A DNA stretch of 64,000 nucleotides, from NCBI GenBank assembly GCA_900317555.1, contig ONHF01000002.1:1-64000 (forward strand), written 5' to 3'. A program made the translations under genes and the position numbers. Below, piece by piece: positions 1 to 64,000 of the stretch. The DNA is from an uncultured Lachnospiraceae bacterium (GTDB taxonomy: Bacteria > Bacillota > Clostridia > Lachnospirales > Lachnospiraceae). Positions within the stretch are counted from its first letter, which is position 1. Each line of letters starts with the position of its first letter. Below the pieces are notes generated by a model. The model was given only the letters and a program-made list of their open reading frames with translations. It ran no database searches and was not told the DNA's origin.

Positions 1-1
1 G

Positions 2-505
2 ATCTTCCTTTGTTCTTTCGACCCGTTCAAAAGGGGTAAGTACTGTTACGTCTTCCGCTCCACCTGTGTCGGCTGCCCGGATCTGGAACTTGGCGACGGA
101 CAGAGCAGGATCTTCCTGAATGCTGCAGGCCGCATGGACGATGTTCCTCCGGAGCTGCGCGCATTTCTCGATTACGTAGGCGGAAAACCGGCCGGCAGAT
201 CAGACGATTCCTATGTCCAGCAGATTGACAGGGCGGTCCGAAGAGCTAAGAAAAATGCTGTCTGGAGGAAACAATACATGGATTGGGAAATGGAGAAAAA
301 GGAAATCGAATGGATGGCGCTAAAGAAGGGGCGAGCTGAAGGCGAAGCAAAGGGCAAAGCTGAGGGTGAAGCAAAGGGCAAGGCTGAAGGAATCGCTGAG
401 AACACCAAAGCCCTTGCCGCTTACCTGAAATCTCTGGATGACTCTCTTACGATGGAACAGGCGATGCGCAAGGCTTCCGAAATTCTGCAATCGAAGGATG
501 TTTAA
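2..505 (+). CDS. Rpn / PD-(D/E)XK nuclease-family transposase-like protein, 5'-truncated by window edge
   Basis: The reading frame is open from base 2, so the gene begins outside the window; the first internal ATG at 134 is not the true start. The visible part carries the C-terminal signature of the Rpn (recombination-promoting nuclease) family: a segment reading IFLCSFDPFKRGKYCYVFRS, then D-L-E-L-G-D-G, F-L-N and P-E-L-R-A-F-L-D-Y-V. The tail is a charged, repetitive helix (G-E-A-K-G-K-A-E units) that is typical of these proteins. The catalytic PD-(D/E)XK core would lie upstream and cannot be checked. Known members promote RecA-independent DNA exchange; the role here is family inference. It stands alone, with purB convergent to it. 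Confidence 0.8.
   Translation: MFLCSFDPFKRGKYCYVFRSTCVGCPDLELGDGQSRIFLNAAGRMDDVPPELRAFLDYVGGKPAGRSDDSYVQQIDRAVRRAKKNAVWRKQYMDWEMEKKEIEWMALKKGRAEGEAKGKAEGEAKGKAEGIAENTKALAAYLKSLDDSLTMEQAMRKASEILQSKDV
341..388 (+). repeat. Two tandem 24-bp repeats in the Rpn C-terminus
   Basis: Two adjacent 24-base units (341-364 and 365-388) differ at only a few positions and encode the repeated GEAKGKAE octapeptide of the Rpn-like protein. In-frame units of this kind can expand or contract without breaking the frame. Confidence 0.85.
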
Positions 506-603
506 AGGATGACTGTTTCTGAAACACCGTCTCCCGGCCGCCGGCCGCAAGGACGGTGTCCTCAGACGATGTTATACCGGCACTGCCGCCCTCTTGACTG
601 GCT

Positions 604-637
604 GAAGGGGCTGCCGCACCACCGCGGCAGCCCCTTC
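604..637. terminator. 14-bp perfect hairpin between convergent Rpn and purB
   Basis: The stem at 604-617 pairs perfectly with 624-637 around a 6-base loop, between the 3' ends of the convergent Rpn-like gene and purB. Neither side has a good T-tract (the plus side continues actattgtctg), so the terminator call rests on stem strength and position and may be bidirectional. Confidence 0.6.
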
Positions 638-649
638 ACTATTGTCTGT

Positions 650-2083
650 TTATACCTTAATCTGCGCGATTACCCCCAGCTGATCCTGATTAGCGTCAAG
701 CACAGGCTGAACAACCTCCCGCAGGTAACGTTCCACCTGATGCGGCGCCGCGCCGACAAAGAGATGTGGATCAATATATTTATCGAGCTCTTCTCTGGTC
801 ATATGGAACTTCGGATCCGCGGCAATCAGGTCCAGAAGGTCATTGTCTTTTCCCTCTTCCTTGACATGCTTTCCCGCGATCATCGAAAGCTCTCTGATCT
901 CTTCATGGAATTCCTGCCGGTTGCCGCCCATTTTGACTTCATCCATCATGATGTTCTCGGTCGCCATAAACGGAAGCTCCGCCTGCAGATGCTTCTCGAT
1001 CACCTTCGGATAAACCTTGAGTCCATCGGTTACATTCAGGCAAAGATCGAGCACACCGTCAATAGCAAGAAAGCCTTCCGGTATAGACAGCCGCTTGTTT
1101 GCCGAATCATCGAGTGTTCTCTCCATCCACTGTGTGCCGGAGGTTACTTCCCCGTTAATAACATCTGCCATCACATACCGCGACAAAGAGCAGATTCTCT
1201 CACTGCGCATCGGATTTCTCTTATACGCCATCGCAGAGGAACCGATCTGGTTTTTCTCGAACGGCTCTTCGACTTCCTTAAGATGCTGCAGAAGGCGGAT
1301 GTCCGTAGCCATCTTCATTGCAGAAGCAGCAATGCCGGCCAGCGTATTCAGAACAAACGTATCTACCTTCCGGCTGTAAGTCTGTCCGGACACAGGATAG
1401 CAGGACGAAAATCCCATTTTTTCCGCGATCATCGGGTCCAGCCTGTCAACTTTCTCCAGATCACCGTCAAAAAGTTCAACGAAAGACGCCTGCGTGCCGG
1501 TTGTTCCCTTGGAGCCGAGAAGCTTCAGCTGCGAGATGGTATGCTCCGTCTCTTCCAGATCCATCATGAATTCGTTGATCCAGAGCGTCGCTCTCTTTCC
1601 GACTGTCGTCGGCTGCGCCGGCTGGAAATGCGTAAAACCGAGCGTGGGCTGATCCTTGTATTCATCCGCAAATTTCGCGAGTGTCGCGATGACATTAATC
1701 AGTTTCCTGCGGACCAGCTGCAGAGCCTCCCGCATAATAATAATGTCCGTATTATCTCCGACGTAGCAGGATGTAGCCCCCAGATGAATGATCCCCGCTG
1801 CCTTCGGGCACTGCTGTCCGTAGGCGTATACATGGCTCATGACATCGTGCCGCACCAGCTTTTCTCTTTCCTGCGCCACCTCGTAATTGATATCATCCGC
1901 GTGCGCCTTCATCTCGTCAATCTGTTCCTGCGTGATAGGAAGCCCCAGCTCCTTCTCCGTTTCCGCCAGCGCGATCCAGAGCTTCCTCCATGTTTTGAAT
2001 TTCTTGTCAGGCGAAAAGATATACTGCATCTCTCTGCTCGCGTACCTTGTGGAAAGCGGACTTACATATCTGTCATATCCCAT
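650..2083 (-). CDS. purB: Adenylosuccinate lyase (PurB)
   Basis: This 477-residue protein catalyses fumarate elimination from SAICAR and from adenylosuccinate in purine and AMP synthesis. It shows the fumarase/aspartase-superfamily signature GSSAMAYKRNPMRSE (SS-x-M-x-x-K-x-N) and the upstream T-x-x-S-C-Y-V-G-D-N region of the clostridial PurB type. The start at 2083 (MGYDRYVSPLSTRY) is chosen over an in-frame codon 11 residues upstream because AGGAGG lies just upstream of it. The gene follows the DUF5717/DUF5716/TPR genes on the same strand with a gap of about 46 bases, so it may be their last cistron. The length is normal for the family. Confidence 0.95.
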   Translation of the reverse strand: MGYDRYVSPLSTRYASREMQYIFSPDKKFKTWRKLWIALAETEKELGLPITQEQIDEMKAHADDINYEVAQEREKLVRHDVMSHVYAYGQQCPKAAGIIHLGATSCYVGDNTDIIIMREALQLVRRKLINVIATLAKFADEYKDQPTLGFTHFQPAQPTTVGKRATLWINEFMMDLEETEHTISQLKLLGSKGTTGTQASFVELFDGDLEKVDRLDPMIAEKMGFSSCYPVSGQTYSRKVDTFVLNTLAGIAASAMKMATDIRLLQHLKEVEEPFEKNQIGSSAMAYKRNPMRSERICSLSRYVMADVINGEVTSGTQWMERTLDDSANKRLSIPEGFLAIDGVLDLCLNVTDGLKVYPKVIEKHLQAELPFMATENIMMDEVKMGGNRQEFHEEIRELSMIAGKHVKEEGKDNDLLDLIAADPKFHMTREELDKYIDPHLFVGAAPHQVERYLREVVQPVLDANQDQLGVIAQIKV

Positions 2084-2129
2084 TTTTGAACCTCCTGCGT
2101 ATGCGCTTATTTCCATGCCGGCGCTGCCA

Positions 2130-2969
2130 TTATAACGAGGGCGCCTTTGTTTTGCGGTAATCGTCCTTCAATTCCTGCAGAATCTCATGCAGTGAAGTTT
2201 CATAGCTGGTTTCCTGCCCCATCTCACGGTATCGTTTCATCCGCGCGATCCGCAGTTTCATGGCGCTTTTTTCGTACTCTTCATGCGCCGCGCGCACCCG
2301 CCTCTCCAGCTCCATGGAAGCATTATAACTTTCCGGATGCTCGGATACAAACGAAACATATTCGGCATCAGATAAACTGAAGCGGACGGCCGCCAGATAT
2401 TGCAGATAGACTTCCGGATCCTGCAGAAGATCATATGCTTTGCCAAAACATTCCGCGGCGCTGCGAAACCGGAACAGACCTGTATAAATGCCTCCCATCC
2501 GGCAATACACCTGTCTGCGCATACTGCGCTCCGGCGCGGGCAGCGCTTCCAGCAGCGCCTCATACTGTTCGAGTGCCTGATATACCTGCCCGTTCCCGCG
2601 AAGATATTCCGCCCGTTTTAAAATCCGCTCAAACGGCTCCATACCCTGACCGGAGGCTACAATCTGTTTTGTCCGGATCTGCTTGTCCTGGGAAACATAC
2701 CCCGCGTATCCAAGGATCGCCGAAACAAACTCCGTAAGTGCGCGCTGCCTGCCCAGCATCGGGCGGAGAACTGCCGCAAGGTCCGGCAGCCCGCATTCAT
2801 TAGAGATCCAGTCCACGAGAGCCGGATCCATGACCGAGGTATCCAGAAACTGGGCACTCTGTACCAGGGAGTAACACAGTTCCTCGATCGAATAAATATT
2901 CCGTTCGATCTTTTCCAGCCGATACGGCGTTTTTGCGACCTTTCCGGTCGCGATAAAAACTCTGCTCAT
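2130..2969 (-). CDS. Uncharacterised TPR-like protein, third gene of the DUF5717/DUF5716 cluster
   Basis: I do not recognise a function. The protein (279 residues from MSRVFIATGKVAKTPY; a start four codons upstream is possible) begins with a conserved segment of the form Y-R-L-E-K-I-E-x-N-I-Y-S-I-E-E-L-C-Y, then has helical repeats resembling TPRs (YQALEQYEALLEALPAPE, then CRMGGIYTGLFRFRSAAECF) and a charged helical tail. No signal peptide or membrane segment is visible. It starts about 20 bases after the Hsp70-like gene and is surely cotranscribed with it. Proteins of this kind accompany DUF5716/DUF5717 genes in Lachnospiraceae, as far as I can recall. A scaffold or co-chaperone role is conjecture. 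Confidence 0.75.
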   Translation of the reverse strand: MSRVFIATGKVAKTPYRLEKIERNIYSIEELCYSLVQSAQFLDTSVMDPALVDWISNECGLPDLAAVLRPMLGRQRALTEFVSAILGYAGYVSQDKQIRTKQIVASGQGMEPFERILKRAEYLRGNGQVYQALEQYEALLEALPAPERSMRRQVYCRMGGIYTGLFRFRSAAECFGKAYDLLQDPEVYLQYLAAVRFSLSDAEYVSFVSEHPESYNASMELERRVRAAHEEYEKSAMKLRIARMKRYREMGQETSYETSLHEILQELKDDYRKTKAPSL

Positions 2970-2987
2970 ACAACATCCCATCTGCGC

Positions 2988-4286
2988 TTACTGCGGTCGG
3001 ATTGTAATCATCTGCTCAAAGCGCAGACCGCTGGACGGAAAAATTTCCCCAAAACCGAGATCCTCAATCTGCACTTTCATCTGTTCCTTTGAAGTCATTG
3101 TAAAATGAAGGCGGATTCTGGCCGTTCTGCCTTCTCTCATCGGCATGCCTTCGAGCCGGATCAGATAGTCCTGCGCCTTTCCGCCGGTTAAAGGCTGCAA
3201 GGTCAGATGCAGCTCGGCGCTGTCTTCGATGACAAGGTCGCAGATTTTATCCACTTCATACCAGTTAACGCCTGCCTCGACAAGAGTATACAGACCGGGC
3301 TCACCTCTTTTTCCGGCCTGAATGCAGATGTTGGCAGAAAGCTTCGCGTTATCCAGAAAAAAATATTCTTTGCACTGCGGCGGCGGGCTCAGTTTGAAAA
3401 GTCCTCCGAGAACCGCTCCTTTACTGCACAAACCGCTTCCTTTGAACGCGCGGCGGCTGTTCGCGCAAAGATATGCCGCCGAACGGCGGAGCATCCAGTC
3501 GCCCTCAAATCCACTGCCGCACAGATAAGTGGACGCGAATTTGCGCTCTTTCGTCTGTTCCTGCAGCAGGCGGCAGAACTCTTCATCCTTTTCCTCCCCG
3601 GTCCGTCCGTACAGTCCCGGAACCGTAAGGTCCATCGTATACGAAGCAACGACAGGCGTTGTGTGCGGATTAAAGGAAAGCAGATGCATATCCATCTGCC
3701 CGCCGGCTTTATAATTGACAAGAAGACTTCCGGGTTCGCGGATTTCCTTCGGCTGCATCAGCATAAAATTGTAAAAAGAAGCTGCATGATCTTCATAAAA
3801 CACTGCACAATCAAGATCGAGCCGCTTTTTGACCTTCTCCAGAGCCTCAATCAGCCCGGCGTCCATCCGGGCGCTCGTGAACATGAGCGCAGCCGGCTTT
3901 CCGTCCGGCACAGCTTGGGAAAGTCTTGCCAATACCCTGCTGATGTAGAGAGCAAGCAGCGCTTCCGGCTCATAAGACGCAGCACCCGCCGTCACGCTCT
4001 GCCCGGACCGTACCAGAGAAAGAAGCTTCGGAATATAAGTTCCGTCCGCTTCCACGGCCTTCTGTGCCGCTTCCATTCCCGCGTAAAAGACATTGGCATC
4101 CGGCGCTTTATAAAGCACTGCCGGGATGTCATAATTCCTGGAACCTGCGGCAGCAGGCAGCGTCTCCGGTTCTTTCTCCGCGGGAAAATTCAGGCCGTTC
4201 CCCGGAAGCCATGAAACCTGACAGAAATCATCTCCGAGGTCAAAGCCTGCTATGTATTGTCTGACGTTTTGCTTTTCAAACAGCAT
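2988..4286 (-). CDS. Hsp70/actin-like ATPase-fold protein, DUF5716-like
   Basis: The 432-residue protein starts MLFEKQNVRQYIAGFDLGDD, chosen because GGAAGGA lies 8 bases upstream; the start overlaps the end of the upstream DUF5717-like gene by 11 bases, which indicates translational coupling. The opening I-A-G-F-D-L-G-D-D resembles the phosphate-1 loop of Hsp70/actin folds, and the later LLVNYKAGGQMDMHLLSF resembles phosphate 2. A C-terminal beta-rich region with hydrophobic strands is compatible with a substrate-binding domain. No transmembrane helix is seen. I assign it to the DUF5716 family from memory; no function is established. Its neighbours suggest a three-protein complex. Confidence 0.75.
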   Translation of the reverse strand: MLFEKQNVRQYIAGFDLGDDFCQVSWLPGNGLNFPAEKEPETLPAAAGSRNYDIPAVLYKAPDANVFYAGMEAAQKAVEADGTYIPKLLSLVRSGQSVTAGAASYEPEALLALYISRVLARLSQAVPDGKPAALMFTSARMDAGLIEALEKVKKRLDLDCAVFYEDHAASFYNFMLMQPKEIREPGSLLVNYKAGGQMDMHLLSFNPHTTPVVASYTMDLTVPGLYGRTGEEKDEEFCRLLQEQTKERKFASTYLCGSGFEGDWMLRRSAAYLCANSRRAFKGSGLCSKGAVLGGLFKLSPPPQCKEYFFLDNAKLSANICIQAGKRGEPGLYTLVEAGVNWYEVDKICDLVIEDSAELHLTLQPLTGGKAQDYLIRLEGMPMREGRTARIRLHFTMTSKEQMKVQIEDLGFGEIFPSSGLRFEQMITIRPQ

Positions 4287-7200
4287 CCGTGTCGTCCTTC
4301 CCGAATAGCCTGTCCACGATGAACGCCCTGTCCGCATACCGCTCGATTCCCGCAATCGCTTCCTCGTCACGGCCTACCGCGGCCAGCATGGAAATCCGGT
4401 TGATTCTCCCGAACCGGTCATCCGTTTCCTCCGGAATCCGCGCGTCCTGCCCCACTGTACCGCTTTCCACAACATTCTTTTCCGCCGCATCATCAGTCAC
4501 ATAATAGTGCATCTGTTCACCGAAAAACAGCAGAAATCCCGTCACATACACGCCGCGGTACATTTCTTTCATTTCCCTTTCCTCGTACTGCTGACGGATT
4601 CCGTTTTTCTCGAGCGCGAAGTGGTACATGATATGCGCGTCTTTATGATATTCTCTCGTTCTGTATTCGACGAGCGTTTCATCCGAATAAGCCTGCAGTG
4701 CCGGCAGAACATCAATGAACTGCCGGAAAAACGGAAAAACAAGCCCTTCGCTGACAAGATCCCCGAGGAACAGGGAAGTCACTTCGCGCTCGGGGGCCGA
4801 AATCCTTCCGGAACGCCCGGCCATGTCTTTAAGCCATGCAATCCGGCAGATATCAACGAGCGGAACGCCGCCTCGCCCGTACTGCATAATCAGATCAAAC
4901 GAGGAGCGCTTCATCGGCAGACCGTTTATGAAATAATGGTGCGCGCTCTGCGCAAGTACGTCCGCCATAAGCGAAGGGTCTGCGCCGCCTTTGCAGTAAT
5001 CTTCGATCACGGTTTCCCGCTCCGGAATCAGCTCGCCGGTATAGAGCATCTGAATCAGCATCCTTCTGCAGACCGGGTAGTCCGGGGCACCAAAGCCAAG
5101 CGCAGCTTTCCGGATTTCCTCCAGTTCTATCGTCAGCCCGTCAAAACAGTTCTCCATGTACAGCAGAAGCTTCTCGTTGTACTTGCCCTTCCGGAATGTT
5201 TCATAGACGGTTTCCGCGAACACAGCATCATCTGAAAGCTCCCCGGTATCCAGCAGGCCGCTGCAGACACGCACCAACGTGCTGCCGTCGACATGAAACG
5301 TTCCGTATTCACGGATCCAGGAAAGCGCCGTTTCATTCAGCCCCCGGATCGCCATGCAGCGGATCATGGAGGCACGTTCTTCGGAATTCATACCCGACGG
5401 ATTCATTGCTTTCAGGAAATTATCCATCGACCGGATATCATCAGCCGCACTGTAATAGCGAAGGAGAAGGTCTCTGATTCTTCCTCTGCAGCCCGGTGTA
5501 ACAGCTTCAGACTCTGCGAGGTTCCGGAAACTTTCGCAGTTTTCCTTTGTGATCACAGAACCCTCATCGGAATTTTCCGCAAGATACAGGTTGAAACCGA
5601 TATTGTCTATGTTATATAAGGCCAGCGTCTTCGCAAAATTCCTGTAATCCATCATGCGGACAAGACTATCCCGCGGCGCCGCGAAACGTTCGCCGGCGCT
5701 GTTTTCCAGAAACAGCTGACAGTCATCCCCATAGACCGGTATATACGCGCTTCCGTTCCGGAAAGGATAGTACTGCTCATTCACAAGAGCCCCGCTGATC
5801 AGAACGGCTCTCTGAATATCCTGCCTGTCTGATCTGACCATACAGGTAAATACCGCCTGCACCGCGGCAGCGGCAGTTTCCGGTGTCATGGCAGTACTGC
5901 TCTTGAAAAACCAGTTGTAAAGGTACGCGAGGTCCCTGCTCATCTCATGCGCGAGCAGATGTTCCTGCGTATAGGTTCTGATCTGTTCCTGATACTGCTG
6001 CAGCTGTGTTTCAAATTCTCCGCGGTGTTCCAGAACATAGCGGTAGAGAACCGCGCTGCTCCTGTACGGCAGGGCAGTCTGATAGGCAAAATACATGACC
6101 ACAATTTTCGGAATTTCACCGTCATAGTCTTCCGGCATGGCCATCATATAGTATTCAAACAGTCTCGTGATCATCAGCTGCGCGTTCACGCCCCGCTGAT
6201 ACCACACAAAGTATTTCCGGTCCGTCATGTTGCCGCGGATCAGAATGCTGCAAATGCTCTCCAGAATCTCCGGCTTTCTCTCTGCAAGGTCCGATTCCCG
6301 GAAAGCCGCGGAAAGAACACGCAAGAGCGTTGGATGAAAGTTTTTCGCGTGTCCCGCCATATAGGTCAGCTGCGAAACAACCGCGTCTGTCAGCAGATGA
6401 TTTCTTGCGGCAAAGGCAAGCGTCTGCAGGATAAAGTCGTCCAGTCCGGTCATGATGGAAGGCGCGAGGCGGATCACGCGGTAAGCTTCAATATAAAGAA
6501 GCGGACTTCTGCAGCCGCGCCGGAACTGATCCGTAAGCACAGCCCAGTACTCGGATGTGCGGTGCGAGGCAAGATCCGTGGAAAACAGATAAAGCCATGT
6601 AATCCAGAAACTGTCCGGATTCCCATGATGCATATCCTCCAGCGCACGCAGGGCGTCTTCTGTAACCTGCTCTGTCTCCTGCGCGGTAACATCTGCGGCG
6701 CCGACACAAAGCAGTGTCAGATACATCCTGTACGCATAGACGACATCGTCTTCGAGATCAAACTGCGCGGTCGGAAACGAAGGCAGCTTTTCTTCTTCGG
6801 AAAGCCCCGACAGGCGGCGGTTCAGAAGCTGCAGATCCCACAGGGCTTCTTTGGGTTTGTTCTGCGTCAGAAGAAAGTGAATTCTGTAAAGTGCTGTCAG
6901 AGGATCGCCGCGGCCAAGCTCCGACAGCTTCGTAATCTCGGCTCCCATTGCGGTAAGAAAAGCTTCCCCGCGAAGCTGCCCCATGCGCATCTTCAAAAAT
7001 ATCTGCATCATGCGGACGGTATGCTCATGCACTTCTTTCCGGTGAAGCGCGCGCAGCGCCGTATCCACACAGTAGAGTACTTCGACAGGAACTACAGTTT
7101 CCGCATAAGGCGAGCGAAGCCTGATCTCCGCGAGATTCAGTCCCTGATGGAGCTCACCAGGATTGACCGCCACTGCCATCGTACAGACGCCCGCATGAAA

Positions 7201-7923
7201 ATCCGCTTCCCGTAATGACCTGCGGTCCGCCTGCAGAAATCCTCCTGTAACGGAAATTTCCAGTGCCGTATATCCCCAGCCGCTTCTTCTGATCTCCAGC
7301 TTCTGCACAATTCTTTTCTCTGTGATCCCTGGTATTTCGACGGTCAGCTTTTGCGGGGTTACTTCATAAGCCGGGGGCTCTTTTCTTCCGGACGCGCAAA
7401 GAAACTCTTCGACGTTCTGGCCGCTGCCTTTTTCGACCGACAGACCGCGGTAAAGCCTTCGTTCTTTATCTTCATGGCTGCCGATCAGAGTCCGGAATCC
7501 CGTGCTGTAAAAAACATTCTCTGCCTCTTGCCAGTCGGTTCTTGCGAGATTCGTGAAATGGACCAGATTGTGAATGGCGCCAAGTGACGTCTGCACCGGA
7601 CTGTTCATAATTTTTACATGAAAAGGAAGACGGTACTCACCGTGGCTGGAGATGATCCGGAAATATCCCTCGACGGTATCTCCTGCCGTAAACGGCTTTG
7701 CGCTGAACCGGTAACCGATGATTTCTCTGGGGCCTGAAAAAGCGGGCGTGAGGCAGCTCATCGAAGACAAAGAAGAGGAAACAAAGCCGTTTACGTTTTC
7801 ATTCTGCGGCCCCTCGATCATAAAAGTTCCTTCCCTGATTTCTCCGGGTTCCAGCGTAAGGCTGAGCGCCTCCGTATTAAACGACAGCTTCTGCTGCGGG
7901 GCATGAAACTTCTCTCTGCCCAT
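4276..7923 (-). CDS. Large uncharacterised DUF5717-like protein (about 1215 aa)
   Basis: I know no function for this family. The N-terminal part (roughly residues 1-300) is beta-rich, with Ig-like features (L-E-P-G-E-I-R-E-G-T-F and pairs of similar domains). The rest is almost entirely helical, with many tyrosine- and leucine-rich helices that resemble TPR/HEAT solenoids. No signal peptide or membrane segment is evident, so it is probably cytoplasmic. The start at 7923 (MGREKFHAPQQ) has AAGGA upstream; alternatives at 7950 and 8016 exist, and the one at 8016 lies upstream of the predicted transcription start. It is the first gene of a run with the Hsp70-like and TPR-like genes. It resembles clostridial DUF5717 from memory. 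Confidence 0.75.
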   Translation of the reverse strand: MGREKFHAPQQKLSFNTEALSLTLEPGEIREGTFMIEGPQNENVNGFVSSSLSSMSCLTPAFSGPREIIGYRFSAKPFTAGDTVEGYFRIISSHGEYRLPFHVKIMNSPVQTSLGAIHNLVHFTNLARTDWQEAENVFYSTGFRTLIGSHEDKERRLYRGLSVEKGSGQNVEEFLCASGRKEPPAYEVTPQKLTVEIPGITEKRIVQKLEIRRSGWGYTALEISVTGGFLQADRRSLREADFHAGVCTMAVAVNPGELHQGLNLAEIRLRSPYAETVVPVEVLYCVDTALRALHRKEVHEHTVRMMQIFLKMRMGQLRGEAFLTAMGAEITKLSELGRGDPLTALYRIHFLLTQNKPKEALWDLQLLNRRLSGLSEEEKLPSFPTAQFDLEDDVVYAYRMYLTLLCVGAADVTAQETEQVTEDALRALEDMHHGNPDSFWITWLYLFSTDLASHRTSEYWAVLTDQFRRGCRSPLLYIEAYRVIRLAPSIMTGLDDFILQTLAFAARNHLLTDAVVSQLTYMAGHAKNFHPTLLRVLSAAFRESDLAERKPEILESICSILIRGNMTDRKYFVWYQRGVNAQLMITRLFEYYMMAMPEDYDGEIPKIVVMYFAYQTALPYRSSAVLYRYVLEHRGEFETQLQQYQEQIRTYTQEHLLAHEMSRDLAYLYNWFFKSSTAMTPETAAAAVQAVFTCMVRSDRQDIQRAVLISGALVNEQYYPFRNGSAYIPVYGDDCQLFLENSAGERFAAPRDSLVRMMDYRNFAKTLALYNIDNIGFNLYLAENSDEGSVITKENCESFRNLAESEAVTPGCRGRIRDLLLRYYSAADDIRSMDNFLKAMNPSGMNSEERASMIRCMAIRGLNETALSWIREYGTFHVDGSTLVRVCSGLLDTGELSDDAVFAETVYETFRKGKYNEKLLLYMENCFDGLTIELEEIRKAALGFGAPDYPVCRRMLIQMLYTGELIPERETVIEDYCKGGADPSLMADVLAQSAHHYFINGLPMKRSSFDLIMQYGRGGVPLVDICRIAWLKDMAGRSGRISAPEREVTSLFLGDLVSEGLVFPFFRQFIDVLPALQAYSDETLVEYRTREYHKDAHIMYHFALEKNGIRQQYEEREMKEMYRGVYVTGFLLFFGEQMHYYVTDDAAEKNVVESGTVGQDARIPEETDDRFGRINRISMLAAVGRDEEAIAGIERYADRAFIVDRLFGKDDTDAV

Positions 7924-8004
7924 CTTTTTCTGTTCCTTGAAAGAAAGCATACAAAAATCCCTCATCCGGCAGGAGACACTGCTCCTTTTTACCATCTGAG
8001 GGAT

Positions 8005-8033
8005 ATTGTAACACATCTGTATCCGGTTTTCAC
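8005..8033 (-). promoter_or_regulatory. Predicted sigma-A promoter of the DUF5717 operon
   Basis: On the minus strand an extended -10 TG-T-TACAAT (hexamer at 8005-8010) has GTGAAA 17 bases upstream (8028-8033). It lies between the htpG stop and the DUF5717-like start, so the large-protein operon probably does not rely only on read-through from htpG. Confidence 0.55.
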
Positions 8034-8073
8034 AGCGCCGGGTACCCTGTGCGGTGCTCTTTGACTGTTCCGG

Positions 8074-10221
8074 TTACTTTTCGGCAGCCGCCGCGGAAGC
8101 ATCCTGCAGATTCATCAGCATGATTTCGTTTGAGCGGGCAACAAATTTACTCATTTCCTCTGCGGAGAGCGGCGCGTTCTGCAGCTTCGCGAGATCATAC
8201 AGCTGCTCGCAGATCGTATTCGTGCGCGCATCTTCGGGATCGCCGAGCACGAACTGCACCAGCGGGTGTTTCGCGTTCAGGACAAGCGTCTCTCCTTCCT
8301 TCGCGTACATGCTCATATCGCCCATGCCGCCTGCCGCGTACATTTTCATCATGTCTGCCATACGGCGGTTCTGCTCGTCCACCTTGAGGATAGAGGAAAT
8401 CTTCTTATCGCGCAGGTTCTCAAGTGTCACTTTGAGCTTGTCATTATGCAGAGCCTTTCTGACTGTCTTCTCCAGTTCTTCTCCCTGCTTTTTAAGCTCT
8501 TCCTCGTCCTTCTGGCTCGTGCGGCCCTTCATGACCTCGTCAACCGCCGCATCGATCCGCATGAAGTGGATGCCTTCGTTCTTCGCTTCCAGCTGCGAAA
8601 TGAACGGCTGGTCAATGTTGTGATCCAGAACAAACGCCTGCAGCTTGTGCTCACGGAACATCCGGATGTACTGTCCCTGCTGCTGTTCGTCCGTGACGTA
8701 GTAAATGGTCTTGTCCTTTTTCTCTTCCTTATCCTGTGTCTTATCCGCGGCGCTTTCCGCTGTCTTTTCAGGTGCGGCTTCCGTTTCCTTTGTCTGCTGC
8801 TCTGCGTTCTCCGGCTTCTCCTGCGCGTCGGAAACGTCCGTCTTGTTAATATCAAGCGCTTCCGGCAGCGTATGGTATTTGCCGTCGAGATCCTTGAAAA
8901 GAATATAATCCGTCATGCGGCTGCAGAACTTGTCGTCGCGAAGGCAGCCGTACTTGATGAAGGGGCTGATATCGTCCCAGTACTTATCGTAGTTTTCCTT
9001 GTCTGTTTTGCACATGCCGGCGAGCTTGTCGGCAACCTTCTTCGTGATGTAGTCCGAAATCTTCTGCGCGAAGCCGTCGTTCTGCAGAGCGCTTCTGGAA
9101 ACATTCAGCGGAAGATCCGGGCAGTCGATCACGCCCTTGAGCAGCATCAGAAATTCCGGAATGACTTCCTTTATGTTGTCGGCGATAAAGACCTGATTGT
9201 TATACAGCTTGATGACGCCTTCCGCGGATTCGTATTCCAGATTGATCTTGGGGAAGTACAGAATGCCCTTCAGATTAAACGGATAATCCATGTTCAGATG
9301 AATCCAGAACAAAGGCTCCTTATAATCATTGAAAACTTTTCTGTAGAACTCTTTATATTCCTCGTCTGTGCAGTCCTTGGGCGCTTTTTCCCAAAGCGGA
9401 TGCGTATCATTCACAAGCTCCGGTCTCTTCTTGATCTTGTATTCCTTTTCCGGCGCTTTCTTTGCGTCCTCTCCCTCTTTCACGTCTGACGCATCGTTTC
9501 CGGACGCTTTCTCCTGCGCGGGCAGTTCCTCGATAATCACATCTTCCGGAAGACGTTCCGACTCCTTGATCACCTGCGTATCCTTCGTCCCTGCTGTCTG
9601 CAGATAAATTTCATAAGGCATGAAGCCGCAGTATTTCTGAATAACTTCCTTTGCCTTATAGTAGTTGCAGAACTCGGCGCAGTCCTCGGAAACATGGAGC
9701 GTAACCGTGGTGCCCGGAAGCTCTCTCATGCAGGATTCTTCCATCGAGTATTCCGAACCGCCGTCGCACTGCCAGTGCACAGGCTTCGCGTCTTTCTGAT
9801 AAGACAGTGTATCAATCTCCACTTCATCGGAAACCATGAACGCGGAATAGAAGCCAAGGCCGAAATGTCCGATGATCTGATCATCATTTGCCTTGTCCTT
9901 GTACTTCTCCATAAAGGCTTCGGCACCGGAAAAGGCAATATTGTTGATATACTGTTTGACTTCATCCGCCGTCATGCCCAGTCCGTTGTCACAGACCTTG
10001 ATGGTCCGGTCTTCCTGATTCAGAATTACGTCAATTCTGGGCTTGTAATCCGAAGGAAGCTCTGTTTCCCCCATCATCTGCAGCTTCTTCAGCTTTGTAA
10101 TCGCGTCGCACCCGTTGGAAATCAGCTCCCTGTAAAAAATGTCGTGGTCACTGTAAAGCCACTTCTTGATAATCGGAAACATGTTCTCACTGTTAATGGA
10201 TAACTGACCCTTTTCTGCCAT
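8074..10221 (-). CDS. htpG: HtpG, Hsp90-family molecular chaperone
   Basis: The ATP-dependent cytoplasmic chaperone is 715 residues, longer than the usual 620-640. The GHKL ATPase motifs are present: RELISNGCDAITKLKK (Glu and Asn in the nucleotide site), CDNGLGMT and GHFGLGFYSAFMV. The middle domain carries PLNVSRSALQ with the conserved arginine. Two acidic low-complexity insertions account for the extra length: about residues 215-265, exactly between the N-terminal and middle domains where eukaryotic Hsp90 has its charged linker, and about 461-504 within the middle domain. AGGAG precedes the ATG. Upstream lie a sigma-A promoter and a perfect CIRCE element, so HrcA repression and heat induction are expected. 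Confidence 0.97.
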   Translation of the reverse strand: MAEKGQLSINSENMFPIIKKWLYSDHDIFYRELISNGCDAITKLKKLQMMGETELPSDYKPRIDVILNQEDRTIKVCDNGLGMTADEVKQYINNIAFSGAEAFMEKYKDKANDDQIIGHFGLGFYSAFMVSDEVEIDTLSYQKDAKPVHWQCDGGSEYSMEESCMRELPGTTVTLHVSEDCAEFCNYYKAKEVIQKYCGFMPYEIYLQTAGTKDTQVIKESERLPEDVIIEELPAQEKASGNDASDVKEGEDAKKAPEKEYKIKKRPELVNDTHPLWEKAPKDCTDEEYKEFYRKVFNDYKEPLFWIHLNMDYPFNLKGILYFPKINLEYESAEGVIKLYNNQVFIADNIKEVIPEFLMLLKGVIDCPDLPLNVSRSALQNDGFAQKISDYITKKVADKLAGMCKTDKENYDKYWDDISPFIKYGCLRDDKFCSRMTDYILFKDLDGKYHTLPEALDINKTDVSDAQEKPENAEQQTKETEAAPEKTAESAADKTQDKEEKKDKTIYYVTDEQQQGQYIRMFREHKLQAFVLDHNIDQPFISQLEAKNEGIHFMRIDAAVDEVMKGRTSQKDEEELKKQGEELEKTVRKALHNDKLKVTLENLRDKKISSILKVDEQNRRMADMMKMYAAGGMGDMSMYAKEGETLVLNAKHPLVQFVLGDPEDARTNTICEQLYDLAKLQNAPLSAEEMSKFVARSNEIMLMNLQDASAAAAEK

Positions 10222-10342
10222 ATAAAATCACACTCCTGTACTGTACATATTTCCCGGGTCTGGCCCGGAATCACCTTCCGTATTCATGCCCCGCATCCCT
10301 GTGTCCGCCCGCGACGGGCTGCCTTTCGGGGCTTCATGAAAA

Positions 10343-10371
10343 AGTTTAGCTATGTCCCGCCGGAAAGTCAA
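10343..10371 (-). promoter_or_regulatory. Predicted sigma-A promoter of htpG
   Basis: The minus strand reads TTGACT (10366-10371), a 17-base spacer and TAAACT (10343-10348). The -35 begins 6 bases downstream of the CIRCE element, close enough for HrcA binding to interfere. The roughly 115-base leader contains a GC hairpin (GCCCG-TCG-CGGGC) nested in a GCCCCG/CGGGGC pair. Confidence 0.7.
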
Positions 10372-10377
10372 TAAAAA

Positions 10378-10404
10378 TTAGCACTCAATCAGCTTGAGTG
10401 CTAA
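10378..10404. promoter_or_regulatory. CIRCE element (HrcA operator), perfect consensus
   Basis: TTAGCACTC (10378-10386), a 9-base spacer and GAGTGCTAA (10396-10404) match the CIRCE consensus exactly. It sits just upstream of the htpG promoter, and also overlaps the last codons and the TGA stop of the PrsA-like gene, which ends at 10385. HrcA repression of htpG is established for some Firmicutes and not for others (B. subtilis htpG is HrcA-independent), so the assignment to htpG rests on position. Confidence 0.95.
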
Positions 10405-11458
10405 CAAAATACTTGTTATAAGTATCAAAAAAGCTTTTTGTCTGTATCTTCGGATCTGAAGGAATTGTGATCTTTTCAAAGGCCTGCTGATCCACCTCAC
10501 TTTCAAGGTCATCTGCAAACGCATTGAAAGCTTTTTCAAAAGCTTCCGCCTGGCGCCTTTTCGCGATTTTCTTTTTATTCGCGTCCGTCTGCGTCTGGTC
10601 ATAAGCGCTGATGCCTTTGATAATACGGTAGCCGTCCTTCGTTTCGACAACATCTCCGATTTTGCCTGTTTCCGCGGCAAAAGCCGCGTTCTCAAATGCC
10701 TCGTCGTATTCCCCGCGGCCGATCGTATAAGTTCCGCTGCCTTCTTCGTTGTAACGGCTGATATATGTGTCAAATGTTACACCGGTATTATTCTTCATGC
10801 CGTCAAAGATTTCCTTGTGGATGGCATCGGCTTTCTTCTTCGCTTCTTCCTTTTCCCCGTCTGTAAACTCCACGCGTTTTCCATTTTCATCAATCCGGTA
10901 AGTCCTGATCGTGATGCACTGGATCTGCACCGTTCTCGCCTCATCGTCACTGACTTCCGTGTCAACATTCCCGATGATTGAATCATAGACTTCCCCGGCG
11001 AGCGCGTAATCCCTGTACATCTGCGTGAGTTGCTTTTCGCCGACTTTCAGAAAGCTCTTTTCCTTATCTGTGAGCGATTCGTAATAAGCGTGCGCTGCCT
11101 GCGCGGCCGCAGCCTCCTTTGTTTCATCGAGTGTGATTTTTTCCCTCACGGCCATCTGGTCCAGCGCCTTGACGCGGGAAAGCTCGGAAAGCGCATTCTG
11201 CCGCAGCGCTTCCGTAAGCTTTTCATTTCCCTTTTTCGTCAAAACATCACTGCCATAAACCTCTTTATACTGATTCGCAAGGTTTACAAGGTAAGTCCGC
11301 AGTTCATAGTCGCGTCCTGTCTCCTCGCCGACCGTGAAGACAGCCGTATTCCGGATTCCCTTCGTAAACACGACTTTCCGGCCGCACCCGGAAAGGGCAG
11401 GTACCAGAAGAAGCAGTGAAAGAAAGAGCGCCGCCGCTTTTCTTCCCGAAGCCGTCAT
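10385..11458 (-). CDS. PrsA/SurA-like lipoprotein foldase (parvulin-type peptidyl-prolyl isomerase)
   Basis: The 357-residue protein begins with a lipoprotein signal peptide: basic MTASGRK, a hydrophobic stretch, then LVPALSGC with the lipobox cysteine near residue 25. A helical SurA_N/PrsA-like region follows, then a parvulin-type domain recognisable from I-Q-C-I-T-I-R-T, the FDTYISRYNEEGSG segment, the TIGRGEYDEAFENAAF segment and GDVVETKDGYRIIKG. It probably folds secreted proteins at the outer membrane face. Its ATG overlaps the stop of the upstream FAD enzyme gene (ATGA), so the two are coupled. Its last codons contain the CIRCE operator of htpG. Confidence 0.88.
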   Translation of the reverse strand: MTASGRKAAALFLSLLLLVPALSGCGRKVVFTKGIRNTAVFTVGEETGRDYELRTYLVNLANQYKEVYGSDVLTKKGNEKLTEALRQNALSELSRVKALDQMAVREKITLDETKEAAAAQAAHAYYESLTDKEKSFLKVGEKQLTQMYRDYALAGEVYDSIIGNVDTEVSDDEARTVQIQCITIRTYRIDENGKRVEFTDGEKEEAKKKADAIHKEIFDGMKNNTGVTFDTYISRYNEEGSGTYTIGRGEYDEAFENAAFAAETGKIGDVVETKDGYRIIKGISAYDQTQTDANKKKIAKRRQAEAFEKAFNAFADDLESEVDQQAFEKITIPSDPKIQTKSFFDTYNKYFVSTQAD

Positions 11459-12906
11459 TCGATGGCCTCTCCCGCATTCTCTGCCGGCTGATCCAAAGAC
11501 CGCAGGATCGAACGCGCGACGGAAAGTCCGTTGGCGGAAGCCTGCTGCAGTCCTCTCGTGATTCCCGCGCCGTCACCGATCGCATACAGGCCGTGGATGC
11601 TCGTTTCAAAATCTTTATTGACAACCAGCTTGTTCGAATAGAACTTGACTTCCACGCCGTACATGAGCGTTTCATCCGACGCGATTCCGGGAGTCACCTT
11701 ATCGAGTGCAAGAAGCATTTCTTCGATATCAACCATGATGCGGTGCGGGAGTACCAGTGAAAGATCGCCCGGTACAGCATCCTTGAGCGTCGGAATCAGG
11801 TTGTTTCTGCACAGTCTCTCCTCGGTCGTTCTGCGGCCTCTCTTGAAATCGCCGAAAGTCTGTACCATGATTCTGTTGCCGCAGAGCATGTTTGAAAGCT
11901 GTGCGATCTGCTTGCCGTACTCGATCGGTGTATGGAAGGGCTTGGTGAAGTTCTTGGAAACAAGCAGCGCGAAGTTCGTGTTGTTTGTTTTGAATTCCTT
12001 GCCCTTGTAAGCATGTCCGTTTACAACCGCCAGATTATTGTCATAATATTCCGTAGCTACTTCGCCGGAAGGATTCGTGCAGAACGTGCGGACCTTGTCG
12101 TCAAACGTCGGTGTGTAGTAAACAAGCTTCGCTTCATACAGATTCTCGTTTAAAAACTGCATGACCTCGTCGCGCACCTCGACGCGCACGCCGATATCCA
12201 CCGTGCCGGGCGTCGATTCGATACCGAGCTCCGTGCACTGGGAATCCAGCCACTCTGCTCCGTCGCGGCCAACCGCGACAACCACCTTCGGCGCTGTGAA
12301 GATCTCACTTTTATGCGAACGCACACCGACAGCTTTTCCGCCCTCAATCAGAATCTCGTCTACCGGATCATCGAAAATCAGCGTGACGCCCGCGTCCTGC
12401 AGATGCTTCTGCATTTTGGAATAAATCTGATAGCCGACCTCGGTGCCCAGATGCCGGATCGGGCATTCGATCAGCTTCAGATTGGCGTCAATCGCCTTCG
12501 CACGGATCTGCCGGATTTCCTTCTGCTTGTCCACGCCCCAGACATCTGTCGGCGCGCCGAACTTCAGATAAATATTGTCCGATTCACGGATCAGTTTCGT
12601 CGCTTCGTCATATCCCAGAATTTCCGGAAGCGTTCCGCCGACATCGGGCGAAAGAGAAAGCTTTCCGTCGGAAAACGCGCCGGCGCCCGAAAAACCGGTT
12701 GTAATCGCGCACGGTTTGCAGTGCATGCACTTGCCTGTCTCGCGCTTCGGACATTTTCTGCGCTCAATTGAATGACCCTTTTCGATGATCAGAATCCGCA
12801 GCTGCGGATTTTTCTCTTTCAGTTCATACGCGGTGAAAATACCTCCCGGCCCCGCGCCGATAATAATGACGTCAAAGGAATCTGTAACACTGGTGTAACT
12901 GCTCAT
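11455..12906 (-). CDS. FAD-dependent dehydrogenase of the COG2509 type
   Basis: The 483-residue flavoprotein has an N-terminal Rossmann FAD site (DVIIIGAGPGGIFTAYEL) and the family-specific Cys-rich stretch RKCPKRETGKCMHCKPC followed by TGFSGAGAFSDGKL. The C-terminal FAD segment is GLYAIGDGAGITRGLQQASANG. The family is widespread in anaerobes but its substrate is not established. It starts 3 bases after folA, and its stop overlaps the foldase start, so it belongs to the folate/dTMP run. A link to flavin or folate redox chemistry is only suggested by position. Confidence 0.88.
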   Translation of the reverse strand: MSSYTSVTDSFDVIIIGAGPGGIFTAYELKEKNPQLRILIIEKGHSIERRKCPKRETGKCMHCKPCAITTGFSGAGAFSDGKLSLSPDVGGTLPEILGYDEATKLIRESDNIYLKFGAPTDVWGVDKQKEIRQIRAKAIDANLKLIECPIRHLGTEVGYQIYSKMQKHLQDAGVTLIFDDPVDEILIEGGKAVGVRSHKSEIFTAPKVVVAVGRDGAEWLDSQCTELGIESTPGTVDIGVRVEVRDEVMQFLNENLYEAKLVYYTPTFDDKVRTFCTNPSGEVATEYYDNNLAVVNGHAYKGKEFKTNNTNFALLVSKNFTKPFHTPIEYGKQIAQLSNMLCGNRIMVQTFGDFKRGRRTTEERLCRNNLIPTLKDAVPGDLSLVLPHRIMVDIEEMLLALDKVTPGIASDETLMYGVEVKFYSNKLVVNKDFETSIHGLYAIGDGAGITRGLQQASANGLSVARSILRSLDQPAENAGEAIE

Positions 12907-12909
12907 AAA

Positions 12910-13413
12910 TTATTCTCCTGCAGCGCTTTTGCGCTCATATCTTGCAAACGTATACGGGATATCGAAATACGTCATTTCATCGCTTTCTTCTTTTTTCTCC
13001 CAGTCAGGGTCCCGGTCGAGATCCGGAAAATATGCGTCCGCCTCATATTCGTAATCAATCATGGTCACTTCCGCGCTGTCGCAATATGGCAGAAGCTCCC
13101 TGTAAACCGTCGCCCCTCCGATCACGTAGACATCGTCCGTATTATATTTTTTCAGCTCCCCGAGCAGTTCTTCCATGCTGTGGACGACCAGCGCGCCACG
13201 CACGTGCAGGGACCTGTTCCCGGACAGAATAATATTGGTTCTGCGGTCCAGAGGCTGCTTGAGCGGAAATGTCTCCAGTGTTTTTCTGCCATAGACAACC
13301 ACTTTATCCATTGTCTCTTTCCGGAACATCTTATGATCATTCGGTATGCTGACCAGAAGCTCTCCTTTATTTCCAATCGCCCAGTTGCGGTCTACTGCAA
13401 CAATCGCTTTCAT
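12910..13413 (-). CDS. folA: Dihydrofolate reductase
   Basis: The 167-residue enzyme reduces dihydrofolate to tetrahydrofolate with NADPH. Visible motifs are the N-terminal AIVAVDRNWAIGNKGELL, IPNDHKMF with the catalytic acidic residue at position 26, VVYGRKTLETFP (NADPH-binding G-R-x-T) and VYVIGGATVYRELLPY. The start at 13413 (MKAIVAVD) has AAGGAAG 9 bases upstream; the longer open frame overlaps thyA and is rejected. The gene follows thyA by 16 bases. Together they form the usual dTMP/folate couple: ThyA makes dihydrofolate and FolA recycles it. Confidence 0.96.
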   Translation of the reverse strand: MKAIVAVDRNWAIGNKGELLVSIPNDHKMFRKETMDKVVVYGRKTLETFPLKQPLDRRTNIILSGNRSLHVRGALVVHSMEELLGELKKYNTDDVYVIGGATVYRELLPYCDSAEVTMIDYEYEADAYFPDLDRDPDWEKKEESDEMTYFDIPYTFARYERKSAAGE

Positions 13414-13429
13414 TCCAATCCACTTCCTT

Positions 13430-14479
13430 TCAGATCGCGATCGGGATGTTCGTAATCTGGCCGCCGGCGACCTCATATCCTTCGAGCCTCACGTCATCCC
13501 TTGTAAATTTATAAAAATCATGAATGTCCGGATTGATCCGGACTTTCGGCGCGGGTTTCGGCGTCCTGCCGATCAGCTCCCGCACGGCGTCCGTGTGACG
13601 GTCATAAATATGCGCGTCCGCCACCACATGCACAAACTCTCCGGCCTCCATATCACAGGCCTGCGCCATCAGCGCAAGGAGGCACGCGTACTGCCATTCG
13701 TTCCAGGCGAAAGCCGCCAGAATATCCTGCGAACGCTGGTTCAGAATCCCGTTCAGCGTCAGCTTGTTATGGCCTTTCTGCTGCGTCACATTAAACGTCA
13801 TGCTGTAAGCGCAAGGATACAAATGCATGGCGTGCAGATCCGCAAACGTATAAATGCTTGTCATGATCCGTCTGGAAAACGGATTGTTTTTCAGGTCATA
13901 GATTACCCGATCCACCTGATCCATGTACCACCAGCCGTTCTCCGCGCGCACCGCATGTGCTCCGGTAAACGCTCTGGCGCGCTGCGCCGTATTCCCGGCA
14001 TCCGGGCAGTCCGCGGTAAAGAGTACTGTCCCTTCTTGTGCCAGCTCCGGTGTCAGTACATCTCCCGTAAATGCGGTTTCCGGAATCGCAAAGTCTCCGA
14101 ACGCGTGCCGGAGGCCTTCTTCACTGATGTCATGATAACGGTGCTTGACCGCCATCTGATAGCCGTATGCCTTGCCGATGGAACCTGTCTCATCCGCCCA
14201 TTCATCCCATACGCCCGAGTGCAGATCATGAATGTTGCTGGACTTGGCCTGCCAGATCCATAACAGCTCGTCGAGAGCGCTTTTGACCGGCGTTTTCCGG
14301 AGTGTCAGAACCGGAAACTCTTCCTGCAGATTGTAGCGCGTCACGACCCCGAATTTCTTGATCGTGTACGCAGGGGTTCCGTCCGGCCAGTGCGGCCGCA
14401 CCTTCTGTCCCTCGGTCGTTGTCCCGTTTTCGAGAATATCCGTACACATACGGATAAAATTATCATCAATCTTTGCCAA
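13430..14479 (-). CDS. thyA: Thymidylate synthase ThyA, TTG start
   Basis: The 349-residue enzyme methylates dUMP using methylene-tetrahydrofolate. The active-site cysteine is C223 in HLYPCAYSMTFNV, and downstream NQRSQDI and HIYDRHTDAV are family motifs. It is about 85 residues longer than the E. coli enzyme, mainly through an insertion around residues 110-190, as in some lactobacillar and clostridial ThyA. The initiation codon at 14477-14479 is TTG, preceded by AGGAG 10 bases away; an ATG 9 bases upstream is out of frame and opens only a six-codon ORF. It is 16 bases ahead of folA in the same run. Confidence 0.95.
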   Translation of the reverse strand: MAKIDDNFIRMCTDILENGTTTEGQKVRPHWPDGTPAYTIKKFGVVTRYNLQEEFPVLTLRKTPVKSALDELLWIWQAKSSNIHDLHSGVWDEWADETGSIGKAYGYQMAVKHRYHDISEEGLRHAFGDFAIPETAFTGDVLTPELAQEGTVLFTADCPDAGNTAQRARAFTGAHAVRAENGWWYMDQVDRVIYDLKNNPFSRRIMTSIYTFADLHAMHLYPCAYSMTFNVTQQKGHNKLTLNGILNQRSQDILAAFAWNEWQYACLLALMAQACDMEAGEFVHVVADAHIYDRHTDAVRELIGRTPKPAPKVRINPDIHDFYKFTRDDVRLEGYEVAGGQITNIPIAI

Positions 14480-14527
14480 ATTTCATCTTCTCCTGCTTCA
14501 AATTGTTTTCGCCCCGTCGGCGCTTTT

Positions 14528-15418
14528 TCAGTTTCCGTCCTGCAACGCTGCTCCGTACAGGATTTTCGCGATTTCCGAATCCTTGTCAAGAAGGATGGTC
14601 TTGCTGCCGCCCTTCATCGCTTCCCGCAGCGCGTCGAGACTTCTTGTATAATTATAGAACTGCGCCTTATCCTCTGTATCATATGCCTGCGAGAGAATCT
14701 TCATGTATTCGGCTTCTCCGGCAGCCTCTGTCACGGCGGCTTCCTTCTGTGCCTGCGCCTTCATAACCGTGACCTTTCTGTCCGTCTCGTTGCGGATCTT
14801 CTGCGCCTTTGCGTCGCCTTCCGCCTTATAGGACGCCGCGATATTCTGCCGCTCGGAAATCATGCGTTCATACACGGCCTCTTTATTGTCGTCCGGCAGG
14901 TCAAGCGCCTTGATCTCCGCCTGCAGAATCTCAATCCCGTATCCGCCCATATCGGTATTCGCGCCGCTTGTAATCAGGCCGGTCAGCTTCTGTCCGCGCG
15001 CCTCGATCACTTCATCCTGCGTCATGGAAGAAATCACGCCTTTTGCGGCATTATATACCGCGGCCTCAATTCGTTCATTCGCGCGCGCGTCTATCGCGTT
15101 CAGCGTCTGAATGTATTTTACAGGATCTGTCACTCTCCACAAGACATACGTATCCGCGATCATGGATTTTTTGTCCTTGGTTATGACGTCCGATGCGGGA
15201 ATATCATACAGTATCGTTGCGGCGCTCACCCGCTGCACGCTTTGTATGAAAGGAAGCTTCATCTTCAGTCCGGGTGTCTTCTCGACACGTACAATCCTGC
15301 CGAACTGCCGGACCGCTGCATACTGCTTCTGGTTAACGGTATATAAAGATCCGGACAGTAAAAGAACGGCCGCAACAACAGCAAGGACAAGCACTGTTCT
15401 GAATATCCGTTTTTTCAT
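14528..15418 (-). CDS. hflC: HflC-like SPFH/prohibitin membrane protein
   Basis: The 296-residue protein has one N-terminal transmembrane segment (IFRTVLVLAVVAAVLLLSGSLY), then an SPFH/band-7 domain (VNQKQYAAVRQFGRIVRVEKTPGLKMKLPF, YDIPASDVITKDKKSM, YVLWRVTDPVKYIQ) and a coiled-coil with alanine and glutamate repeats (KAQAQKEAAVTEAAGEAEYMK). In E. coli, HflC with HflK forms a membrane cage around FtsH; that role is assumed here. AAGGAG lies upstream of the ATG. It follows hflK by 21 bases. Confidence 0.92.
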   Translation of the reverse strand: MKKRIFRTVLVLAVVAAVLLLSGSLYTVNQKQYAAVRQFGRIVRVEKTPGLKMKLPFIQSVQRVSAATILYDIPASDVITKDKKSMIADTYVLWRVTDPVKYIQTLNAIDARANERIEAAVYNAAKGVISSMTQDEVIEARGQKLTGLITSGANTDMGGYGIEILQAEIKALDLPDDNKEAVYERMISERQNIAASYKAEGDAKAQKIRNETDRKVTVMKAQAQKEAAVTEAAGEAEYMKILSQAYDTEDKAQFYNYTRSLDALREAMKGGSKTILLDKDSEIAKILYGAALQDGN

Positions 15419-15439
15419 GGAATTCTCCTTCCGCGCAGC

Positions 15440-16513
15440 TCAGCTGCCTGAACTGTTTTGTGCATTGTCTGCCTTCCCGCTTCCGGCATCATCCGAGGAA
15501 ACGGCCCCTCCCGCAAATTGTTCGAGCGGAAACATCTCCTGTGTCTTTCCGTCCGTGATGATTACCTTCTGTCCCGGCAGCACATCTTCCATGACCTCAT
15601 AGAACATCCGCTGTCTGGTAATCAAAGGATACCTGCGGTACTGGGCATACATTTCCTCAAAACGCTGCGCCTGTCCCTCGGCCTCCGCAATTCTGGCCTC
15701 TTTGTCCGCGTCTGCCTGCTGCAGAATTCTGTCCGCTTCTGCTTCCGCGGAAGGGATCTGTTCACTCTGATATTTCTTCGCGTTATTGATGGCCGTATCC
15801 GCGCCCTGCTTGGCCGTTTCGACCGCCTTGAAGGCCTGCACGATTTCCGGTGTCGGCGGTTCGGCGTCCTGAATCTGGATGTTGACCGCCTGCAGACCGA
15901 TATCGTGTTTCTGCAGCGCCGCGGTCAGTTCTTCCTTGACTCTTGCCTGTATCTGACTTTTGCCCGTCGTAATGACGTCATCCACCTGAAAGTCACTGAC
16001 CGTAGAGCGGATACATGCGAGCGTTATGTTTTTCATGATCTGCTCCGGCTGCGGCGTATTGTAAAGATAGGCAACGGGATCACTGACTTTGTATTCCAGA
16101 TAAAAGTCGATATCCACGAAGTTGAAATCCGATGTGATCATCACTCCTTCATCTTCCACCGTGATGTTCTGACCGCCGTCATCCATCTGATAACCGATTC
16201 CGATGCCATGCGTCGTCATATCCACAAAATGTACCTTCTGCAGATACGGAAGCTTGAAATACAGTCCCGCGGTGTCGGTCCGTACAACCTGCCCGAACAT
16301 TGTCAGGACTGCCTGCTGCTGTTCGCTGACATTGTAAAAACAATCCCGCGCCGTATACACAAGAAACAGAACGGCGGCGGCAATTAGAACAATCCGCAGT
16401 GACTTCCTGCCGTCCGGCAGCTTCATCTTCCCTTGATCGGTTGTGCCCGTAAATGATGACGATCTGTTCCGGCCTCCCGCGCCTGAATTTCGCTGAAATC
16501 TGAATGGCTGCAT
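15440..16513 (-). CDS. hflK: HflK-like SPFH/prohibitin membrane protein
   Basis: The 357-residue partner of HflC has a Gly/Ser/Arg-rich N-terminus, a transmembrane helix (LRIVLIAAAVLFLVYTARDCF), an SPFH domain (VSEQQQAVLTMFGQVVRTDTAGLYFKLPY) and a coiled-coil with ARVKEELTAALQKHDIGLQ and the conserved VNIQIQDAEPPTPEIVQAF of HflK. The last third is rich in Ala/Glu, and the C-terminal tail is disordered (GGAVSSDDAGSGKADNAQN). GGGAGG precedes the ATG. It lies between the MBL hydrolase and hflC in one transcriptional run. Confidence 0.92.
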   Translation of the reverse strand: MQPFRFQRNSGAGGRNRSSSFTGTTDQGKMKLPDGRKSLRIVLIAAAVLFLVYTARDCFYNVSEQQQAVLTMFGQVVRTDTAGLYFKLPYLQKVHFVDMTTHGIGIGYQMDDGGQNITVEDEGVMITSDFNFVDIDFYLEYKVSDPVAYLYNTPQPEQIMKNITLACIRSTVSDFQVDDVITTGKSQIQARVKEELTAALQKHDIGLQAVNIQIQDAEPPTPEIVQAFKAVETAKQGADTAINNAKKYQSEQIPSAEAEADRILQQADADKEARIAEAEGQAQRFEEMYAQYRRYPLITRQRMFYEVMEDVLPGQKVIITDGKTQEMFPLEQFAGGAVSSDDAGSGKADNAQNSSGS

Positions 16514-16538
16514 GCTTCCTCCCGTCTTTTCTCCGGAT

Positions 16539-18155
16539 TTATTTCACCGGTATGCCGTACTTTCTGCAGAGGTCATTAATCTCTTTCGTAAACTGATCCA
16601 GCTCCTTGTTCGGAAGTCCTCTGCCTGCCTCAATGACTTCATCCAGCCGCTTTTTGGCAATTGTCAGCTTTGTGAACGAGCTGGAAGCCGCCCGTACGTT
16701 TCCTTCTCCATGCGGAACGGGAACCGGCTTCGCGATGCGGATGAATTCACCTTTCAGGAGGTCATATTTCGTCCCGGAATACGGTGCCATCGCGTGCATT
16801 CCGTGCTCCTCCTGAAGACACTGCGCAAAAGATTCCGCCACGGCGTCATCGCCATGCACGACAAATACCTGCTTCGGTTTTGTCCGGAAGGCGCCGATCC
16901 ATTCCAGAAGGCCGTTCTTGTCCGCATGGCCCGAAAGGCCGTCCATGACAAGGATCTCGGCCCGCACAGAGAAAGTCTCTCCGAAAATTTTCACTTCCGG
17001 GGCGCCGTCCGTGAGCCTTCTGCCAAGACTCCCTTCCGCCTGATATCCGACGAACAGAATCGCCGAATCCGGTCTCGAGATATTGTACTTTAAATGGTGC
17101 TTGATTCTTCCGGCGTCGCACATGCCGGAAGCGCTGATGATGACCTTCGGTTCATCGTCGTTATTGATCGCGATCGATTCCTCCTGCGTAATCGTAAGGT
17201 GCAGGTTCGGGAACGTAATCGGGTTGATGCCGGCATTGACCATTTTCATGGCATCCTCGTCAAAACAGCTCCCCCTGCACTCCTCAAACACACTCGTTGC
17301 CTCGACGGCCATCGGACTGTCGACATAAACCGGGAAGTCCGGCAGCTCCGGAATCATGTTGTTCATTTTAATCTGCCGGATAAAATACAGTATAACCTGT
17401 GTCCGTCCGACCGCAAACGCGGGAATTACAAGATTGCCGCCTCTTAACAGCGTCTTCCGGATCGCGTCGGCAAGCTCCAGCACATGATCTCCCTTTGCCT
17501 TCTCGTGCAGACGGTCTCCGTAGGTTGACTCCATGACGACGTAGTCTGCCTCGTCCGTCATTTTCGGATCCCGCAGAAGCGGCTGGTTTTTATTCCCGAT
17601 ATCGCCCGAAAAAACAATCTTTCTCTCTTCACCGTTCTCCGTAAGCCACAGCTCGATGCTGGCCGAGCCCAGAAGATGCCCGATGTCGGTAAAGCGGAAA
17701 CGGATGCCTTCGCAGAGCGGAACGATCTGATCGTACGGATAAGCCTTGAAAAGCCTGACCGCATTCATCGCGTCTTCCATTGTGTATACCGGCTGTACAG
17801 CCGTAAAGTCTCCGCGCTTTGCCGCCTTTCTCTTCGCATATTCCGCTTCCTGCGCCTGAATATGCGCACTGTCGCGGAGCATGATGTCGCACAGGTCTTT
17901 TGTGGCTTCCGTCGATATGACCGGTCCTCTGTAGCCGTCGTGATAGAGCTTCGGCAGCATGCCCGTATGGTCAATGTGCGCATGCGTAATCAGCACATAG
18001 TCGATATTGGAAGGATTGACCGGCAGCGGCTGATTTACGAAATCATCATGCCCCTGTTCCATACCGCAGTCGATCAGGATGTTTTTGCCTGCCGCGCGAA
18101 GGAAATGACAGCTTCCCGTCACCTCATGATCCGCGCCGATGAATGTAAGTTCCAT
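16539..18155 (-). CDS. MBL-fold/beta-CASP hydrolase with RNA-specificity domain
   Basis: The 538-residue protein contains the metallo-beta-lactamase zinc motif THAHIDHTG (HxHxDH), later metal ligands in DIGHLLGSAS and FSGDIGN, a beta-CASP region (VIPAFAVGRTQVILYFI, YVDSPMAVEAT) and a C-terminal RNA-metabolising motif (VIISASGMCDAGRI, DGLSGHADKNGLLEW). This is the CPSF73/Ysh1-like family found in many clostridia, probably a ribonuclease, though bacterial members are poorly studied. The start at 18155 (MELTFIGADHEVTG) has GGGAGG directly upstream, with a short spacer; nine upstream codons are not family-like. It is the first gene of the run down to the foldase. Confidence 0.9.
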   Translation of the reverse strand: MELTFIGADHEVTGSCHFLRAAGKNILIDCGMEQGHDDFVNQPLPVNPSNIDYVLITHAHIDHTGMLPKLYHDGYRGPVISTEATKDLCDIMLRDSAHIQAQEAEYAKRKAAKRGDFTAVQPVYTMEDAMNAVRLFKAYPYDQIVPLCEGIRFRFTDIGHLLGSASIELWLTENGEERKIVFSGDIGNKNQPLLRDPKMTDEADYVVMESTYGDRLHEKAKGDHVLELADAIRKTLLRGGNLVIPAFAVGRTQVILYFIRQIKMNNMIPELPDFPVYVDSPMAVEATSVFEECRGSCFDEDAMKMVNAGINPITFPNLHLTITQEESIAINNDDEPKVIISASGMCDAGRIKHHLKYNISRPDSAILFVGYQAEGSLGRRLTDGAPEVKIFGETFSVRAEILVMDGLSGHADKNGLLEWIGAFRTKPKQVFVVHGDDAVAESFAQCLQEEHGMHAMAPYSGTKYDLLKGEFIRIAKPVPVPHGEGNVRAASSSFTKLTIAKKRLDEVIEAGRGLPNKELDQFTKEINDLCRKYGIPVK

Positions 18156-18225
18156 AAAACCTCCCTTTGCGGCCGCCGCCACGCTGTGCCGGTTCCCCCG
18201 GCCCGCCCCCCGGGCTGCTTCTTCC

Positions 18226-18263
18226 GCCGCATGTCTTACAGAAACTATTGTAAAACATGCGGC
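18226..18263. repeat. 15-bp inverted repeat in the MBL/HicB divergent region
   Basis: GCCGCATGTCTTACA (18226-18240) and its complement (18249-18263) surround an 8-base loop, with a single mismatch that becomes a G-U pair in RNA. It sits between divergent genes upstream of the MBL hydrolase. It could be an operator, a leader hairpin, or a plus-strand terminator (ATTTTT follows). Confidence 0.65.
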
Positions 18264-18305
18264 GCCATTTTTGTAGCAGATTACCGCAAGCTCCCGGCAC
18301 CGGCG

Positions 18306-18334
18306 TTGAAAGGGTCCCGATAATGTCGTATACT
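18306..18334 (+). promoter_or_regulatory. Sigma-A promoter of the HicB-like gene
   Basis: TTGAAA (18306-18311), a 17-base spacer and TATACT (18329-18334) lie 35 bases before the ATG, which itself has AAGGAGG. This supports independent expression of the orphan gene. Confidence 0.75.
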
Positions 18335-18368
18335 TTCACAGGAGAATTTATACAAGGAGGCAGGAGTC

Positions 18369-18656
18369 ATGACAATAACATACCCCGCTGTCTTCCGACA
18401 GAAAGAAGACGGCTCTTATGACGGATATTTCCCGGATCTTACCGGATGCAGATTTGAAGGAAAGACACTGGATGATGCCAGAAATGACGCGATCGAAGCC
18501 GAGCACAGCTGGATCGAACTCGAAATTGACGAGATGGAGGACGGCGCTTTCCCGGATCTTCCGTTCGTGAGCCACCACGAGGACATTGCGACCGGCGACC
18601 ATGAATTTGTGCAGGACATTTCCGTCATCATTCATCTGGGTGTCGGTTACTACTGA
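18369..18656 (+). CDS. HicB-family antitoxin-like protein, no HicA partner
   Basis: The 95-residue protein has the HicB fold signature: Y-P-A-V-F-x-x-x-E-D-G-S-Y-D-G-Y-F-P-D-L-T-G-C, then the G-K-T-L-D-D-A helix, a partly degenerate RNase-H-like half. In toxin-antitoxin pairs HicB neutralises the mRNA interferase HicA, encoded next to it. Here there is no HicA-like (about 60 residue, double-stranded-RNA-binding) ORF on either side: the MBL gene is upstream and divergent, and a terminator follows. It is thus a solitary HicB-like protein, as is common in Lachnospiraceae, possibly a stand-alone regulator. The RBS AAGGAGG is strong. Confidence 0.85.
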   Translation: MTITYPAVFRQKEDGSYDGYFPDLTGCRFEGKTLDDARNDAIEAEHSWIELEIDEMEDGAFPDLPFVSHHEDIATGDHEFVQDISVIIHLGVGYY

Positions 18657-18676
18657 AGATCAGGGTCTTTTACAAG

Positions 18677-18722
18677 GGCTTTCCGCAGGCTGCTGTTCGG
18701 CACTTCGCGGAAAGCCTTATTA
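18677..18722 (+). terminator. Terminator after the HicB-like gene
   Basis: GGCTTTCCGC (18677-18686) pairs with GCGGAAAGCC (18707-18716), followed by TTATTATGA. It lies 20 bases after the HicB-like stop and confirms a monocistronic unit. Confidence 0.7.
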
Positions 18723-18766
18723 TGACTGCCGCTGTTCTGGGGCAGGACAGGCGCCCGGTACCGGAT

Positions 18767-19495
18767 TCACCGTGTGCGCAGCTCCTGTATCTCCTGATCT
18801 GTCAGTTTTCTGTACTCACCCGGCATAAGCTCCGGATCAAGCTGCAGCGGGCCGAAGGAGATTCTCTTTAAATACTTCACTTCTCTGCCGCCGCCAAGCG
18901 CCGCCACCATCTTTCTGATCTGATGAAATTTACCTTCCTGAATCGTAATCCGCACTTTTGCGGCATCCCCGGAAACAATTTCCATACGGGCAGGCAGCGC
19001 CGTCAGGTTCTGATCAAATTGAATTCCCTTTTGAAACTTTTCAATATCTTCCCGCGTGACGGGTACCGTCAGCTCCGCGTAGTACGTCTTGTCAACATGG
19101 CTCGCGGGAGCAAGCAGCCGGTGTGCGAGCTGTCCGTCATTGGAAATAAGAAGCAGACCTTCCGTATCCTTGTCCAGACGGCCGACAGGCGCAAGGTCCC
19201 GTCTGCGCCATCCGCCCTCTCCGTCATCTTCCATCAGGTCCAGAACTGTTTTCTGCCGTTTATCAACCGTTGCGGTCAAAACGCCGGCAGGCTTATTCAT
19301 CATATAATACTCAAAGACATGGTATTCGACCGGCTCTCCGAAATAAGTAACTTCCGGTGCCGCCGTCTCATCCAGCAGAAATCCCGGATCCCGCACCGGC
19401 TCTCCGCCCACGAGGACGGCGCCGCCCCGGATGTTCTTTTTGATTTCGCTGCGCGTGCCGGCGCCCATATCCGCAAGAAACTTGTCCAGCCGCAT
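18767..19495 (-). CDS. RsuA-family 16S/23S rRNA pseudouridine synthase
   Basis: The 242-residue protein begins with an S4 RNA-binding domain (MRLDKFLADMGAGTRSEIKK) followed by a pseudouridine synthase core. The catalytic aspartate lies in the motif GRLDKDTEGLLLISNDG. Further motifs are YYMMNKPAGVLTAT and EGKFHQIRKM. It isomerises specific uridines in rRNA; the exact site cannot be told from sequence. The start at 19495 has AAGGAG immediately upstream; an open frame extends back 30 codons with no domain similarity. It follows DAHP synthase by about 90 bases. Confidence 0.92.
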   Translation of the reverse strand: MRLDKFLADMGAGTRSEIKKNIRGGAVLVGGEPVRDPGFLLDETAAPEVTYFGEPVEYHVFEYYMMNKPAGVLTATVDKRQKTVLDLMEDDGEGGWRRRDLAPVGRLDKDTEGLLLISNDGQLAHRLLAPASHVDKTYYAELTVPVTREDIEKFQKGIQFDQNLTALPARMEIVSGDAAKVRITIQEGKFHQIRKMVAALGGGREVKYLKRISFGPLQLDPELMPGEYRKLTDQEIQELRTR

Positions 19496-19585
19496 TTTAC
19501 TCCTTTCCGTGCCAGTGCCGCATGACGCAGACCGCTGCCCGTTACCGTTTTGCGGCCCGGCCGGGCTTTCACAGGGGTTTTCCAC

Positions 19586-20620
19586 TTACAGCTGGTCTGC
19601 CAGTTCGAGAATCAGCCTCTCTGATTTCCTCCAGCCAAGGCATGGATCGGTAATGGATTTTCCATACACACCGTCGCCGATTTTCTGGTTCCCGTCCACG
19701 AGATAACTCTCGATCATCAGGCCTTTCACAAGTCCCCGGATTTCCTCCGATACATGCATGCTGTGGAGGACATCCTTGGCAATGCGGATCTGCTCCATAT
19801 ATCTTTTACCGGAGTTATTGTGATTGCAGTCAATAATGACTGCCGGATTTAATAGTCCCAGCTTGTCATACTGCTCTTTGAGATCCGTCAGATCCTCATA
19901 GTGGTAGTTCGGATGGCTGCGGCCGTACCGGTCGACATACCCGCGCAGAATCGCATGCGCCAGAGGATTGCCGGTCGTCCTGACCTCCCAGCCCCTGTAA
20001 ACGAACGTCTGCGGATTCTGCGCCGCGATAATGGCATTCATCATGACAGAAAGATCGCCGCCGGTCGGATTTTTCATGCCTGCCGGAATACCGATGCCGC
20101 TTGCGACCATCCGGTGCTGCTGGTCTTCAACCGACCTCGCGCCGATCGCCACATAAGCGAGCAGATCAGAAAGATACCGGTGGTTTTCCGGATACAGCAT
20201 CTCCTCGGCGCAGGTAAAGCCCGTCTGCGTCGCGACACGGGTGTGCATCTGACGGATCGCAATGATGCCTGCCAGCATGTCTTCTGCCTTCTCCGGATCC
20301 GGCTGGTGCAGCATCCCCTTATATCCGACGCCCTTTGTGCGCGGTTTATTCGTATAAACTCTCGGAATGATGAATATCTTGTCTTTCACCTTCTCCTGCA
20401 CGCGGGCAAGCCTTGTCATGTATTCGAGAACAGCATCTTCCCGGTCCGCCGAACATGGGCCGATAATCAGCAGAAACCGTTTGTCTTTCCCCGTGAATAT
20501 ATCTTCGATTTCCTGATCCCGCTTCTGCTTGAGCTGCTTAATGCTCTCGGGAAGCGGATACTGTGCCTTCAGCTCCTGCGGAATCGGGAGCTTCCGCACA
20601 AATTCCATCTGCATTTCCAT
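19586..20620 (-). CDS. aroF: 3-deoxy-7-phosphoheptulonate synthase (DAHP synthase, class I)
   Basis: The 344-residue enzyme condenses phosphoenolpyruvate with erythrose 4-phosphate, the first step of aromatic amino acid synthesis. It has the AroF/G/H signature: IIGPCSADREDAVLEY (metal Cys), RVYTNKPRTKGVGYKG, GARSVEDQQHR, MKNPTGGDLSVMMNA, IIDCNHNNSGK and IESYLVDGNQ. It lies just downstream of the metallophosphoesterase. No other aromatic-pathway gene is adjacent, so its feedback type (Phe, Tyr or Trp) is not evident. Confidence 0.95.
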   Translation of the reverse strand: MEMQMEFVRKLPIPQELKAQYPLPESIKQLKQKRDQEIEDIFTGKDKRFLLIIGPCSADREDAVLEYMTRLARVQEKVKDKIFIIPRVYTNKPRTKGVGYKGMLHQPDPEKAEDMLAGIIAIRQMHTRVATQTGFTCAEEMLYPENHRYLSDLLAYVAIGARSVEDQQHRMVASGIGIPAGMKNPTGGDLSVMMNAIIAAQNPQTFVYRGWEVRTTGNPLAHAILRGYVDRYGRSHPNYHYEDLTDLKEQYDKLGLLNPAVIIDCNHNNSGKRYMEQIRIAKDVLHSMHVSEEIRGLVKGLMIESYLVDGNQKIGDGVYGKSITDPCLGWRKSERLILELADQL

Positions 20621-20676
20621 AATGATTCTTTACTCCAGGATTACAATATGCACCGGTGTTCCCCGGCGCCCCGTAT

Positions 20677-21369
20677 TCAGAACGAATGCCTGCGCCTGCT
20701 GGTAATCGATACGTAGAGATCATACAGAGCCGAACCTGTTTTGCCGTGCGCAGGATGCTCGTCCTCTCCGATTTCCACGATATGTGACGCATAGGCATTG
20801 ATCATCCGTGTTCCGCAGGGATGCGTGCATTCCCTCTGAAACTTACCGCTGCGGTAATTTGCGTGCACATGCCCGTAGAACATATATTTCGGCTTCCATT
20901 TCTCAAGAAGCGAATTGAAGCAGTCAAAGCCCATATGCGGCAGATCATCCATGTCTCCGTACCCCCGCGCCGGAGAATGTGTGACAAGAATATCAAAGCC
21001 GTTGTGAAGTGCTATCATCCGGTTCAGCTTCCGGATTCTCTGCCGCATTTCCTCCTCCGTATACATGCACGGATTTGTCGGATGGTACCGCATGCTGCCG
21101 CCGAGCCCCAGAACCCGCAGGCCTTTATAATCATAGATCCTGTCATCAATGTCAATACAGCCTTCCGGCGGCATTGACAGATAGTTTTTATCGTGGTTGC
21201 CCTTGACATAAAGCAGCGGACAGTTGACCATCGTTTCCAGAAATTCAAGATATCTGTGATTCAGATCCCCGCAGGAGATGATGAGGTCGACGCCTCTTGT
21301 CTTCTCCGGATCGTAGTATTCTCCAAGACTCTTTACTTCTTCATCTGCCAGAATCAGCACCTTCATCAT
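20677..21369 (-). CDS. Metallophosphoesterase with altered first motif
   Basis: The 230-residue protein keeps the metallophosphoesterase motifs GDLNHRYLEFLE (GD), VKGNHDKNY (GNHD), VTHSPARGYGD and YGHVHANYRS (GHxH). The usual first motif D-x-H is replaced by ADEEV, so one metal ligand changes from His to an acidic residue. Its substrate is unknown. It is separated by 17 bases from the upstream BMP-domain gene, so the two are cotranscribed. The start is M1 or M2 (three bases apart). Confidence 0.82.
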   Translation of the reverse strand: MMKVLILADEEVKSLGEYYDPEKTRGVDLIISCGDLNHRYLEFLETMVNCPLLYVKGNHDKNYLSMPPEGCIDIDDRIYDYKGLRVLGLGGSMRYHPTNPCMYTEEEMRQRIRKLNRMIALHNGFDILVTHSPARGYGDMDDLPHMGFDCFNSLLEKWKPKYMFYGHVHANYRSGKFQRECTHPCGTRMINAYASHIVEIGEDEHPAHGKTGSALYDLYVSITSRRRHSF

Positions 21370-21386
21370 GTAACCCCAACAAAGCC

Positions 21387-23306
21387 TCAGTCTTCGTTAA
21401 CCCCCGCGATACTCACGACATCGCCCGCCTCCGCGCGAAGCTCCTGTTTCTGCGGAATGGAGCCGTCAATGTTGTCGCACAGCCAGTTCATCGTGATGAT
21501 TTCCTCGTTGGTCAGTCTGGGGCTGTCTTCCTTCCGGATAACGCCTTCCTGACTTCGAAGCTCTCCGTCGAACGGACTGATTCCTTCCGTGATGATGCCG
21601 CCCCGCAGGAGACGTACGAGCTTCTGCGAATAATACGGCAGCTTTTCGGAAAGGATCACATCGATGACGCCTGCCGACATTCCCCACCAGTAAGACATGG
21701 CCTGCTCGGCGCCTTTGGCAGCCTTGTCATATGTTCCGTCCAGAATTGTTTTCACAAGAAGTTCATAGTAACGCCCCCAGTTCAGGACCGGGAAAGCCAG
21801 ATTGGTCACAGTTCCGTCCGGTTCCATCTGATAGATGCCGTACTCTCTGGACGGTTCCTGCGGCTTGATGATGTCCTGCCCCGAAATCACGGTGATTCCT
21901 TCCTGTGCGAATTCCTTCTTCCAGTCTGTTCCGATCTGTGTTGACCACTTCAGTTCGATTCTTGCCTTCGGGTCAACCAGCGAAGCGCCGACCGCGAACG
22001 CGTTGATATTCGCGATTGTACCATACAGCGGATAGTCGGCGACATATCCGATCTTATGACTGTCCGCGACGCTTGCTGCGAGCGCCCCCATGACAAACTT
22101 TGCTTCATACATCCGCCCGTAATAATTGCGGACCGCGTTATGAGAAAGATTCACCGAGCAGTTTAAAAAACGGATATCCGGATAATGAATTGCCGAGCGC
22201 AGCGTTTCCGGCATCTGCTCGGGCGAAGTCGTGAAAACAACGCCGTCCCCGTCGGCCGCCGCCGCGTCAATGGCTCTCCTGATCTTCTCGTCCGTATCGC
22301 AGTTCTCGAAACAGATTGTATCAACCGCGCCGTCAAAACACTCCTGCAGATGATTTCTCCCGAGCTCATGACCGTAAATCCAGCCGGAGTCGTCCGGACT
22401 CTTCGTATACAGGAAAGCCGCGCGCAGCGGGTTCTCCTTCGTATAGGTCTTCGGGCGCCGGAGAATATCAAAGATGCCGCTGCCCGCCGTCTGAATATCT
22501 TCCGGCTTTTCGACAAGCTTGACATTGTCGGCATTTGTTTCGGTCATAAATTCATTCCGAAGCTTCGAAACCCGTTCGGAGAGTACCGCATCCGGCTCGT
22601 CCATCAGGCTTTGCAGAGGATAAACCGTGAGATAGACAAGGAACGCATCGCCTTCTGTCGTATCTTCCTGCTTGCCGTTTTTCGACCGGTAAACCCGCAG
22701 AAAATTCGCGTAGCCCGCCTTGACATCCTCCATGACGGCGTCCGGCCACGGGTGCTCGAGATCCTGACCGATCAGCCCCGCGAATTTTCTGTACGAGCCT
22801 TCTTTGGAAAAAAGAATGTCATATAAAGGACAAACCTTGAAGTAATCCAGAAATTCAAAATAGCCCTTATTCTCCTCGGTTCTCTTCGGCAGTACGCGGA
22901 TGACATCCGCGGCGATAAACGCAACACCACTGTAACGGCAGACCGAAACTCTCTTGTTTCCTTCCTGAACGTAAAAACGGTTCAGATATTCATATGCCTT
23001 GATCGGATCGTGCAGGCCTTCCTGCAGCTGGGAATCATAGAGCAGGGACCATTTGGTCGCAAATTCCGACTTCGGACCTAAAATCGGCATAAAGTTCGTC
23101 GAAAACGTATTGGTCCGTCCGCTCGTCTTTGTCCCGACTACCTTTTCGATCGGCAGATCGACAATGCCGATCGGCACTTCCGCCAGTGTGTCTATATCTT
23201 TAAGAATTTCATCCAGAACCGGCGGATATGGATAGCGGCCTTCCGCTATCGCTTTTCTGTATTCTCTCTGGCCGATTCTGCAGGCGTTTTCGTAATCTTC
23301 AATCAT
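21387..23306 (-). CDS. Cytoplasmic-looking BMP/PnrA-type ligand-binding protein with N-terminal ParB-like segment
   Basis: The 639-residue protein has two parts. The C-terminal half (about residues 320-570) is a BMP-family periplasmic-binding fold: AAFLYTKSPDDSGWIYGHELGR, GDGVVFTTSPEQM, AKFVMGALAASVADSHKIGYVADYPLYGTIANINAFAVGAS. The N-terminal half has FYVQEGNKRVSVCRY, which resembles the E-G-N-x-R motif of ParB/Srx-like domains. There is no signal peptide or lipobox, and no ABC permease or ATPase nearby. BMP proteins normally bind nucleosides outside the cell; this one looks intracellular. The start at 23306 has AAAGGAG. Uridine phosphorylase lies upstream, but a strong terminator separates them. 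Confidence 0.85.
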   Translation of the reverse strand: MIEDYENACRIGQREYRKAIAEGRYPYPPVLDEILKDIDTLAEVPIGIVDLPIEKVVGTKTSGRTNTFSTNFMPILGPKSEFATKWSLLYDSQLQEGLHDPIKAYEYLNRFYVQEGNKRVSVCRYSGVAFIAADVIRVLPKRTEENKGYFEFLDYFKVCPLYDILFSKEGSYRKFAGLIGQDLEHPWPDAVMEDVKAGYANFLRVYRSKNGKQEDTTEGDAFLVYLTVYPLQSLMDEPDAVLSERVSKLRNEFMTETNADNVKLVEKPEDIQTAGSGIFDILRRPKTYTKENPLRAAFLYTKSPDDSGWIYGHELGRNHLQECFDGAVDTICFENCDTDEKIRRAIDAAAADGDGVVFTTSPEQMPETLRSAIHYPDIRFLNCSVNLSHNAVRNYYGRMYEAKFVMGALAASVADSHKIGYVADYPLYGTIANINAFAVGASLVDPKARIELKWSTQIGTDWKKEFAQEGITVISGQDIIKPQEPSREYGIYQMEPDGTVTNLAFPVLNWGRYYELLVKTILDGTYDKAAKGAEQAMSYWWGMSAGVIDVILSEKLPYYSQKLVRLLRGGIITEGISPFDGELRSQEGVIRKEDSPRLTNEEIITMNWLCDNIDGSIPQKQELRAEAGDVVSIAGVNED

Positions 23307-23360
23307 GGCTCTCTCCTTTGGAAGAACCTGTTGCCCCGCAGCTCTTCCGGTTACGACAAT

Positions 23361-23399
23361 TTTAAAGGGGGCGATGCCCCTTTGCAAGGCATCGCCCCC
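23361..23399 (-). terminator. Rho-independent terminator of udp
   Basis: A perfect 12-bp GC stem (23367-23378 with 23388-23399) is followed on the minus strand by TTTAAAATT. It lies 54 bases after the udp stop and ahead of the BMP-domain gene. Confidence 0.85.
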
Positions 23400-23452
23400 G
23401 GAATTTCCGAAAATATATTTGTTCTGCCGGCATCGCCGCGCCGGAAACAGCC

Positions 23453-24244
23453 TCAGTGAGCGCTGTCCTTTTCTGCCGCATCCTCTGCGATCAGCTTCCG
23501 GATGGCGCCGACTGCGACGCGCACAGCTGTGTCCGTGTCATGCACGACAGGATTCGGAAGTCCTTTCTTCTCTCTTTCCTGATTGGCCATCACGAGAAAA
23601 CATGACCCGCAGCGTACCCTCCTCGCCGCCGCAACCACAAAAAGTGCCGCGGATTCCATCTCGGACGCAAGGCATCCCAGACGCAGCCATGCGTTCCATT
23701 TGTTCTGCAATTCATAACCGACCGGCATACCGGCCGGATCATGCTGTCCGTAAAAGGAGTCCTTGCACTGTACTACCCCCGCATGCCACACGGTTCTCTC
23801 TTCTTTGGCCGATTCGACAAGCGCGTTTGTTACGGCAAGATCGGCTACGGCCGGAAACTCAACCGGCGCGTATTCTCTGCTGGTTCCTTCCATACGGACT
23901 GCGGCGGTCGCGATCACCGTATCGCCGCTCTTTACATCCTCCTGCATGCCGCCGCAGGTGCCGATCCGGACAAAGGTATCCGCGCCGGCTTTAATCAGCT
24001 CTTCCATGGCGATCGAAGCGGACGGCCCGCCGATGCCGGTTGATGTCACGCTGACCTTGACGCCGTCCAGATAACCGGTGTAAGTTGTGAATTCACGTAC
24101 GTCCGCGACAAGCTTCGCGCTGTCCAGATACTTCGCGATCTTCACGCACCGCTTCGGATCCCCGGGCAGAATCACATACCTGCCGACATCTCCCCTGCCA
24201 ACCTGTGTATGGTACTGTTTGCTTTCATCTTCCGAGTAATGCAT
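23453..24244 (-). CDS. udp: Uridine phosphorylase
   Basis: The 263-residue enzyme splits uridine to uracil and ribose 1-phosphate. It has the NP-I family elements [43 protein letters not shown] and [15 protein letters not shown] (the M-E-S ribose-binding motif), and the uridine-phosphorylase-type [12 protein letters not shown] segment. The start has AAGGAGG 7 bases upstream. It is flanked by a divergent acyltransferase operon and by a downstream terminator, so it is probably transcribed alone. Confidence 0.93.
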
Positions 24245-24438
24245 ATCCCTGCCTCCTTATCTAATCCTGCGGCAAATGTTCTGCTGCTCTTATTATATAC
24301 GCGCGGCGGCCGGTTTGCGCAGGCTCCATACTCCATGACCCTTGACGCAGCGATTTCTGCCGCCTGTGCGACCCGACGTAACATTTTCCGCATCATGCGG
24401 GCGGCCTTCGCGATTTTTATGCCGTACTTCGCGCAATC

Positions 24439-24447
24439 TGCTATACT
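24439..24447 (+). promoter_or_regulatory. Extended -10 promoter of the acyltransferase operon
   Basis: TG-C-TATACT (24439-24447) is an extended -10; no good -35 is seen. It lies 62 bases before the acyltransferase ATG. Confidence 0.5.
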
Positions 24448-24508
24448 GGTGGCATTGCCGGGCGAAAACTTTTGCTGTCCCGGCGCAGTATTGAAGCCGG
24501 AGTAAATT

Positions 24509-25795
24509 ATGCCCAAACTTCCCGCATGGTACAAACTGGATAATGCCGCCAAAATCGTTCCTGCGACCGCGCACGGCAGCGACACCCGCGTCTTCCGCAT
24601 CGTCTGCGAGCTCACGGAGCCGGTAGACCCCGTCACTTTGCAGCACGCGCTCGACAAGACGGTGCGCGAATACAACCATTTCAATGTCGTTCTTCGCAAG
24701 GGCTTCTTCTGGTACTATCTGGACGGTACCAGCCTTCGCCCCAAAGTGGAGAAAGATCATGAGAGCGCCTGCAGTATGCTGTACTATCCCGGCAGACGGA
24801 ATCTGCTCTACCGCGTATGTTATTTCGAGCGCAGAATCATTCTCGAAATGTTTCATGCGCTGGCGGACGGCACCGGCGCTTTCACGTTTCTGCAGACACT
24901 GGTAACCGGGTATCTTGCGGAAAAACACAGCCTTAAAGAAGAGCTTGCCCCGACCGAACGGTCTTCCTCTCAGGAGAAGACTTCGGATGCCTTCCGGCAT
25001 TTTTACTCTAAGACGGCAAAATCCTCTCAGCTAGGACAGATGACCGGAACCAGAGCCTATCAGATTCACGAAATCAGAGATGCGAACCTTCGCACACACT
25101 GCCTCGAGGGAACCGTTTCGGCAGGAGCTTTTCTGGATCTGGCGCGCAGGTATAATACAACTGCGGGCGTTCTCTCGACTGCTCTGATCATTGAGTCCAT
25201 CCTTCCCTGCATGTCTGCCCGCGAAAAGAAATATCCTGTCGTGATCAGCGTTCCCGTGAACCTGCGGCAGTATTTTCCTTCAGAAACGACGAGAAATTTC
25301 TTCGGCGTGATCAATGTCTCTTATAACGCTGCCGGATACGACGGAACCCTGGAGAGCATTCTGCCTGCGGTCAGGCGCTGTTTTGACGAGCAGCTTTCCA
25401 GGGACAGGATACTTGCGACCATGAATTCCTATTCCGGTCTTGAAAACAATCCCGCGATCCGTTTTGTCCCGCTCTTTATCAAGGATCTCGCCGTGCAGGG
25501 ATTTTCCGCGGCGGCAAGGCGCGGCACAACGGCGACCGTCTCCAACCTCGGCCGCATCCGCATGCCGGAAGCTCTGGACCCGTACATTGATAAGTTCTCG
25601 GCTTTTATGGCAACACCGAACATGCAGATCTGTATCTGCTCCTACGGTGATAAAATGGTATTCGGCGCATCTTCCGCTTTCTCCGGACATAGTGTCATGC
25701 TGAACTTTTTCCGGCGCCTTACCGCACTTGGCATTTCCACCGAGCTCGCAACGAATGATTATGATCTGCGCGGCAGCGCGCAGGAAGAAAGGTAG
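24509..25795 (+). CDS. Condensation-type acyltransferase (alcohol acetyltransferase-like)
   Basis: The 428-residue protein has the CoA-dependent acyltransferase / NRPS condensation fold. The catalytic H-x-x-x-D-G motif is FHALADGTGA, about residue 116. Later conserved elements are VISVPVNLRQYFPSETTRNFFGV and a TVSNLGRI segment, which matches the S-N-x-G region of this superfamily. No carrier-protein or adenylation domain is present. Substrates are unknown; transfer of an acyl group to an alcohol, lipid or sugar is the family range. It heads a plus-strand operon with a zinc-ribbon membrane protein (3-base gap) and an esterase-like hydrolase. GGAG precedes the ATG. Confidence 0.85.
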   Translation: MPKLPAWYKLDNAAKIVPATAHGSDTRVFRIVCELTEPVDPVTLQHALDKTVREYNHFNVVLRKGFFWYYLDGTSLRPKVEKDHESACSMLYYPGRRNLLYRVCYFERRIILEMFHALADGTGAFTFLQTLVTGYLAEKHSLKEELAPTERSSSQEKTSDAFRHFYSKTAKSSQLGQMTGTRAYQIHEIRDANLRTHCLEGTVSAGAFLDLARRYNTTAGVLSTALIIESILPCMSAREKKYPVVISVPVNLRQYFPSETTRNFFGVINVSYNAAGYDGTLESILPAVRRCFDEQLSRDRILATMNSYSGLENNPAIRFVPLFIKDLAVQGFSAAARRGTTATVSNLGRIRMPEALDPYIDKFSAFMATPNMQICICSYGDKMVFGASSAFSGHSVMLNFFRRLTALGISTELATNDYDLRGSAQEER

Positions 25796-25798
25796 ATC

Positions 25799-26458
25799 AT
25801 GCAGTACTGTTCCAAATGCGGCATCCATATCCGCGGAAATAAAAAATGCTGTCCGCTCTGTCAGGGACCGCTGACCGGGGAGCCGGAGGATCCGGCGTTT
25901 CCTGTTTTGCCGAAACATACGTATTCCAGCCTCTCCGTCATGAAGGTAGCTGGCTTCATCTTTGCCATATGTGAAATCGCGCTCGCCGCGCTCTGGTACC
26001 TTGTAAGAAACACGAGAGCATGGACTCCGGTCGCGGGCTTTGCCGTGTTCCTGCTGCTGGCCGATCTCGCCGTTGCGCTCTACTACCGCTATAACATCAT
26101 CAAAATTGTAACTTTCGAGTGCTACTTCATCATGCTGCTGATCTTTGCGGTCGACCGGCTGACCGGCTTCCATGGCTGGTCTCTGGCTTTTGTTCTGCCG
26201 TTTCTGTTTCTTCTTCTGATCGCTGCCACGACGATCATCGCGGGAACCGTCCGTCTGCAGCTGGTAGACTATGTCATTTATATCGCGGCCGATGTTCTTC
26301 TTGCATGCCTGCAGCTGATTCCGCTCGCGCGCCACGAAAATCCGTTTCCCGTTTTTACCGTTATTACGCTCGGTGTCATTCTCGCGTATGCCGCGGCAAT
26401 TGTAATCTTCCGGACGAAGGATTTAAAGAGCGCGTCCGGCAAGTGGTTTAATGTATGA
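25799..26458 (+). CDS. Zinc-ribbon multi-pass membrane protein, DUF6320-like
   Basis: The 219-residue protein opens with a four-cysteine zinc ribbon (YCSKCGIHIRGNKKCCPLCQ) and then has about six hydrophobic helices (for example VAGFIFAICEIALAALWYLV, GFAVFLLLADLAVALYY, LAFVLPFLFLLLIAATTI). I believe this matches DUF6320, from memory; no function is known to me. It starts 3 bases after the acyltransferase stop and its 3' end overlaps the hydrolase start by 8 bases, so the three products probably act together at the membrane. Confidence 0.78.
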   Translation: MQYCSKCGIHIRGNKKCCPLCQGPLTGEPEDPAFPVLPKHTYSSLSVMKVAGFIFAICEIALAALWYLVRNTRAWTPVAGFAVFLLLADLAVALYYRYNIIKIVTFECYFIMLLIFAVDRLTGFHGWSLAFVLPFLFLLLIAATTIIAGTVRLQLVDYVIYIAADVLLACLQLIPLARHENPFPVFTVITLGVILAYAAAIVIFRTKDLKSASGKWFNV

Positions 26459-27701
26459 GGCATTTAAGCTTATGACTTTGCGCAGTACTCCCACTTCATC
26501 TTCTTCCGGCAGTTCTTCTCCGAAAGAAGCGCTCGGCGCCCGCGCACAGGAGCTTCTCTCAAAGGCCGGCGGTGCCGTGGAAAACATCATCGGCAAACAT
26601 ATCGAAACCGCGGCCGAAGCACCGCTTTATGACGGCGCGCCGGTTGCAAAAGTCTGGTACCGGCTGCCGCTTTCCGGCGCGATGTCCGGCGACGGTTCTG
26701 AGTATCACATCTATATCAAGAAAGGGTTTACGTCCCGGCTGTGTTTGTTTTTCTCTGGCGGCGGCGTTGCCTGGAACGCGTTTACCGCGGCACGGCCGGT
26801 CACCGGCAGCGCCGTTGCCGCCGGCGCGCCGAACTATTACTGGAACAACCTGCGGCCGTTCACACAGTTTATGAACATCAATATCGGCATCACCGAAACG
26901 GACACGGCACGCAACCCGTTCGATGACTGGAACTTTGTCGTGATCACGTACGCGACCGGTGATTTTCATGTCGGCCGCGGCGATTTCCTGTATACTTCGG
27001 AAGACGGCCGGCAGGAGATTCTCCATTTCCACGGATACGAAAATTTCCGGGAGAGCATGAAAGCCGCTGTTTCTTTATTTCCGAATCCGTCAAAGCTTCT
27101 GATCGCCGGGGACTCCGCAGGCGCTTTCGCGGTCCCGGCACTCTCCGGCATTATCGCGGATGAATTTTATCCGGATTGCAGGGATATCACGCTGTTTTCC
27201 GACAGCGCGCAGCTTCTGTACAAGGACTGGCGGCAGACAGCACGGGATATCTGGAAAGCGGACAAACGTTTCTTTGAGCCGCTCCATACCGATAATATCT
27301 TTCTGGACTGGTATGAGGCACTATTAACGTCTCATAAGAACCGCTTCCGCTGTCTCTATGCTTCGACAACACATGACTATCTCCTGAGCACGTTTCTGAA
27401 TGATGTCATGAATAAATCTTATTCGACGGACAGTGCCGTGCAAGGCCTATTCTACCGGCAGCTGCAGGAGATGGTCAGGCAGCTGCGGAGCATCTGTCCC
27501 GGCATGGCATTTTTCATCAGCGACTGGAAACATCTGGTTCCTTCGCAGGGCGGTACGGTTCATACGGCGGTGCGTCAGCCGTTCTTCTACCTGAAAACAA
27601 AGGAAAACATCTCCATGGCCGAATGGCTTTCCGACGCCGCCTGCGGGAAACTGCAGGATGTCGGGATGGAGCTTTTAGAGCAGAAGGAAGCCGGCTGCTG
27701 A
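26451..27701 (+). CDS. Pectin-acetylesterase/NOTUM-like alpha/beta hydrolase
   Basis: The 416-residue protein resembles the pectin acetylesterase family: LCLFFSGGGVAWNAFTA (oxyanion region), VVITYATGDFHVGRGD, the nucleophile elbow LIAGDSAGAFAVP with the catalytic serine, and a late SQGGTVHTAV histidine. No signal peptide is visible, so it seems intracellular, unlike plant cell-wall enzymes. A deacylase acting on the product of the acyltransferase in the same operon is a reasonable guess. The start at 26451 overlaps the upstream gene; an alternative is at 26472. Confidence 0.82.
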   Translation: MYEAFKLMTLRSTPTSSSSGSSSPKEALGARAQELLSKAGGAVENIIGKHIETAAEAPLYDGAPVAKVWYRLPLSGAMSGDGSEYHIYIKKGFTSRLCLFFSGGGVAWNAFTAARPVTGSAVAAGAPNYYWNNLRPFTQFMNINIGITETDTARNPFDDWNFVVITYATGDFHVGRGDFLYTSEDGRQEILHFHGYENFRESMKAAVSLFPNPSKLLIAGDSAGAFAVPALSGIIADEFYPDCRDITLFSDSAQLLYKDWRQTARDIWKADKRFFEPLHTDNIFLDWYEALLTSHKNRFRCLYASTTHDYLLSTFLNDVMNKSYSTDSAVQGLFYRQLQEMVRQLRSICPGMAFFISDWKHLVPSQGGTVHTAVRQPFFYLKTKENISMAEWLSDAACGKLQDVGMELLEQKEAGC

Positions 27702-27745
27702 AACTGCCTCCTGTTCTTTCCGTACCAGCCAGATATTTCAAAGCA

Positions 27746-27792
27746 TAAAAATAAGGACTTCAGACCAATCATCCGACGGATCTGAAGTCCTT
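27746..27792. terminator. 12-bp hairpin shared by the hydrolase operon and the candidate ncRNA
   Basis: AAGGACTTCAGA (27753-27764) pairs perfectly with TCTGAAGTCCTT (27781-27792). The minus-strand side continues ATTTTTATG, a proper U-tract, so it ends minus-strand transcripts. It also lies 50 bases after the plus-strand hydrolase. Confidence 0.8.
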
Positions 27793-28184
27793 ATCTATGC
27801 GAAATTTCCAATGGACTGAACCTCTCTTTCCTAAAATCTATTCAGTTGTACCCTGCAGGTCCTTTCTGTACCTGCTGCCAGCCTCGTCATTACCGTCCGT
27901 ATATCCTTAAAGGATTTGCCTTCCGATATGACTCTGTTCGATCTTACCTTCGTTTCCTGTCGAATTCAGCTGCTTCTTCATCTACCGGATTATGGATCTT
28001 TGGACCTCAAGTCTTTGTTGGAGTGTACCCCCTTCCTGCAGATTCTCCTTCTTCGTCTTTGTAGATCTGTGGAACTTACCTAGCCGATTGGAGTTTACCA
28101 TCCTTTCTTCTGTATCTCTCCTTCTTCCTTTCTCGTCAGAAGAGGAGGAACCTTTGGATTTACGATTGGTATTTCCTTTTCTTG
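27746..28184 (-). ncRNA. Candidate large structured non-coding RNA (about 440 nt)
   Basis: There is no coding frame of useful length on either strand; the longest minus frames have about 39 and 24 codons. The segment begins after a near-consensus promoter and ends at an intrinsic terminator. Reading the minus strand I find hairpins: CTCCTCTTC with GAAGAAGGAG (one bulge), TTCC-A-CAGAT with ATCTG-CA-GGAA, ATCCT-TTA-AGGAT, GCAGGT with ACCTGC, and ACTGAA with TTCAGT. Four GGTAA boxes and three GGTACA boxes recur. ACCAATC near the 5' end complements GATTGGT in the terminator loop. It does not match the RNase P, tmRNA, SRP or 6S signatures I know. The class is unassigned. Confidence 0.6.
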
Positions 28185-28189
28185 ACTAT

Positions 28190-28218
28190 AATATATCAGC
28201 GGGCGGGTATATTGTCAA
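28190..28218 (-). promoter_or_regulatory. Near-consensus promoter of the candidate ncRNA
   Basis: Minus strand TTGACA (28213-28218), a 17-base spacer and an extended -10 TG-A-TATATT (hexamer 28190-28195). This is one of the strongest promoter sequences in the window, and no ORF follows it for 440 bases. Confidence 0.8.
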
Positions 28219-28322
28219 TATATTTCATCTATGAATTTATATTATCTGTTTATTCGTAATATTGTATCTTATTCTGTAAACAATAGATAGTGTCTGGTTC
28301 TTTCCAAAAGGACGAAAGAGAA

Positions 28323-28357
28323 GGAACGGGAGTACCTCCATCAGGCTCCTCCGTTCC
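28323..28357 (-). terminator. Terminator of the VWA surface-protein gene
   Basis: GGAACGG (28323-28329) pairs with CCGTTCC (28351-28357), with further inner pairs. The minus-strand side continues TTCTCTTTCGTCCTTTT. It lies 47 bases after the stop at 28404. Confidence 0.75.
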
Positions 28358-28403
28358 CTCTCCGATCAATATCTTTAATTATAAGCCGCCAAATGCTGCA
28401 TGA

Positions 28404-30617
28404 TTAGCTGTTTTTTCCTGCAATCCTGCGTTGAAGGATCAGAACACCTGCTCCTCCTGCAGCCGCTGCCATCAGAAATAGCCAGAGCATTATATTATTC
28501 TCATCACCGGTCTGTATACGGGCAGGACTTGCCGGCGTAGTTACAGGGCTTACAGATGCTGCCGGGACTACCGCTGCAGGTGCCTGCACCTGCGGCGTCT
28601 CTGCTGGTAAAGAAGTCTTTTCCGGACCGGATGATGCCGGACTTCCCTGGGAAGTGCTCTCAGAAGGCTTTATTTCTGCCGTTTTGACGCTGTAGCTGAC
28701 CGTCGGCAGCAGAAACTCCTCTTCAGGTTCCGTTTCTCCGTTGGAATCTACCGGACGGAGCACTGTATTTGTCGTTACCCGTAAAGCTTCCTTGTGCTGT
28801 TCTCCGAATTCATCATATTCACCGTATGTACCTGCAGCGGATTTCGGATTCACAAGCGTAAGCCTGTAATTCAGGCGGATGCGTTCGAAATTAGTGACGT
28901 TTTCATTTGTTTTCCAGATGAAGTGTTCGTCCGCCTTTTTCTCTCCCGGAACATAGGTGACTTCAAAACGGTAAGTGCCATCATCCTTTTTCCCGAATCC
29001 GAACTGGTTCTCCGTGATTTTCTCGGCGGCCAGCGTTTGCTCCACGCCTTCCCCGTTCGAGACAACGATGGTCATATCTTCCGGCTTTTTCAAATCGAAA
29101 TCATAGTCATTATCGGCAAAACCAATATGGTCTTCAATCGTGCTGCCATTACCAAGCATGTAGAGAATCTGATTTTTAATGCTGACAAAGTCTGCCACGG
29201 CATTTCCATTCAGGTATTCCATAAAAGCCCGGTGGCCGCCATCTTTTTCATTCAGGCTCTGCACCGCTACGGAATAGCAGTGATATCTGGAAGCCAGTTC
29301 ATGGTAGGTATTCGCGGCATGCAGAAAAGCCATATCCATATTGCTCGCGGTTCTTGGATTGCGATTCATCGTCATGAAACCGTCACTTGCAATTTGGTCC
29401 GATGTCATGCTCTGCCAGCCATCATAATACTTCCATACAAAGTCATAAGCATCGCCGTTGCTTTCGCTGTTTCTGGCGGCAACATCCTTTAAGTATGCAT
29501 CCCAGGATTGCGGATCACTTGTTGTGGGTCTTCCCACATTATTATCATAAGGAGCACTCGGGTAGTACCGGCTCTCATCATAGAATCCGCCATAAGCAGT
29601 TCCTCCAGCCTTTTCGACAGGAATAAACGAGCGGGAATACGGCACGTTGTAGTCACCATTCTTGCAATAGAGATAGGTGTCTCCATCTGAAACAAGGATC
29701 ATATACTTGCGGCTGTCCGGAATATCTGTATTGCGGGTAAGAACTTCCTTTGCTGCCAGAAGTCCGGCATGCAGATTGGTGCCGCCTCCGTTTTGTGTAT
29801 TAAACGCAGTTTGAATCTCATCATACTTTGTTGCAAGATCATAAGATCCGTGATCGTGTCCTGTGCGGTTAAACTCGATGATATCGACCTGCACCCTGGC
29901 ACCGGTCTTCTCCGCAGCGTCTTTCAGTTCAGTAAGCAGGTCCATTGCTTTATCCCTTGTATCGGAAAAACTGGACTTGTCCAGCACAAAACAGACTTCG
30001 CTCGCAAGCTTCACCTCCGCTGAAGGCAATGTCAGTGTCACATCCGTCTCAAACTGATCGTTCAGCTGTGATGCCCGGATTGACTTTTTGTAATCCCACT
30101 GTGCGGCTGCGTATTCGGCAAAGGTTTCATTGGAAATGTTCTCCGCGGGTTCTTCCTCCGCTTCTTCCGGTTCCGGGGCTTCCGCATCTGCCTGTTCCGG
30201 TTTCTCAACCGGAGCTGCTGCAGATGCCTCTGCCGGCACCGGAGAAGTTTTATCCATAAGAATATTCCCTTTTGTTTGATCTGCAGTCTCTGCCGCAGGC
30301 TCCGGAACTATCGAATCATCAGACGCCGCAGCACCTGCTGCCGGATCATCTGATGATGCCGCGTCTGTTTCGCCTGCAGTATTGTCAGGCGTCTTCACAT
30401 CCGAGCCTGTTTCCGGCACTTCTGCTGCAGGCTTTTCCGCATCGGAGGTCGTATCCTTATCCCCGGATAACTCCGTTGAAATCACGGTGCTGCCAGCCGA
30501 TCCCCCGGTCGTTGTTTCTTCTGCTCTTGCTGTCACAGGGACAGTGCCTGCAATAAGCAGGCAGCATAGCGCCAGACGAAGGCAAGCATTCCTGAGCCTA
30601 TTCCCTTTCGTTTTCAT
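28404..30617 (-). CDS. Secreted, cell-wall-anchored VWA-domain protein
   Basis: The 737-residue protein starts at 30617 (GGGGGGAG upstream) with a signal peptide ending near TARAEE. Residues about 35-165 are a Pro/Ala/Glu/Asp-rich stalk. A von Willebrand A domain follows: EVCFVLDKSSFSDTRDKAMDLL (MIDAS D-x-S, whose fifth position is Phe not Ser), GGGTNLHAGLLAAKEVL (Thr), YMILVSDGDTYLY (Asp). After an Ig-like region and a second Ser/Pro-rich stalk, the C-terminus has ARIQTGDENN, a hydrophobic helix and basic RRIAGKNS: a degenerate sortase signal. It is probably an adhesin or pilus-tip-like protein. No sortase gene is in the window. Confidence 0.85.
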   Translation of the reverse strand: MKTKGNRLRNACLRLALCCLLIAGTVPVTARAEETTTGGSAGSTVISTELSGDKDTTSDAEKPAAEVPETGSDVKTPDNTAGETDAASSDDPAAGAAASDDSIVPEPAAETADQTKGNILMDKTSPVPAEASAAAPVEKPEQADAEAPEPEEAEEEPAENISNETFAEYAAAQWDYKKSIRASQLNDQFETDVTLTLPSAEVKLASEVCFVLDKSSFSDTRDKAMDLLTELKDAAEKTGARVQVDIIEFNRTGHDHGSYDLATKYDEIQTAFNTQNGGGTNLHAGLLAAKEVLTRNTDIPDSRKYMILVSDGDTYLYCKNGDYNVPYSRSFIPVEKAGGTAYGGFYDESRYYPSAPYDNNVGRPTTSDPQSWDAYLKDVAARNSESNGDAYDFVWKYYDGWQSMTSDQIASDGFMTMNRNPRTASNMDMAFLHAANTYHELASRYHCYSVAVQSLNEKDGGHRAFMEYLNGNAVADFVSIKNQILYMLGNGSTIEDHIGFADNDYDFDLKKPEDMTIVVSNGEGVEQTLAAEKITENQFGFGKKDDGTYRFEVTYVPGEKKADEHFIWKTNENVTNFERIRLNYRLTLVNPKSAAGTYGEYDEFGEQHKEALRVTTNTVLRPVDSNGETEPEEEFLLPTVSYSVKTAEIKPSESTSQGSPASSGPEKTSLPAETPQVQAPAAVVPAASVSPVTTPASPARIQTGDENNIMLWLFLMAAAAGGAGVLILQRRIAGKNS

Positions 30618-30673
30618 CTGATCTCCCCCCTTGTCGTTCTGACAAATTGCTCTACGGCTAAATAATTTCAATT

Positions 30674-30702
30674 ATTATAGCATCGGAAACCAGAGTTATG
30701 AA
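30674..30702 (-). promoter_or_regulatory. Promoter of the VWA protein gene
   Basis: Minus strand TTCATA (30697-30702), a 17-base spacer and extended -10 TG-C-TATAAT (hexamer 30674-30679). The surrounding 200 bases, shared with the divergent CYTH gene, are very AT-rich compared with the rest of the window. Confidence 0.65.
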
Positions 30703-30889
30703 TATATTATATAATTATGCTATATTATTAGCCGTCATTTTTGTGCATATTTTATGGTTATATTATATATCTATATCGGTTTACATCAGTAGATTCATCG
30801 GATTGTATACAGACCGGTATCATTGTCTGTTTCTGCAGAATTCGTGCTACACTTGAAACACAGCCACAATTTCAGAAAGGATCACCTCT

Positions 30890-31453
30890 ATGATGACAAA
30901 TCACAGTTCCGCACAGGCATCTTCCGCGGCCGGCACAATCAGTCCGCTCGAAATCGAACGTAAATGGATGGTGAACGGCTGGCCGGAAACAATGACACCG
31001 CTGTCTGTACTGAAAGAAGAAAGCATGCGGCAGGGTTATATCACCGTCGAACCAACGGTCAGAATCCGGGAAGAATCTGTCACAGGTGGAGCGACGGCTT
31101 ATATCCTGTGCTTTAAATCGAAAGGACTGCTGACAAGAAAAGAGATTGAAATTGAAATTTCCCGCGAGAAATTTCTGCAGCTTGAAGATCTGATCGCACT
31201 TCCCCTGATTCCCAAGATCCGCAGAACATACAAACTTCCTTCCGGGCTTTCACTGGAAGTCAATCATGTGGATGAGGGCCTGCCTACAGAGTTCTGGTAC
31301 GCGGAAATAGAGTTTGACAGTGAGAAAGAGGCAAATACGTATGATCCCTCTTCGGACGGTCTCAAAGCGTATTTAGCAGATGATGTGACCGGGCAGCCCG
31401 GGCAGTCGATGGGAGCTTACTGGATCAAGACAAGGTGCGCGGAGAAACACTAA
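30890..31453 (+). CDS. CYTH-domain protein (triphosphate tunnel metalloenzyme)
   Basis: The 187-residue protein has the CYTH/TTM signature E-x-E-x-K as LEIERKWMV, followed by alternating basic and acidic tunnel strands (QGYITVEPTVRIREES, LCFKSKGLLTRKEIEIEISREKF, KIRRTYKLPSGLSLEVNHVD, WYAEIEFDSEKEA). Bacterial members hydrolyse inorganic triphosphate or thiamine triphosphate, or make cAMP; which applies here is not evident. It is a single gene between divergent and convergent neighbours. AAAGGAT precedes the ATG. Confidence 0.88.
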   Translation: MMTNHSSAQASSAAGTISPLEIERKWMVNGWPETMTPLSVLKEESMRQGYITVEPTVRIREESVTGGATAYILCFKSKGLLTRKEIEIEISREKFLQLEDLIALPLIPKIRRTYKLPSGLSLEVNHVDEGLPTEFWYAEIEFDSEKEANTYDPSSDGLKAYLADDVTGQPGQSMGAYWIKTRCAEKH

Positions 31454-31475
31454 GCCGGCGCACGCTCTTTATTCC

Positions 31476-31518
31476 CGCGCGGCAGGCGTTCCGGAGAACC
31501 CGGGCGCTCCGCCGCGCG
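31476..31518. terminator. GC-rich inverted repeat between convergent CYTH and ABC genes
   Basis: CGCGCGGC (31476-31483) pairs with GCCGCGCG (31511-31518), in the 72-base gap between convergent stops. There is no T-tract, so it is only a possible bidirectional terminator. Confidence 0.4.
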
Positions 31519-31525
31519 GCATGCT

Positions 31526-33313
31526 CTATACCTTCGCAAACTGCGAATTGTAAAGATTTGTATAGAACCCGTTCCTGCGCATCAGCTCTTCATGATTTCC
31601 CTGCTCGATAATCTTCCCGTCTTTCATAACAAGGATCACATCCGCGCTGCGGATTGTAGACAGACGATGGGCAACGATAAAGCTTGTTCTGCCTTCCATG
31701 AGCTTGTCAAACGCCTGCTGAATCTGAATTTCGGTTCTGGTATCAATACTGGATGTCGCCTCATCGAGGATCAGCATCGGAGGCAGGCACAACATAACTC
31801 TTGTGATACAAAGAAGCTGCTTCTGTCCCTGACTCAGGCTGTCATCATTGATCACGGTATCTAAACCTTGCGGCATCCTCCTGATAAATTCCCAGCTGTG
31901 TGCCTCTTTGGCCGCCGTAATAATCTCGTCTTCCGAAGCGTCGGGTTTGCCGAAGGCGATGTTTTCGCGGACAGTTCCGTTCATCAGCCAGGTATCCTGC
32001 AGCACCATACCGTAATTGCGGCGGAGGCTCTGCCTTGCGTAATCGTAGATGCCATGCCCGTCGATGCTGATATTGCCGCCGTCCACATCGTAGAACCGCA
32101 TGAGGAGATTGATGAACGTTGTCTTGCCGCAGCCGGTAGGTCCGACAATCGCGATATTCATACCGGGGCGGGCATGAAGACTGAAATGGCTGATCAGAGG
32201 TCTGTTCTTATCATAGCTGAACGCCACATCCGTAATGACGACTTCGCCCTTCGCGGGAGGAAGCTGCGCCGCGGGATCCTTTGACTGGGGCTTCTCCTCA
32301 ATCAGTGTGAAAACACGCGCTGCGCAGGCAAGCGCGTTCTGCAGCTCGGTAATAACGCTGCTGATATCGTTAAACGGTTTCATGTACTGGTTCGCATAGG
32401 AGAGCAAAACAGACAGTCCGCCGACACTCAGCCTTCCGCGAAGGATCAGGAACGCGCCGGCAAGCGCGACAACCGCATATATCACGCTGTTGACCGCTCT
32501 GGTTGAAGGATTTGTAATAGAGCTGAAGAAAACAGCTTTCCGCGAATAATCCTGCAGCTCTTTATTGATGACGGCAAAGCGCGCCGAGGCTTTATCTTCA
32601 TAGCCGAAGGCCTTGACAACCTTCTCATTTCCGACCATTTCCTCGATGAGCGCCGTCTGCCTGCCCCTTGCGTCCGTCATCTTCCGGAACATCCTGAAAG
32701 AACGGGTCGAGATAAATCTTGCGACCAGAAAACTGACCGGTGTCAGCACAAGCACGAGAAACGTGATCAGCACACTCTTGCTGAACATGAAAACCAGCGT
32801 CACGATAATTGTAATAATACCGGAAAACAGCTGTGTGAAGCCAAGAAGCAGTCCGTCCGAAATCTGATCGACATCCGTGATAATACGCCCGACAATATCT
32901 CCCGTAGAATGAGCATCCAGATACGAGAGTGGCAGAACCTGAATATGCCGGATGGCTTTCGACCGGATGTCCTGCACAATTTTGTAAGCCATCCGGTTAT
33001 TGATCATGTTCATGACGAACGTGCCGGCCGCGCAGGCAACGATCATGCCGGCTATCTTAACAAGCCTGACCTGTACACCGGAAAAATCGACCTGCCCCTT
33101 GCCGATGATACTGTCAATTGCATCCCCGAACAGAATCGGAACATAGAGCTGCAGTACTACGGTAAAGCCTGCCAGAAGGATACTCACCAGAAGTAAAAAT
33201 CTGTAACCGCCGATGAAAGCCATGACCTTCTTCAGCGCCTCCGTGCTGCTCATTGTGACATCGCCGTTTTTTACTTCTTCCCGCGGTGTAATTTTCTTTT
33301 TCGGAAAACTCAT
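31526..33313 (-). CDS. ABC exporter half-transporter, subunit with catalytic Glu
   Basis: The 595-residue protein has an N-terminal six-helix ABC exporter domain (about residues 35-330) and a C-terminal ATPase: Walker A GPTGCGKTTF, signature LSQGQKQLL (Ser-Gln instead of Ser-Gly), Walker B LILDEATSSID with the catalytic glutamate, and the switch histidine in VAHRLSTIRSAD. It pairs with the upstream half-transporter, whose stop overlaps this ATG by four bases, so the two form a heterodimer of the LmrCD/YheHI/TM287-288 type. The substrate may be a drug or lipid; none is shown by the sequence. Confidence 0.92.
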   Translation of the reverse strand: MSFPKKKITPREEVKNGDVTMSSTEALKKVMAFIGGYRFLLLVSILLAGFTVVLQLYVPILFGDAIDSIIGKGQVDFSGVQVRLVKIAGMIVACAAGTFVMNMINNRMAYKIVQDIRSKAIRHIQVLPLSYLDAHSTGDIVGRIITDVDQISDGLLLGFTQLFSGIITIIVTLVFMFSKSVLITFLVLVLTPVSFLVARFISTRSFRMFRKMTDARGRQTALIEEMVGNEKVVKAFGYEDKASARFAVINKELQDYSRKAVFFSSITNPSTRAVNSVIYAVVALAGAFLILRGRLSVGGLSVLLSYANQYMKPFNDISSVITELQNALACAARVFTLIEEKPQSKDPAAQLPPAKGEVVITDVAFSYDKNRPLISHFSLHARPGMNIAIVGPTGCGKTTFINLLMRFYDVDGGNISIDGHGIYDYARQSLRRNYGMVLQDTWLMNGTVRENIAFGKPDASEDEIITAAKEAHSWEFIRRMPQGLDTVINDDSLSQGQKQLLCITRVMLCLPPMLILDEATSSIDTRTEIQIQQAFDKLMEGRTSFIVAHRLSTIRSADVILVMKDGKIIEQGNHEELMRRNGFYTNLYNSQFAKV

Positions 33314-35139
33314 GCGAGCGCCTCCTTTCCGGCCGCCCCGGCAACTGCTTTTACTTTGTTCTCCGGCCGTTCTTCCGGAAACTGTGAATAGTAAATTTCA
33401 CGGTAGGTTTCACAGCTTTGCATCAGCTCGTCATGCGTTCCCTGCCCTACGGCAGCACCGTCATCCAGGACAATGATGAGATCGGCGTTGCGGATACTGG
33501 ATGTACGCTGGGAAACAATGAACACGGTCATGCTCCCTTCGAGATCATGGACTGCCTGCCGCAGCCGCGCGTCGGTCGCAAAATCCAGCGCGCTCGCGCT
33601 GTCATCCATAATGAGGATTTCCGGATGCCGGACAATCGCGCGCGCAATCGTAAGCCTCTGCTTCTGACCGCCGGAGAAGTTGCGGCCGTTCTGTTCGACC
33701 GGCGCGTCCAGCTGGCCTTGTTTGCCCTCCACAATTTCTTTCGCCTGCGCGGTTTCCAGAGCCTTCCAGATATCCTCATCCGTAGCGTCCGGATTGCCGA
33801 AACGCATATTGTCGCGGATAGTTCCTTCAAACAGTACAGATCTCTGCGGAACAACGCCGATTTTACCGGTCAGCTCTCCCTCGCGAAAGCTCCTGACGTC
33901 TTTCCCGTCTATAAGTACAGCTCCTTCCGTAACATCGTAGAATCTGGGAATCAGGTTGACGAGGGTTGTTTTGCCGCTGCCGGTGCCGCCGATGATGCCG
34001 ACAGTCTGCCCTTTGTGCACGGTAAATGTAATGCCTGCGAGCGCGGGAGCGCCACCTCCCTCATACGTAAACGAAACGCTCCGGAATTCCACGGCAGGCG
34101 CTTTCTCCTCGTCTCCACACGCTGCTTTTGCCGCTGCCGGTGCGGTTTCCCCATCCGCGGAAGGAGCCGTGGAATCCTCCTGCGGATAATCCATACCGGG
34201 CTTTACTTCCAGAATGTTCTCAATACGGTCCGCGCAGGCAAGTGCCTTGTTAATGCTGATAATCAGTGACGCCAGCTTGATCAGCTCGATAATCATCTGC
34301 GCCATGTAATTGTAAAGCGCGACAACCTGTCCCTGCTGAATGCCGCCCATGTTGACGCGGACAGCGCCTTCCCTGATCAGGTAAATCGTCGCGAGGTTGA
34401 TCAGAAAATATGTCGCGGGATTCATGACCGCCGAAATCCGTCCGACAAACAGGTTGATTTTTGTCAGAGCCTCATTAGCCTCTTCGAACTTTCCGACTTC
34501 CCTGTCTTCTTTACAGAAAGCCCTGATCACACGGACGCCTGTCAGATTTTCCCGCGTAAGGCCAAGGACTTTGTCCAGCGCTGCCTGCACCTTTCGAAAC
34601 AGCGGAATGCTGACCAGCATAATACCAAAGACGACAACCGAAAGAACCGGAATTGCAACTACAAAGATCAGCGCGCAGCGGACATCGATCGTAAACGCCA
34701 TGATCATGGAACCGAATACAATAAACGGACTGCGAAGCAGAAGACGCAGAGCCAGATTCAGGCCGTTCTGCACCTGCTGTACATCGCTGGTCATCCGCGT
34801 AATCAGCGTATTGGTTCCCAGCGTATCGAGTTCCTTATAGGAAAGGCTCTGCACATGATCAAACAGCGCCTGCCGCAGATTGGACGCGAAGCCGACGCTT
34901 GCGTTTGCCGCAAAATACTGTGCTGTGATACTAAACAGCAGGCCTGCCGCCGCGAGGGCCAGCATCAGCAGGAAATCCTTCGTGATGACCGCTTTGACAT
35001 TTCCCCTGATGCCGATATCGATCAGATTCGCGACAACGATCGGCACGAACAGATCCATCAGGGCTTCCAGCAGCTTGAACAGCGGCGCGAGAACCGACTG
35101 GCGGCGGTAGCCTTTCAGATAGACAGATAATTTTTTCAT
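33310..35139 (-). CDS. ABC exporter half-transporter, degenerate ATP site
   Basis: The 609-residue partner starts at 35139 (MKKLSVYLKGYRR, AGGGAG upstream). It has the exporter transmembrane domain, then Walker A GGTGSGKTTL, signature FSGGQKQRL, and Walker B LIMDDSASALD where the catalytic Glu is Asp, with the H-loop histidine replaced by Gln (IVSQRTSSIRNAD). These changes mark the degenerate site of heterodimeric exporters. A Glu/Ala-rich insertion (about residues 340-375) precedes the ATPase. Two inverted repeats lie upstream and may carry its operator. Confidence 0.92.
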   Translation of the reverse strand: MKKLSVYLKGYRRQSVLAPLFKLLEALMDLFVPIVVANLIDIGIRGNVKAVITKDFLLMLALAAAGLLFSITAQYFAANASVGFASNLRQALFDHVQSLSYKELDTLGTNTLITRMTSDVQQVQNGLNLALRLLLRSPFIVFGSMIMAFTIDVRCALIFVVAIPVLSVVVFGIMLVSIPLFRKVQAALDKVLGLTRENLTGVRVIRAFCKEDREVGKFEEANEALTKINLFVGRISAVMNPATYFLINLATIYLIREGAVRVNMGGIQQGQVVALYNYMAQMIIELIKLASLIISINKALACADRIENILEVKPGMDYPQEDSTAPSADGETAPAAAKAACGDEEKAPAVEFRSVSFTYEGGGAPALAGITFTVHKGQTVGIIGGTGSGKTTLVNLIPRFYDVTEGAVLIDGKDVRSFREGELTGKIGVVPQRSVLFEGTIRDNMRFGNPDATDEDIWKALETAQAKEIVEGKQGQLDAPVEQNGRNFSGGQKQRLTIARAIVRHPEILIMDDSASALDFATDARLRQAVHDLEGSMTVFIVSQRTSSIRNADLIIVLDDGAAVGQGTHDELMQSCETYREIYYSQFPEERPENKVKAVAGAAGKEALA

Positions 35140-35201
35140 GGTGTTTCTCCCTGGAATTGCCGGGTTTCTTCCGGCATTCTTTCCTTTTCCGACAAAAAAT
35201 A

Positions 35202-35227
35202 CCTTAACCATCATAACACGGTTAAGG
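35202..35227. repeat. 8-bp inverted repeat overlapping a -10-like box, before the ABC genes
   Basis: CCTTAACC (35202-35209) and GGTTAAGG (35220-35227) flank ten bases that, on the minus strand, contain TATGAT, a good -10 box. The minus side continues TATTTTTTGT. It may be the ldh terminator, an operator over the ABC promoter, or both. Confidence 0.6.
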
Positions 35228-35248
35228 CATACGAAATATATAGATATG

Positions 35249-35269
35249 TTAACAAAGTATCTTTGTTAA
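35249..35269. promoter_or_regulatory. Perfect palindrome TTAACAAAG-TAT-CTTTGTTAA, putative operator
   Basis: Two perfect 9-base half-sites separated by three bases lie in the 148-base gap between the ldh stop and the ABC start. This size and AT content suit MarR- or TetR-type repressors, which often control such exporters; no such regulator is encoded next to it. Confidence 0.6.
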
Positions 35270-35287
35270 GTATATTTTGCTGCAAGA

Positions 35288-36244
35288 TTATATATCCTGC
35301 AACGCGCTATAGTACGATCTCACGATCGAAGCGGAATGCTCCAGTGCTTTTCTCTCATCCGGATCCAGACGGATCTCCACGATTTCCTTTGCACCTTCTT
35401 TATTAATGATCGTCGGAACCGAGATAAACAGATCCTGCAGTCCGTACTGCCCGTCCAGATAGACACTGACGGGAAGAATCCGGTTTTCGTTGAACATGAT
35501 CGACTTGACAATCGCAGTTACCGAGGCCGCGATACCGTAGGACGTATTGTGCTTGCGGCTGAAAATCTCCCAGCCGGACTGAATCGTCTCTTTACGGAGT
35601 TTCTCGAAGGTTTCATCCTTCGTTCTGGACGCGTTGTCCGACATAACGTCAGCCACGTTCTTACCACCGATCGTCGCCGTGGACCATGCGACAATCTCAC
35701 TGTCGCCATGCTCGCCCATGACAAACGCCTCTACGCTCTTGGAATCAAGATCGTACAGCTTTGCCAGAGAGCAGGCAAGACGCGCACTGTCCAGTGTGGT
35801 GCCGCTGCCGATAACCTGTTTCTTCGGAAGGCCTGAAAGCTTCCACGCGTAATAAGTCATGATATCAACCGGGTTCGAAATCACAACAAGGATACCGTTA
35901 AAACCACTTTCCATAATCGGCTGTATGATGCTCTTCATTACCTTCTTCGAAGGCGCCAGCATCGTCAGACGGTCTGTCGCGTTCGGGTCCATCGGCGCCG
36001 CAGCGGTAATAATAACTACATCCGCGTCCGCGCAGTCCTTGTATTCACCGACCTGAACCTTGATGTTGCGGTTCATAAAATGGACCGAATGCTGCAGATC
36101 CAGCATCTCGCCGTAAGCTTTTTCCTGATTCATGTCTATTAAAACAAGCCGCTCGCACAATCCCTGATTAATAATGCTGAAAGCGGTTGTAGCACCTACG
36201 TTCCCGGTTCCGACAATGACAATTTTCGAATCTTTAAAACTCAT
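35288..36244 (-). CDS. ldh: L-lactate dehydrogenase
   Basis: The 318-residue enzyme reduces pyruvate to lactate with NADH. It has the Rossmann motif VIVGTGNVGATTAFSI, NAD-binding aspartate in VLIDMN, ISNPVDIMTYYAW, and the catalytic VMGEHGDSEIVAW with the active histidine. The substrate loop reads PMDPNATDRLTML instead of the usual P-G-E-T-R-L, a divergent loop that leaves the specificity (lactate or another 2-hydroxyacid) open. It has its own promoter with a palindrome at 36263. GAGG precedes the ATG. Confidence 0.9.
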   Translation of the reverse strand: MSFKDSKIVIVGTGNVGATTAFSIINQGLCERLVLIDMNQEKAYGEMLDLQHSVHFMNRNIKVQVGEYKDCADADVVIITAAAPMDPNATDRLTMLAPSKKVMKSIIQPIMESGFNGILVVISNPVDIMTYYAWKLSGLPKKQVIGSGTTLDSARLACSLAKLYDLDSKSVEAFVMGEHGDSEIVAWSTATIGGKNVADVMSDNASRTKDETFEKLRKETIQSGWEIFSRKHNTSYGIAASVTAIVKSIMFNENRILPVSVYLDGQYGLQDLFISVPTIINKEGAKEIVEIRLDPDERKALEHSASIVRSYYSALQDI

Positions 36245-36262
36245 ACACCTGACCTCTTTTCT

Positions 36263-36293
36263 GTTTTGTCAAAACATCACGGATTTTATTATA
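36263..36293 (-). promoter_or_regulatory. ldh promoter -10 and downstream palindrome
   Basis: Minus strand TATAAT (36288-36293), with TTCTTG as a weak -35 18 bases upstream. A perfect palindrome, GTTTTG-T-CAAAAC (36263-36275), lies in the early transcribed region, where a repressor could block transcription. It is not a standard Rex site (TTGTTAA-N4-TTAACAA). Confidence 0.55.
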
Positions 36294-36337
36294 ATACAAT
36301 ACCATCTACTGCAAGAATAAGTTTCCGGAATATAAAA

Positions 36338-36413
36338 ATCCGGCCTTGATATCGTGCGGGATTGGGGGTTGACACGATATCGGCCGGATCAGGTCCTGCT
36401 TGGGGAACAGGAC
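36338..36413. repeat. Two inverted repeats in the ldh/AraC intergenic region
   Basis: The 383-base stretch 36245-36627 has no gene. Apart from the ldh promoter it holds a 16-bp inverted repeat (36338-36355 with 36374-36389, two extra bases on the left arm) and a smaller hairpin (GTCCTG 36393-36398 with CAGGAC 36408-36413). The plus-strand frame open from 36457 starts with a low-quality hydrophobic segment and is not counted as coding before 36628. Confidence 0.6.
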
Positions 36414-36627
36414 ATCGGATTGGTCGTTCCTTCTTTTAGGGGGGTTACATGAGTAAATGAAGGGTTTGGCTTTTGGAGCGACCGGTAAACCGAACAGGGA
36501 GGGTAAAAGCTTTCTGCTTTTTCTGTTCGTTTGTTTGTTCTTGTTATGCTTGTATTCTACGCATTCTCTGCGTAAAATACTTGCCAGATACATCAGTTTA
36601 TCAGCCAAATCTTGCGGAGATGTGCTT

Positions 36628-37521
36628 ATGTTCCCTCTGTTTTCGAAAAATCCGGACAGTCTCGATATCTATTACCGCAAATCCGGGCACATTTCTCCGA
36701 ATCTGCACCAGCAGATCGAGTTTGTCTATATTCTTTACGGAACACTGGCTCTTGGAATCGGAACAGAACTGTTCCACCTGGAAAAGGGTGATTTTGCTGT
36801 GATCTTTCCCGGACAGATACACCATACGCAGGTTTTTGATGACCCTGAAAACTGTGCGAGCATGTACCTGCTCGCGCCGCCGTCACTTGCAGGCGGATTT
36901 CAGGAAATATTAAAGACGAAGGTACCGGTCTCTCCTCTGATCAAAGCCTCCGATGTCCATGAAGATATCCGGTACACGCTGCACGCACTGTATCGTGATC
37001 AGACGGCCTCGGAACGCCTTGCAGGAAAGGCCTCCGGTTCTGCCGCTCCGAAGCTGCCTGCCGCCGGGGAGAATGAGCTGCGTTCCACGGTTCACGCGGC
37101 GTTTATTCAGCTGCTTCTTTGCCGGGCGCTGCCGCTGCTTACGCTGACAGACAGGAAAGAGTCCCCGGGCATGGATCTTGCCGCCCGGGTGTCAGCGTAT
37201 CTTGAGAATCATTTCAGGGAGAATATTACGTTATCCTCGCTTGCCAGAGCGCTGTACGTCAGTCCTTACAGTGTATCCCGGATTTTCGCATCTGCTTTCC
37301 GGACCAATTTCAACGGGTATCTGAATGATATCCGGGTCGAATATGTCTGTGAAATGCTGCGGAGAACAGACAAGTCCGTAACGGAAATCTACGAGGACGC
37401 AGGCTTTGAAAGCCAGCGGACCTTCAACCGCGCCTTCCGGGAAAGAATGCGCATGTCTCCCCGGGAATTCCGCGAATCCGGCCTGTTCTCTGTAAGGCCC
37501 ATGCAGGACACCGGCAGATAA
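36628..37521 (+). CDS. AraC-family transcriptional regulator
   Basis: The 297-residue protein starts at 36628 (MFPLFSKNPDSLDIYYRKSG), preceded by CGGAG at 8 bases; the frame extends 57 codons upstream without domain similarity. The N-terminal part is a cupin sensor domain (IEFVYILYGTLALGIGTELFHLEKGDFAVIFPGQIHH). The C-terminal part has the two AraC helix-turn-helices (ITLSSLARALYVSPYSVSRIF and SVTEIYEDAGFESQRTFNRAF), ending MSPREFRES. It is divergent from ldh and convergent with malQ; a sugar-related signal is a guess from malQ only. Confidence 0.9.
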   Translation: MFPLFSKNPDSLDIYYRKSGHISPNLHQQIEFVYILYGTLALGIGTELFHLEKGDFAVIFPGQIHHTQVFDDPENCASMYLLAPPSLAGGFQEILKTKVPVSPLIKASDVHEDIRYTLHALYRDQTASERLAGKASGSAAPKLPAAGENELRSTVHAAFIQLLLCRALPLLTLTDRKESPGMDLAARVSAYLENHFRENITLSSLARALYVSPYSVSRIFASAFRTNFNGYLNDIRVEYVCEMLRRTDKSVTEIYEDAGFESQRTFNRAFRERMRMSPREFRESGLFSVRPMQDTGR

Positions 37522-37540
37522 GTTTCCTCTTCTTCTGTCA

Positions 37541-39061
37541 TCAGGCATCCGCATTTTCCTTCGGCTTCGGCAGACGGCAGTACAGCCCGGAAAGCGCATG
37601 GATGCTCATCGCGAGATCATACGACAGAAAATGCGGTTTCAGCCGCCACTGCCAGTTCCCCTCCTGCGTCCCCGGCGTGTTGATTCTGCTCTCCGCGCCT
37701 TTGACCAGGTAATCCTGCAAAGGAATCACACACAGATCCGCGCTGGAGCGATATGCTTCACGAATAAAATCCCATGTAAAAGTATTGTAATCCGTATTCT
37801 CCGAGTGAATATAACGGCGCGCCAGATCGCGGTCATGGTCGTTTAATGACTCGATCCATGCCCGTACCGGCAGATTGTCATGCGTGCCGGTGTATACAAC
37901 ACAGTTCCGCGTGTGATTGTGCGTCATATAGCTGCTGTACTCCGACCAGTCAAACGCAAACTCGAGCACCTTCATGCCGGGGATACCGGCGTCCGCAAGC
38001 AGTTTTTCGGTATTCTTCGTAACAGTTCCAAGGTCCTCGGCGATAAAGGGGACTTTTCCGAGCTGTTTTTTCACTTCTTTGAAAAACGCCATGCCCGGGC
38101 CTTTTCTGTATTCACCGCCGTTTTCTGCCGATTCCGCGCCATACGGGAACGCGTAAAAACCCGAAAAGCCGAGGAAATGGTCGATCCGGATCACATCATA
38201 CAAAGACAATCCTCTTTGCAGACGGGAAATCCAGAAAGCATAGTGCGTTTTCTTCTGCGCGTTCCAGTCATAGACCGGATTCCCCCACAGCTGCCCGGTC
38301 TTTGAAAACGCATCCGGAGGACAGCCTGCCACAGAAACCGGCTCTATGTTCCCGTCAAAATCAAACGCTTCCGGATGCGCCCACACATCCGAGCTGTCCA
38401 TCGCCGCATAGTAAGGCACATCGCCGATGATCCGGACCCCCTGCTGCAGAGCATATGTGTGCAGCTTCTTCCACTGTCTGTCGAATTCATACTGCTCAAA
38501 ACAGATCTGCCCGATCTCTTTCCCGTACTCCTCCCGGGCTTTCGAAAGCGCCGCAGGTTCCCGCTTTTTCAGCGTGTCGTCAAACTGCAGCCAGCTCTGA
38601 CCGTTGTGTGCTGTTTTAACGGCCATAAAGAGGGCGTAATCTGGCAGCCAGTACGCGTTCTCCTCCATAAATTTCCGATACTCTTCCTTTTCCCGGCCGC
38701 TTTCAAAAAATCTTCCTCCGGCGATCGCAAGGAGTTTCTTTCGGTTTTCATACAGCGCGCCGTAATCCACGCGCTCTTCATCCGCGCCGAAGTAAAACCT
38801 TCCGCACTCTTCATATGTAAGAAGCCCTTCCTGCACGAGCGTTTCAGGATCAATAAAGTACGGGTTGCCGGCGAAGGAAGACAGCGGCTGATAAGGCGAA
38901 TTTCCAAAACCGGTCGGTCCAAGCGGCAGCACCTGCCAGAAGCTCTGTCCGGCTTTCGAGAGAAAATCCACAAATTCATAAGCTTCGCGGGAAAAACAGC
39001 CGATCCCGTACTTCGACGGCAATGATGATACAGGCAGCAAAATGCCGGCAGAACGTTCCAT
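37541..39061 (-). CDS. malQ: 4-alpha-glucanotransferase (amylomaltase, GH77)
   Basis: The 506-residue enzyme transfers glucan chains in maltodextrin and glycogen metabolism. GH77 markers are RSAGILLPVSSLPSKYGIG, GQSFWQVLPLGPTGFGNSPYQPLSSFAGNPYFID, YDVIRIDHFLGFSGFYA (catalytic aspartate), FIAEDLGTVT (acid/base Glu) and CVVYTGTHDNLPVRAW. The length is normal. There is no neighbouring mal gene; the convergent AraC regulator ends 20 bases away with no clear terminator in the gap. Confidence 0.95.
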   Translation of the reverse strand: MERSAGILLPVSSLPSKYGIGCFSREAYEFVDFLSKAGQSFWQVLPLGPTGFGNSPYQPLSSFAGNPYFIDPETLVQEGLLTYEECGRFYFGADEERVDYGALYENRKKLLAIAGGRFFESGREKEEYRKFMEENAYWLPDYALFMAVKTAHNGQSWLQFDDTLKKREPAALSKAREEYGKEIGQICFEQYEFDRQWKKLHTYALQQGVRIIGDVPYYAAMDSSDVWAHPEAFDFDGNIEPVSVAGCPPDAFSKTGQLWGNPVYDWNAQKKTHYAFWISRLQRGLSLYDVIRIDHFLGFSGFYAFPYGAESAENGGEYRKGPGMAFFKEVKKQLGKVPFIAEDLGTVTKNTEKLLADAGIPGMKVLEFAFDWSEYSSYMTHNHTRNCVVYTGTHDNLPVRAWIESLNDHDRDLARRYIHSENTDYNTFTWDFIREAYRSSADLCVIPLQDYLVKGAESRINTPGTQEGNWQWRLKPHFLSYDLAMSIHALSGLYCRLPKPKENADA

Positions 39062-39120
39062 AATCCATCCCCCTGATAAAAAAGATAAACCGCAGGTTTT
39101 ACACTGCTATAATAGGAAAC

Positions 39121-39144
39121 GGCTCTGTCCTCGCGGACAAAGCC
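39121..39144 (-). terminator. Terminator of the MATE transporter gene (39187-40497)
   Basis: A 10-bp stem (39121-39130 with 39135-39144) with a GCGA tetraloop on the minus strand, followed by GTTTCCTATT. It lies 43 bases after the stop and ahead of malQ. Confidence 0.7.
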
Positions 39145-39186
39145 GATAATCGAAGATATCATATCACAAAATGCGGAATCGCTGTA

Positions 39187-40497
39187 TCAGCTTTTTTCGG
39201 GTCTTTGAAAAAACGCCTGCCGGCAAAGCATGATCAGCGCCAGTGCTGCCGTTACGCCCTCGGACACGGCCGCGGAAAGCCAGACTCCCTTTTCACCGGA
39301 AAGATACGCCGAAAGGGGCAGAACAATCAGCGGCAGAATCAGTGCCCGCAACATGGATAGCACAAGGGAACGACCGGGCTGCAGAACCGATGTGAAGTAG
39401 GCCGCCGTGACAGAACCGGTTCCTATAAACAAAAAGGCAAAGGCATACATTTTGATGGCGTAAATCGTATATTGATATGTGCCGCCGTCAGCTGCGGAAA
39501 GAAACAGTCCGGTAATACGGCCGGGCGCCAGCTCACAGGCCGCGAAGAAAGCGGCAGAAAGCGCAAATGTCATTTCGAGGGCATACCGCAGATACTGCCT
39601 GCTTTTTTTGATTTCACCGGCGCCGTAGTGGTAGCTGACAAGCGGCTGCATCCCCTGCGCAACGCCTCCCATGGTACTCAAAACCAGTGTGTTCAGATAA
39701 GAAATGACCGTATAACTGACAAGCGCGTTCTCTCCGATTACCGACAGGATCACATGATTATACAGAAAAACGACGATTCCTCCGGAGAGCTCCGTCAGCG
39801 CTGCCGCGCTTCCAAGTCTTGCAACATACGGATATACATGCAGGTCCAGCCGGAACGGAACAAGCCGCAGGCGTTTCGCGAAGAAGCGGAAATAAATCGT
39901 AAAGACAAGCGTGGAAGCCACCTGCGCAAGCCCCGTCGCGAGCGCCGCTCCAAAGACGCCCATCGAAAGCCGCATGACAAACAAATAATCCAGAAGCACA
40001 TTTGTCAACCCGCACGCAAGTACGCTGACTGTTGAGGTCATCGGAGATCCGTCTGTTTTGACGAGCAGTTCCATATTGTAGGAAACGATGAAAAAGACGG
40101 CAAAACACCCCACTGTCCCGACGTACTCCCGCACATAGACGAAACTGTCCGGCGTTGCGCCCAGCAGCCTTGTCAGCGGGTTCAGGAAAATCAGCGTAAG
40201 TGCCGTAATCAGAAGTCCCGCGCCTGCCGCCACCGCGAAGTTCATCGAGAACAGCTGGTTCGCACGATCCGTATGGCCGCTCCCGAGAGCCGTGCTGATC
40301 ATCGTCGAGATGCCGGCTGCGAGCAGAATGCCGGACGCGAAAACCAACCACACATACGGCATGGCAAGATTGACTGCGGCGAGAGCTGCCTCACCTACGC
40401 CATGGGACACAAAAATCCCGTCGACCATGGTATACAGAGAATAAATCCACATGGCAAAAATCGACGGGATGACATACTTTAAAAATCTGCGTTTCAT
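39187..40497 (-). CDS. MATE-family multidrug/metabolite efflux transporter
   Basis: The 436-residue protein has about twelve hydrophobic helices and the MATE pattern in both halves: IYSLYTMVDGIFVSHGVGEAALAAVNLAMP, then the second half beginning near LSVIGENALVSYTVISYLNTL. MATE proteins exchange Na+ or H+ for drugs or other cations. The RBS is weak (GAAGAA). It lies between malQ and cls on the minus strand with gaps of about 100 bases, so cotranscription is uncertain. The substrate is unknown. Confidence 0.88.
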   Translation of the reverse strand: MKRRFLKYVIPSIFAMWIYSLYTMVDGIFVSHGVGEAALAAVNLAMPYVWLVFASGILLAAGISTMISTALGSGHTDRANQLFSMNFAVAAGAGLLITALTLIFLNPLTRLLGATPDSFVYVREYVGTVGCFAVFFIVSYNMELLVKTDGSPMTSTVSVLACGLTNVLLDYLFVMRLSMGVFGAALATGLAQVASTLVFTIYFRFFAKRLRLVPFRLDLHVYPYVARLGSAAALTELSGGIVVFLYNHVILSVIGENALVSYTVISYLNTLVLSTMGGVAQGMQPLVSYHYGAGEIKKSRQYLRYALEMTFALSAAFFAACELAPGRITGLFLSAADGGTYQYTIYAIKMYAFAFLFIGTGSVTAAYFTSVLQPGRSLVLSMLRALILPLIVLPLSAYLSGEKGVWLSAAVSEGVTAALALIMLCRQAFFQRPEKS

Positions 40498-40590
40498 TTC
40501 TTCTTTTTTCCGGTCGCCTTTCCGGCGGTATCCGCCGCCTGTTATTGTGTACTAAGAATGCTGACGCCACGCTCCGCGAGGGTCTGTAAC

Positions 40591-42162
40591 TTACATCAAC
40601 TCCGCGAACAGACGAAGGAACAGCTGCCATAAGCGCATGACATTGCTCCGCCCGCTCCTGTATTTTTCGGTGACATCCCGGCACTGCGGAAACATCGCGT
40701 CAAAATCCTGCTTGATTCTGTGTACCGCGTCGCACCCGACCATGTAGCAGCCGTTTTCAAAGTGATGATACAGGCTTCTGTAATCCAGGTTGATCGTTCC
40801 GCAGGTTGCAGCAAGATCGTCCGAAACACTCATCTTCGCATGGCAGAAGCCCGGCGTCCATTCATAGATCCGCACGCCGTTTCCGGCAAGCCGGTTGTAA
40901 AACGACCTTGTAACGCCGTAAACCAGCCGCTTGTCCGGAACGCCCGGCGTGATGATCCGCACATCCACGCCACGCTTCGCCGCAAGGCACAGCGCGTGCA
41001 TCATTTCGTCCGTGATAATCAGATAAGGCGTTATGTAATAGACATAGCGGTTCGCTTTGTCCGCCATTGTGATATACGTTTCTTCACCGACATGCTCATC
41101 GTCCATCGGACTGTCCGCGTACGGCTGAACGAAGCCGGTCTCTCGCGCCTGATACGGATATTCGGGCAGATAATGCATGAAGTCGACATCGTCTTTATCA
41201 CTGTTTTTCACGGCATTCCACATCTCGAGGAAGGTAATCGTAAGGCTCCGCACCGCGTCGCCTTCGATGCGGATACCGGTGTCCTTCCAGGTGCCGTACG
41301 GATGTGTCACGTTGAAATATTCATTCGCGAGATTGTATCCGCCGGTAAAACCGACCTTTCCATCAATGACCGTAATCTTTCTGTGGTCTCTGTTATTCAG
41401 AAAAACATTGAGTCCCGGCATGAACGGATTGAAGACGCGGCACTGAATGCCTTCCGACTGCAGATGCTTCGCAAACGATGTCGTCACGAACCCGATGCTT
41501 CCCATGTCATCATAGAACACACGGACTTCGACGCCCGCCCTGACACGGTCAACCAGTATATCCTCGATGCGTTTCCACGACTGCGCATTCTCGATCGCGT
41601 GATACTCCATGAAGATGAAGCTTTCGGCTTTCGCAAGATCCTGCAGCTGCGCTTCGAGTCCCTTGGCTGCTTCATCATAATAAACAACATCCGTATTCGA
41701 ATAGACAGGATAGTGCGCGTTTCTCCATAGATAGTCCGAAGCGGCGGCTTTATCCGGCGTCTCCCGGTGCAGCTCCTTCGCCACTTCCCGGTTCTCCGGC
41801 AGAAGCGGAAGCAGCACACTGTCAATGTCTTCATAGCGCTTGCGCATCTTATGCGTCGAATAATTCAGACCGATCAGAAAATACAGCGTAAGTCCCACAA
41901 CCGGAAAAACAAGAATCAGAATGATCCACGGCATTTTCATCGCAGATGTTTTGTGCTGCCCGTAAATGACCAGCACCATCAATGTCGAGAGAACCCGGGT
42001 GCCGACATTGATCCATTCCGCGTACTGATTCAGGCTGGTGAACAGAGAAATAATCAGAACAATTTCCAGAAAGATTGAAAGAATCGTAAAGCCCATCCGC
42101 AGCACACCGTTGCGGTTCGCTTTCTTCTTTTCATATGTTGCTGTCTTCATCCCTGCGCTCAT
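40591..42162 (-). CDS. cls: Cardiolipin synthase (phospholipase D family)
   Basis: The 523-residue membrane enzyme joins two phosphatidylglycerol molecules. Two or three N-terminal helices (FTILSIFLEIVLIISLFTSL, MPWIILILVFPVVGLTLYFLIGL) are followed by the two PLD HKD motifs: NNRDHRKITVIDGKVGFTGG and CHAKMSVSDDLAATCGTINLD. AAGGAG precedes the ATG. The NUDIX gene lies 54 bases upstream on the same strand. Confidence 0.94.
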   Translation of the reverse strand: MSAGMKTATYEKKKANRNGVLRMGFTILSIFLEIVLIISLFTSLNQYAEWINVGTRVLSTLMVLVIYGQHKTSAMKMPWIILILVFPVVGLTLYFLIGLNYSTHKMRKRYEDIDSVLLPLLPENREVAKELHRETPDKAAASDYLWRNAHYPVYSNTDVVYYDEAAKGLEAQLQDLAKAESFIFMEYHAIENAQSWKRIEDILVDRVRAGVEVRVFYDDMGSIGFVTTSFAKHLQSEGIQCRVFNPFMPGLNVFLNNRDHRKITVIDGKVGFTGGYNLANEYFNVTHPYGTWKDTGIRIEGDAVRSLTITFLEMWNAVKNSDKDDVDFMHYLPEYPYQARETGFVQPYADSPMDDEHVGEETYITMADKANRYVYYITPYLIITDEMMHALCLAAKRGVDVRIITPGVPDKRLVYGVTRSFYNRLAGNGVRIYEWTPGFCHAKMSVSDDLAATCGTINLDYRSLYHHFENGCYMVGCDAVHRIKQDFDAMFPQCRDVTEKYRSGRSNVMRLWQLFLRLFAELM

Positions 42163-42216
42163 GCTGTCTCTCCTTCCGTCCGTTCTGTCAGGCCGGCTCC
42201 CGTACGTGATGCCGGG

Positions 42217-42840
42217 TTACTGTGTCTTCCGGCGAAGCGCAAACGCCAGAATTCCGGCTGCTGTCTTCGCGTCCCGAAGCTTTCCTTCGTTAATCAGGCA
42301 AAGAAGCTCCTCCGGGGAGCGGGCTTCCAGGCGGATCTCTTCCGCTTCATCCAGCTGCTGGCTGCCTTCTTTCACGAGATCTTCCGCAAGATAAATGTCT
42401 GTAAACTCGTTACAGTAAGCGGGCGCGGAAAGGATCGACAGAAGAAAAGTCAGCTTTCCGGCGCGGTATCCGGTTTCCTCACGCAGCTCCCGCCCGGCGG
42501 TAACACGTGTATCTTCCGGCGTCCCGCCGTCGTTTCCATCAGAAAAGATGATCTCCCTCGCGCCTGCCGGCAGCTCCAGCGTATCCGCGTCCACCGCCGG
42601 GCGATATTGGCGGACGAGAAGAATTCTGCCGTCCGGAAGAACCGGAACAACGCAGGCGCCGCCGCCCTTTTTATGGTGGACATAGTCATAGTCTGTAAGG
42701 TTCCCGTCCGGAAGCTGCATCGTGTCTTTGTAAAGGTCAACGATACTGCCCCGGCAGACGAGTGTCCGCTGCAGGCGTTTCAGCCTTCGCGGACGGCCGG
42801 CCTGCTCCTCCTTCTTTGTTCTTTCCCGGGTGCCATCCAT
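42217..42840 (-). CDS. NUDIX hydrolase, ADP-ribose pyrophosphatase-like
   Basis: The 207-residue protein has a Nudix box with an insertion: LPAGAREII, then SDGNDGGTPEDTRV, then AGRELREETGY (R-E-x-x-E-E-x-G). The usual short spacing between the first Gly and the REL motif is lengthened by about 10 residues. Flanking strands (GRILLVRQYRPAVD, EFTDIYLAEDL) fit the ADP-ribose/sugar-nucleotide pyrophosphatase group. It lies upstream of cls in the same direction. Confidence 0.9.
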   Translation of the reverse strand: MDGTRERTKKEEQAGRPRRLKRLQRTLVCRGSIVDLYKDTMQLPDGNLTDYDYVHHKKGGGACVVPVLPDGRILLVRQYRPAVDADTLELPAGAREIIFSDGNDGGTPEDTRVTAGRELREETGYRAGKLTFLLSILSAPAYCNEFTDIYLAEDLVKEGSQQLDEAEEIRLEARSPEELLCLINEGKLRDAKTAAGILAFALRRKTQ

Positions 42841-42994
42841 ATCATGTTCCGCCTTTCCCGCTTCGTATGATTCTTAAAACCTATTATAGCGCGAACCGCC
42901 GGAAACCTCCACCGGGCCGGCCAGGACGGCAGCACGGCGGAAGAGGACACCGCCGGCGCACGGAGGAACAAAGTGCCGTTAAGCGCCGGAACGC

Positions 42995-43025
42995 AAAAAG
43001 GAGCCCCGCTTCCGGAGCTCCTTTT
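42995..43025 (-). terminator. Terminator of the lipoprotein gene
   Basis: AAGGAGC (42998-43004) pairs with GCTCCTT (43017-43023), with A and T runs on the outside that make it bidirectional in principle. On the minus strand TTTTT follows. It lies 37 bases after the lipoprotein stop. Confidence 0.85.
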
Positions 43026-43061
43026 CTATATGCCGTCTGTGACGCAGTTTTGCCTGCCGGA

Positions 43062-43568
43062 TTACTTCTCCGGAATAGCGAACTGCAGCGGTGTAGCGCC
43101 TGTCATAGCATCTTCAGCGAGCAGGTTGATCGGAACTGTCTCGAAATGAAGTGTTGTGAAGGAAGCGTTGCGGCCGCTCTCTGTTGTGTATTCCAGCGTA
43201 TAGGAAATTGTCTTGATCACAGAAGCGTCTTCTGTTCTGTCGATCACAACGGATGCGCCGTCAGCAAGACCGTCCTTCGCGTAGTTCTCGCCCTTGTCGG
43301 AAGAACCGTTCTCGTACAGATAGAGCTCTGTTACCTTCTCGCCTGTAGAGTTGTAAACTGTGTACTCTGCGTCCTGCGGGCCTGTGAGCTCGGTTGTTGC
43401 AGCAGCCGCTGCTTCGGTAGAAGCCTCGGTAGCCGCTTCTGTCGCTGCCTCTGTAGCTGCTGTTGTTGCTGCTGTGGAAGCAGCCGTAGATGCCTTGGAG
43501 CCGCAGGCTGTGATGCTTGCGCCAAGAACGACCGCCGCGATCACTGCCGCATAAGTTTTCTTTTTCAT
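43062..43568 (-). CDS. Small uncharacterised lipoprotein with Ala/Thr/Glu-rich linker
   Basis: The 168-residue protein has a lipoprotein signal peptide (MKKKTYAAVIAAVVLGASITACGS; Cys at 22), a linker of repeated A-A-T-E-A units, and a C-terminal domain rich in beta strands with no family I recognise. A similar linker occurs in MetQ of the same window. AGGAGG precedes the ATG. It is flanked by a terminator downstream and follows the DEAD helicase. Function unknown. Confidence 0.75.
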   Translation of the reverse strand: MKKKTYAAVIAAVVLGASITACGSKASTAASTAATTAATEAATEAATEASTEAAAAATTELTGPQDAEYTVYNSTGEKVTELYLYENGSSDKGENYAKDGLADGASVVIDRTEDASVIKTISYTLEYTTESGRNASFTTLHFETVPINLLAEDAMTGATPLQFAIPEK

Positions 43569-43601
43569 ATTGTGTCTCCTCCTGTAATGTGAATAACTAT
43601 A

Positions 43602-44984
43602 TTATGTAAATCCGCCGCCGGAAGTGGCGGAGGAATACATACGGGATTTTGCGTGCCGGGTTCTGCGCGTATGCTCTCCGGACGCGGTGCGGCCGGCTCT
43701 GCCGGTATATCCGGCGCGGCTGCTGCGCCCTGTTCTGTCGGAACGGCCGGTGCGGCTATCGCGCCTTGCCTGATCGGTTCGGGCGGCCCGTCCACTGTGT
43801 CCGCCCCTGGCAGAGTGTCCGGAAAACTTTGCTGACGCCGTTCTGGCTGCCGGCATCCGCACAAGCGGCGCTGAGTATTCGGTTTCCAGAAGCGGAATTT
43901 CCTTCTTCAGCATCTTTTCTATGTCACGAAGCTTTTCCAGTTCTTCGCTGCAGCAGAAAGAAATCGAAATGCCGTTTTCTCCAGCCCGCCCCGCGCGGCC
44001 GATCCTGTGGATATAGGATTCCGGTTCATCCGGAAGCTCATAATTGAAAACATGGCTCAGCTTCGGCACATCGATGCCTCTGGACGCGACATCTGTCGCG
44101 ACGAGAACGTTGTACTGACCGGATTTGAACCGTTCCAGCGCATTCTGCCGCTGTCCCTGCGTCTTGTCGCCATGGATGGCAGCCGCAGGAATCTGCGCTT
44201 TTAAAAGAGCGCGCACCAGCTTGTCCGCCCCGTACTTCGTCCGCGTGAAAACAATCGCCCTTCTGACTTCGCCGCTCTGCAAAAACCGGATGAGCAGCGC
44301 ATTCTTATCCGCGCGGTTAACGAAGCAGAGCTTCTGATCCACGGTTTCCGCAGGACTCGCCGGAGGCGCAACCTTGATTGTAACGGGATCTGTCAGAAGC
44401 TCCTGTGCGAGGAGCTCGATTTCCTTCGGCATTGTCGCGGAAAACATCAGTGTCTGCCGCTGCTGCGGCATAAACTTTACGATTTTCCTGACATCACCGA
44501 TGAATCCCATATCAAGCATGCGGTCGGCTTCATCCAGGACAAAGGTCTCAACCTGCGAAAGATTGATGTATCCGCTCCCCATGAAATCCAGAAGACGCCC
44601 GGGCGTTGCGATCAGAATGTCGCCGCCCGACAGGAGCGCGTCAATCTGCGGTCCCTGTTTGGCCCCGCCGTAAATACATACAGCGCGCAGTTTCAGATAC
44701 CTGCCGTATTTCTTGAAGTTATCAAAAATCTGGATTGCCAGCTCTCTGGTTGGCGTAATGATAAGCGCGCGGATGCGCCTCGGCTTCTTATCTTTGAGCA
44801 TGGACAGAACCGGCAGAGCGAACGCCGCTGTCTTTCCGGTTCCCGTCTGTGCGCAGGCAATCAGATCATGTCCCTTTAAAATTACCGGGATCGCCTTTTC
44901 CTGGATCGGCGTCGGCTCCTCATAACCTGCCTTGGAGACCGCGCTTGTAATTTCGCGGTCAAGGTTCAATTCTTTAAATGTCAT
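43602..44984 (-). CDS. DEAD-box RNA helicase
   Basis: The 460-residue protein has all helicase motifs: Q motif (FKELNLDREI to PTPIQ), AQTGTGKTAAF, PTRELAIQI, ATPGRLLDFM, VLDEADRMLDMG, FSATMP, IVFTRTK, VATDVASRGIDVP and HRIGRAGRAG. A basic Arg/Gly/Ser-rich C-terminal tail (about residues 395-460) likely binds RNA. It is the RhlE/CsdA type that unwinds rRNA and mRNA, often cold-induced. The start at 44984 (MTFKELNLD) has AAGGA; the frame continues upstream past the promoter. A terminator hairpin lies just before the RBS. Confidence 0.93.
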   Translation of the reverse strand: MTFKELNLDREITSAVSKAGYEEPTPIQEKAIPVILKGHDLIACAQTGTGKTAAFALPVLSMLKDKKPRRIRALIITPTRELAIQIFDNFKKYGRYLKLRAVCIYGGAKQGPQIDALLSGGDILIATPGRLLDFMGSGYINLSQVETFVLDEADRMLDMGFIGDVRKIVKFMPQQRQTLMFSATMPKEIELLAQELLTDPVTIKVAPPASPAETVDQKLCFVNRADKNALLIRFLQSGEVRRAIVFTRTKYGADKLVRALLKAQIPAAAIHGDKTQGQRQNALERFKSGQYNVLVATDVASRGIDVPKLSHVFNYELPDEPESYIHRIGRAGRAGENGISISFCCSEELEKLRDIEKMLKKEIPLLETEYSAPLVRMPAARTASAKFSGHSARGGHSGRAARTDQARRDSRTGRSDRTGRSSRAGYTGRAGRTASGEHTRRTRHAKSRMYSSATSGGGFT

Positions 44985-44996
44985 ATCTTCCTTACT

Positions 44997-45031
44997 AAAA
45001 AAACGGTCAGGCGATACCCCTCCGCCTGGCC
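44997..45031 (-). terminator. Terminator-like attenuator in the helicase leader
   Basis: On the minus strand GGCCAGGCG (45023-45031) pairs with CGCCTGACC (45005-45013) through 9 bp including one G-U, followed by GTTTTTTTAG (T-run 44997-45003) and then AAGGA and the ATG. It lies downstream of the helicase promoter and upstream of the RBS, so it must be bypassed for expression. Confidence 0.75.
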
Positions 45032-45055
45032 AAAGCGTTCTGTGAAACGTATCGG

Positions 45056-45084
45056 ATTGTAACATAGCGGCGCAATGGTTACAA
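45056..45084 (-). promoter_or_regulatory. Sigma-A promoter of the DEAD helicase
   Basis: TTGTAA (45079-45084), a 17-base spacer and TACAAT (45056-45061) on the minus strand, giving a leader of about 65 nt that contains the attenuator. Confidence 0.75.
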
Positions 45085-45174
45085 TACCTTGTCTCTATTT
45101 TGCTTAACTTTTTCACACAGATTTCATAATTCCTGTAGTTTTTTTAATTTTGTACAGAATATTTTCACTATTGG

Positions 45175-45209
45175 CAAAAATAAACAGGGAGCCGGTGCAT
45201 GGCTCCCTG
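45175..45209 (-). terminator. Terminator of the HTH-dehydrogenase gene
   Basis: CAGGGAGCC (45185-45193) pairs with GGCTCCCTG (45201-45209); on the minus strand TTTATTTTTG follows. It lies 63 bases after the stop at 45273 and ahead of the helicase promoter. Confidence 0.9.
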
Positions 45210-45272
45210 CGAAGGTACTGTTTTGGCCGCATCGTATAATTCGTGCCGAACAGCGCTTGTGTCCGTACAGCA

Positions 45273-46751
45273 TTAATCTCTGCCGAACAGATCTCTTGTA
45301 TAGACTTTATCCTTTACATCGTCAAGACATGAACTGTAGCGGTTCGCAATAATCGCCTGACTCATGGCCTTGAACTTCGAAAGATCGTTGACAACGAGAC
45401 TGCCGAAGAACGTCTCCCCGTCCTTCAGCGTCGGCTCAAACACTATGACCGTCGCCCCTTTTGCCTTGATCCTCTTCATGACGCCCTGAATCGATGACTG
45501 GCGGAAATTGTCGGAGTTCGATTTCATAGTCAGCCGGAAGACGCCGATCACTACCTTGTGCTCACGCGACTCTGAAAACTCCTCGGAATTTCCATAGGCG
45601 CCGGCAAGCTCCAGCACCCGGTCCGCGATAAAATCCTTGCGTGTCCTGTTCGATTCCACGATCGCCTGAATCAGATTTTCCGGCACATCCTGGTAGTTGG
45701 CCAGAAGCTGCTTCGTATCCTTCGGAAGGCAGTACCCGCCATAGCCGAAAGAAGGATTATTGTACTGTGTCCCGATTCTGGGATCAAGACAGACACCGTC
45801 AATGATATCTCTGGTTTTCAGGCCCTTGGACTCGGCATAGGTATCCAGCTCATTGAAATAGGAAACGCGCAGCGCCAGATACGTGTTGGCAAAAAGCTTG
45901 ACAGCTTCGGCTTCCGTAAATCCCATGAACAGCGTGTCGATGTTCTTCTTCAGTGCGCCTTCCTGCAGCAGGGAGGCAAAACAGCGCGCATCTTCCATCA
46001 GCTTCTCATCCGAAGGATCGGTGCCGACAATGATCCTTGAAGGATACAGATTGTCGTACAGCGCCTTGGACTCGCGCAGGAACTCCGGGCTGAACAGGAT
46101 GTTTGCAGTGTGGTACTTCTCCCGTACGGCTTCGGTATACCCGACCGGAATCGTCGATTTGATGACCATCACGGCATCCGGATTGACCGATAAAACCAGC
46201 TCAATCACCGCTTCGACTGCGGATGTGTCAAAATAATTCTTCTTCGAATCATAGTTTGTCGGCGCGGCGATAATAACAAAATCCGCATCTCTGTAAGCCG
46301 AGGCACCGTCCAGTGTCGCCGTCAGATCCAGTTCCTTTTCGGAAAGATATTTTTCAATGTATTCATCCTGAATCGGGGACTTGCGTCTGTTGATAAGTTC
46401 AACCTTCTCCGGGAGAATATCAACCGCCGTCACGTGATTGTGCTGCGAAAGGAGGGTCGCGATCGAAAGGCCGACATATCCTGTCCCCGCAACCGCAATT
46501 CTCTTCGGCGATACCGGAGGGAGGCTGCTTCCGCTGCCTTCACTTACAAAAACATCCGTCGGATCAAACAAAAGCGCTCTCGAGAGCGCTTCCAGCTGCG
46601 CGATGGAAGGCACGTACTCCCCGCTCTCGATATGACTGAGCATCGTACGGTTAATGCCGGTTGCTTCTGCAACCTGCTGCTGCGTCTTCCCCAGTTTTTT
46701 CCGGTTATAGGAAACCAGCTCCGCGAGTTTTTCCTTCGAAAGAATATTCAT
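45273..46751 (-). CDS. ugd: UDP-glucose/nucleotide-sugar dehydrogenase fused to an N-terminal XRE HTH domain
   Basis: The 492-residue protein has an N-terminal Cro/C1-type HTH (about residues 8-66, including [27 protein letters not shown]), a short linker, then a complete nucleotide-sugar dehydrogenase of the short Ugd type. The NAD site is [13 protein letters not shown] (about 87-99), substrate motifs include [11 protein letters not shown], and the catalytic cysteine is C341 in [12 protein letters not shown]. It oxidises UDP-glucose (or a similar sugar) to the uronate for capsule or exopolysaccharide. AAGGAGG precedes the ATG, and the frame is continuous, so the fusion is real. Its promoter overlaps a palindrome. 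No other polysaccharide gene is adjacent. Confidence 0.93.
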
Positions 46752-46775
46752 GCCATACCTCCTTATTTAAGGCCA

Positions 46776-46804
46776 AGCATAGCACTTGTTATATGATATA
46801 TCAA
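46776..46804 (-). promoter_or_regulatory. Promoter of the HTH-dehydrogenase gene with a palindrome in the -35 region
   Basis: Minus strand TTGATA (46799-46804), a 17-base spacer and TATGCT (46776-46781). The palindrome TGATATATCA (46794-46803) overlaps the -35 and is a candidate autoregulatory site for the HTH domain encoded downstream. Confidence 0.65.
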
Positions 46805-46810
46805 CTCAAT

Positions 46811-46848
46811 TCGTAAAAATAAAATAATCCGGCATTTTCAGCCGGATT
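46811..46848 (-). terminator. Terminator of the uridine-kinase-like gene
   Basis: AATCCGGC (46826-46833) pairs with GCCGGATT (46841-46848), followed on the minus strand by ATTTTATTTTT. It separates the kinase from the HTH-dehydrogenase gene. Confidence 0.85.
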
Positions 46849-46878
46849 GAAAACAAAAATGCGTTTTCGTGTTATTGA

Positions 46879-47454
46879 TTATAACATTTCCTGATATATA
46901 ACATCTGCATGCGCGCGGATATGCAATGTCTTCTGATAGCGCTGATCCAGCGGCTCCCAGACCTTCTCAAAGACGGCGTAATACGAACCCTCCCGCGCTT
47001 TCAGTCTTTGAAGCCGCAGGTCCCGCGGCAGAGTCACATAAACTGACTGGCGGAAATACCTGCGAAGCTGCGGCATCTGCGAATAATTGCCTTCGACCGC
47101 GATAATGCCTTTCGCAGGTATCACACTGCTCTTTGTAAAAACATCCCGCCTGCAGTCATACGCCCTGTACCGGGCGCTTTTATTCTCCGATAACGGCTGC
47201 AGCAGCTCATCTTCAATGCGCAAAAGGTCCATGTTGCCCGCGACCCTCTCCTGCCAGTCGTCTGCCCGCCGTTTCCAGGGCAGATAGTAGTCATCCATAT
47301 GGATAATCTGCCAGCCGAAATCCAGAGAAAGCTTTTCGGACAGCGTTGTTTTGCCGCTGCCGCAGGGACCGTCGATGCTGACAAGCATCATTTCTCCGTC
47401 CATCGATCCGCGGATCAGACTGTCCAGCTGCTGTGGCGTGTGCAGTGCTGTCAT
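46879..47454 (-). CDS. Uridine-kinase-like P-loop kinase
   Basis: The 191-residue protein has Walker A IDGPCGSGKTT, the Asp-rich motif HMDDYYLPWKRR typical of uridine/phosphoribulokinase family members, and ECF-like VEGNYSQMPQLRR. The start at 47454 has GGAGG. It probably phosphorylates a nucleoside or vitamin, but specificity is unclear. It follows the ECF S-component gene by 52 bases, which suggests phosphorylation of the imported substrate. Confidence 0.82.
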   Translation of the reverse strand: MTALHTPQQLDSLIRGSMDGEMMLVSIDGPCGSGKTTLSEKLSLDFGWQIIHMDDYYLPWKRRADDWQERVAGNMDLLRIEDELLQPLSENKSARYRAYDCRRDVFTKSSVIPAKGIIAVEGNYSQMPQLRRYFRQSVYVTLPRDLRLQRLKAREGSYYAVFEKVWEPLDQRYQKTLHIRAHADVIYQEML

Positions 47455-47506
47455 ATTTCCTCCATTGTTGAGTTCTCCGGTCAATGTTGAGGGCTTTCCC
47501 GGCGAA

Positions 47507-48043
47507 TCAGGCCTCCTGCACCGCCGCCGGAACCTTCGCATGGCGAAGCGCCGCCATCAGCGCAGGAATCAGCAGCAGCTGAATGACAATTCCCGGAACC
47601 GCATTCAGGAACGCGCCGGCAAGGAACATCTGCATGGAGAAGGCGTTTCCCTGGATGCCGTACAAAACAATGCTGACAAGTCCCCATACGACGCGTCCCA
47701 AAAGCATCGCGATGATCAGGGCCAGGTAAGTACCCGCAGTATTCTTGCGGACCCTGCTGTAAATCAGGCCGGCGACTGCACCATAGGCTGCCAGTTCAAA
47801 TGCCATGCCTGCGGCTACAGGCATCAGGGGCGGCATGCCGAACAGAAAACTGCGAAGGAGCGGCGTAATGACGCCAGCCGCAAGCCCGTACTGCCAGCCG
47901 ACAATCATGCCGCACAGAAGTACCGGAATATGCATTGGCAGCAGCATCTTGCCGATTGCGGGCACATGTCCCGTAATCATCGGCAGAATCAGGCCAAGCG
48001 CAATAAAGAAAGCTGTTGTGATCATTTTACGTGTGTTGTTCAT
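47507..48043 (-). CDS. ECF transporter S component
   Basis: The 178-residue protein has about six hydrophobic helices, with the motif LPMHIPVLLCGMIVGWQYGLAAGVITPLLRSFLFGMPPL and MAFELAAYGAVAGLIY, typical of substrate-binding S components of energy-coupling factor vitamin transporters. The S subunit captures the ligand and needs the EcfA/EcfT module, which is not in the window. The start at 48043 follows GGGGG. The adjacent genes (DUF3842, kinase, PAS regulator) do not reveal the substrate. The leader has a terminator-bearing structure. Confidence 0.88.
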   Translation of the reverse strand: MNNTRKMITTAFFIALGLILPMITGHVPAIGKMLLPMHIPVLLCGMIVGWQYGLAAGVITPLLRSFLFGMPPLMPVAAGMAFELAAYGAVAGLIYSRVRKNTAGTYLALIIAMLLGRVVWGLVSIVLYGIQGNAFSMQMFLAGAFLNAVPGIVIQLLLIPALMAALRHAKVPAAVQEA

Positions 48044-48067
48044 GAAATACCCCCGAAAATTATTGCA

Positions 48068-48236
48068 AACAAAAAAAGACGCACCGCCCCCTGCAGGAGA
48101 CAACGCGCCTTCATAGCACAAATTCATTTCATTTCGTTTGTACGGACTGCCGGTGTCTGAACCGGATGCTTCTGCACCCCGCGCGGCTTGCCGCCGCGGC
48201 AAAACATACCTGTTCCGCTTACCAAGAAATAATACC
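48068..48236 (-). promoter_or_regulatory. Structured leader with terminator before the ECF S-component (riboswitch-like)
   Basis: Between the DUF3842 stop and the ECF RBS the minus strand folds into successive hairpins: GGGTGC-AGAA-GCATCC, CCGGT-TCAGAC-ACCGG and GTACAAA with TTTGTGC. These are followed by a 13-bp stem (48096-48108 with 48079-48091, loop TGCA, several G-U pairs) and CTTTTTTTG (T-run 48071-48077). The RBS and ATG come about 25 bases later. This is the layout of a riboswitch expression platform. I find no TPP, FMN, cobalamin, THF, preQ1 or SAM consensus. Confidence 0.6.
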
Positions 48237-48647
48237 TTATTTCAGATTGTTTTTCAAGTGACGCAGAGCTGCCTCGATCAGATGTCCTGTCGAAAAATCA
48301 TCGACGCCCGCGATATAATTCGCGCAGCTGCTGAACGGAATAAAGATCCGCATCGCGTCCGCCTGCGCCACGGCTTTCGCCATCGCGGGCGTTATTTCAC
48401 CGAGCATCGAATCAGCGATTACAATACCGATCGGCCCGATGATCACATCCGCCCTGCGGCAGGCAACAACGACAGAGTTTTCCCCGGTAGCACAGTAATC
48501 CGCTCCGGCTTTCCGCATAGCGGCAGTAGCGGCGGTATTGGTCCCGACCGCCGTAACCTCACAGTCCCTGATTTCGTTTTTAATATTCGTAACCAGTTGT
48601 CTGCCGATACCGCCTCCCTGGGCGTCAATAACCAGTATTCTCTTCAT
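48237..48647 (-). CDS. DUF3842-family protein
   Basis: The 136-residue protein begins MKRILVIDAQGGGIGRQL and contains VGTNTAATAAMRKAGADYCATGENSVVVACRRADVIIGPIGIVIADSMLGEITPAMA, which matches DUF3842. It has a Rossmann-like pattern with Gly-rich loops but no known function. The start at 48647 is preferred because AAGGA lies 11 bases upstream; a codon four residues earlier abuts the RBS. It follows the PAS regulator directly and precedes the ECF S-component. Confidence 0.85.
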   Translation of the reverse strand: MKRILVIDAQGGGIGRQLVTNIKNEIRDCEVTAVGTNTAATAAMRKAGADYCATGENSVVVACRRADVIIGPIGIVIADSMLGEITPAMAKAVAQADAMRIFIPFSSCANYIAGVDDFSTGHLIEAALRHLKNNLK

Positions 48648-48661
48648 TCTCTGTATCATCC

Positions 48662-49369
48662 TTATTCGTCCGCGGCATTTTCTTTAAGACATCCAGCGGT
48701 TGAGCGTCCCCGCAGCACCCGCAGATGCAGATAGATTGTATTCGGCGAAATATGCAGCGCCTTCGCGACAATGCGGACAGCGCTTTTCATCCGGAAAACG
48801 CCGTCCTTATCCAGGAGCTCCACGATGGCCCGGATATAGCCCGACCGCGGCACCGTGGTGTCCTGATCTACTCTTTCTCTCGCTTCCACAACCGCTTTTG
48901 TTATGTACTCTTCTGTAATGTCTGCCGCCTCACGCGTGCAGCCGGCATTCACATCCGGACTCATGGCAGTCAGGAATGACTGAATCGGTGTATTCAGATA
49001 GTACCCGACCATGAGAACCGCGATAATATTGTCTCTGCTTCTTATGGGAACCAGCACGACTTTTTCCTTATAAGGCCCTGTGCGTGTTGTAAAATAAAAT
49101 GTTCTCCTGCTGTACGGCGTTTCCCCGTTGATGCTCTCGGCAATCAGATCATCAATCTTGATTCTCAAAATTTCCGGCATCGGATCGCCGATGGAAACGC
49201 CGGAGTGCCAGTTATTGACCGTATACAGTACCGAACGGTCACGGTCGGAAAGACTGTAGAGTATCAGTTCCGCGCCGGTGCCGATAAAAGCGGCAAAGCC
49301 TTGCATTATTTCCTTTACAGCTTCAAGTACAGCACTTTCATTCCCGGAAGAGATAGTATGATCTTCCAT
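48662..49369 (-). CDS. YheO-type PAS-domain transcriptional regulator
   Basis: The 235-residue protein has a YheO-like PAS domain in its N-terminal two thirds (FIGTGAELILYSLSDRDRSVLYTVNNWHSG, RDNIIAVLMVGYYLNT) and a C-terminal HTH_22-like helix-turn-helix (SAVRIVAKALHISPNTIYLHLRVLRG). Such proteins are thought to sense small ligands. It is the first gene of the set with DUF3842, ECF S-component and kinase, so it may regulate them. AAGGAAAA lies upstream of the ATG. Confidence 0.85.
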   Translation of the reverse strand: MEDHTISSGNESAVLEAVKEIMQGFAAFIGTGAELILYSLSDRDRSVLYTVNNWHSGVSIGDPMPEILRIKIDDLIAESINGETPYSRRTFYFTTRTGPYKEKVVLVPIRSRDNIIAVLMVGYYLNTPIQSFLTAMSPDVNAGCTREAADITEEYITKAVVEARERVDQDTTVPRSGYIRAIVELLDKDGVFRMKSAVRIVAKALHISPNTIYLHLRVLRGRSTAGCLKENAADE

Positions 49370-49587
49370 TCTTTTTCCTTTACCTGCAGCTCTTCAATGA
49401 TTTGACCCGGAGTTTGCCCCGTTACGTGATGCGTGCTATATTACTATGATGTCTGAGTGCGCAGATGTGAACGTTCTATGAATAGAGCACGAACGAAATA
49501 TATCATATTATTTTGTATTATGATAGAGAAAATTTGCTGTGCAGGCGAAAAACAACAATTTTTTTGTCTATTTTTTGAGGTGAATTT

Positions 49588-50940
49588 ATGAAGGAAAACA
49601 AAATGGGCACTATGCCCGTAAAGAAGCTGATCATCAACATGTCCCTCCCGATGATGATTTCCATGTTGGTACAGGCTCTGTACAATGTTGTTGACAGCAT
49701 TTTCGTCGCGCAGATTTCAGAAAACGCGTTGACCGCGGTTACGCTCGCTTTCCCTCTGCAGAACCTGATGATCGCGGTCGGCTCGGGAACCGGCGTCGGC
49801 ATCAACGCACTGCTCTCCAGATCTCTTGGTGAGAAAAACTTTGACAGCTCGGACAGCGCTGCGAATACAGGTTTCTTTCTGACCGCCGTAAACTTCCTGC
49901 TCTTCGTGCTGATCGGCGCGTTCGTCACAAAGGCTTTCATCCATACCCAGACGACAGACCCTGAGATCGCGGCGTACGCGGTCACCTACCTGCAGATCGT
50001 GACTATGATCTCAGCCGGTCTTTTCTGCCAGCTGACCTTCGAACGCCTGCTCCAGTCCACCGGACTGACAATGTACAGCATGATTTCCCAGATCACCGGC
50101 GCTGTCATCAACATTGTTCTGGATCCCGTCATGATTTTCGGACTCCTGGGCTGCCCTGCGCTTGGCGTCGCCGGCGCCGCCTACGCGACCGTGATCGGCC
50201 AGTGCATTGCCGCCGTGGTCGGCCTTGTGCTGAACCTGAAAGTCAACCGGGAAATTCATTTTTCGTTCCGCAGAGTTCTGCACCCGGCGGGCGCGACGGC
50301 CGCAAAAATCTATAAGGTCGGCATCCCGTCCATCCTGATGATGTCCATCGGCTCCGTCATGACCTACCTGATGAACCTGATTCTGATCGGTTTCTCTTCC
50401 ACAGCGGCAGCCGTCTTCGGCGTTTACTTCAAGCTCCAGTCGTTCTTCTTCATGCCGGTCTTCGGACTCAACAACGGACTGATTCCGGTCCTTGCTTACA
50501 ACTACGGAGCACGAAACAAAGCCAGGATTGACGAAGCGCTGCGTTTCGCGGTTTTTCTCGCATTCTGCATTATGGTTTGCGGAACGCTTACGTTTGAACT
50601 GATTCCGGATCTTCTTCTGGATCTGTTCAACGCTTCCGACGCAATGCGGGCTCTGGGCGTTCCGGCACTGCGGATTATCGCGCTGCACTATCCTGTCGCG
50701 GCCGTCGGTATTATTCTCGGTTCGATTTTTCAGGCATTCAGCAAGAGCTTCTACGCACTGCTCGTTTCGATCGGCCGCCAGCTCGTTGTCCTGATTCCCG
50801 TAGCATACCTGCTCTCGCTGACCGGAAACGTCAACAACGTCTGGTGGTCCTTCCTGATCGCGGAACTGGTTTCTCTCACGCTTTCTCTGATTTTCTTCCG
50901 GAAGCTTTACAGGCAGGAGGTCGAGCCGCTTAAAGCGTAA
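49588..50940 (+). CDS. MATE-family efflux transporter
   Basis: The 450-residue protein has about twelve transmembrane helices, with the N-half pattern MPVKKLIINMSLPMMISMLVQALYNVVDSIFVAQISENALTAVTLAFPLQNLM, typical of NorM/DinF-like clostridial MATE proteins. The second half begins near PSILMMSIGSVMTYLMNLILIGF. The RBS GAGGTG lies upstream. It is divergent from the PAS regulator and its 3' end overlaps the convergent DUF4317 gene by 11 bases. The substrate is unknown; it is more typical of the family than the other MATE gene at 39187. Confidence 0.92.
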   Translation: MKENKMGTMPVKKLIINMSLPMMISMLVQALYNVVDSIFVAQISENALTAVTLAFPLQNLMIAVGSGTGVGINALLSRSLGEKNFDSSDSAANTGFFLTAVNFLLFVLIGAFVTKAFIHTQTTDPEIAAYAVTYLQIVTMISAGLFCQLTFERLLQSTGLTMYSMISQITGAVINIVLDPVMIFGLLGCPALGVAGAAYATVIGQCIAAVVGLVLNLKVNREIHFSFRRVLHPAGATAAKIYKVGIPSILMMSIGSVMTYLMNLILIGFSSTAAAVFGVYFKLQSFFFMPVFGLNNGLIPVLAYNYGARNKARIDEALRFAVFLAFCIMVCGTLTFELIPDLLLDLFNASDAMRALGVPALRIIALHYPVAAVGIILGSIFQAFSKSFYALLVSIGRQLVVLIPVAYLLSLTGNVNNVWWSFLIAELVSLTLSLIFFRKLYRQEVEPLKA

Positions 50941-52120
50941 GCGGCTCTTCTCCCGAATCTCCTGCTCCCAGCATTTCACCGTGCCCCGGCTTTCTCTTGG
51001 TCAGAAGCCGGATGCCGTTGAGTTCAATGTCATCCTGTATCGGAATCAGCAGATACTCCCTGCCGTCAATGACTCTTGTCGAAATCATAGAGGACGCTTC
51101 TGTCTTCACGGAGATCTTCACACTCGGCGATTTGATCTCCATGACAGAGCGGCCGGCGATATTCTGGGCAGTTATTGTATTACCTTCTCCTACCGTATCG
51201 TCAAACACTTCCTGAAACCGCTCTTCGAGTGCGTCTCTCGGGACGCCGCTCTCATCCAGCAGGTGGTACAGTTCATGCCTGCCGAGTTCGGTCGGCTCCG
51301 GCTCGTCTTCTTTCTGTTTTACCAGCTCATTAACCGTATCCGTAACCGCTCTTACCGTTTCAAAATCGCAGTCGCGTCCAAGCGTCTGCTCAATGATTTC
51401 GGTAAAAAGCGTATTCTGATCCTTCCCGGACACCGGCATGTCGCCGCCCAGCATCTCATCCATGAATTCCGGATGCCGGTTATCCTCATGCCGCGCAAAA
51501 TACAGTGCCGCGTGAATATCCGGCGTATTGTCGGTAATCGCAGGAAACAGGAATCCGATTTCGGGTGCCTGTACGCCGAGCGCGTCATGTTTTGCGATAA
51601 AATTCATGCTTGCCGCGTCAAAATACAAGCCCTCCTTGATTTCCTTCACAGGGCAGATGCTGCACAGAAGGAACTGGTAAACCAGCTCGGATGCGTCATC
51701 CATCTCGCTTCCGTCCCTTGCGACGCCGGGCAGGTCATATACGCCGTGCGCAAGTGTGATCAGATACTTCCCGTCGAACTCCAGATGGTCGATGATCCGT
51801 CTGAAAAAGGTGTCCAGCTGCTCTTCGCTTGTAAAGTCCGAGCGGAGCAGTCGGTAGAGCTGTACCTGCTTGCCGCCGTCCGTTTCCTCGGCGAGAGGAA
51901 ACTCCATGCTGTACAATGTTTTGCCGGGCTTACCGCTTAAGGTTTTACGGAAGATCTCGCAGTACTTGTCCGCGTCCTCCTCCGGCATTGCGAGGAACGG
52001 CTCTGTCAGCTGCGCCACGATATTTCCGTGCTCGTCGACAAAGCACCCCCGCACCTTATCCACCGCACAGTTGTTCTTCGTCAGCGCCTTTTTGATTCTG
52101 CTGATTGCTTTCTTGTCCAT
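50930..52120 (-). CDS. DUF4317-family protein
   Basis: The 396-residue protein begins MDKKAISRIKKALTKNNCAVDKVRGCFVD and contains the DUF4317 signature FLLCSICPVKEIKEGLYFDA and EIGFLFPAITDNTPDIHAALYFA. It lacks signal or membrane segments. No function is known for the family. GGAG precedes the ATG. It lies 11 bases downstream of the C69 dipeptidase gene in the same direction, so the two are likely cotranscribed. Confidence 0.88.
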   Translation of the reverse strand: MDKKAISRIKKALTKNNCAVDKVRGCFVDEHGNIVAQLTEPFLAMPEEDADKYCEIFRKTLSGKPGKTLYSMEFPLAEETDGGKQVQLYRLLRSDFTSEEQLDTFFRRIIDHLEFDGKYLITLAHGVYDLPGVARDGSEMDDASELVYQFLLCSICPVKEIKEGLYFDAASMNFIAKHDALGVQAPEIGFLFPAITDNTPDIHAALYFARHEDNRHPEFMDEMLGGDMPVSGKDQNTLFTEIIEQTLGRDCDFETVRAVTDTVNELVKQKEDEPEPTELGRHELYHLLDESGVPRDALEERFQEVFDDTVGEGNTITAQNIAGRSVMEIKSPSVKISVKTEASSMISTRVIDGREYLLIPIQDDIELNGIRLLTKRKPGHGEMLGAGDSGEEPLTL

Positions 52121-52131
52121 GCATTCTCCAT

Positions 52132-53580
52132 TTACGCGTCCGAACGGTTAAAGCGGTTTCTCATCTCATTGGAAGACTCATACAGCACCTTGTCCAGCAC
52201 GCTGTCGGTCTCCTTTCTTGCCATATCCGCAATCGCCTGATTGGCGCCCTGCAGGAAATCGTGTATGTCGTCCCTGCCTTCGCCCTTTTCATAGGCTGCG
52301 TCATAGCGGTTTACCAGTTCATGTCCCTGCCGCTGCACCGCCAGCTGATAGCGTTCGATATGCGAAGCGCACATATTCCAGCTGTGATCCGCAAGTGCGC
52401 CGATCAGGCGGTTTGCCCAGTAGAAGTTGTTCGTATCCACCTTCTTCCCGGTTCCGGAAAGGTAGGCAGGTGTTTTATCCACGTTGGTGTAAAACGGCAC
52501 AAACGCGTTAAATACGTTCGAACCCATGGCCATCCACTGGATCGAGCGGATTTCTTCGGGCTTATACGGGCGGATCTGCGTAAGCGCAACGAAATTGTTG
52601 CGGTTGATGCCGATCGGACGGTACTTGCCGCACTGCGACAGATCGCCGTACTTTGCGTAAGGGTCGTAGGGCGTCCCCTGAAAATGCCCGGAAAGCACGT
52701 ATTTGACGTCCTCCGGTGTCAGCTTCTTTTCCGGCACAAGGCACCACGGAAGGTCGTCGGATTCCGGCGTATAGTCCGCGTCCGGGCCATCCCAGACATA
52801 GGTGTGCGGGTTCAGTGCGCGGAGCATGAACCAGGCTCTCGGCGTGTTATAAACATGGTCAGAGTCGGCATGGCTTCCGAAGGCCGCGCGCGGATCGAAC
52901 GTGCCGTCCATGGAAAGGTCCAGATGGTTCTTCAGGACAAAATTCTGCAGGCCTTCCGAGCACATGAAGTTTTCCTGTTTCCCATAGGCGTCTTCGAAAT
53001 CCAGGCGATCGATCCCCAGCTGATTCGGCATGACGACATACGCATCGTCCGGCACGCGTCTTGCCATCCAGCCGTGGCCGCCGACCGTCTCAAACCACCA
53101 GACTTCGTTCACATCCTGGAAACCGACGCCGTTCATCTCATACGTGCCGTATTTCTCATGCAGCATACCGAGGCGCCGCACGCCCTCTCTGGCGCTTTTG
53201 ATATACGGCAGTGTAATCGTCAGAAGATCTTCCTCACCGATGCCGCCCTTAACAAGAGGATCCGCGCCGAGAACCCGCTCATTGGACGTGATTGTCTCGG
53301 TTGCGGTCATTGCGACATTTGCGTCGTTAATGCCGGCTTCACCCCAGATTCCCTCGTTTTTCAGGGCATTGGGAACCGCCGTATACCGCATCGGATTGTC
53401 CGGAAGATCGATCTCCACTTTGGAGATGACAGATTTATAGTGCCGCGGCTGATCCTGCGGCTGCACAACGATAAATTTCTTGGCGGTAAACTCTCCGCCG
53501 CCCGAATCTTCGTTTCTCGCCATGAAGGTCGAGCCGTCGTAAGTTGCGTTTTTTCCAGCTAGTATTGTTGTACAAGGCAT
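52132..53580 (-). CDS. C69-family dipeptidase
   Basis: The 482-residue Ntn-hydrolase is of the PepD/C69 type. Here the start at 53580 gives MPCTTILAGK, so the nucleophile Cys is residue 3 after the Met and Pro; autoprocessing or Met/Pro removal would expose it. DGSTFMARNEDSGG and VWWFETVGGHGWMARRVPDD are family motifs. It probably hydrolyses dipeptides in the cytoplasm. AAGGAGG lies 8 bases before the ATG; 13 upstream in-frame codons are not counted. Confidence 0.92.
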   Translation of the reverse strand: MPCTTILAGKNATYDGSTFMARNEDSGGGEFTAKKFIVVQPQDQPRHYKSVISKVEIDLPDNPMRYTAVPNALKNEGIWGEAGINDANVAMTATETITSNERVLGADPLVKGGIGEEDLLTITLPYIKSAREGVRRLGMLHEKYGTYEMNGVGFQDVNEVWWFETVGGHGWMARRVPDDAYVVMPNQLGIDRLDFEDAYGKQENFMCSEGLQNFVLKNHLDLSMDGTFDPRAAFGSHADSDHVYNTPRAWFMLRALNPHTYVWDGPDADYTPESDDLPWCLVPEKKLTPEDVKYVLSGHFQGTPYDPYAKYGDLSQCGKYRPIGINRNNFVALTQIRPYKPEEIRSIQWMAMGSNVFNAFVPFYTNVDKTPAYLSGTGKKVDTNNFYWANRLIGALADHSWNMCASHIERYQLAVQRQGHELVNRYDAAYEKGEGRDDIHDFLQGANQAIADMARKETDSVLDKVLYESSNEMRNRFNRSDA

Positions 53581-53633
53581 GATGCTTTCCTCCTTAGATA
53601 TATTTTTATTGTACCACACCTTTTCCGGCAGAA

Positions 53634-53682
53634 CGAAAACAGAACCCGCGCCGCGCGGTATCTTTCGCGTGACACGGGTTCT
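53634..53682 (-). terminator. Terminator of the reductase gene
   Basis: AGAACCCG (53641-53648) pairs with CGGGTTCT (53675-53682); on the minus strand GTTTTCG follows. It lies 52 bases after the reductase stop. Confidence 0.75.
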
Positions 53683-53733
53683 GCTATGATCAAATGTTCA
53701 GGAAACTCTCCATTCCTGTTTTGCCGGAACAGC

Positions 53734-56700
53734 TTACTTCACATACGCAGCAGCGCTCTTTCCGGCAATCCGGCCGAATACCGTAAAGTCGGTAACGGCT
53801 GTTCCGCCAAGTCTGTTGCCGCCATGCACGCCGCCTGTAACTTCGCCTGCAGCGAAAAGTCCCGGGATCGGCTTGCCGTCCTTATTCAGGACCTGCGCAT
53901 CCGTATTAATTTTGAGGCCGCCCATCGTATGATGAACACCCGGTGTTACCTTGAGTGCGTAGTACGGAGCTGTAGCGAGAGGCTCGGTAAAGCTTGTGCG
54001 TCCGAAGTCAGGATCCTTCTTATCCTTGACATAGCCGTTCCACTTATCGATGGTTGCCGCAAGTGTCCCCTTATCCGCGCCGATCACTCCGGCAAGATCC
54101 TCAATCGAATCACCTTTGACCGCGTCTTTGGACTCGATGAATCTCTTGATGATCTTGGAAGCGTCCGCCATCTTCTGATCGACGATCAGATACGCGTAGC
54201 CGCCCTCCTGTTCGATCTCCGCCTTCGAAACGACGTCTCTTGTGCCGACTTCATCGGTAAAACGTTCGCCCTTCTGATTGACGAGGATCGCGCCGTCGCC
54301 GCGCAGGCCTTCGGTAACAAGCGTTCCGCCGCTGCCGTAAAGCACAGTCGGATGAATCTGGATCTGATCCATATCAACGGTGTCCGCGCCGACTGCTGTC
54401 GCCATGTCAATACCCTGTCCCTGTGCTCCGGGTGCATTGGTCGTCATGAACGTTTCATATTCGGGCTTGTACCTGGCAACCATCTTGGAGTTCGCGCCGA
54501 AGCCGCCGGTAGTAATGACAACCGCCTTTGCGTTGACCGTAACCTTTTCACCGGTCGATCCTTTGGCTTCCACGCCGACTGCCTTTCCGTCCTTGTCCGT
54601 CAGAATCTTGTCCGCTGTCGTCTCGGTCAGCACCGTGATACCGCGCTCGTCTACATTTTTCTTGAGAATCGGTACAACATAGCTTCCGACCGAAATAATC
54701 TGGCCGTCTTTATCCAGCGGTCTGTGAATACGCATAACCGAAGCGCCGCCTGCCTGTCCGACAGAAGGAAGTGAAGCGCCGATTGAATCCAGCCAGCGGA
54801 TTCCATCCGCGCTGTTCTCCGAAAGAGTCTTTACAAGAGCGGGATCATTGATTCCGTGACCGCCGATCATGGTATCCAGTTCCATGAGCTCAGGTGTGTC
54901 AAAATATCCTTGCGGATTCTTCTGATACGAGTCCCACTGTTTCTGTACCGTCGCCGCAAGATCTGTAATCGTCTTGTTGTCCGACCAGTTCTCCTTCGCG
55001 GTCTTGAGCTGCTTCTCAACTCCGCTCGCCGCCTCGAACTTGTTCTTCTGCTGCTCCTTGGTGCCGGCCGCGTTCATACCGCCTTCCGCGCGGTTGGAGT
55101 TGCCGCCGACCATTGCCTGACTCTCGAGAATCAAAACCTTTTTGCCGGCATCCGAAGCTTCGATCGCGGCTGTCATGCCCGCGCCGCCCGCACCTACAAT
55201 GACAACGTCTGTGTCGTAGGTGGCGTCTTCTTTCTTCTGCTCTGTTTTGCCGCCGGCTGCCGCAGCCAGATTCAGCGAATCAACATCTACGCCTGCACTT
55301 GCAAGCGCCGCTGCCGCTGCCGCCTTGATTGCGTCCGAAGTAATCGTCGCGCCGCTGATGCTGTCAACATCGGTCGACTGCTGATCGACAATTGCAGCGG
55401 GAATCTTTTCAAGCGCGGGATCGGCAATTCCCTGCGTCTCCTGCTGCTCGGTTACCTCAACCTTCTCGATCGCCTTGTCCGAAAGGGTAACCTTGACCTT
55501 TACCTCTCCGTCCTTTCCCTGCGCGGAGCCTTCATATTCGCCGGCCTTGAATGTTACCGGCGCCGCGTTTGCAGCCTTTTCCTTAAAGTCTGCTTCGATC
55601 GCGTTCGCTGCCGTACGGCCGGAAACAAAGATCTCGACAATCGCGTTGCCACCGAGTCTGTTACCGCCGTGAATGCCTCCGGTCACCTCGCCGGCCGCAT
55701 AGAGACCTGCGATCTTCTTACCGTCCGCAGTCAGAACATGACGGTCTGTGTCAATCGAAAGTCCGCCCATCGTGTGGTGCGTGGAAGGAGCCATCACACG
55801 AACGCGCAGCTTGACGCCGTCCAGCTTGTACGTGGACGCGTCGTAATTGTCCTTCGCATCCTTATCCGCTGCGCCGATGATATTGGAAGCCTGGGACTTC
55901 TTCACTTCCGGCGGCTGTTTGCCGGCCATAATCGCCTTGTCATACTGTTCGATCGTATCGTAGATGACCGCGGGATCCGCCTTCATACCGAAATTGTCAA
56001 GGATCTTTCCGAGTTCTTCCTTACTGCTCGCGAAATAAACCCTTCCGTCAACGGTTTCCTTGCCGGATACATTGTTCTTGTAATCGTCGTAAGGATACGG
56101 GCGTCCGACCATGACGTCGGCATTGGAGATTTCAAGGAATACGCCCTGTGCGCCGTTGACTTCGACACCGTTCTCAAATTCGCCGAGCGACAAAACATCA
56201 CGTTCCGCCGACTCATTGACAAATCTCTTACCTGTTGTCGGGTTGATGTAAACCGCGTACGTGCCTGCGCCGAAGGCCAGATTTCCGTTATCGATCCAGG
56301 AGATCGGCATCATCTGTGTCCAGCCTGTGCCTTCCGTGGATGCGCCTGCGTCTTCGCCCATCTTGATGCCGTCGCCCTGCAGCGAGCTGCGGTTGGTTGT
56401 CTTTGTATTGTCTGTGATGTACTTGGGATCCCAGTATTTGTTGGTATCCTTGACCATCTGAATATTAGCTGCGTAACCGCCGGTAGCGAGGATCACACCC
56501 TTTTTCGCGTGAATCTTTACTTCCGTGCCATCGTACTGCCTGCCGGCAACACCGGTTACCTTTCCGTCTTCCACGATCAGATTCTCCGCCTTGGTCCGGA
56601 GCATGATCTTGTTGTCCTTGGCCGTCGGTGCCTTCTTGAGCAGCGTATTCTCCGTAGTTGCGAAATACGTGCCCCACTGCGCCGGCACTTCTGCCTTGCC

Positions 56701-58188
56701 GTCGCCGTCAAGGTCTCCGCCGCCAAACTGGTTTTCTCTGTACCAGAGCGCGCCGATCAGCGTAGGCTGGCTCGCGTCATCGAACATAGCTCCTTGATCT
56801 TCGAGCCATTCCTTGAGTCCCTGTCCGTCATTGATGAACTGGGAAACCAGATCGTAATTACCGTAGATCCATTCCGACTTATCAGAGCTCTGGCGGAGTC
56901 CGCCGTAATAGGTCTGGAAGATGTGCAGGTTCACAGTGGAAAACAATGTGATCTCATTTTCCGGCTTCCCTGCGTCCAGCTGCGGCTGCGCCCAGTCCAG
57001 ATACTCCTTGATCTCTTTCTTTAACGCCTGCAGCGTAGGAAGATACTCTGCATGCACACCGTGCTTCGAAAGCTCTTCGATATCGCCGGCAACATAATCG
57101 TGTGTCTTATAATAGTCCGCATCGAACGGCTTCTCGGACCAGTTCTCGATAATCTTAAGCGTATCAATGCAGCCCTGCGTGGACATCACCTTGTCATAGG
57201 TCTGTCCGTTGTAATCCCAGACAGCGGTCTTCGCGTCCGGATCTTTCGGATCCCATACAAGATACGGCATGACCGACTGGAAAGCGCCGCCGGATACCAG
57301 CGTATTGCCGCCGATCTCCGCGTTCTCTTCCATGACAAGAACCTTCTCGCCGTTCTGAGCGGCCTGCACCGCAGCGCCCATGCCTGCACCGCCGGCGCCG
57401 ACAACGACGACATCATAGGTTTCTTCAATCGGCTTCTGCGCCTCGTGCTTAACGGTATTGTTCTTGAAAGCATCAAGATCTGACGCCTTCGCCTGCTCCG
57501 CCGCATCGTTCAGCGCCGCCTTGACGGCTGCCGATGTGAATGTCGCGCCGGAAACAGAATCAATGCCGGAGCCGTTTGCCTCGATCGCATCCTTGAACAT
57601 AATGTCATAGGCCGGTGTGCCGACATGGTTTGTCTCATTGGAGGCATTGACCTTAATGTCCTTGATCGCGTTATCCGAGAAAGTTACATCGAGGGCAACT
57701 TCTCCGTTGTAACCGCGCGCTTTTCCGGTGTAGGTACCCGGCGTATAAGAGATTTCCTTCTTCGCCGCAGCACCCGCGTCTGCGCTTCCTTCAAACGCGG
57801 ACGCATCAATACCGGCGCTGTCAAGCGCATTGCGGACCGCCTGCTTGATCGCGTCCGAAGTGACCGTTGCACCGGAAATACCGTCGACATTGAGGTTCTG
57901 GGAATCCAGCAGCTTCTGCGGAAGCTGATCAACCGCAGTCGTGCCGATACCTTCTGTCTCATGCTGGTCCGTAACATTGATTGCGTAGATTTTATCCTTG
58001 GTAGCAGTGACTTCTACCGTCACATCGCCGTCCATGCCCTTCGCTGTACCTGTCGCGGTAACTGCGTCATTCGGAAGGCCTTCGACAGAAGCCCTCTTCG
58101 GAAGCGACGCTGCGATTCCGGCAACGACAATCGCCGCAATGGAGCCCGCAACGCATAGCTTTTGAACGATTTCGCTGTTCTTTTTCAT
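53734..58188 (-). CDS. Giant exported flavin reductase: three FMN_bind and two FAD/fumarate-reductase-type modules
   Basis: The 1484-residue protein starts at 58188 (AGGAGG) with a hydrophobic export/anchor segment (about 10-30). FMN_bind domains carry the flavinylation-type motif D-x-x-S-G-A-T at about 102-108, 210-216 and 942-948. Flavocytochrome-c/urocanate-reductase-type FAD modules span about 258-860 (GAGGAGMGA at 264; HHTMGG at 804) and 992-1484 (GAGGAGMTA; HHTMGG at 1419; GGNRLGG). Module 2 keeps the R-F-x-x-E-x-G-T-R-D signature of fumarate-type reductases; module 1 has R-F-V-N-E-S-A-E-R-D. It probably reduces an external acceptor such as fumarate, urocanate or an enoate, after ApbE-type FMN attachment. 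No ApbE or electron donor is in the window. Confidence 0.92.
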   Translation of the reverse strand: MKKNSEIVQKLCVAGSIAAIVVAGIAASLPKRASVEGLPNDAVTATGTAKGMDGDVTVEVTATKDKIYAINVTDQHETEGIGTTAVDQLPQKLLDSQNLNVDGISGATVTSDAIKQAVRNALDSAGIDASAFEGSADAGAAAKKEISYTPGTYTGKARGYNGEVALDVTFSDNAIKDIKVNASNETNHVGTPAYDIMFKDAIEANGSGIDSVSGATFTSAAVKAALNDAAEQAKASDLDAFKNNTVKHEAQKPIEETYDVVVVGAGGAGMGAAVQAAQNGEKVLVMEENAEIGGNTLVSGGAFQSVMPYLVWDPKDPDAKTAVWDYNGQTYDKVMSTQGCIDTLKIIENWSEKPFDADYYKTHDYVAGDIEELSKHGVHAEYLPTLQALKKEIKEYLDWAQPQLDAGKPENEITLFSTVNLHIFQTYYGGLRQSSDKSEWIYGNYDLVSQFINDGQGLKEWLEDQGAMFDDASQPTLIGALWYRENQFGGGDLDGDGKAEVPAQWGTYFATTENTLLKKAPTAKDNKIMLRTKAENLIVEDGKVTGVAGRQYDGTEVKIHAKKGVILATGGYAANIQMVKDTNKYWDPKYITDNTKTTNRSSLQGDGIKMGEDAGASTEGTGWTQMMPISWIDNGNLAFGAGTYAVYINPTTGKRFVNESAERDVLSLGEFENGVEVNGAQGVFLEISNADVMVGRPYPYDDYKNNVSGKETVDGRVYFASSKEELGKILDNFGMKADPAVIYDTIEQYDKAIMAGKQPPEVKKSQASNIIGAADKDAKDNYDASTYKLDGVKLRVRVMAPSTHHTMGGLSIDTDRHVLTADGKKIAGLYAAGEVTGGIHGGNRLGGNAIVEIFVSGRTAANAIEADFKEKAANAAPVTFKAGEYEGSAQGKDGEVKVKVTLSDKAIEKVEVTEQQETQGIADPALEKIPAAIVDQQSTDVDSISGATITSDAIKAAAAAALASAGVDVDSLNLAAAAGGKTEQKKEDATYDTDVVIVGAGGAGMTAAIEASDAGKKVLILESQAMVGGNSNRAEGGMNAAGTKEQQKNKFEAASGVEKQLKTAKENWSDNKTITDLAATVQKQWDSYQKNPQGYFDTPELMELDTMIGGHGINDPALVKTLSENSADGIRWLDSIGASLPSVGQAGGASVMRIHRPLDKDGQIISVGSYVVPILKKNVDERGITVLTETTADKILTDKDGKAVGVEAKGSTGEKVTVNAKAVVITTGGFGANSKMVARYKPEYETFMTTNAPGAQGQGIDMATAVGADTVDMDQIQIHPTVLYGSGGTLVTEGLRGDGAILVNQKGERFTDEVGTRDVVSKAEIEQEGGYAYLIVDQKMADASKIIKRFIESKDAVKGDSIEDLAGVIGADKGTLAATIDKWNGYVKDKKDPDFGRTSFTEPLATAPYYALKVTPGVHHTMGGLKINTDAQVLNKDGKPIPGLFAAGEVTGGVHGGNRLGGTAVTDFTVFGRIAGKSAAAYVK

Positions 58189-58244
58189 ATTGCCTCCTAC
58201 ATAGATTAGGTACTGAAAACAAATATTTTCAGCCTGACACAAAT

Positions 58245-58273
58245 ATATTACAAGAGCCCCTATCTACGGTCAA
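58245..58273 (-). promoter_or_regulatory. Promoter of the reductase gene
   Basis: TTGACC (58268-58273), a 17-base spacer and TAATAT (58245-58250) on the minus strand. A 7-bp hairpin (CTGAAAA/TTTTCAG, 58213-58232) lies in the leader, and a direct repeat of TTGTGA lies upstream of the -35 (around 58295-58315), a possible activator site. Confidence 0.7.
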
Positions 58274-58370
58274 TGCGTAATTTGACTAAAAAATCACAAA
58301 CTATTCACAATTCCATCATATTTGCGTGCGTGATTATTCCGGACGGAGATGCGTGCGCCGGCATATGCTA

Positions 58371-58413
58371 AAAAAGGACTGCGGATAACCGGTTCCGATT
58401 ATCCGCAGTCCTT
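58371..58413 (-). terminator. Terminator of the tRNA-Gly pair
   Basis: A perfect 15-bp stem (58374-58388 with 58399-58413) is followed on the minus strand by TTTTTTAGC. It is 8 bases from the second tRNA. Confidence 0.92.
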
Positions 58414-58420
58414 ATCATCG

Positions 58421-58493
58421 AGCGACAGGCGAGACTCGAACTCGTGGTCTCCACCTTGGCAAGGTGGCGCTTTACCAACTAAGCTACTATCGC
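58421..58493 (-). tRNA. tRNA-Gly(GCC), copy distal to promoter
   Basis: On the minus strand the 73-nt gene has acceptor GCGATAG/CTGTCGC (one G-U), D-arm GCTTAGTTGGTAAAGC, anticodon stem CCACC/GGTGG with loop TTGCCAA (anticodon GCC), and T-loop TTCGAGT. The discriminator is T, as usual for bacterial tRNA-Gly; CCA is not encoded. Confidence 0.95.
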
Positions 58494-58561
58494 ATGGATA
58501 TGAGATTATATTACTGAAATACGGAAAGATTGTCAAGGAAACATCCTGCATCCTTCCATCG

Positions 58562-58634
58562 AGCGACAGGCGAGACTCGAACTCGTGGTCTCCACCTTGG
58601 CAAGGTGGCGCTTTACCAACTAAGCTACTATCGC
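58562..58634 (-). tRNA. tRNA-Gly(GCC), copy proximal to promoter
   Basis: It is identical to the copy at 58421-58493, including a few flanking bases, with a 68-base spacer between. Both are transcribed from the promoter at 58686-58714 and end at the terminator at 58371-58413. Confidence 0.95.
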
Positions 58635-58685
58635 ATTTGCAGTCGCGTTCAAATGAGCAGAAGCGCTCTCCGTGACGCAAGAGTT

Positions 58686-58714
58686 ATACTACTATAAAGT
58701 TTTGCGCTTGTCAA
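58686..58714 (-). promoter_or_regulatory. Promoter of the tRNA-Gly operon
   Basis: TTGACA (58709-58714), a 17-base spacer and TAGTAT (58686-58691), about 50 bases before the first tRNA. The metN P1 promoter has the same -10 and spacing. Confidence 0.75.
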
Positions 58715-58772
58715 ACAGTATTTTTAAAAAATCGCAACGGCCGCGTTTGTTTTGCCTCCAGAGCAGGCGCGC

Positions 58773-59474
58773 TTATCCGCGCCCGCTGAGCGCCGCTCTT
58801 CCGCTCTCCGCGACAGCCATCTTCTTAACCTGCTGCATCGCCCTATTGACCGCCGGAATCAGCAGGATGCCGACCGTCAGACCGCACTCGGTGAAAATGT
58901 AGATGCCGTTGTACGCAAGAGAATAAGCAAGCGCCGACATCCCGTACTCGCTGCTGTAGCTTCCAAAGAAGATGTATCCCGAAAGTACCGCGAAGAAATA
59001 ACGTCCGATGACGCCCAGAAGGTATCCCTTGATCAGGCCGTGTTTTGCGTTCCGTAAGAATCCGGAAAGTCCGAGCGCCGTAAACGCGAAAACATAATCC
59101 ACCAGCATCTGCGGCAGCGAAATGATATAAGGGTCAATGATCAGCTGTAAAAGTCCGTAGGCAAGTCCCGCGAACATGCCGGTTCCCGGGCCGTACCAGT
59201 AGCCGACGACCGAAACCAGCAGCATGGAGAAAAAGGTAATGCTGCCTCCCATCGGCAGGTGAAAAAGCTTGATCATGGAAGCCGCTGTTGCAAGCGCAAT
59301 AGCCATGGCTGAAAAGACAAGTTTTCTGGTTCCCAGCGTTCCCTTCTCATCCGGTTTGCGGATCAGGCAGATCAGAAGCATTGCCGCAATAATGACCGCA
59401 ATAATCAGCAGATATCCTGCCTGTGTAAGATTATAAGACCCGTCAATTCCCTGTGTAGCAAAAACAGATAACAT
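58773..59474 (-). CDS. thiT: Thiamine ECF transporter S component (ThiT)
   Basis: The 233-residue membrane protein has an extra N-terminal helix, then the ThiT pattern LFHLPMGGSITFFSMLLVSVVGYWYGPGTGMFAGLAYGLLQ, QMLVDYVFAFTALGLSGFLR and GRYFFAVLSGYIFFGSYSSEYGMSALAYSLAYNGIY. It binds thiamine for an ECF module encoded elsewhere. GAGGAG precedes the ATG. Its leader has a small hairpin (GCACC-TTCACT-GGTGC) but no TPP riboswitch, although many thiT genes have one. Confidence 0.92.
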   Translation of the reverse strand: MLSVFATQGIDGSYNLTQAGYLLIIAVIIAAMLLICLIRKPDEKGTLGTRKLVFSAMAIALATAASMIKLFHLPMGGSITFFSMLLVSVVGYWYGPGTGMFAGLAYGLLQLIIDPYIISLPQMLVDYVFAFTALGLSGFLRNAKHGLIKGYLLGVIGRYFFAVLSGYIFFGSYSSEYGMSALAYSLAYNGIYIFTECGLTVGILLIPAVNRAMQQVKKMAVAESGRAALSGRG

Positions 59475-59592
59475 CTTCCCCGCTCCTCTTTATATTACAG
59501 CACCAGTGAAGGTGCGGTGTAAACTCTGGCAAGCAGTTCCTGATTGATCGAATAAAGCCCCTTCGGGTCATGTCCGAACAATCTGAATCTTT

Positions 59593-59622
59593 ATAATAAC
59601 ACCCATGGGCAGAGCGTATCAA
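59593..59622 (-). promoter_or_regulatory. Promoter of thiT
   Basis: TTGATA (59617-59622), an 18-base spacer and TATTAT (59593-59598) on the minus strand; leader of about 110 nt. Confidence 0.6.
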
Positions 59623-59627
59623 TAAGA

Positions 59628-60317
59628 TCACACCGGCGCGTCTTCCCTCGCATACTTGCGGACCGAATAGAACGCGAGGAGGTCTACGATGACTACGTAC
59701 GCAAGGAAAATCCCCGCCAGCAGATTGCTCTCGCTCCCTGCTGCGAAGTCATAGAAGCCATGCAAAAGCACCGGGACAACATAAGCAGTTATGTTATAAA
59801 TGCTCATCTTTGTCCATTCGTGCCGGAACTCGCAGTATTTGGCCTGTCCGTAATAGTGTCCCATGAAAATACCCGTTATACAGTGCATCGGGATCGCTGT
59901 TACCGCGCGGATCGGCGCGACGCCAAGGCCGAAGTTCATAATATAAAGAACATTTTCAAACGCGGCAAAACCCAGAGAAACCGAGACGGAATAAACGACC
60001 GCGTCAAACCGGAAATTGAATTCCGGCCGGTACCATGTTCTCTTCCGAAGAACCAGATACTTCACGCCCTCTTCGGATACGCCGACGATCAGGAAATTCA
60101 TCACGCACTGAAACAGAACCGAACGCTGATCCCGGATCAGTCCTGTAGCGATAAAGCTTCCGGCCTCTTCCAGAAGGCTTGCCGCGATCGTGGAAAAGCC
60201 GCCGAGCAGGAACAGGGAAAGAAGAAGCGGGAAAGGCTCCTTCTCAACGGAATCGATCTTATAAATATATATGATCAGCAGGATGGCCGGCAGCATGCCG
60301 ACAATCAGATAGAACAT
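59628..60317 (-). CDS. prsW: PrsW-family intramembrane metalloprotease
   Basis: The 229-residue protein has seven or more hydrophobic helices and the PrsW motifs: SEEGVKYLVL (E-E-x-x-K), FDAVVYSVSVSLGFAAFENVLYI, AIPMHCITGIFMGHYYG (His) and VLLHGFYDFAA (H-x-x-x-D). In B. subtilis PrsW starts cleavage of an anti-sigma factor; no anti-sigma gene is visible here. GAGG precedes the ATG. It is followed by thiT on the same strand, but thiT has its own promoter. Confidence 0.93.
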   Translation of the reverse strand: MFYLIVGMLPAILLIIYIYKIDSVEKEPFPLLLSLFLLGGFSTIAASLLEEAGSFIATGLIRDQRSVLFQCVMNFLIVGVSEEGVKYLVLRKRTWYRPEFNFRFDAVVYSVSVSLGFAAFENVLYIMNFGLGVAPIRAVTAIPMHCITGIFMGHYYGQAKYCEFRHEWTKMSIYNITAYVVPVLLHGFYDFAAGSESNLLAGIFLAYVVIVDLLAFYSVRKYAREDAPV

Positions 60318-60392
60318 TTGTCACCTCTTTCTCGCGCTCTTATTGAGCTTCACGCAAAACGATGGCTGTTATTTATTATCGATTATAATACC

Positions 60393-60433
60393 GCCGCCGG
60401 GCGTGCAAGGCAACTACTTGCACGCCCGGCGGC
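60393..60433. repeat. 17-bp perfect inverted repeat upstream of prsW
   Basis: GCCGCCGGGCGTGCAAG (60393-60409) and its exact complement (60417-60433) flank a 7-base loop. It lies between the metQ terminator and prsW, and a TATAAT on the minus strand (attata at 60382-60387) follows. It could be a second terminator, or cover the prsW promoter. The rest of 60318-60555 shows no gene. Confidence 0.7.
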
Positions 60434-60555
60434 ATTCTCCGGCCCGCCGTCCGCATCACCGCACGGCGGGAAGCCCGCGCACCGGAAATCCGACGCGCAA
60501 GCAGGCTCACATTCCCGGCAGCGCACCCCGCAGCCCTGCACCACAATTTCCACGC

Positions 60556-60602
60556 AAAAGGCAGCCGCGTGAACGGACTTAACGTCCATTCGCGCGGCTG
60601 CC
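60556..60602 (-). terminator. Terminator of the metNIQ operon
   Basis: A 10-bp stem (60560-60569 with 60593-60602) with an inner GGAC/GTCC, followed on the minus strand by TTTTGCG. It lies 27 bases after the metQ stop. Confidence 0.85.
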
Positions 60603-60628
60603 CGGCTTATCTTTATAATTGCTGTGAT

Positions 60629-61561
60629 TTACTGCTCGCCTTCGTAAGGAACAACCGATCCCTTATATGTGTCATTGATGAACTGCTTGATCTCATCAGA
60701 GTGAAGGACACCCGTCAGAGCCTTGATCTTCGGCAGGGATTCATTTCCTTCCTTAACTGCGATGATATTAACATACTGCTGAATCGCGTCGCCGTCCGCG
60801 GACTCTACCGCAAGCGCGTCCTTCTCAACAGAGAGACCTGCCTGCATTGCATAATTGCCGTTGATAACCGCGTAAGCAACATCCGGAAGCTGCTTGGAAA
60901 CCTGTGCTGCTTCGATCTCGACAATCTTTAAGTTGTGCGGATTCTCGGCGATATCGTTAACAGTAGCTGTGATACCGGCGCCGTCTTTGAGCTTGATCAG
61001 ACCTTCCTGCTGCAGAAGAAGCAGCGCTCTCGCTTCATTCGTCGTGTCGTTGGGAACCGCGATCGCATCGCCGTCCGCCACTTCATCGAGAGACTTCTTC
61101 GTTCCTCCGTAGATTCCGAAAGGCTCATAGTGAATCTTTCCGTTCTCGGCGATTGTAAGATGCGTACCGTTCTCCTCGTTGAAAGAATTCAGATAATTAA
61201 CGTGCTGGAAATAGTTTGCGTCAAACTCGCCGGACTCTACTACGTTGTTCGGCTGCACATAGTCCTCGAATTCCTTGACTTCGAGATCATATCCCTGACC
61301 AGCGAGGATCTCTTTTGCTTTTGCAAGGATTTCGGCGTGCGGTGTTACGCTTGCCGCAACCGTAATCTTCTCGCCGGCACCATCCTTTGCCGCCTCGGTA
61401 GCTGCCGCAGTTGCCGCCGCATCCGCTTCGGTAGCTGCGCTTGTAGCCGCTGCAGCGGAAGAAGCCGCCGTGTCAGCCGTCTTCGAGCTTCCGCATCCCG
61501 CAAGTACACCTGCTGCCAGAACAGCTGCGGAAACTACTGCCAGAATTTTGTTGTTTTTCAT
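60629..61561 (-). CDS. metQ: MetQ, methionine-binding lipoprotein
   Basis: The 310-residue protein has a lipoprotein signal peptide (VLAAGVLAGCGSS), an Ala/Thr/Glu-rich linker (about 25-65) and a NlpA/MetQ domain: VAASVTPHAEILAKAK, VEFxDY-type KEFEDYVQPNNVVESGEFDANYFQHVNYLNSFN, and NDTTNEARALLLLQQEGLI. It delivers methionine (or its derivatives) to MetNI. GAGGAG precedes the ATG. It lies last in metNIQ, after a 243-base gap filled with hairpins. Confidence 0.95.
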   Translation of the reverse strand: MKNNKILAVVSAAVLAAGVLAGCGSSKTADTAASSAAAATSAATEADAAATAAATEAAKDGAGEKITVAASVTPHAEILAKAKEILAGQGYDLEVKEFEDYVQPNNVVESGEFDANYFQHVNYLNSFNEENGTHLTIAENGKIHYEPFGIYGGTKKSLDEVADGDAIAVPNDTTNEARALLLLQQEGLIKLKDGAGITATVNDIAENPHNLKIVEIEAAQVSKQLPDVAYAVINGNYAMQAGLSVEKDALAVESADGDAIQQYVNIIAVKEGNESLPKIKALTGVLHSDEIKQFINDTYKGSVVPYEGEQ

Positions 61562-61580
61562 AATATATTACTCCTCTCTT

Positions 61581-61696
61581 ACATCTTCTGAAGATGTATG
61601 CGGTAACCTTTCTGAAAGGTTCCGCTCTTTCCTCCTTGAACTTCCTTCAAGGTCACGCCCTGAGGGACGTGAATTCACGCAGGCGAAGCCGCCTGC
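61581..61696 (-). other. Five consecutive hairpins between metI and metQ
   Basis: Reading the minus strand from metI toward metQ: GCAGGCG-GCTT-CGCCTGC (61679-61696), TCACGTCCCTCAGGGCGTGA (61653-61672), CCTTGAA/TTCAAGG (61634-61652), AACCTTT/AAAGGTT (61605-61621) and ACATCTTC/GAAGATGT (61581-61597). None is followed by a T-run. The last is close to the metQ RBS. They could stabilise the metQ mRNA or mark processing. The upstream part of the 61562-61804 gap shows no gene. Confidence 0.7.
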
Positions 61697-61804
61697 AGGC
61701 GTTTATACAAAGCGCGCATCGCAAATTCTGCCATGGGCGCAGCGTATACATCCGATGAGTCCGGCGCGCCGGGCGGATTCCGTGGAAGCTTCGGGTCACA
61801 TCTG

Positions 61805-62464
61805 TCAGACGCGTCTCTTGTCCGCCTTCGCCGAAATCCATGTGCCGGCTGCCTGGAAAATCTGAACCAGCAGTATCAGCAAGACAACGGTTGTCCACAA
61901 AATATTGGCCTGATAGCGATAATAGCCGTAACGGATCGCGATATCGCCGAGTCCGCCGCCGCCGATGACACCGGCCATTGCCGAATATCCAAGGACAGTT
62001 GCCGTTGTGATCGTCGCCCCCGAAATCAGGGATACTCTGGCTTCGGTCAGAAGCACATGCCAGATAATCTGCATGGTCCCCGCGCCCATCGATTCGGCCG
62101 CCTCAATGACGCCATGATCGACTTCCTTAAGCGAAGATTCCACCATACGCGCGATAAAAGGTGCCGCGGATATTACAAGCGGTACAATTGTTGCAGTCGA
62201 GCCGTAGCTCTTTCCCACAATCGCTCTTGTGATCGGAATTACTAATATAAGAAGAATCAGGAACGGGATGCTTCGCATGATGTTCGTGATTACATCCAGA
62301 ACCCGGTATACCGCCGCGTTCGGCTTGATTCCCTCCCGGTCGCAGACCGCGAGGACAATGCCCCACGGCAGTCCGATCAGGTATCCGACCAGCGTCGATA
62401 CAATGGTCATATACAGCGAATCGCGAATGCCTTCCGCGATCATAAGAATTGTCTGAGAATCCAT
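61805..62464 (-). CDS. metI: MetI, methionine ABC transporter permease
   Basis: The 219-residue permease has five or more transmembrane helices and the BPD_transp signature EAAESMGAGTMQIIWHVLLTEARVSLISG. The start at 62464 has AAGGAGG; a codon seven residues earlier overlaps metN. MetI and MetN form the D-/L-methionine importer. It is separated from metN by one base. Confidence 0.95.
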   Translation of the reverse strand: MDSQTILMIAEGIRDSLYMTIVSTLVGYLIGLPWGIVLAVCDREGIKPNAAVYRVLDVITNIMRSIPFLILLILVIPITRAIVGKSYGSTATIVPLVISAAPFIARMVESSLKEVDHGVIEAAESMGAGTMQIIWHVLLTEARVSLISGATITTATVLGYSAMAGVIGGGGLGDIAIRYGYYRYQANILWTTVVLLILLVQIFQAAGTWISAKADKRRV

Positions 62465-62465
62465 A

Positions 62466-63548
62466 TCACTGTTCCTCCTTCTCATATGAAGAGAGCGAAT
62501 CTGTGATATCTTCTACCGCCAGTCCTCTTTCTTCAAGGTAGCCGATCATCTTCTCCTGAATGGAAGCATCTCCGGGAAGTCCCAGAATCATCTCGCCTCT
62601 GGCAGTGCCGTTTACATCTTTGGTGTCTGCCCGCAGAATGTTGACCGGCTCGCCGAATTTCAGGATCATGTTCGCAACTACAGGCTCAAACGAGGAGTTG
62701 CTGGAGAAAACAATCCGAATCCGTCTGTTCTCATGCAGAATCGGAATGACACCGGCCGCGCGTTCCTGTTTGATTTCTTCCTGTTCCTTCTCCCACTCGT
62801 CCGGATCTTTGCCTTCGATAATCAGCTGTCTTGCGGCTCTGGACTTCGGGTGCGTGAAAATATCTTCTACAAGTCCCTCTTCAACAATCCGGCCGTTCTC
62901 GACGATCGCCACATGCCGGCAGATTTCACGGACAACCGACATCTGATGTGTGATAATAATGATCGTGATGCCTGTCTCTTTGTTGATTTTCCGGAGCAGG
63001 TCCAGAATCGACTGTGTTGTCTGCGGATCAAGCGCGCTCGTCGCCTCGTCGCACAGAAGAATTTTCGGATTGCAGGCAAGCGCTCTCGCGATCGCGACTC
63101 TCTGCCTTTGTCCGCCGGAAAGCTGGGCCGGATACGCCTTCTCTTTATTCGAAAGCCCGACTGTCACCAGCAGTTCTCTGGCGCGTTTGACCGCGTCCGC
63201 CTTTTGTATTCCGTGAATCTGCAGTGGAAAACAGACGTTGTCCAGCACGTTCCTCTGCATCAGAAGATTGAAGCTCTGGAAAATCATGCCGATGCTGCTC
63301 CGAAGGTCCCGGAGCTCTTTTCCGGACAGGTTCCCGAGTTCCTGCCCCTCGACCGTCACCGTTCCCTGCGTCGGAACTTCCAGATAATTCAGACAGCGGA
63401 CCAGTGTACTCTTGCCGGCGCCGGACATTCCGATGATGCCGAAGATATCTCCCTGCTCCACAGCAAGGTTGATATCCTTGAGCGCCTCGACTTTGCCTTC
63501 TTTGGTCTCAAATGTTTTGGAGAGATTTTTAACTTCAATAATAGGCAT
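62466..63548 (-). CDS. metN: MetN, methionine ABC transporter ATPase
   Basis: The 360-residue ATPase has Walker A GMSGAGKST, signature LSGGQRQRVAIARAL, Walker B ILLCDEATSALDP and H-loop ITHQMSVV, then a C-terminal NIL (C2) domain (about 270-355) that binds methionine for feedback. The start at 63548 (MPIIEVKNLSKTF) has AAAGGAA; the frame continues 42 codons upstream into the promoter region. It is the first gene of metNIQ. Confidence 0.96.
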   Translation of the reverse strand: MPIIEVKNLSKTFETKEGKVEALKDINLAVEQGDIFGIIGMSGAGKSTLVRCLNYLEVPTQGTVTVEGQELGNLSGKELRDLRSSIGMIFQSFNLLMQRNVLDNVCFPLQIHGIQKADAVKRARELLVTVGLSNKEKAYPAQLSGGQRQRVAIARALACNPKILLCDEATSALDPQTTQSILDLLRKINKETGITIIIITHQMSVVREICRHVAIVENGRIVEEGLVEDIFTHPKSRAARQLIIEGKDPDEWEKEQEEIKQERAAGVIPILHENRRIRIVFSSNSSFEPVVANMILKFGEPVNILRADTKDVNGTARGEMILGLPGDASIQEKMIGYLEERGLAVEDITDSLSSYEKEEQ

Positions 63549-63634
63549 GTGTTCCTTTCCCCTGCCTGTTCCTGTATGACGCTTCCGGCGCGGCTGATTC
63601 TTCCGGACCGCCCTGCCGTTCACACAAAGAAAGA

Positions 63635-63695
63635 GCAGGTACATTTTTCTATGCACCTGCCCCACATTATACACAAACAGTTCCTTCTGTGTAAA
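63635..63695 (-). promoter_or_regulatory. metN proximal promoter P2 with inverted repeat and 5' hairpin
   Basis: Minus strand TTTACA (63690-63695), an 18-base spacer and TATAAT (63666-63671). TACACA (63670-63675) and TGTGTA (63688-63693) form an inverted repeat within the promoter. The transcript would begin with a hairpin, GCAGGT/ACCTGC (63635-63660). Confidence 0.65.
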
Positions 63696-63786
63696 AAGAT
63701 CTCGCGGACCCGCGCACGACTATTTAACCGATCTGCAGCGCATGCACATTCGGTTTCCGGAACAACGGATCATTCTGTTGTCGGAA
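63693..63786 (-). promoter_or_regulatory. Attenuator-like alternative hairpins in the metN leader
   Basis: On the minus strand three structures follow in order: TTCCGACAAC with GTTGTTCCGGAA (63755-63786), AACCGA with TCGGTT (63750-63755 with 63726-63731), and a terminator made of AGATC with GATCT (63730-63734 with 63697-63701) around CGCGG/CCGCG (63703-63714), then TTTTT (63693-63697). The second and third share bases 63730-63731 and exclude each other. Confidence 0.55.
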
Positions 63787-63803
63787 TTTGCGTGTTCTCT
63801 CAT
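63720..63803 (-). CDS. 27-codon Met/Cys/Arg-containing leader peptide upstream of metN
   Basis: An ATG at 63801-63803 is preceded by AGGA 7 bases upstream and opens a 27-codon frame ending TAG at 63720. The peptide starts MREHANSDNR and its second half holds three more Met and three Cys, including the run R-M-C-M-R-C-R. The Met/Cys codons lie inside the hairpin that excludes the terminator. This is what a ribosome-mediated attenuator of a methionine importer would look like. No peptide evidence exists from sequence alone, and the mechanism is inference. Confidence 0.5.
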   Translation of the reverse strand: MREHANSDNRMIRCSGNRMCMRCRSVK

Positions 63804-63839
63804 GGCAGGTTCCTGACCTTGCTTCCTTTCCTTACGTAT

Positions 63840-63896
63840 TCAACTATTGCCTAGTTGATTTATAGGAATACTATTGCAAAACAGCCCGCAAGTCAA
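63840..63896 (-). promoter_or_regulatory. metN distal promoter P1 with dyad operators
   Basis: Minus strand TTGACT (63891-63896), a 17-base spacer and TAGTAT (63868-63873). Directly downstream, over the start of transcription, lie CCTA-N9-TAGG (63850-63866) and TCAACTA-TTGCC-TAGTTGA (63840-63858). These dyads resemble operators of Rrf2-type sulfur regulators such as CymR in layout, but no consensus match is claimed. Confidence 0.6.
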
Positions 63897-64000
63897 CAAT
63901 AAAATAATGTCGGTTCGTCATAGTTTCAGGCTATGGCAGTATCGCCGGCGTCCGGTTCCGATGCCTCCCCGCGTACTCCATACGATCCAGCTGGTCTTCA
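63897..64000. other. Window edge, no assignable gene
   Basis: The last 104 bases hold no recognisable gene. A minus-strand frame is open from the edge to a TAG at 63931-63933 (23 codons, ending R-T-P-A-I-L-P) and could be the tail of an upstream gene, but it has no recognisable family signature. Confidence 0.3.

Follow-up and report, generated by a model that had tools for sequence, protein, structure and literature searches.

We found that a 64,000-nucleotide stretch of DNA from an uncultured Lachnospiraceae bacterium (hereafter the window) carries one member of a multi-copy RNA family. Sequence comparison shows the family to possess repeats that read as ribosome-binding sites and are followed by early in-frame stops, together with a covarying hairpin that half of the copies carry and whose loop also occurs at ileS. 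The locus in the window is a genuine RNA gene that matches no Rfam family and consists of a promoter, approximately 440 nt of transcribed sequence and a terminator, and the anatomy of the family as a whole is well supported by the comparisons described below.

The RNA gene lies on the minus strand in the gap between two flanking genes (27702-28403), within which an RNA unit had been proposed at 27745-28220. The first-pass annotation described the gap as a 0.7-kb stretch free of ORFs. The gap itself is confirmed, but it does contain mechanically called ORFs, none longer than 80 aa and none gene-like in our judgement. On one side is a convergent pectinacetylesterase-like gene (26451-27701, plus strand), which is itself preceded by a gene for a protein without a Pfam match (24509-25795, plus strand) and an adjoining gene for a DUF6320 protein (25799-26458, plus strand). 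On the other side is a gene (28404-30671, minus strand) whose product has a sub-threshold VWA match. We place the transcribed region at 27740-28184, with ends inferred from the positions of the promoter and the terminator; a copy that is 95% identical is found in a second genome, G004. The promoter, TTGACA-17-TATATT with an extended -10 element (TGATATATT), was named in the earlier annotation and is located at 28218-28190, with 11 of 12 matches and a TG before the -10 hexamer. This pattern was found once in the window as compared with 1.2 occurrences expected from shuffled sequences. Because the match is no rarer than in shuffles, the promoter counts mainly because homologues keep it: TTGACA is present in 21 of 25 promoters of the family, the window promoter included. 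An upstream box (ATTACGAATAAACAGATAATATAAAT) lies at 28235-28260, and 14 of 25 homologous promoters have a loose AGAYRA pattern at the corresponding position, a count made without a control. A similar-looking sequence, ACAGACAAT, is found on the minus strand at 30822-30830, approximately 150 nt upstream of the VWA-like gene; it resembles the RNA promoter box and may be a chance occurrence, with two more elsewhere in the window. At the other end of the unit, the sequence and its predicted fold reveal an intrinsic terminator, a long hairpin with a U-rich tail at 27747-27792, which agrees with the terminator and U-tract reported earlier. The terminator-pattern tool, whose loop limit is 8, lists none at this place. 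With a promoter, a long terminator hairpin and no gene-like ORF, the proposal of a separate transcription unit lacking a normal protein gene is upheld.

An Infernal search against Rfam 15, which had been suggested as a check, gave gathering-level matches in the whole window only for two tRNAs, both located elsewhere, and none at the RNA locus; ROOL, GOLLD, OLE, raiA, HEARO, tmRNA, RNase P, SRP and 6S were among the families covered. At E values of up to 10, the window copy has sub-threshold matches only, none of them plausible. Scans of further loci likewise produced only sub-threshold matches (10 loci at E up to 1 and 6 loci at E up to 5), and in the six-locus scan weak OrzO-P and ctRNA_p42d matches overlap the terminators of RNA copies. 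Just beyond the copy in G030, at 1642-1728 of locus L007, there is a sub-threshold match to the Clostridiales-1 RNA (31.7 bits against 48). The window copy has no match in phage or plasmid records, the RGIG2159 copy has no plasmid match, and two family patterns have no match in viral contigs. A phage or plasmid origin thus finds no support in the records searched. A literature search covering open-licence papers found no description of such an RNA.

That relatives carry the RNA was borne out by the recovery of 27 related transcripts besides the window copy. A BLASTN search of 146 genomes found a close copy in G004 (95%) and, in five more genomes of the genus, short matches with E values from 8e-9 to 4e-4. 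The complete set of 28 transcripts, the window copy included and one of them partial (G056p), ranges in length from 106 to 861 nt. Within the genus, 18 of 62 genomes contributed, counting that of the window, and within a second genus 2 of 29 did so, both figures being lower bounds. The second-genus copies are those of RGIG2159 (G512, a goat-colon Clostridia genome) and G720. Some genomes have two or three copies, and the hosts, which are gut and rumen bacteria, include Lachnospiraceae RUG057, UBA2734 and NK3A20, the last of which (L045) we take to be a cultured rumen isolate. The homologues have a common plan, with a promoter at the start, repeats of the form (A)GGAGGUAC-NNN-CCR, a terminator at the end and, in many copies, a hairpin whose loop is UGACGAGAAAG.

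How these transcripts were collected bears on the tests that follow. The pattern AGGTACNNNCCRWTG gave 126 matches in 54 of 62 genomes as compared with 74 for its reversed control, and most single matches therefore mean little. From these 126 matches, 30 loci and 20 regions were inspected, and 13 loci giving 14 transcripts were taken. These later 13 loci were picked as intergenic and with short frames already visible at the matched repeat; those containing long ORFs were set aside. Two other patterns, CTGACGAGAAAGG (44 matches against 33 reversed, in 142 genomes) and TGACGAGAAAG (67 against 28, in 10 genomes), also have controls that weaken single matches, indicating that the sequence alone is not rare and that the claim rests on stem, place and context. 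A family-wide pattern, which is unable to match GGTCCAAAG, gave 10 matches in 8 of 397 genomes with 5 for the reversed control, a result from which absence outside the genus can hardly be judged. The pattern AGACCAATGTACTAA, which is narrow and carried by some copies only, was found in none of 391 genomes searched class-wide. Two candidates were discarded: locus L087 (G478), examined as a copy, did not resemble the RNA, and a sequence common to the RNA and ileS, GGTANNNNCC, was coding sequence (KVNP) caught by the search pattern.

The window copy illustrates the arrangement of the repeats. Read on the minus strand from its 5' end, it begins with a hairpin at 28120-28145 whose loop, UGACGAGAAAG, occupies 28128-28138. 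Repeat A1 (28080-28106) follows, a ribosome-binding site and then AUC GGC UAG (28080-28088), and directly 3' of its stop lies element B1, GUAAGUUCCACAGAUCUACAAAG (28057-28079), the likeness of which to sequences beside homologous repeats was judged by eye. Repeat A2 (28007-28036) is a ribosome-binding site followed by ACA AAG ACU UGA (28007-28018); homologous repeats keep a stop here, either UAA or UGA, and the predicted anti-Shine-Dalgarno (anti-SD) duplex of A2 is -16.0 kcal/mol. Element B2, GGUCCAAAGAUCCAUAAUCC (27987-28006), lies 3' of the A2 stop, and B elements stand after several stops, again by visual comparison only. Element C, ACAACUGAAUA (27839-27849), is located upstream of the last ribosome-binding site, and its ACTGAATA sequence is found in 13 of the 28 transcripts. 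Its likeness to the rRNA spacer is only partial, and the rRNA regions of G061 are partly N or contain other genes. The last repeat, A3 (27791-27829), consists of GAGAGGUUCAGUCCA and then UUG GAA AUU UCG CAU AGA UAA (27791-27811), a micro-ORF reading MEISHR. Only A3 has a usual start codon (UUG), the corresponding codons of A1 and A2 being AUC and ACA. The four GGTAA and three GGTACA boxes pointed out in the first-pass annotation are present, and such counts were reached by 1 and 0 of 1000 dinucleotide shuffles. Two of these seven boxes, those of A1 and A2, sit in the conserved repeat, for which the third representative is a GGTTCA copy; the remaining five are outside the repeat, one of them inside B1 and one adjoining element C.

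Across the family, the codons that follow the repeats stop early in one particular frame. The frame test used GGTANNNNCCR only and required nothing downstream; duplicates were dropped and apparent chance matches kept. In an earlier listing of the repeats, 6 of 47 had been removed as duplicates, B1-type AGGTAAGTTCCA had been skipped and variants had been added after inspection of the sequences. For the first 14 transcripts, a stop within six codons was found in frame in 25 of 30 distinct repeats, as compared with 8 and 5 in the other two frames. Among the later RNAs, 15 repeats that were not matched by the search pattern gave 12 in-frame stops as compared with 1 and 1. The 13 pattern-matched repeats gave 11 as compared with 4 and 3, which is an unfair test given that the pattern demanded ATG or TTG and that the loci were picked after short frames had been seen. 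For the 45 fair repeats, that is, those not chosen by start codon, a stop falls within six codons in 37, as compared with 9 and 6 for the two alternative frames. For all 58 repeats the counts are 48 as compared with 13 and 9, and 10 of 58 fail. Since the repeats are mutually related, P values overstate the case. The stops over the 58 repeats are 26 TAA, 17 TGA and 14 TAG, with one repeat lacking any, and this use of all three stop codons fits selection for termination as such and not for a particular nucleotide motif. The codon at the fixed position in the 45 fair repeats is AUG in 13, UUG in 6, AAG in 7, AUC in 6, ACA in 5 and another in 8; thus a usual start (AUG or UUG) is present in 19 of the 45 and missing from 26.

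The repeats are also predicted to pair well with the 16S tail. The median anti-SD duplex is -11.8 kcal/mol as compared with -4.5 kcal/mol for all 14-mers, and 45 of 58 repeats reach -8 kcal/mol or lower as compared with 16% of all 14-mers, a difference to which the fixed GGTA in the repeat definition contributes. Most repeats thus have what a minigene RNA would be expected to have, a ribosome-binding site and a near stop in a single frame. Accessibility of the sites in predicted folds is not raised, with a mean unpaired fraction of 0.45 as compared with 0.50 for the RNA body and with 24 of 63 sites above the body.

The hairpin with the loop UGACGAGAAAG is present in 14 of the 28 transcripts, giving 15 distinct hairpins. 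In these, 94.7% of stem cells are paired and all five pairs have changed on both sides; covariation is 1.135, as compared with 0.247 when shuffled and at most 0.413 when slid. This hairpin, the helix examined for covariation, clearly covaries among the homologues. Of the 28 transcripts, 16 contain GACGAGAAA and 12 lack it; in 11 of the 16 it lies within about the first quarter of the RNA, and in the remaining ones it is found nearer to the 3' end. In G019 (L222, approximately 1200-1650), two members of the family stand in succession, and the first of these is only 106 nt long, consisting of a promoter, a ribosome-binding site, an eight-codon ORF and a terminator with the loop UGACGAGAAAG.

The same loop precedes ileS. 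A search for ileS gave a match in 53 of 61 genus genomes, and 48 leaders were retrieved regardless of whether they contain the loop. The exact UGACGAGAAAG loop is present in 24 of these 48, or in 25 of 49 when G061, which was added for having the loop, is counted. Two more leaders have a one-base variant of the loop and were left out of the covariation test. In the ileS leaders, 77.4% of the stem is paired and covariation is 0.512 as compared with 0.179, and 13 of the 25 loop-bearing leaders have at most three unbroken pairs adjoining the loop. The invariance of the loop is partly a product of how it was searched for; the pairing of the stem is not. In all 25 leaders that have the loop, it ends 12-22 nt before the ileS ATG, so that a factor bound there would cover the initiation site. 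Among the 67 exact 11-mers found in ten genomes (28 for the reversed sequence), a stem of four or more unbroken pairs is seen only at copies of the RNA, in leaders of ileS and at one position within a long ORF (G005:C149). The ileS loop is present in 12 of 15 genomes with a known RNA copy as compared with 12 of 33 others, the latter being genomes in which no copy is known (Fisher P 0.011, or 0.005 with G061 included, both uncorrected for kinship). By eye, four outgroup ileS leaders have no such loop, and a T-box covariance search at E up to 1 found no match in L067 (ileS of G000 plus 1.5 kb upstream), the one leader scanned. The hairpin at the ileS ribosome-binding site (G000:C10:85764 in L067, and other leaders of the genus) is by itself a candidate for a translational operator. 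In L257 and L264 (G021 and G034), a gene that we recognised from its sequence, presumably asparaginyl-tRNA synthetase, starts from the same GGTACAGACCGATG site, close behind another frame.

We therefore regard the window copy as one member of an RNA family built around ribosome-binding sites, most of them trailed, in frame, by a stop no more than six codons away. Each site would load a ribosome or a 30S subunit, and at most a few codons would be translated before its release. Such an RNA may serve as a decoy for ribosomes or for initiation, or its own control may depend on the traffic of ribosomes; it would not act as a folded machine. The UGACGAGAAAG hairpin, which roughly one copy in two carries and which also occurs at ileS, might recruit a common trans-acting factor, which could couple the level of the RNA with the translation of ileS. 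We give this whole reading, the shared ileS factor included, an even chance of being correct. A more specific proposal, which we advance only tentatively on the same sequence comparisons, is that the RNA represents a new regulatory kind in which tandem ribosome-binding sites and frames of 1-6 codons capture or time initiating ribosomes, with a link to ileS through a putative UGACGAGAAAG-binding factor.

The last ORF of each RNA raises another explanation, namely that the RNA is a micropeptide gene whose product is the 3'-terminal ORF and whose upstream micro-ORFs tune its translation, for example through reinitiation. Such an ORF, 5-14 codons long, preceded by a purine-rich stretch and ending 37-57 nt before the end of the transcript, is present in 25 of 28 transcripts, and the position of its end coincides with the place just 5' of the terminator. 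Five of these ORFs, from three genomes, keep QINRFI[SR] through synonymous changes, using four Arg codons, both TCA and AGT for serine, and all three stops, and these changes speak for translation of that subset. Beginnings of the MDV and MDK types also recur among the last ORFs. However, there is little agreement among the end peptides, which read MEISHR in the window, MGQHS in G030 and MGNEF in G015a; the RGIG2159 and G720 copies have two-codon frames at this place and G039c has no stop. Many upstream frames, moreover, are only 2-3 codons long and lack a usual start. We consider it unlikely, on balance, that the terminal peptide is what the family is for.

It is also conceivable that the RNA is a sponge for an RNA-binding protein, in the manner of CsrB, with GGUACNNNCCR or the hairpin as the protein site and with the same site in target mRNAs such as ileS. 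The variable number of repeats per RNA and the loop held in common with ileS leaders would be expected of a sponge, and CsrB and CsrC likewise contain a short motif in variable number. A protein site, however, has no need of in-frame stops drawn from all three stop codons, and GACGAGAAA occurs at most twice per RNA. The site of CsrA is GGA in hairpin loops, whereas the core here is GGUAC-NNN-CCR with in-frame stops. AGGAGG is contained in many of the repeats, and a CsrC match in the window is very weak (E 0.5, 12 bits as compared with the 61 needed). Taken together, these points make the sponge explanation improbable.

The first-pass annotation had proposed that the locus encodes a new class of large structured ("ornate") RNA. 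The lack of a protein gene, the RNA's own promoter and terminator, and a covarying helix would agree with such a class, as would the folding z score of the window RNA, -2.96. This score is -2.53 on 452 nt and falls to -1.29 without the last 62 nt (40 shuffles each for the 452-nt pair). Over the 28 transcripts, the mean z is -3.4 with the last 62 nt and -1.2 without them (40 shuffles each), so the folding excess comes on average from the 3' end, which speaks against an ornate fold. Nine of 28 transcripts keep a z of -2.0 or lower without the last 62 nt, and local folds may exist in some transcripts. The annotation had further suggested that ACCAATC near the 5' end could pair with GATTGGT in the terminator loop and join the ends. 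Both segments are indeed present in the window, but the pairing is not conserved: 1 of 14 transcripts, the window copy, has both, and the 95% identical sister in G004 has lost one side. The same scan found different 7-nt end complements in G061a, G039a and G036, and a 7-nt match is therefore unremarkable. We rejected the end-joining helix as private to the window sequence. With lengths of 106-861 nt, variable modules and near-background folding beyond the terminator, the ornate class is unsupported, and we rate it as quite improbable. Like ROOL, GOLLD and OLE, this is a long bacterial RNA, and the functions of those RNAs are unknown or partly known; a 659-nt ROOL, env-120, came from the cow rumen (PMC12286853). 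Unlike them, the present RNA has no Rfam match and no complex conserved fold was found in it, its repeats being ribosome-binding sites with early stops. The phage link of ROOL and GOLLD has no counterpart in the phage and plasmid records searched with the window copy or in the viral contigs searched with two family patterns. Finally, the RNA might be a translated leader or attenuator for a gene next to it. A micro-ORF beside a terminator is the classical architecture of such leaders, and the copy G058b has a same-strand frame approximately 100 nt downstream, but the next gene in the window is convergent (26451-27701, plus strand), and we regard this explanation as very improbable.

Minimal ORFs in which translation rather than the product may matter are known from the phage bar minigenes. 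A further example is mgtQ, a very short ORF for which the act of translation may likewise matter more than what is made (PMC8092293). It is one short ORF beside a regulated gene, whereas here several sites are found in a stand-alone RNA that sometimes exists in two or three copies per genome. The uORF-type RNA motifs odc1 and uORFC-8-2, the latter before cysS, combine a conserved RNA element with a short ORF (PMC8632094). They resemble the present family in that combination and in the link to an aminoacyl-tRNA synthetase (theirs being cysS). They are cis leaders, whereas the RNA considered here stands alone and the ileS leader shares the hairpin only.

If the arrays are used as we read them, these would be RNA genes that work through ribosome-binding sites and micro-ORFs rather than through a fold, a pairing seed or a protein. 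Such RNA genes escape both ORF callers and RNA-family searches. With a named strain, NK3A20, among the hosts, tests should be feasible. If the reading is true, it would place a further class of RNA between mRNA and non-coding RNA, would provide a natural system for initiation on frames of 1-6 codons and at non-AUG starts, and would reveal a control element of ileS.
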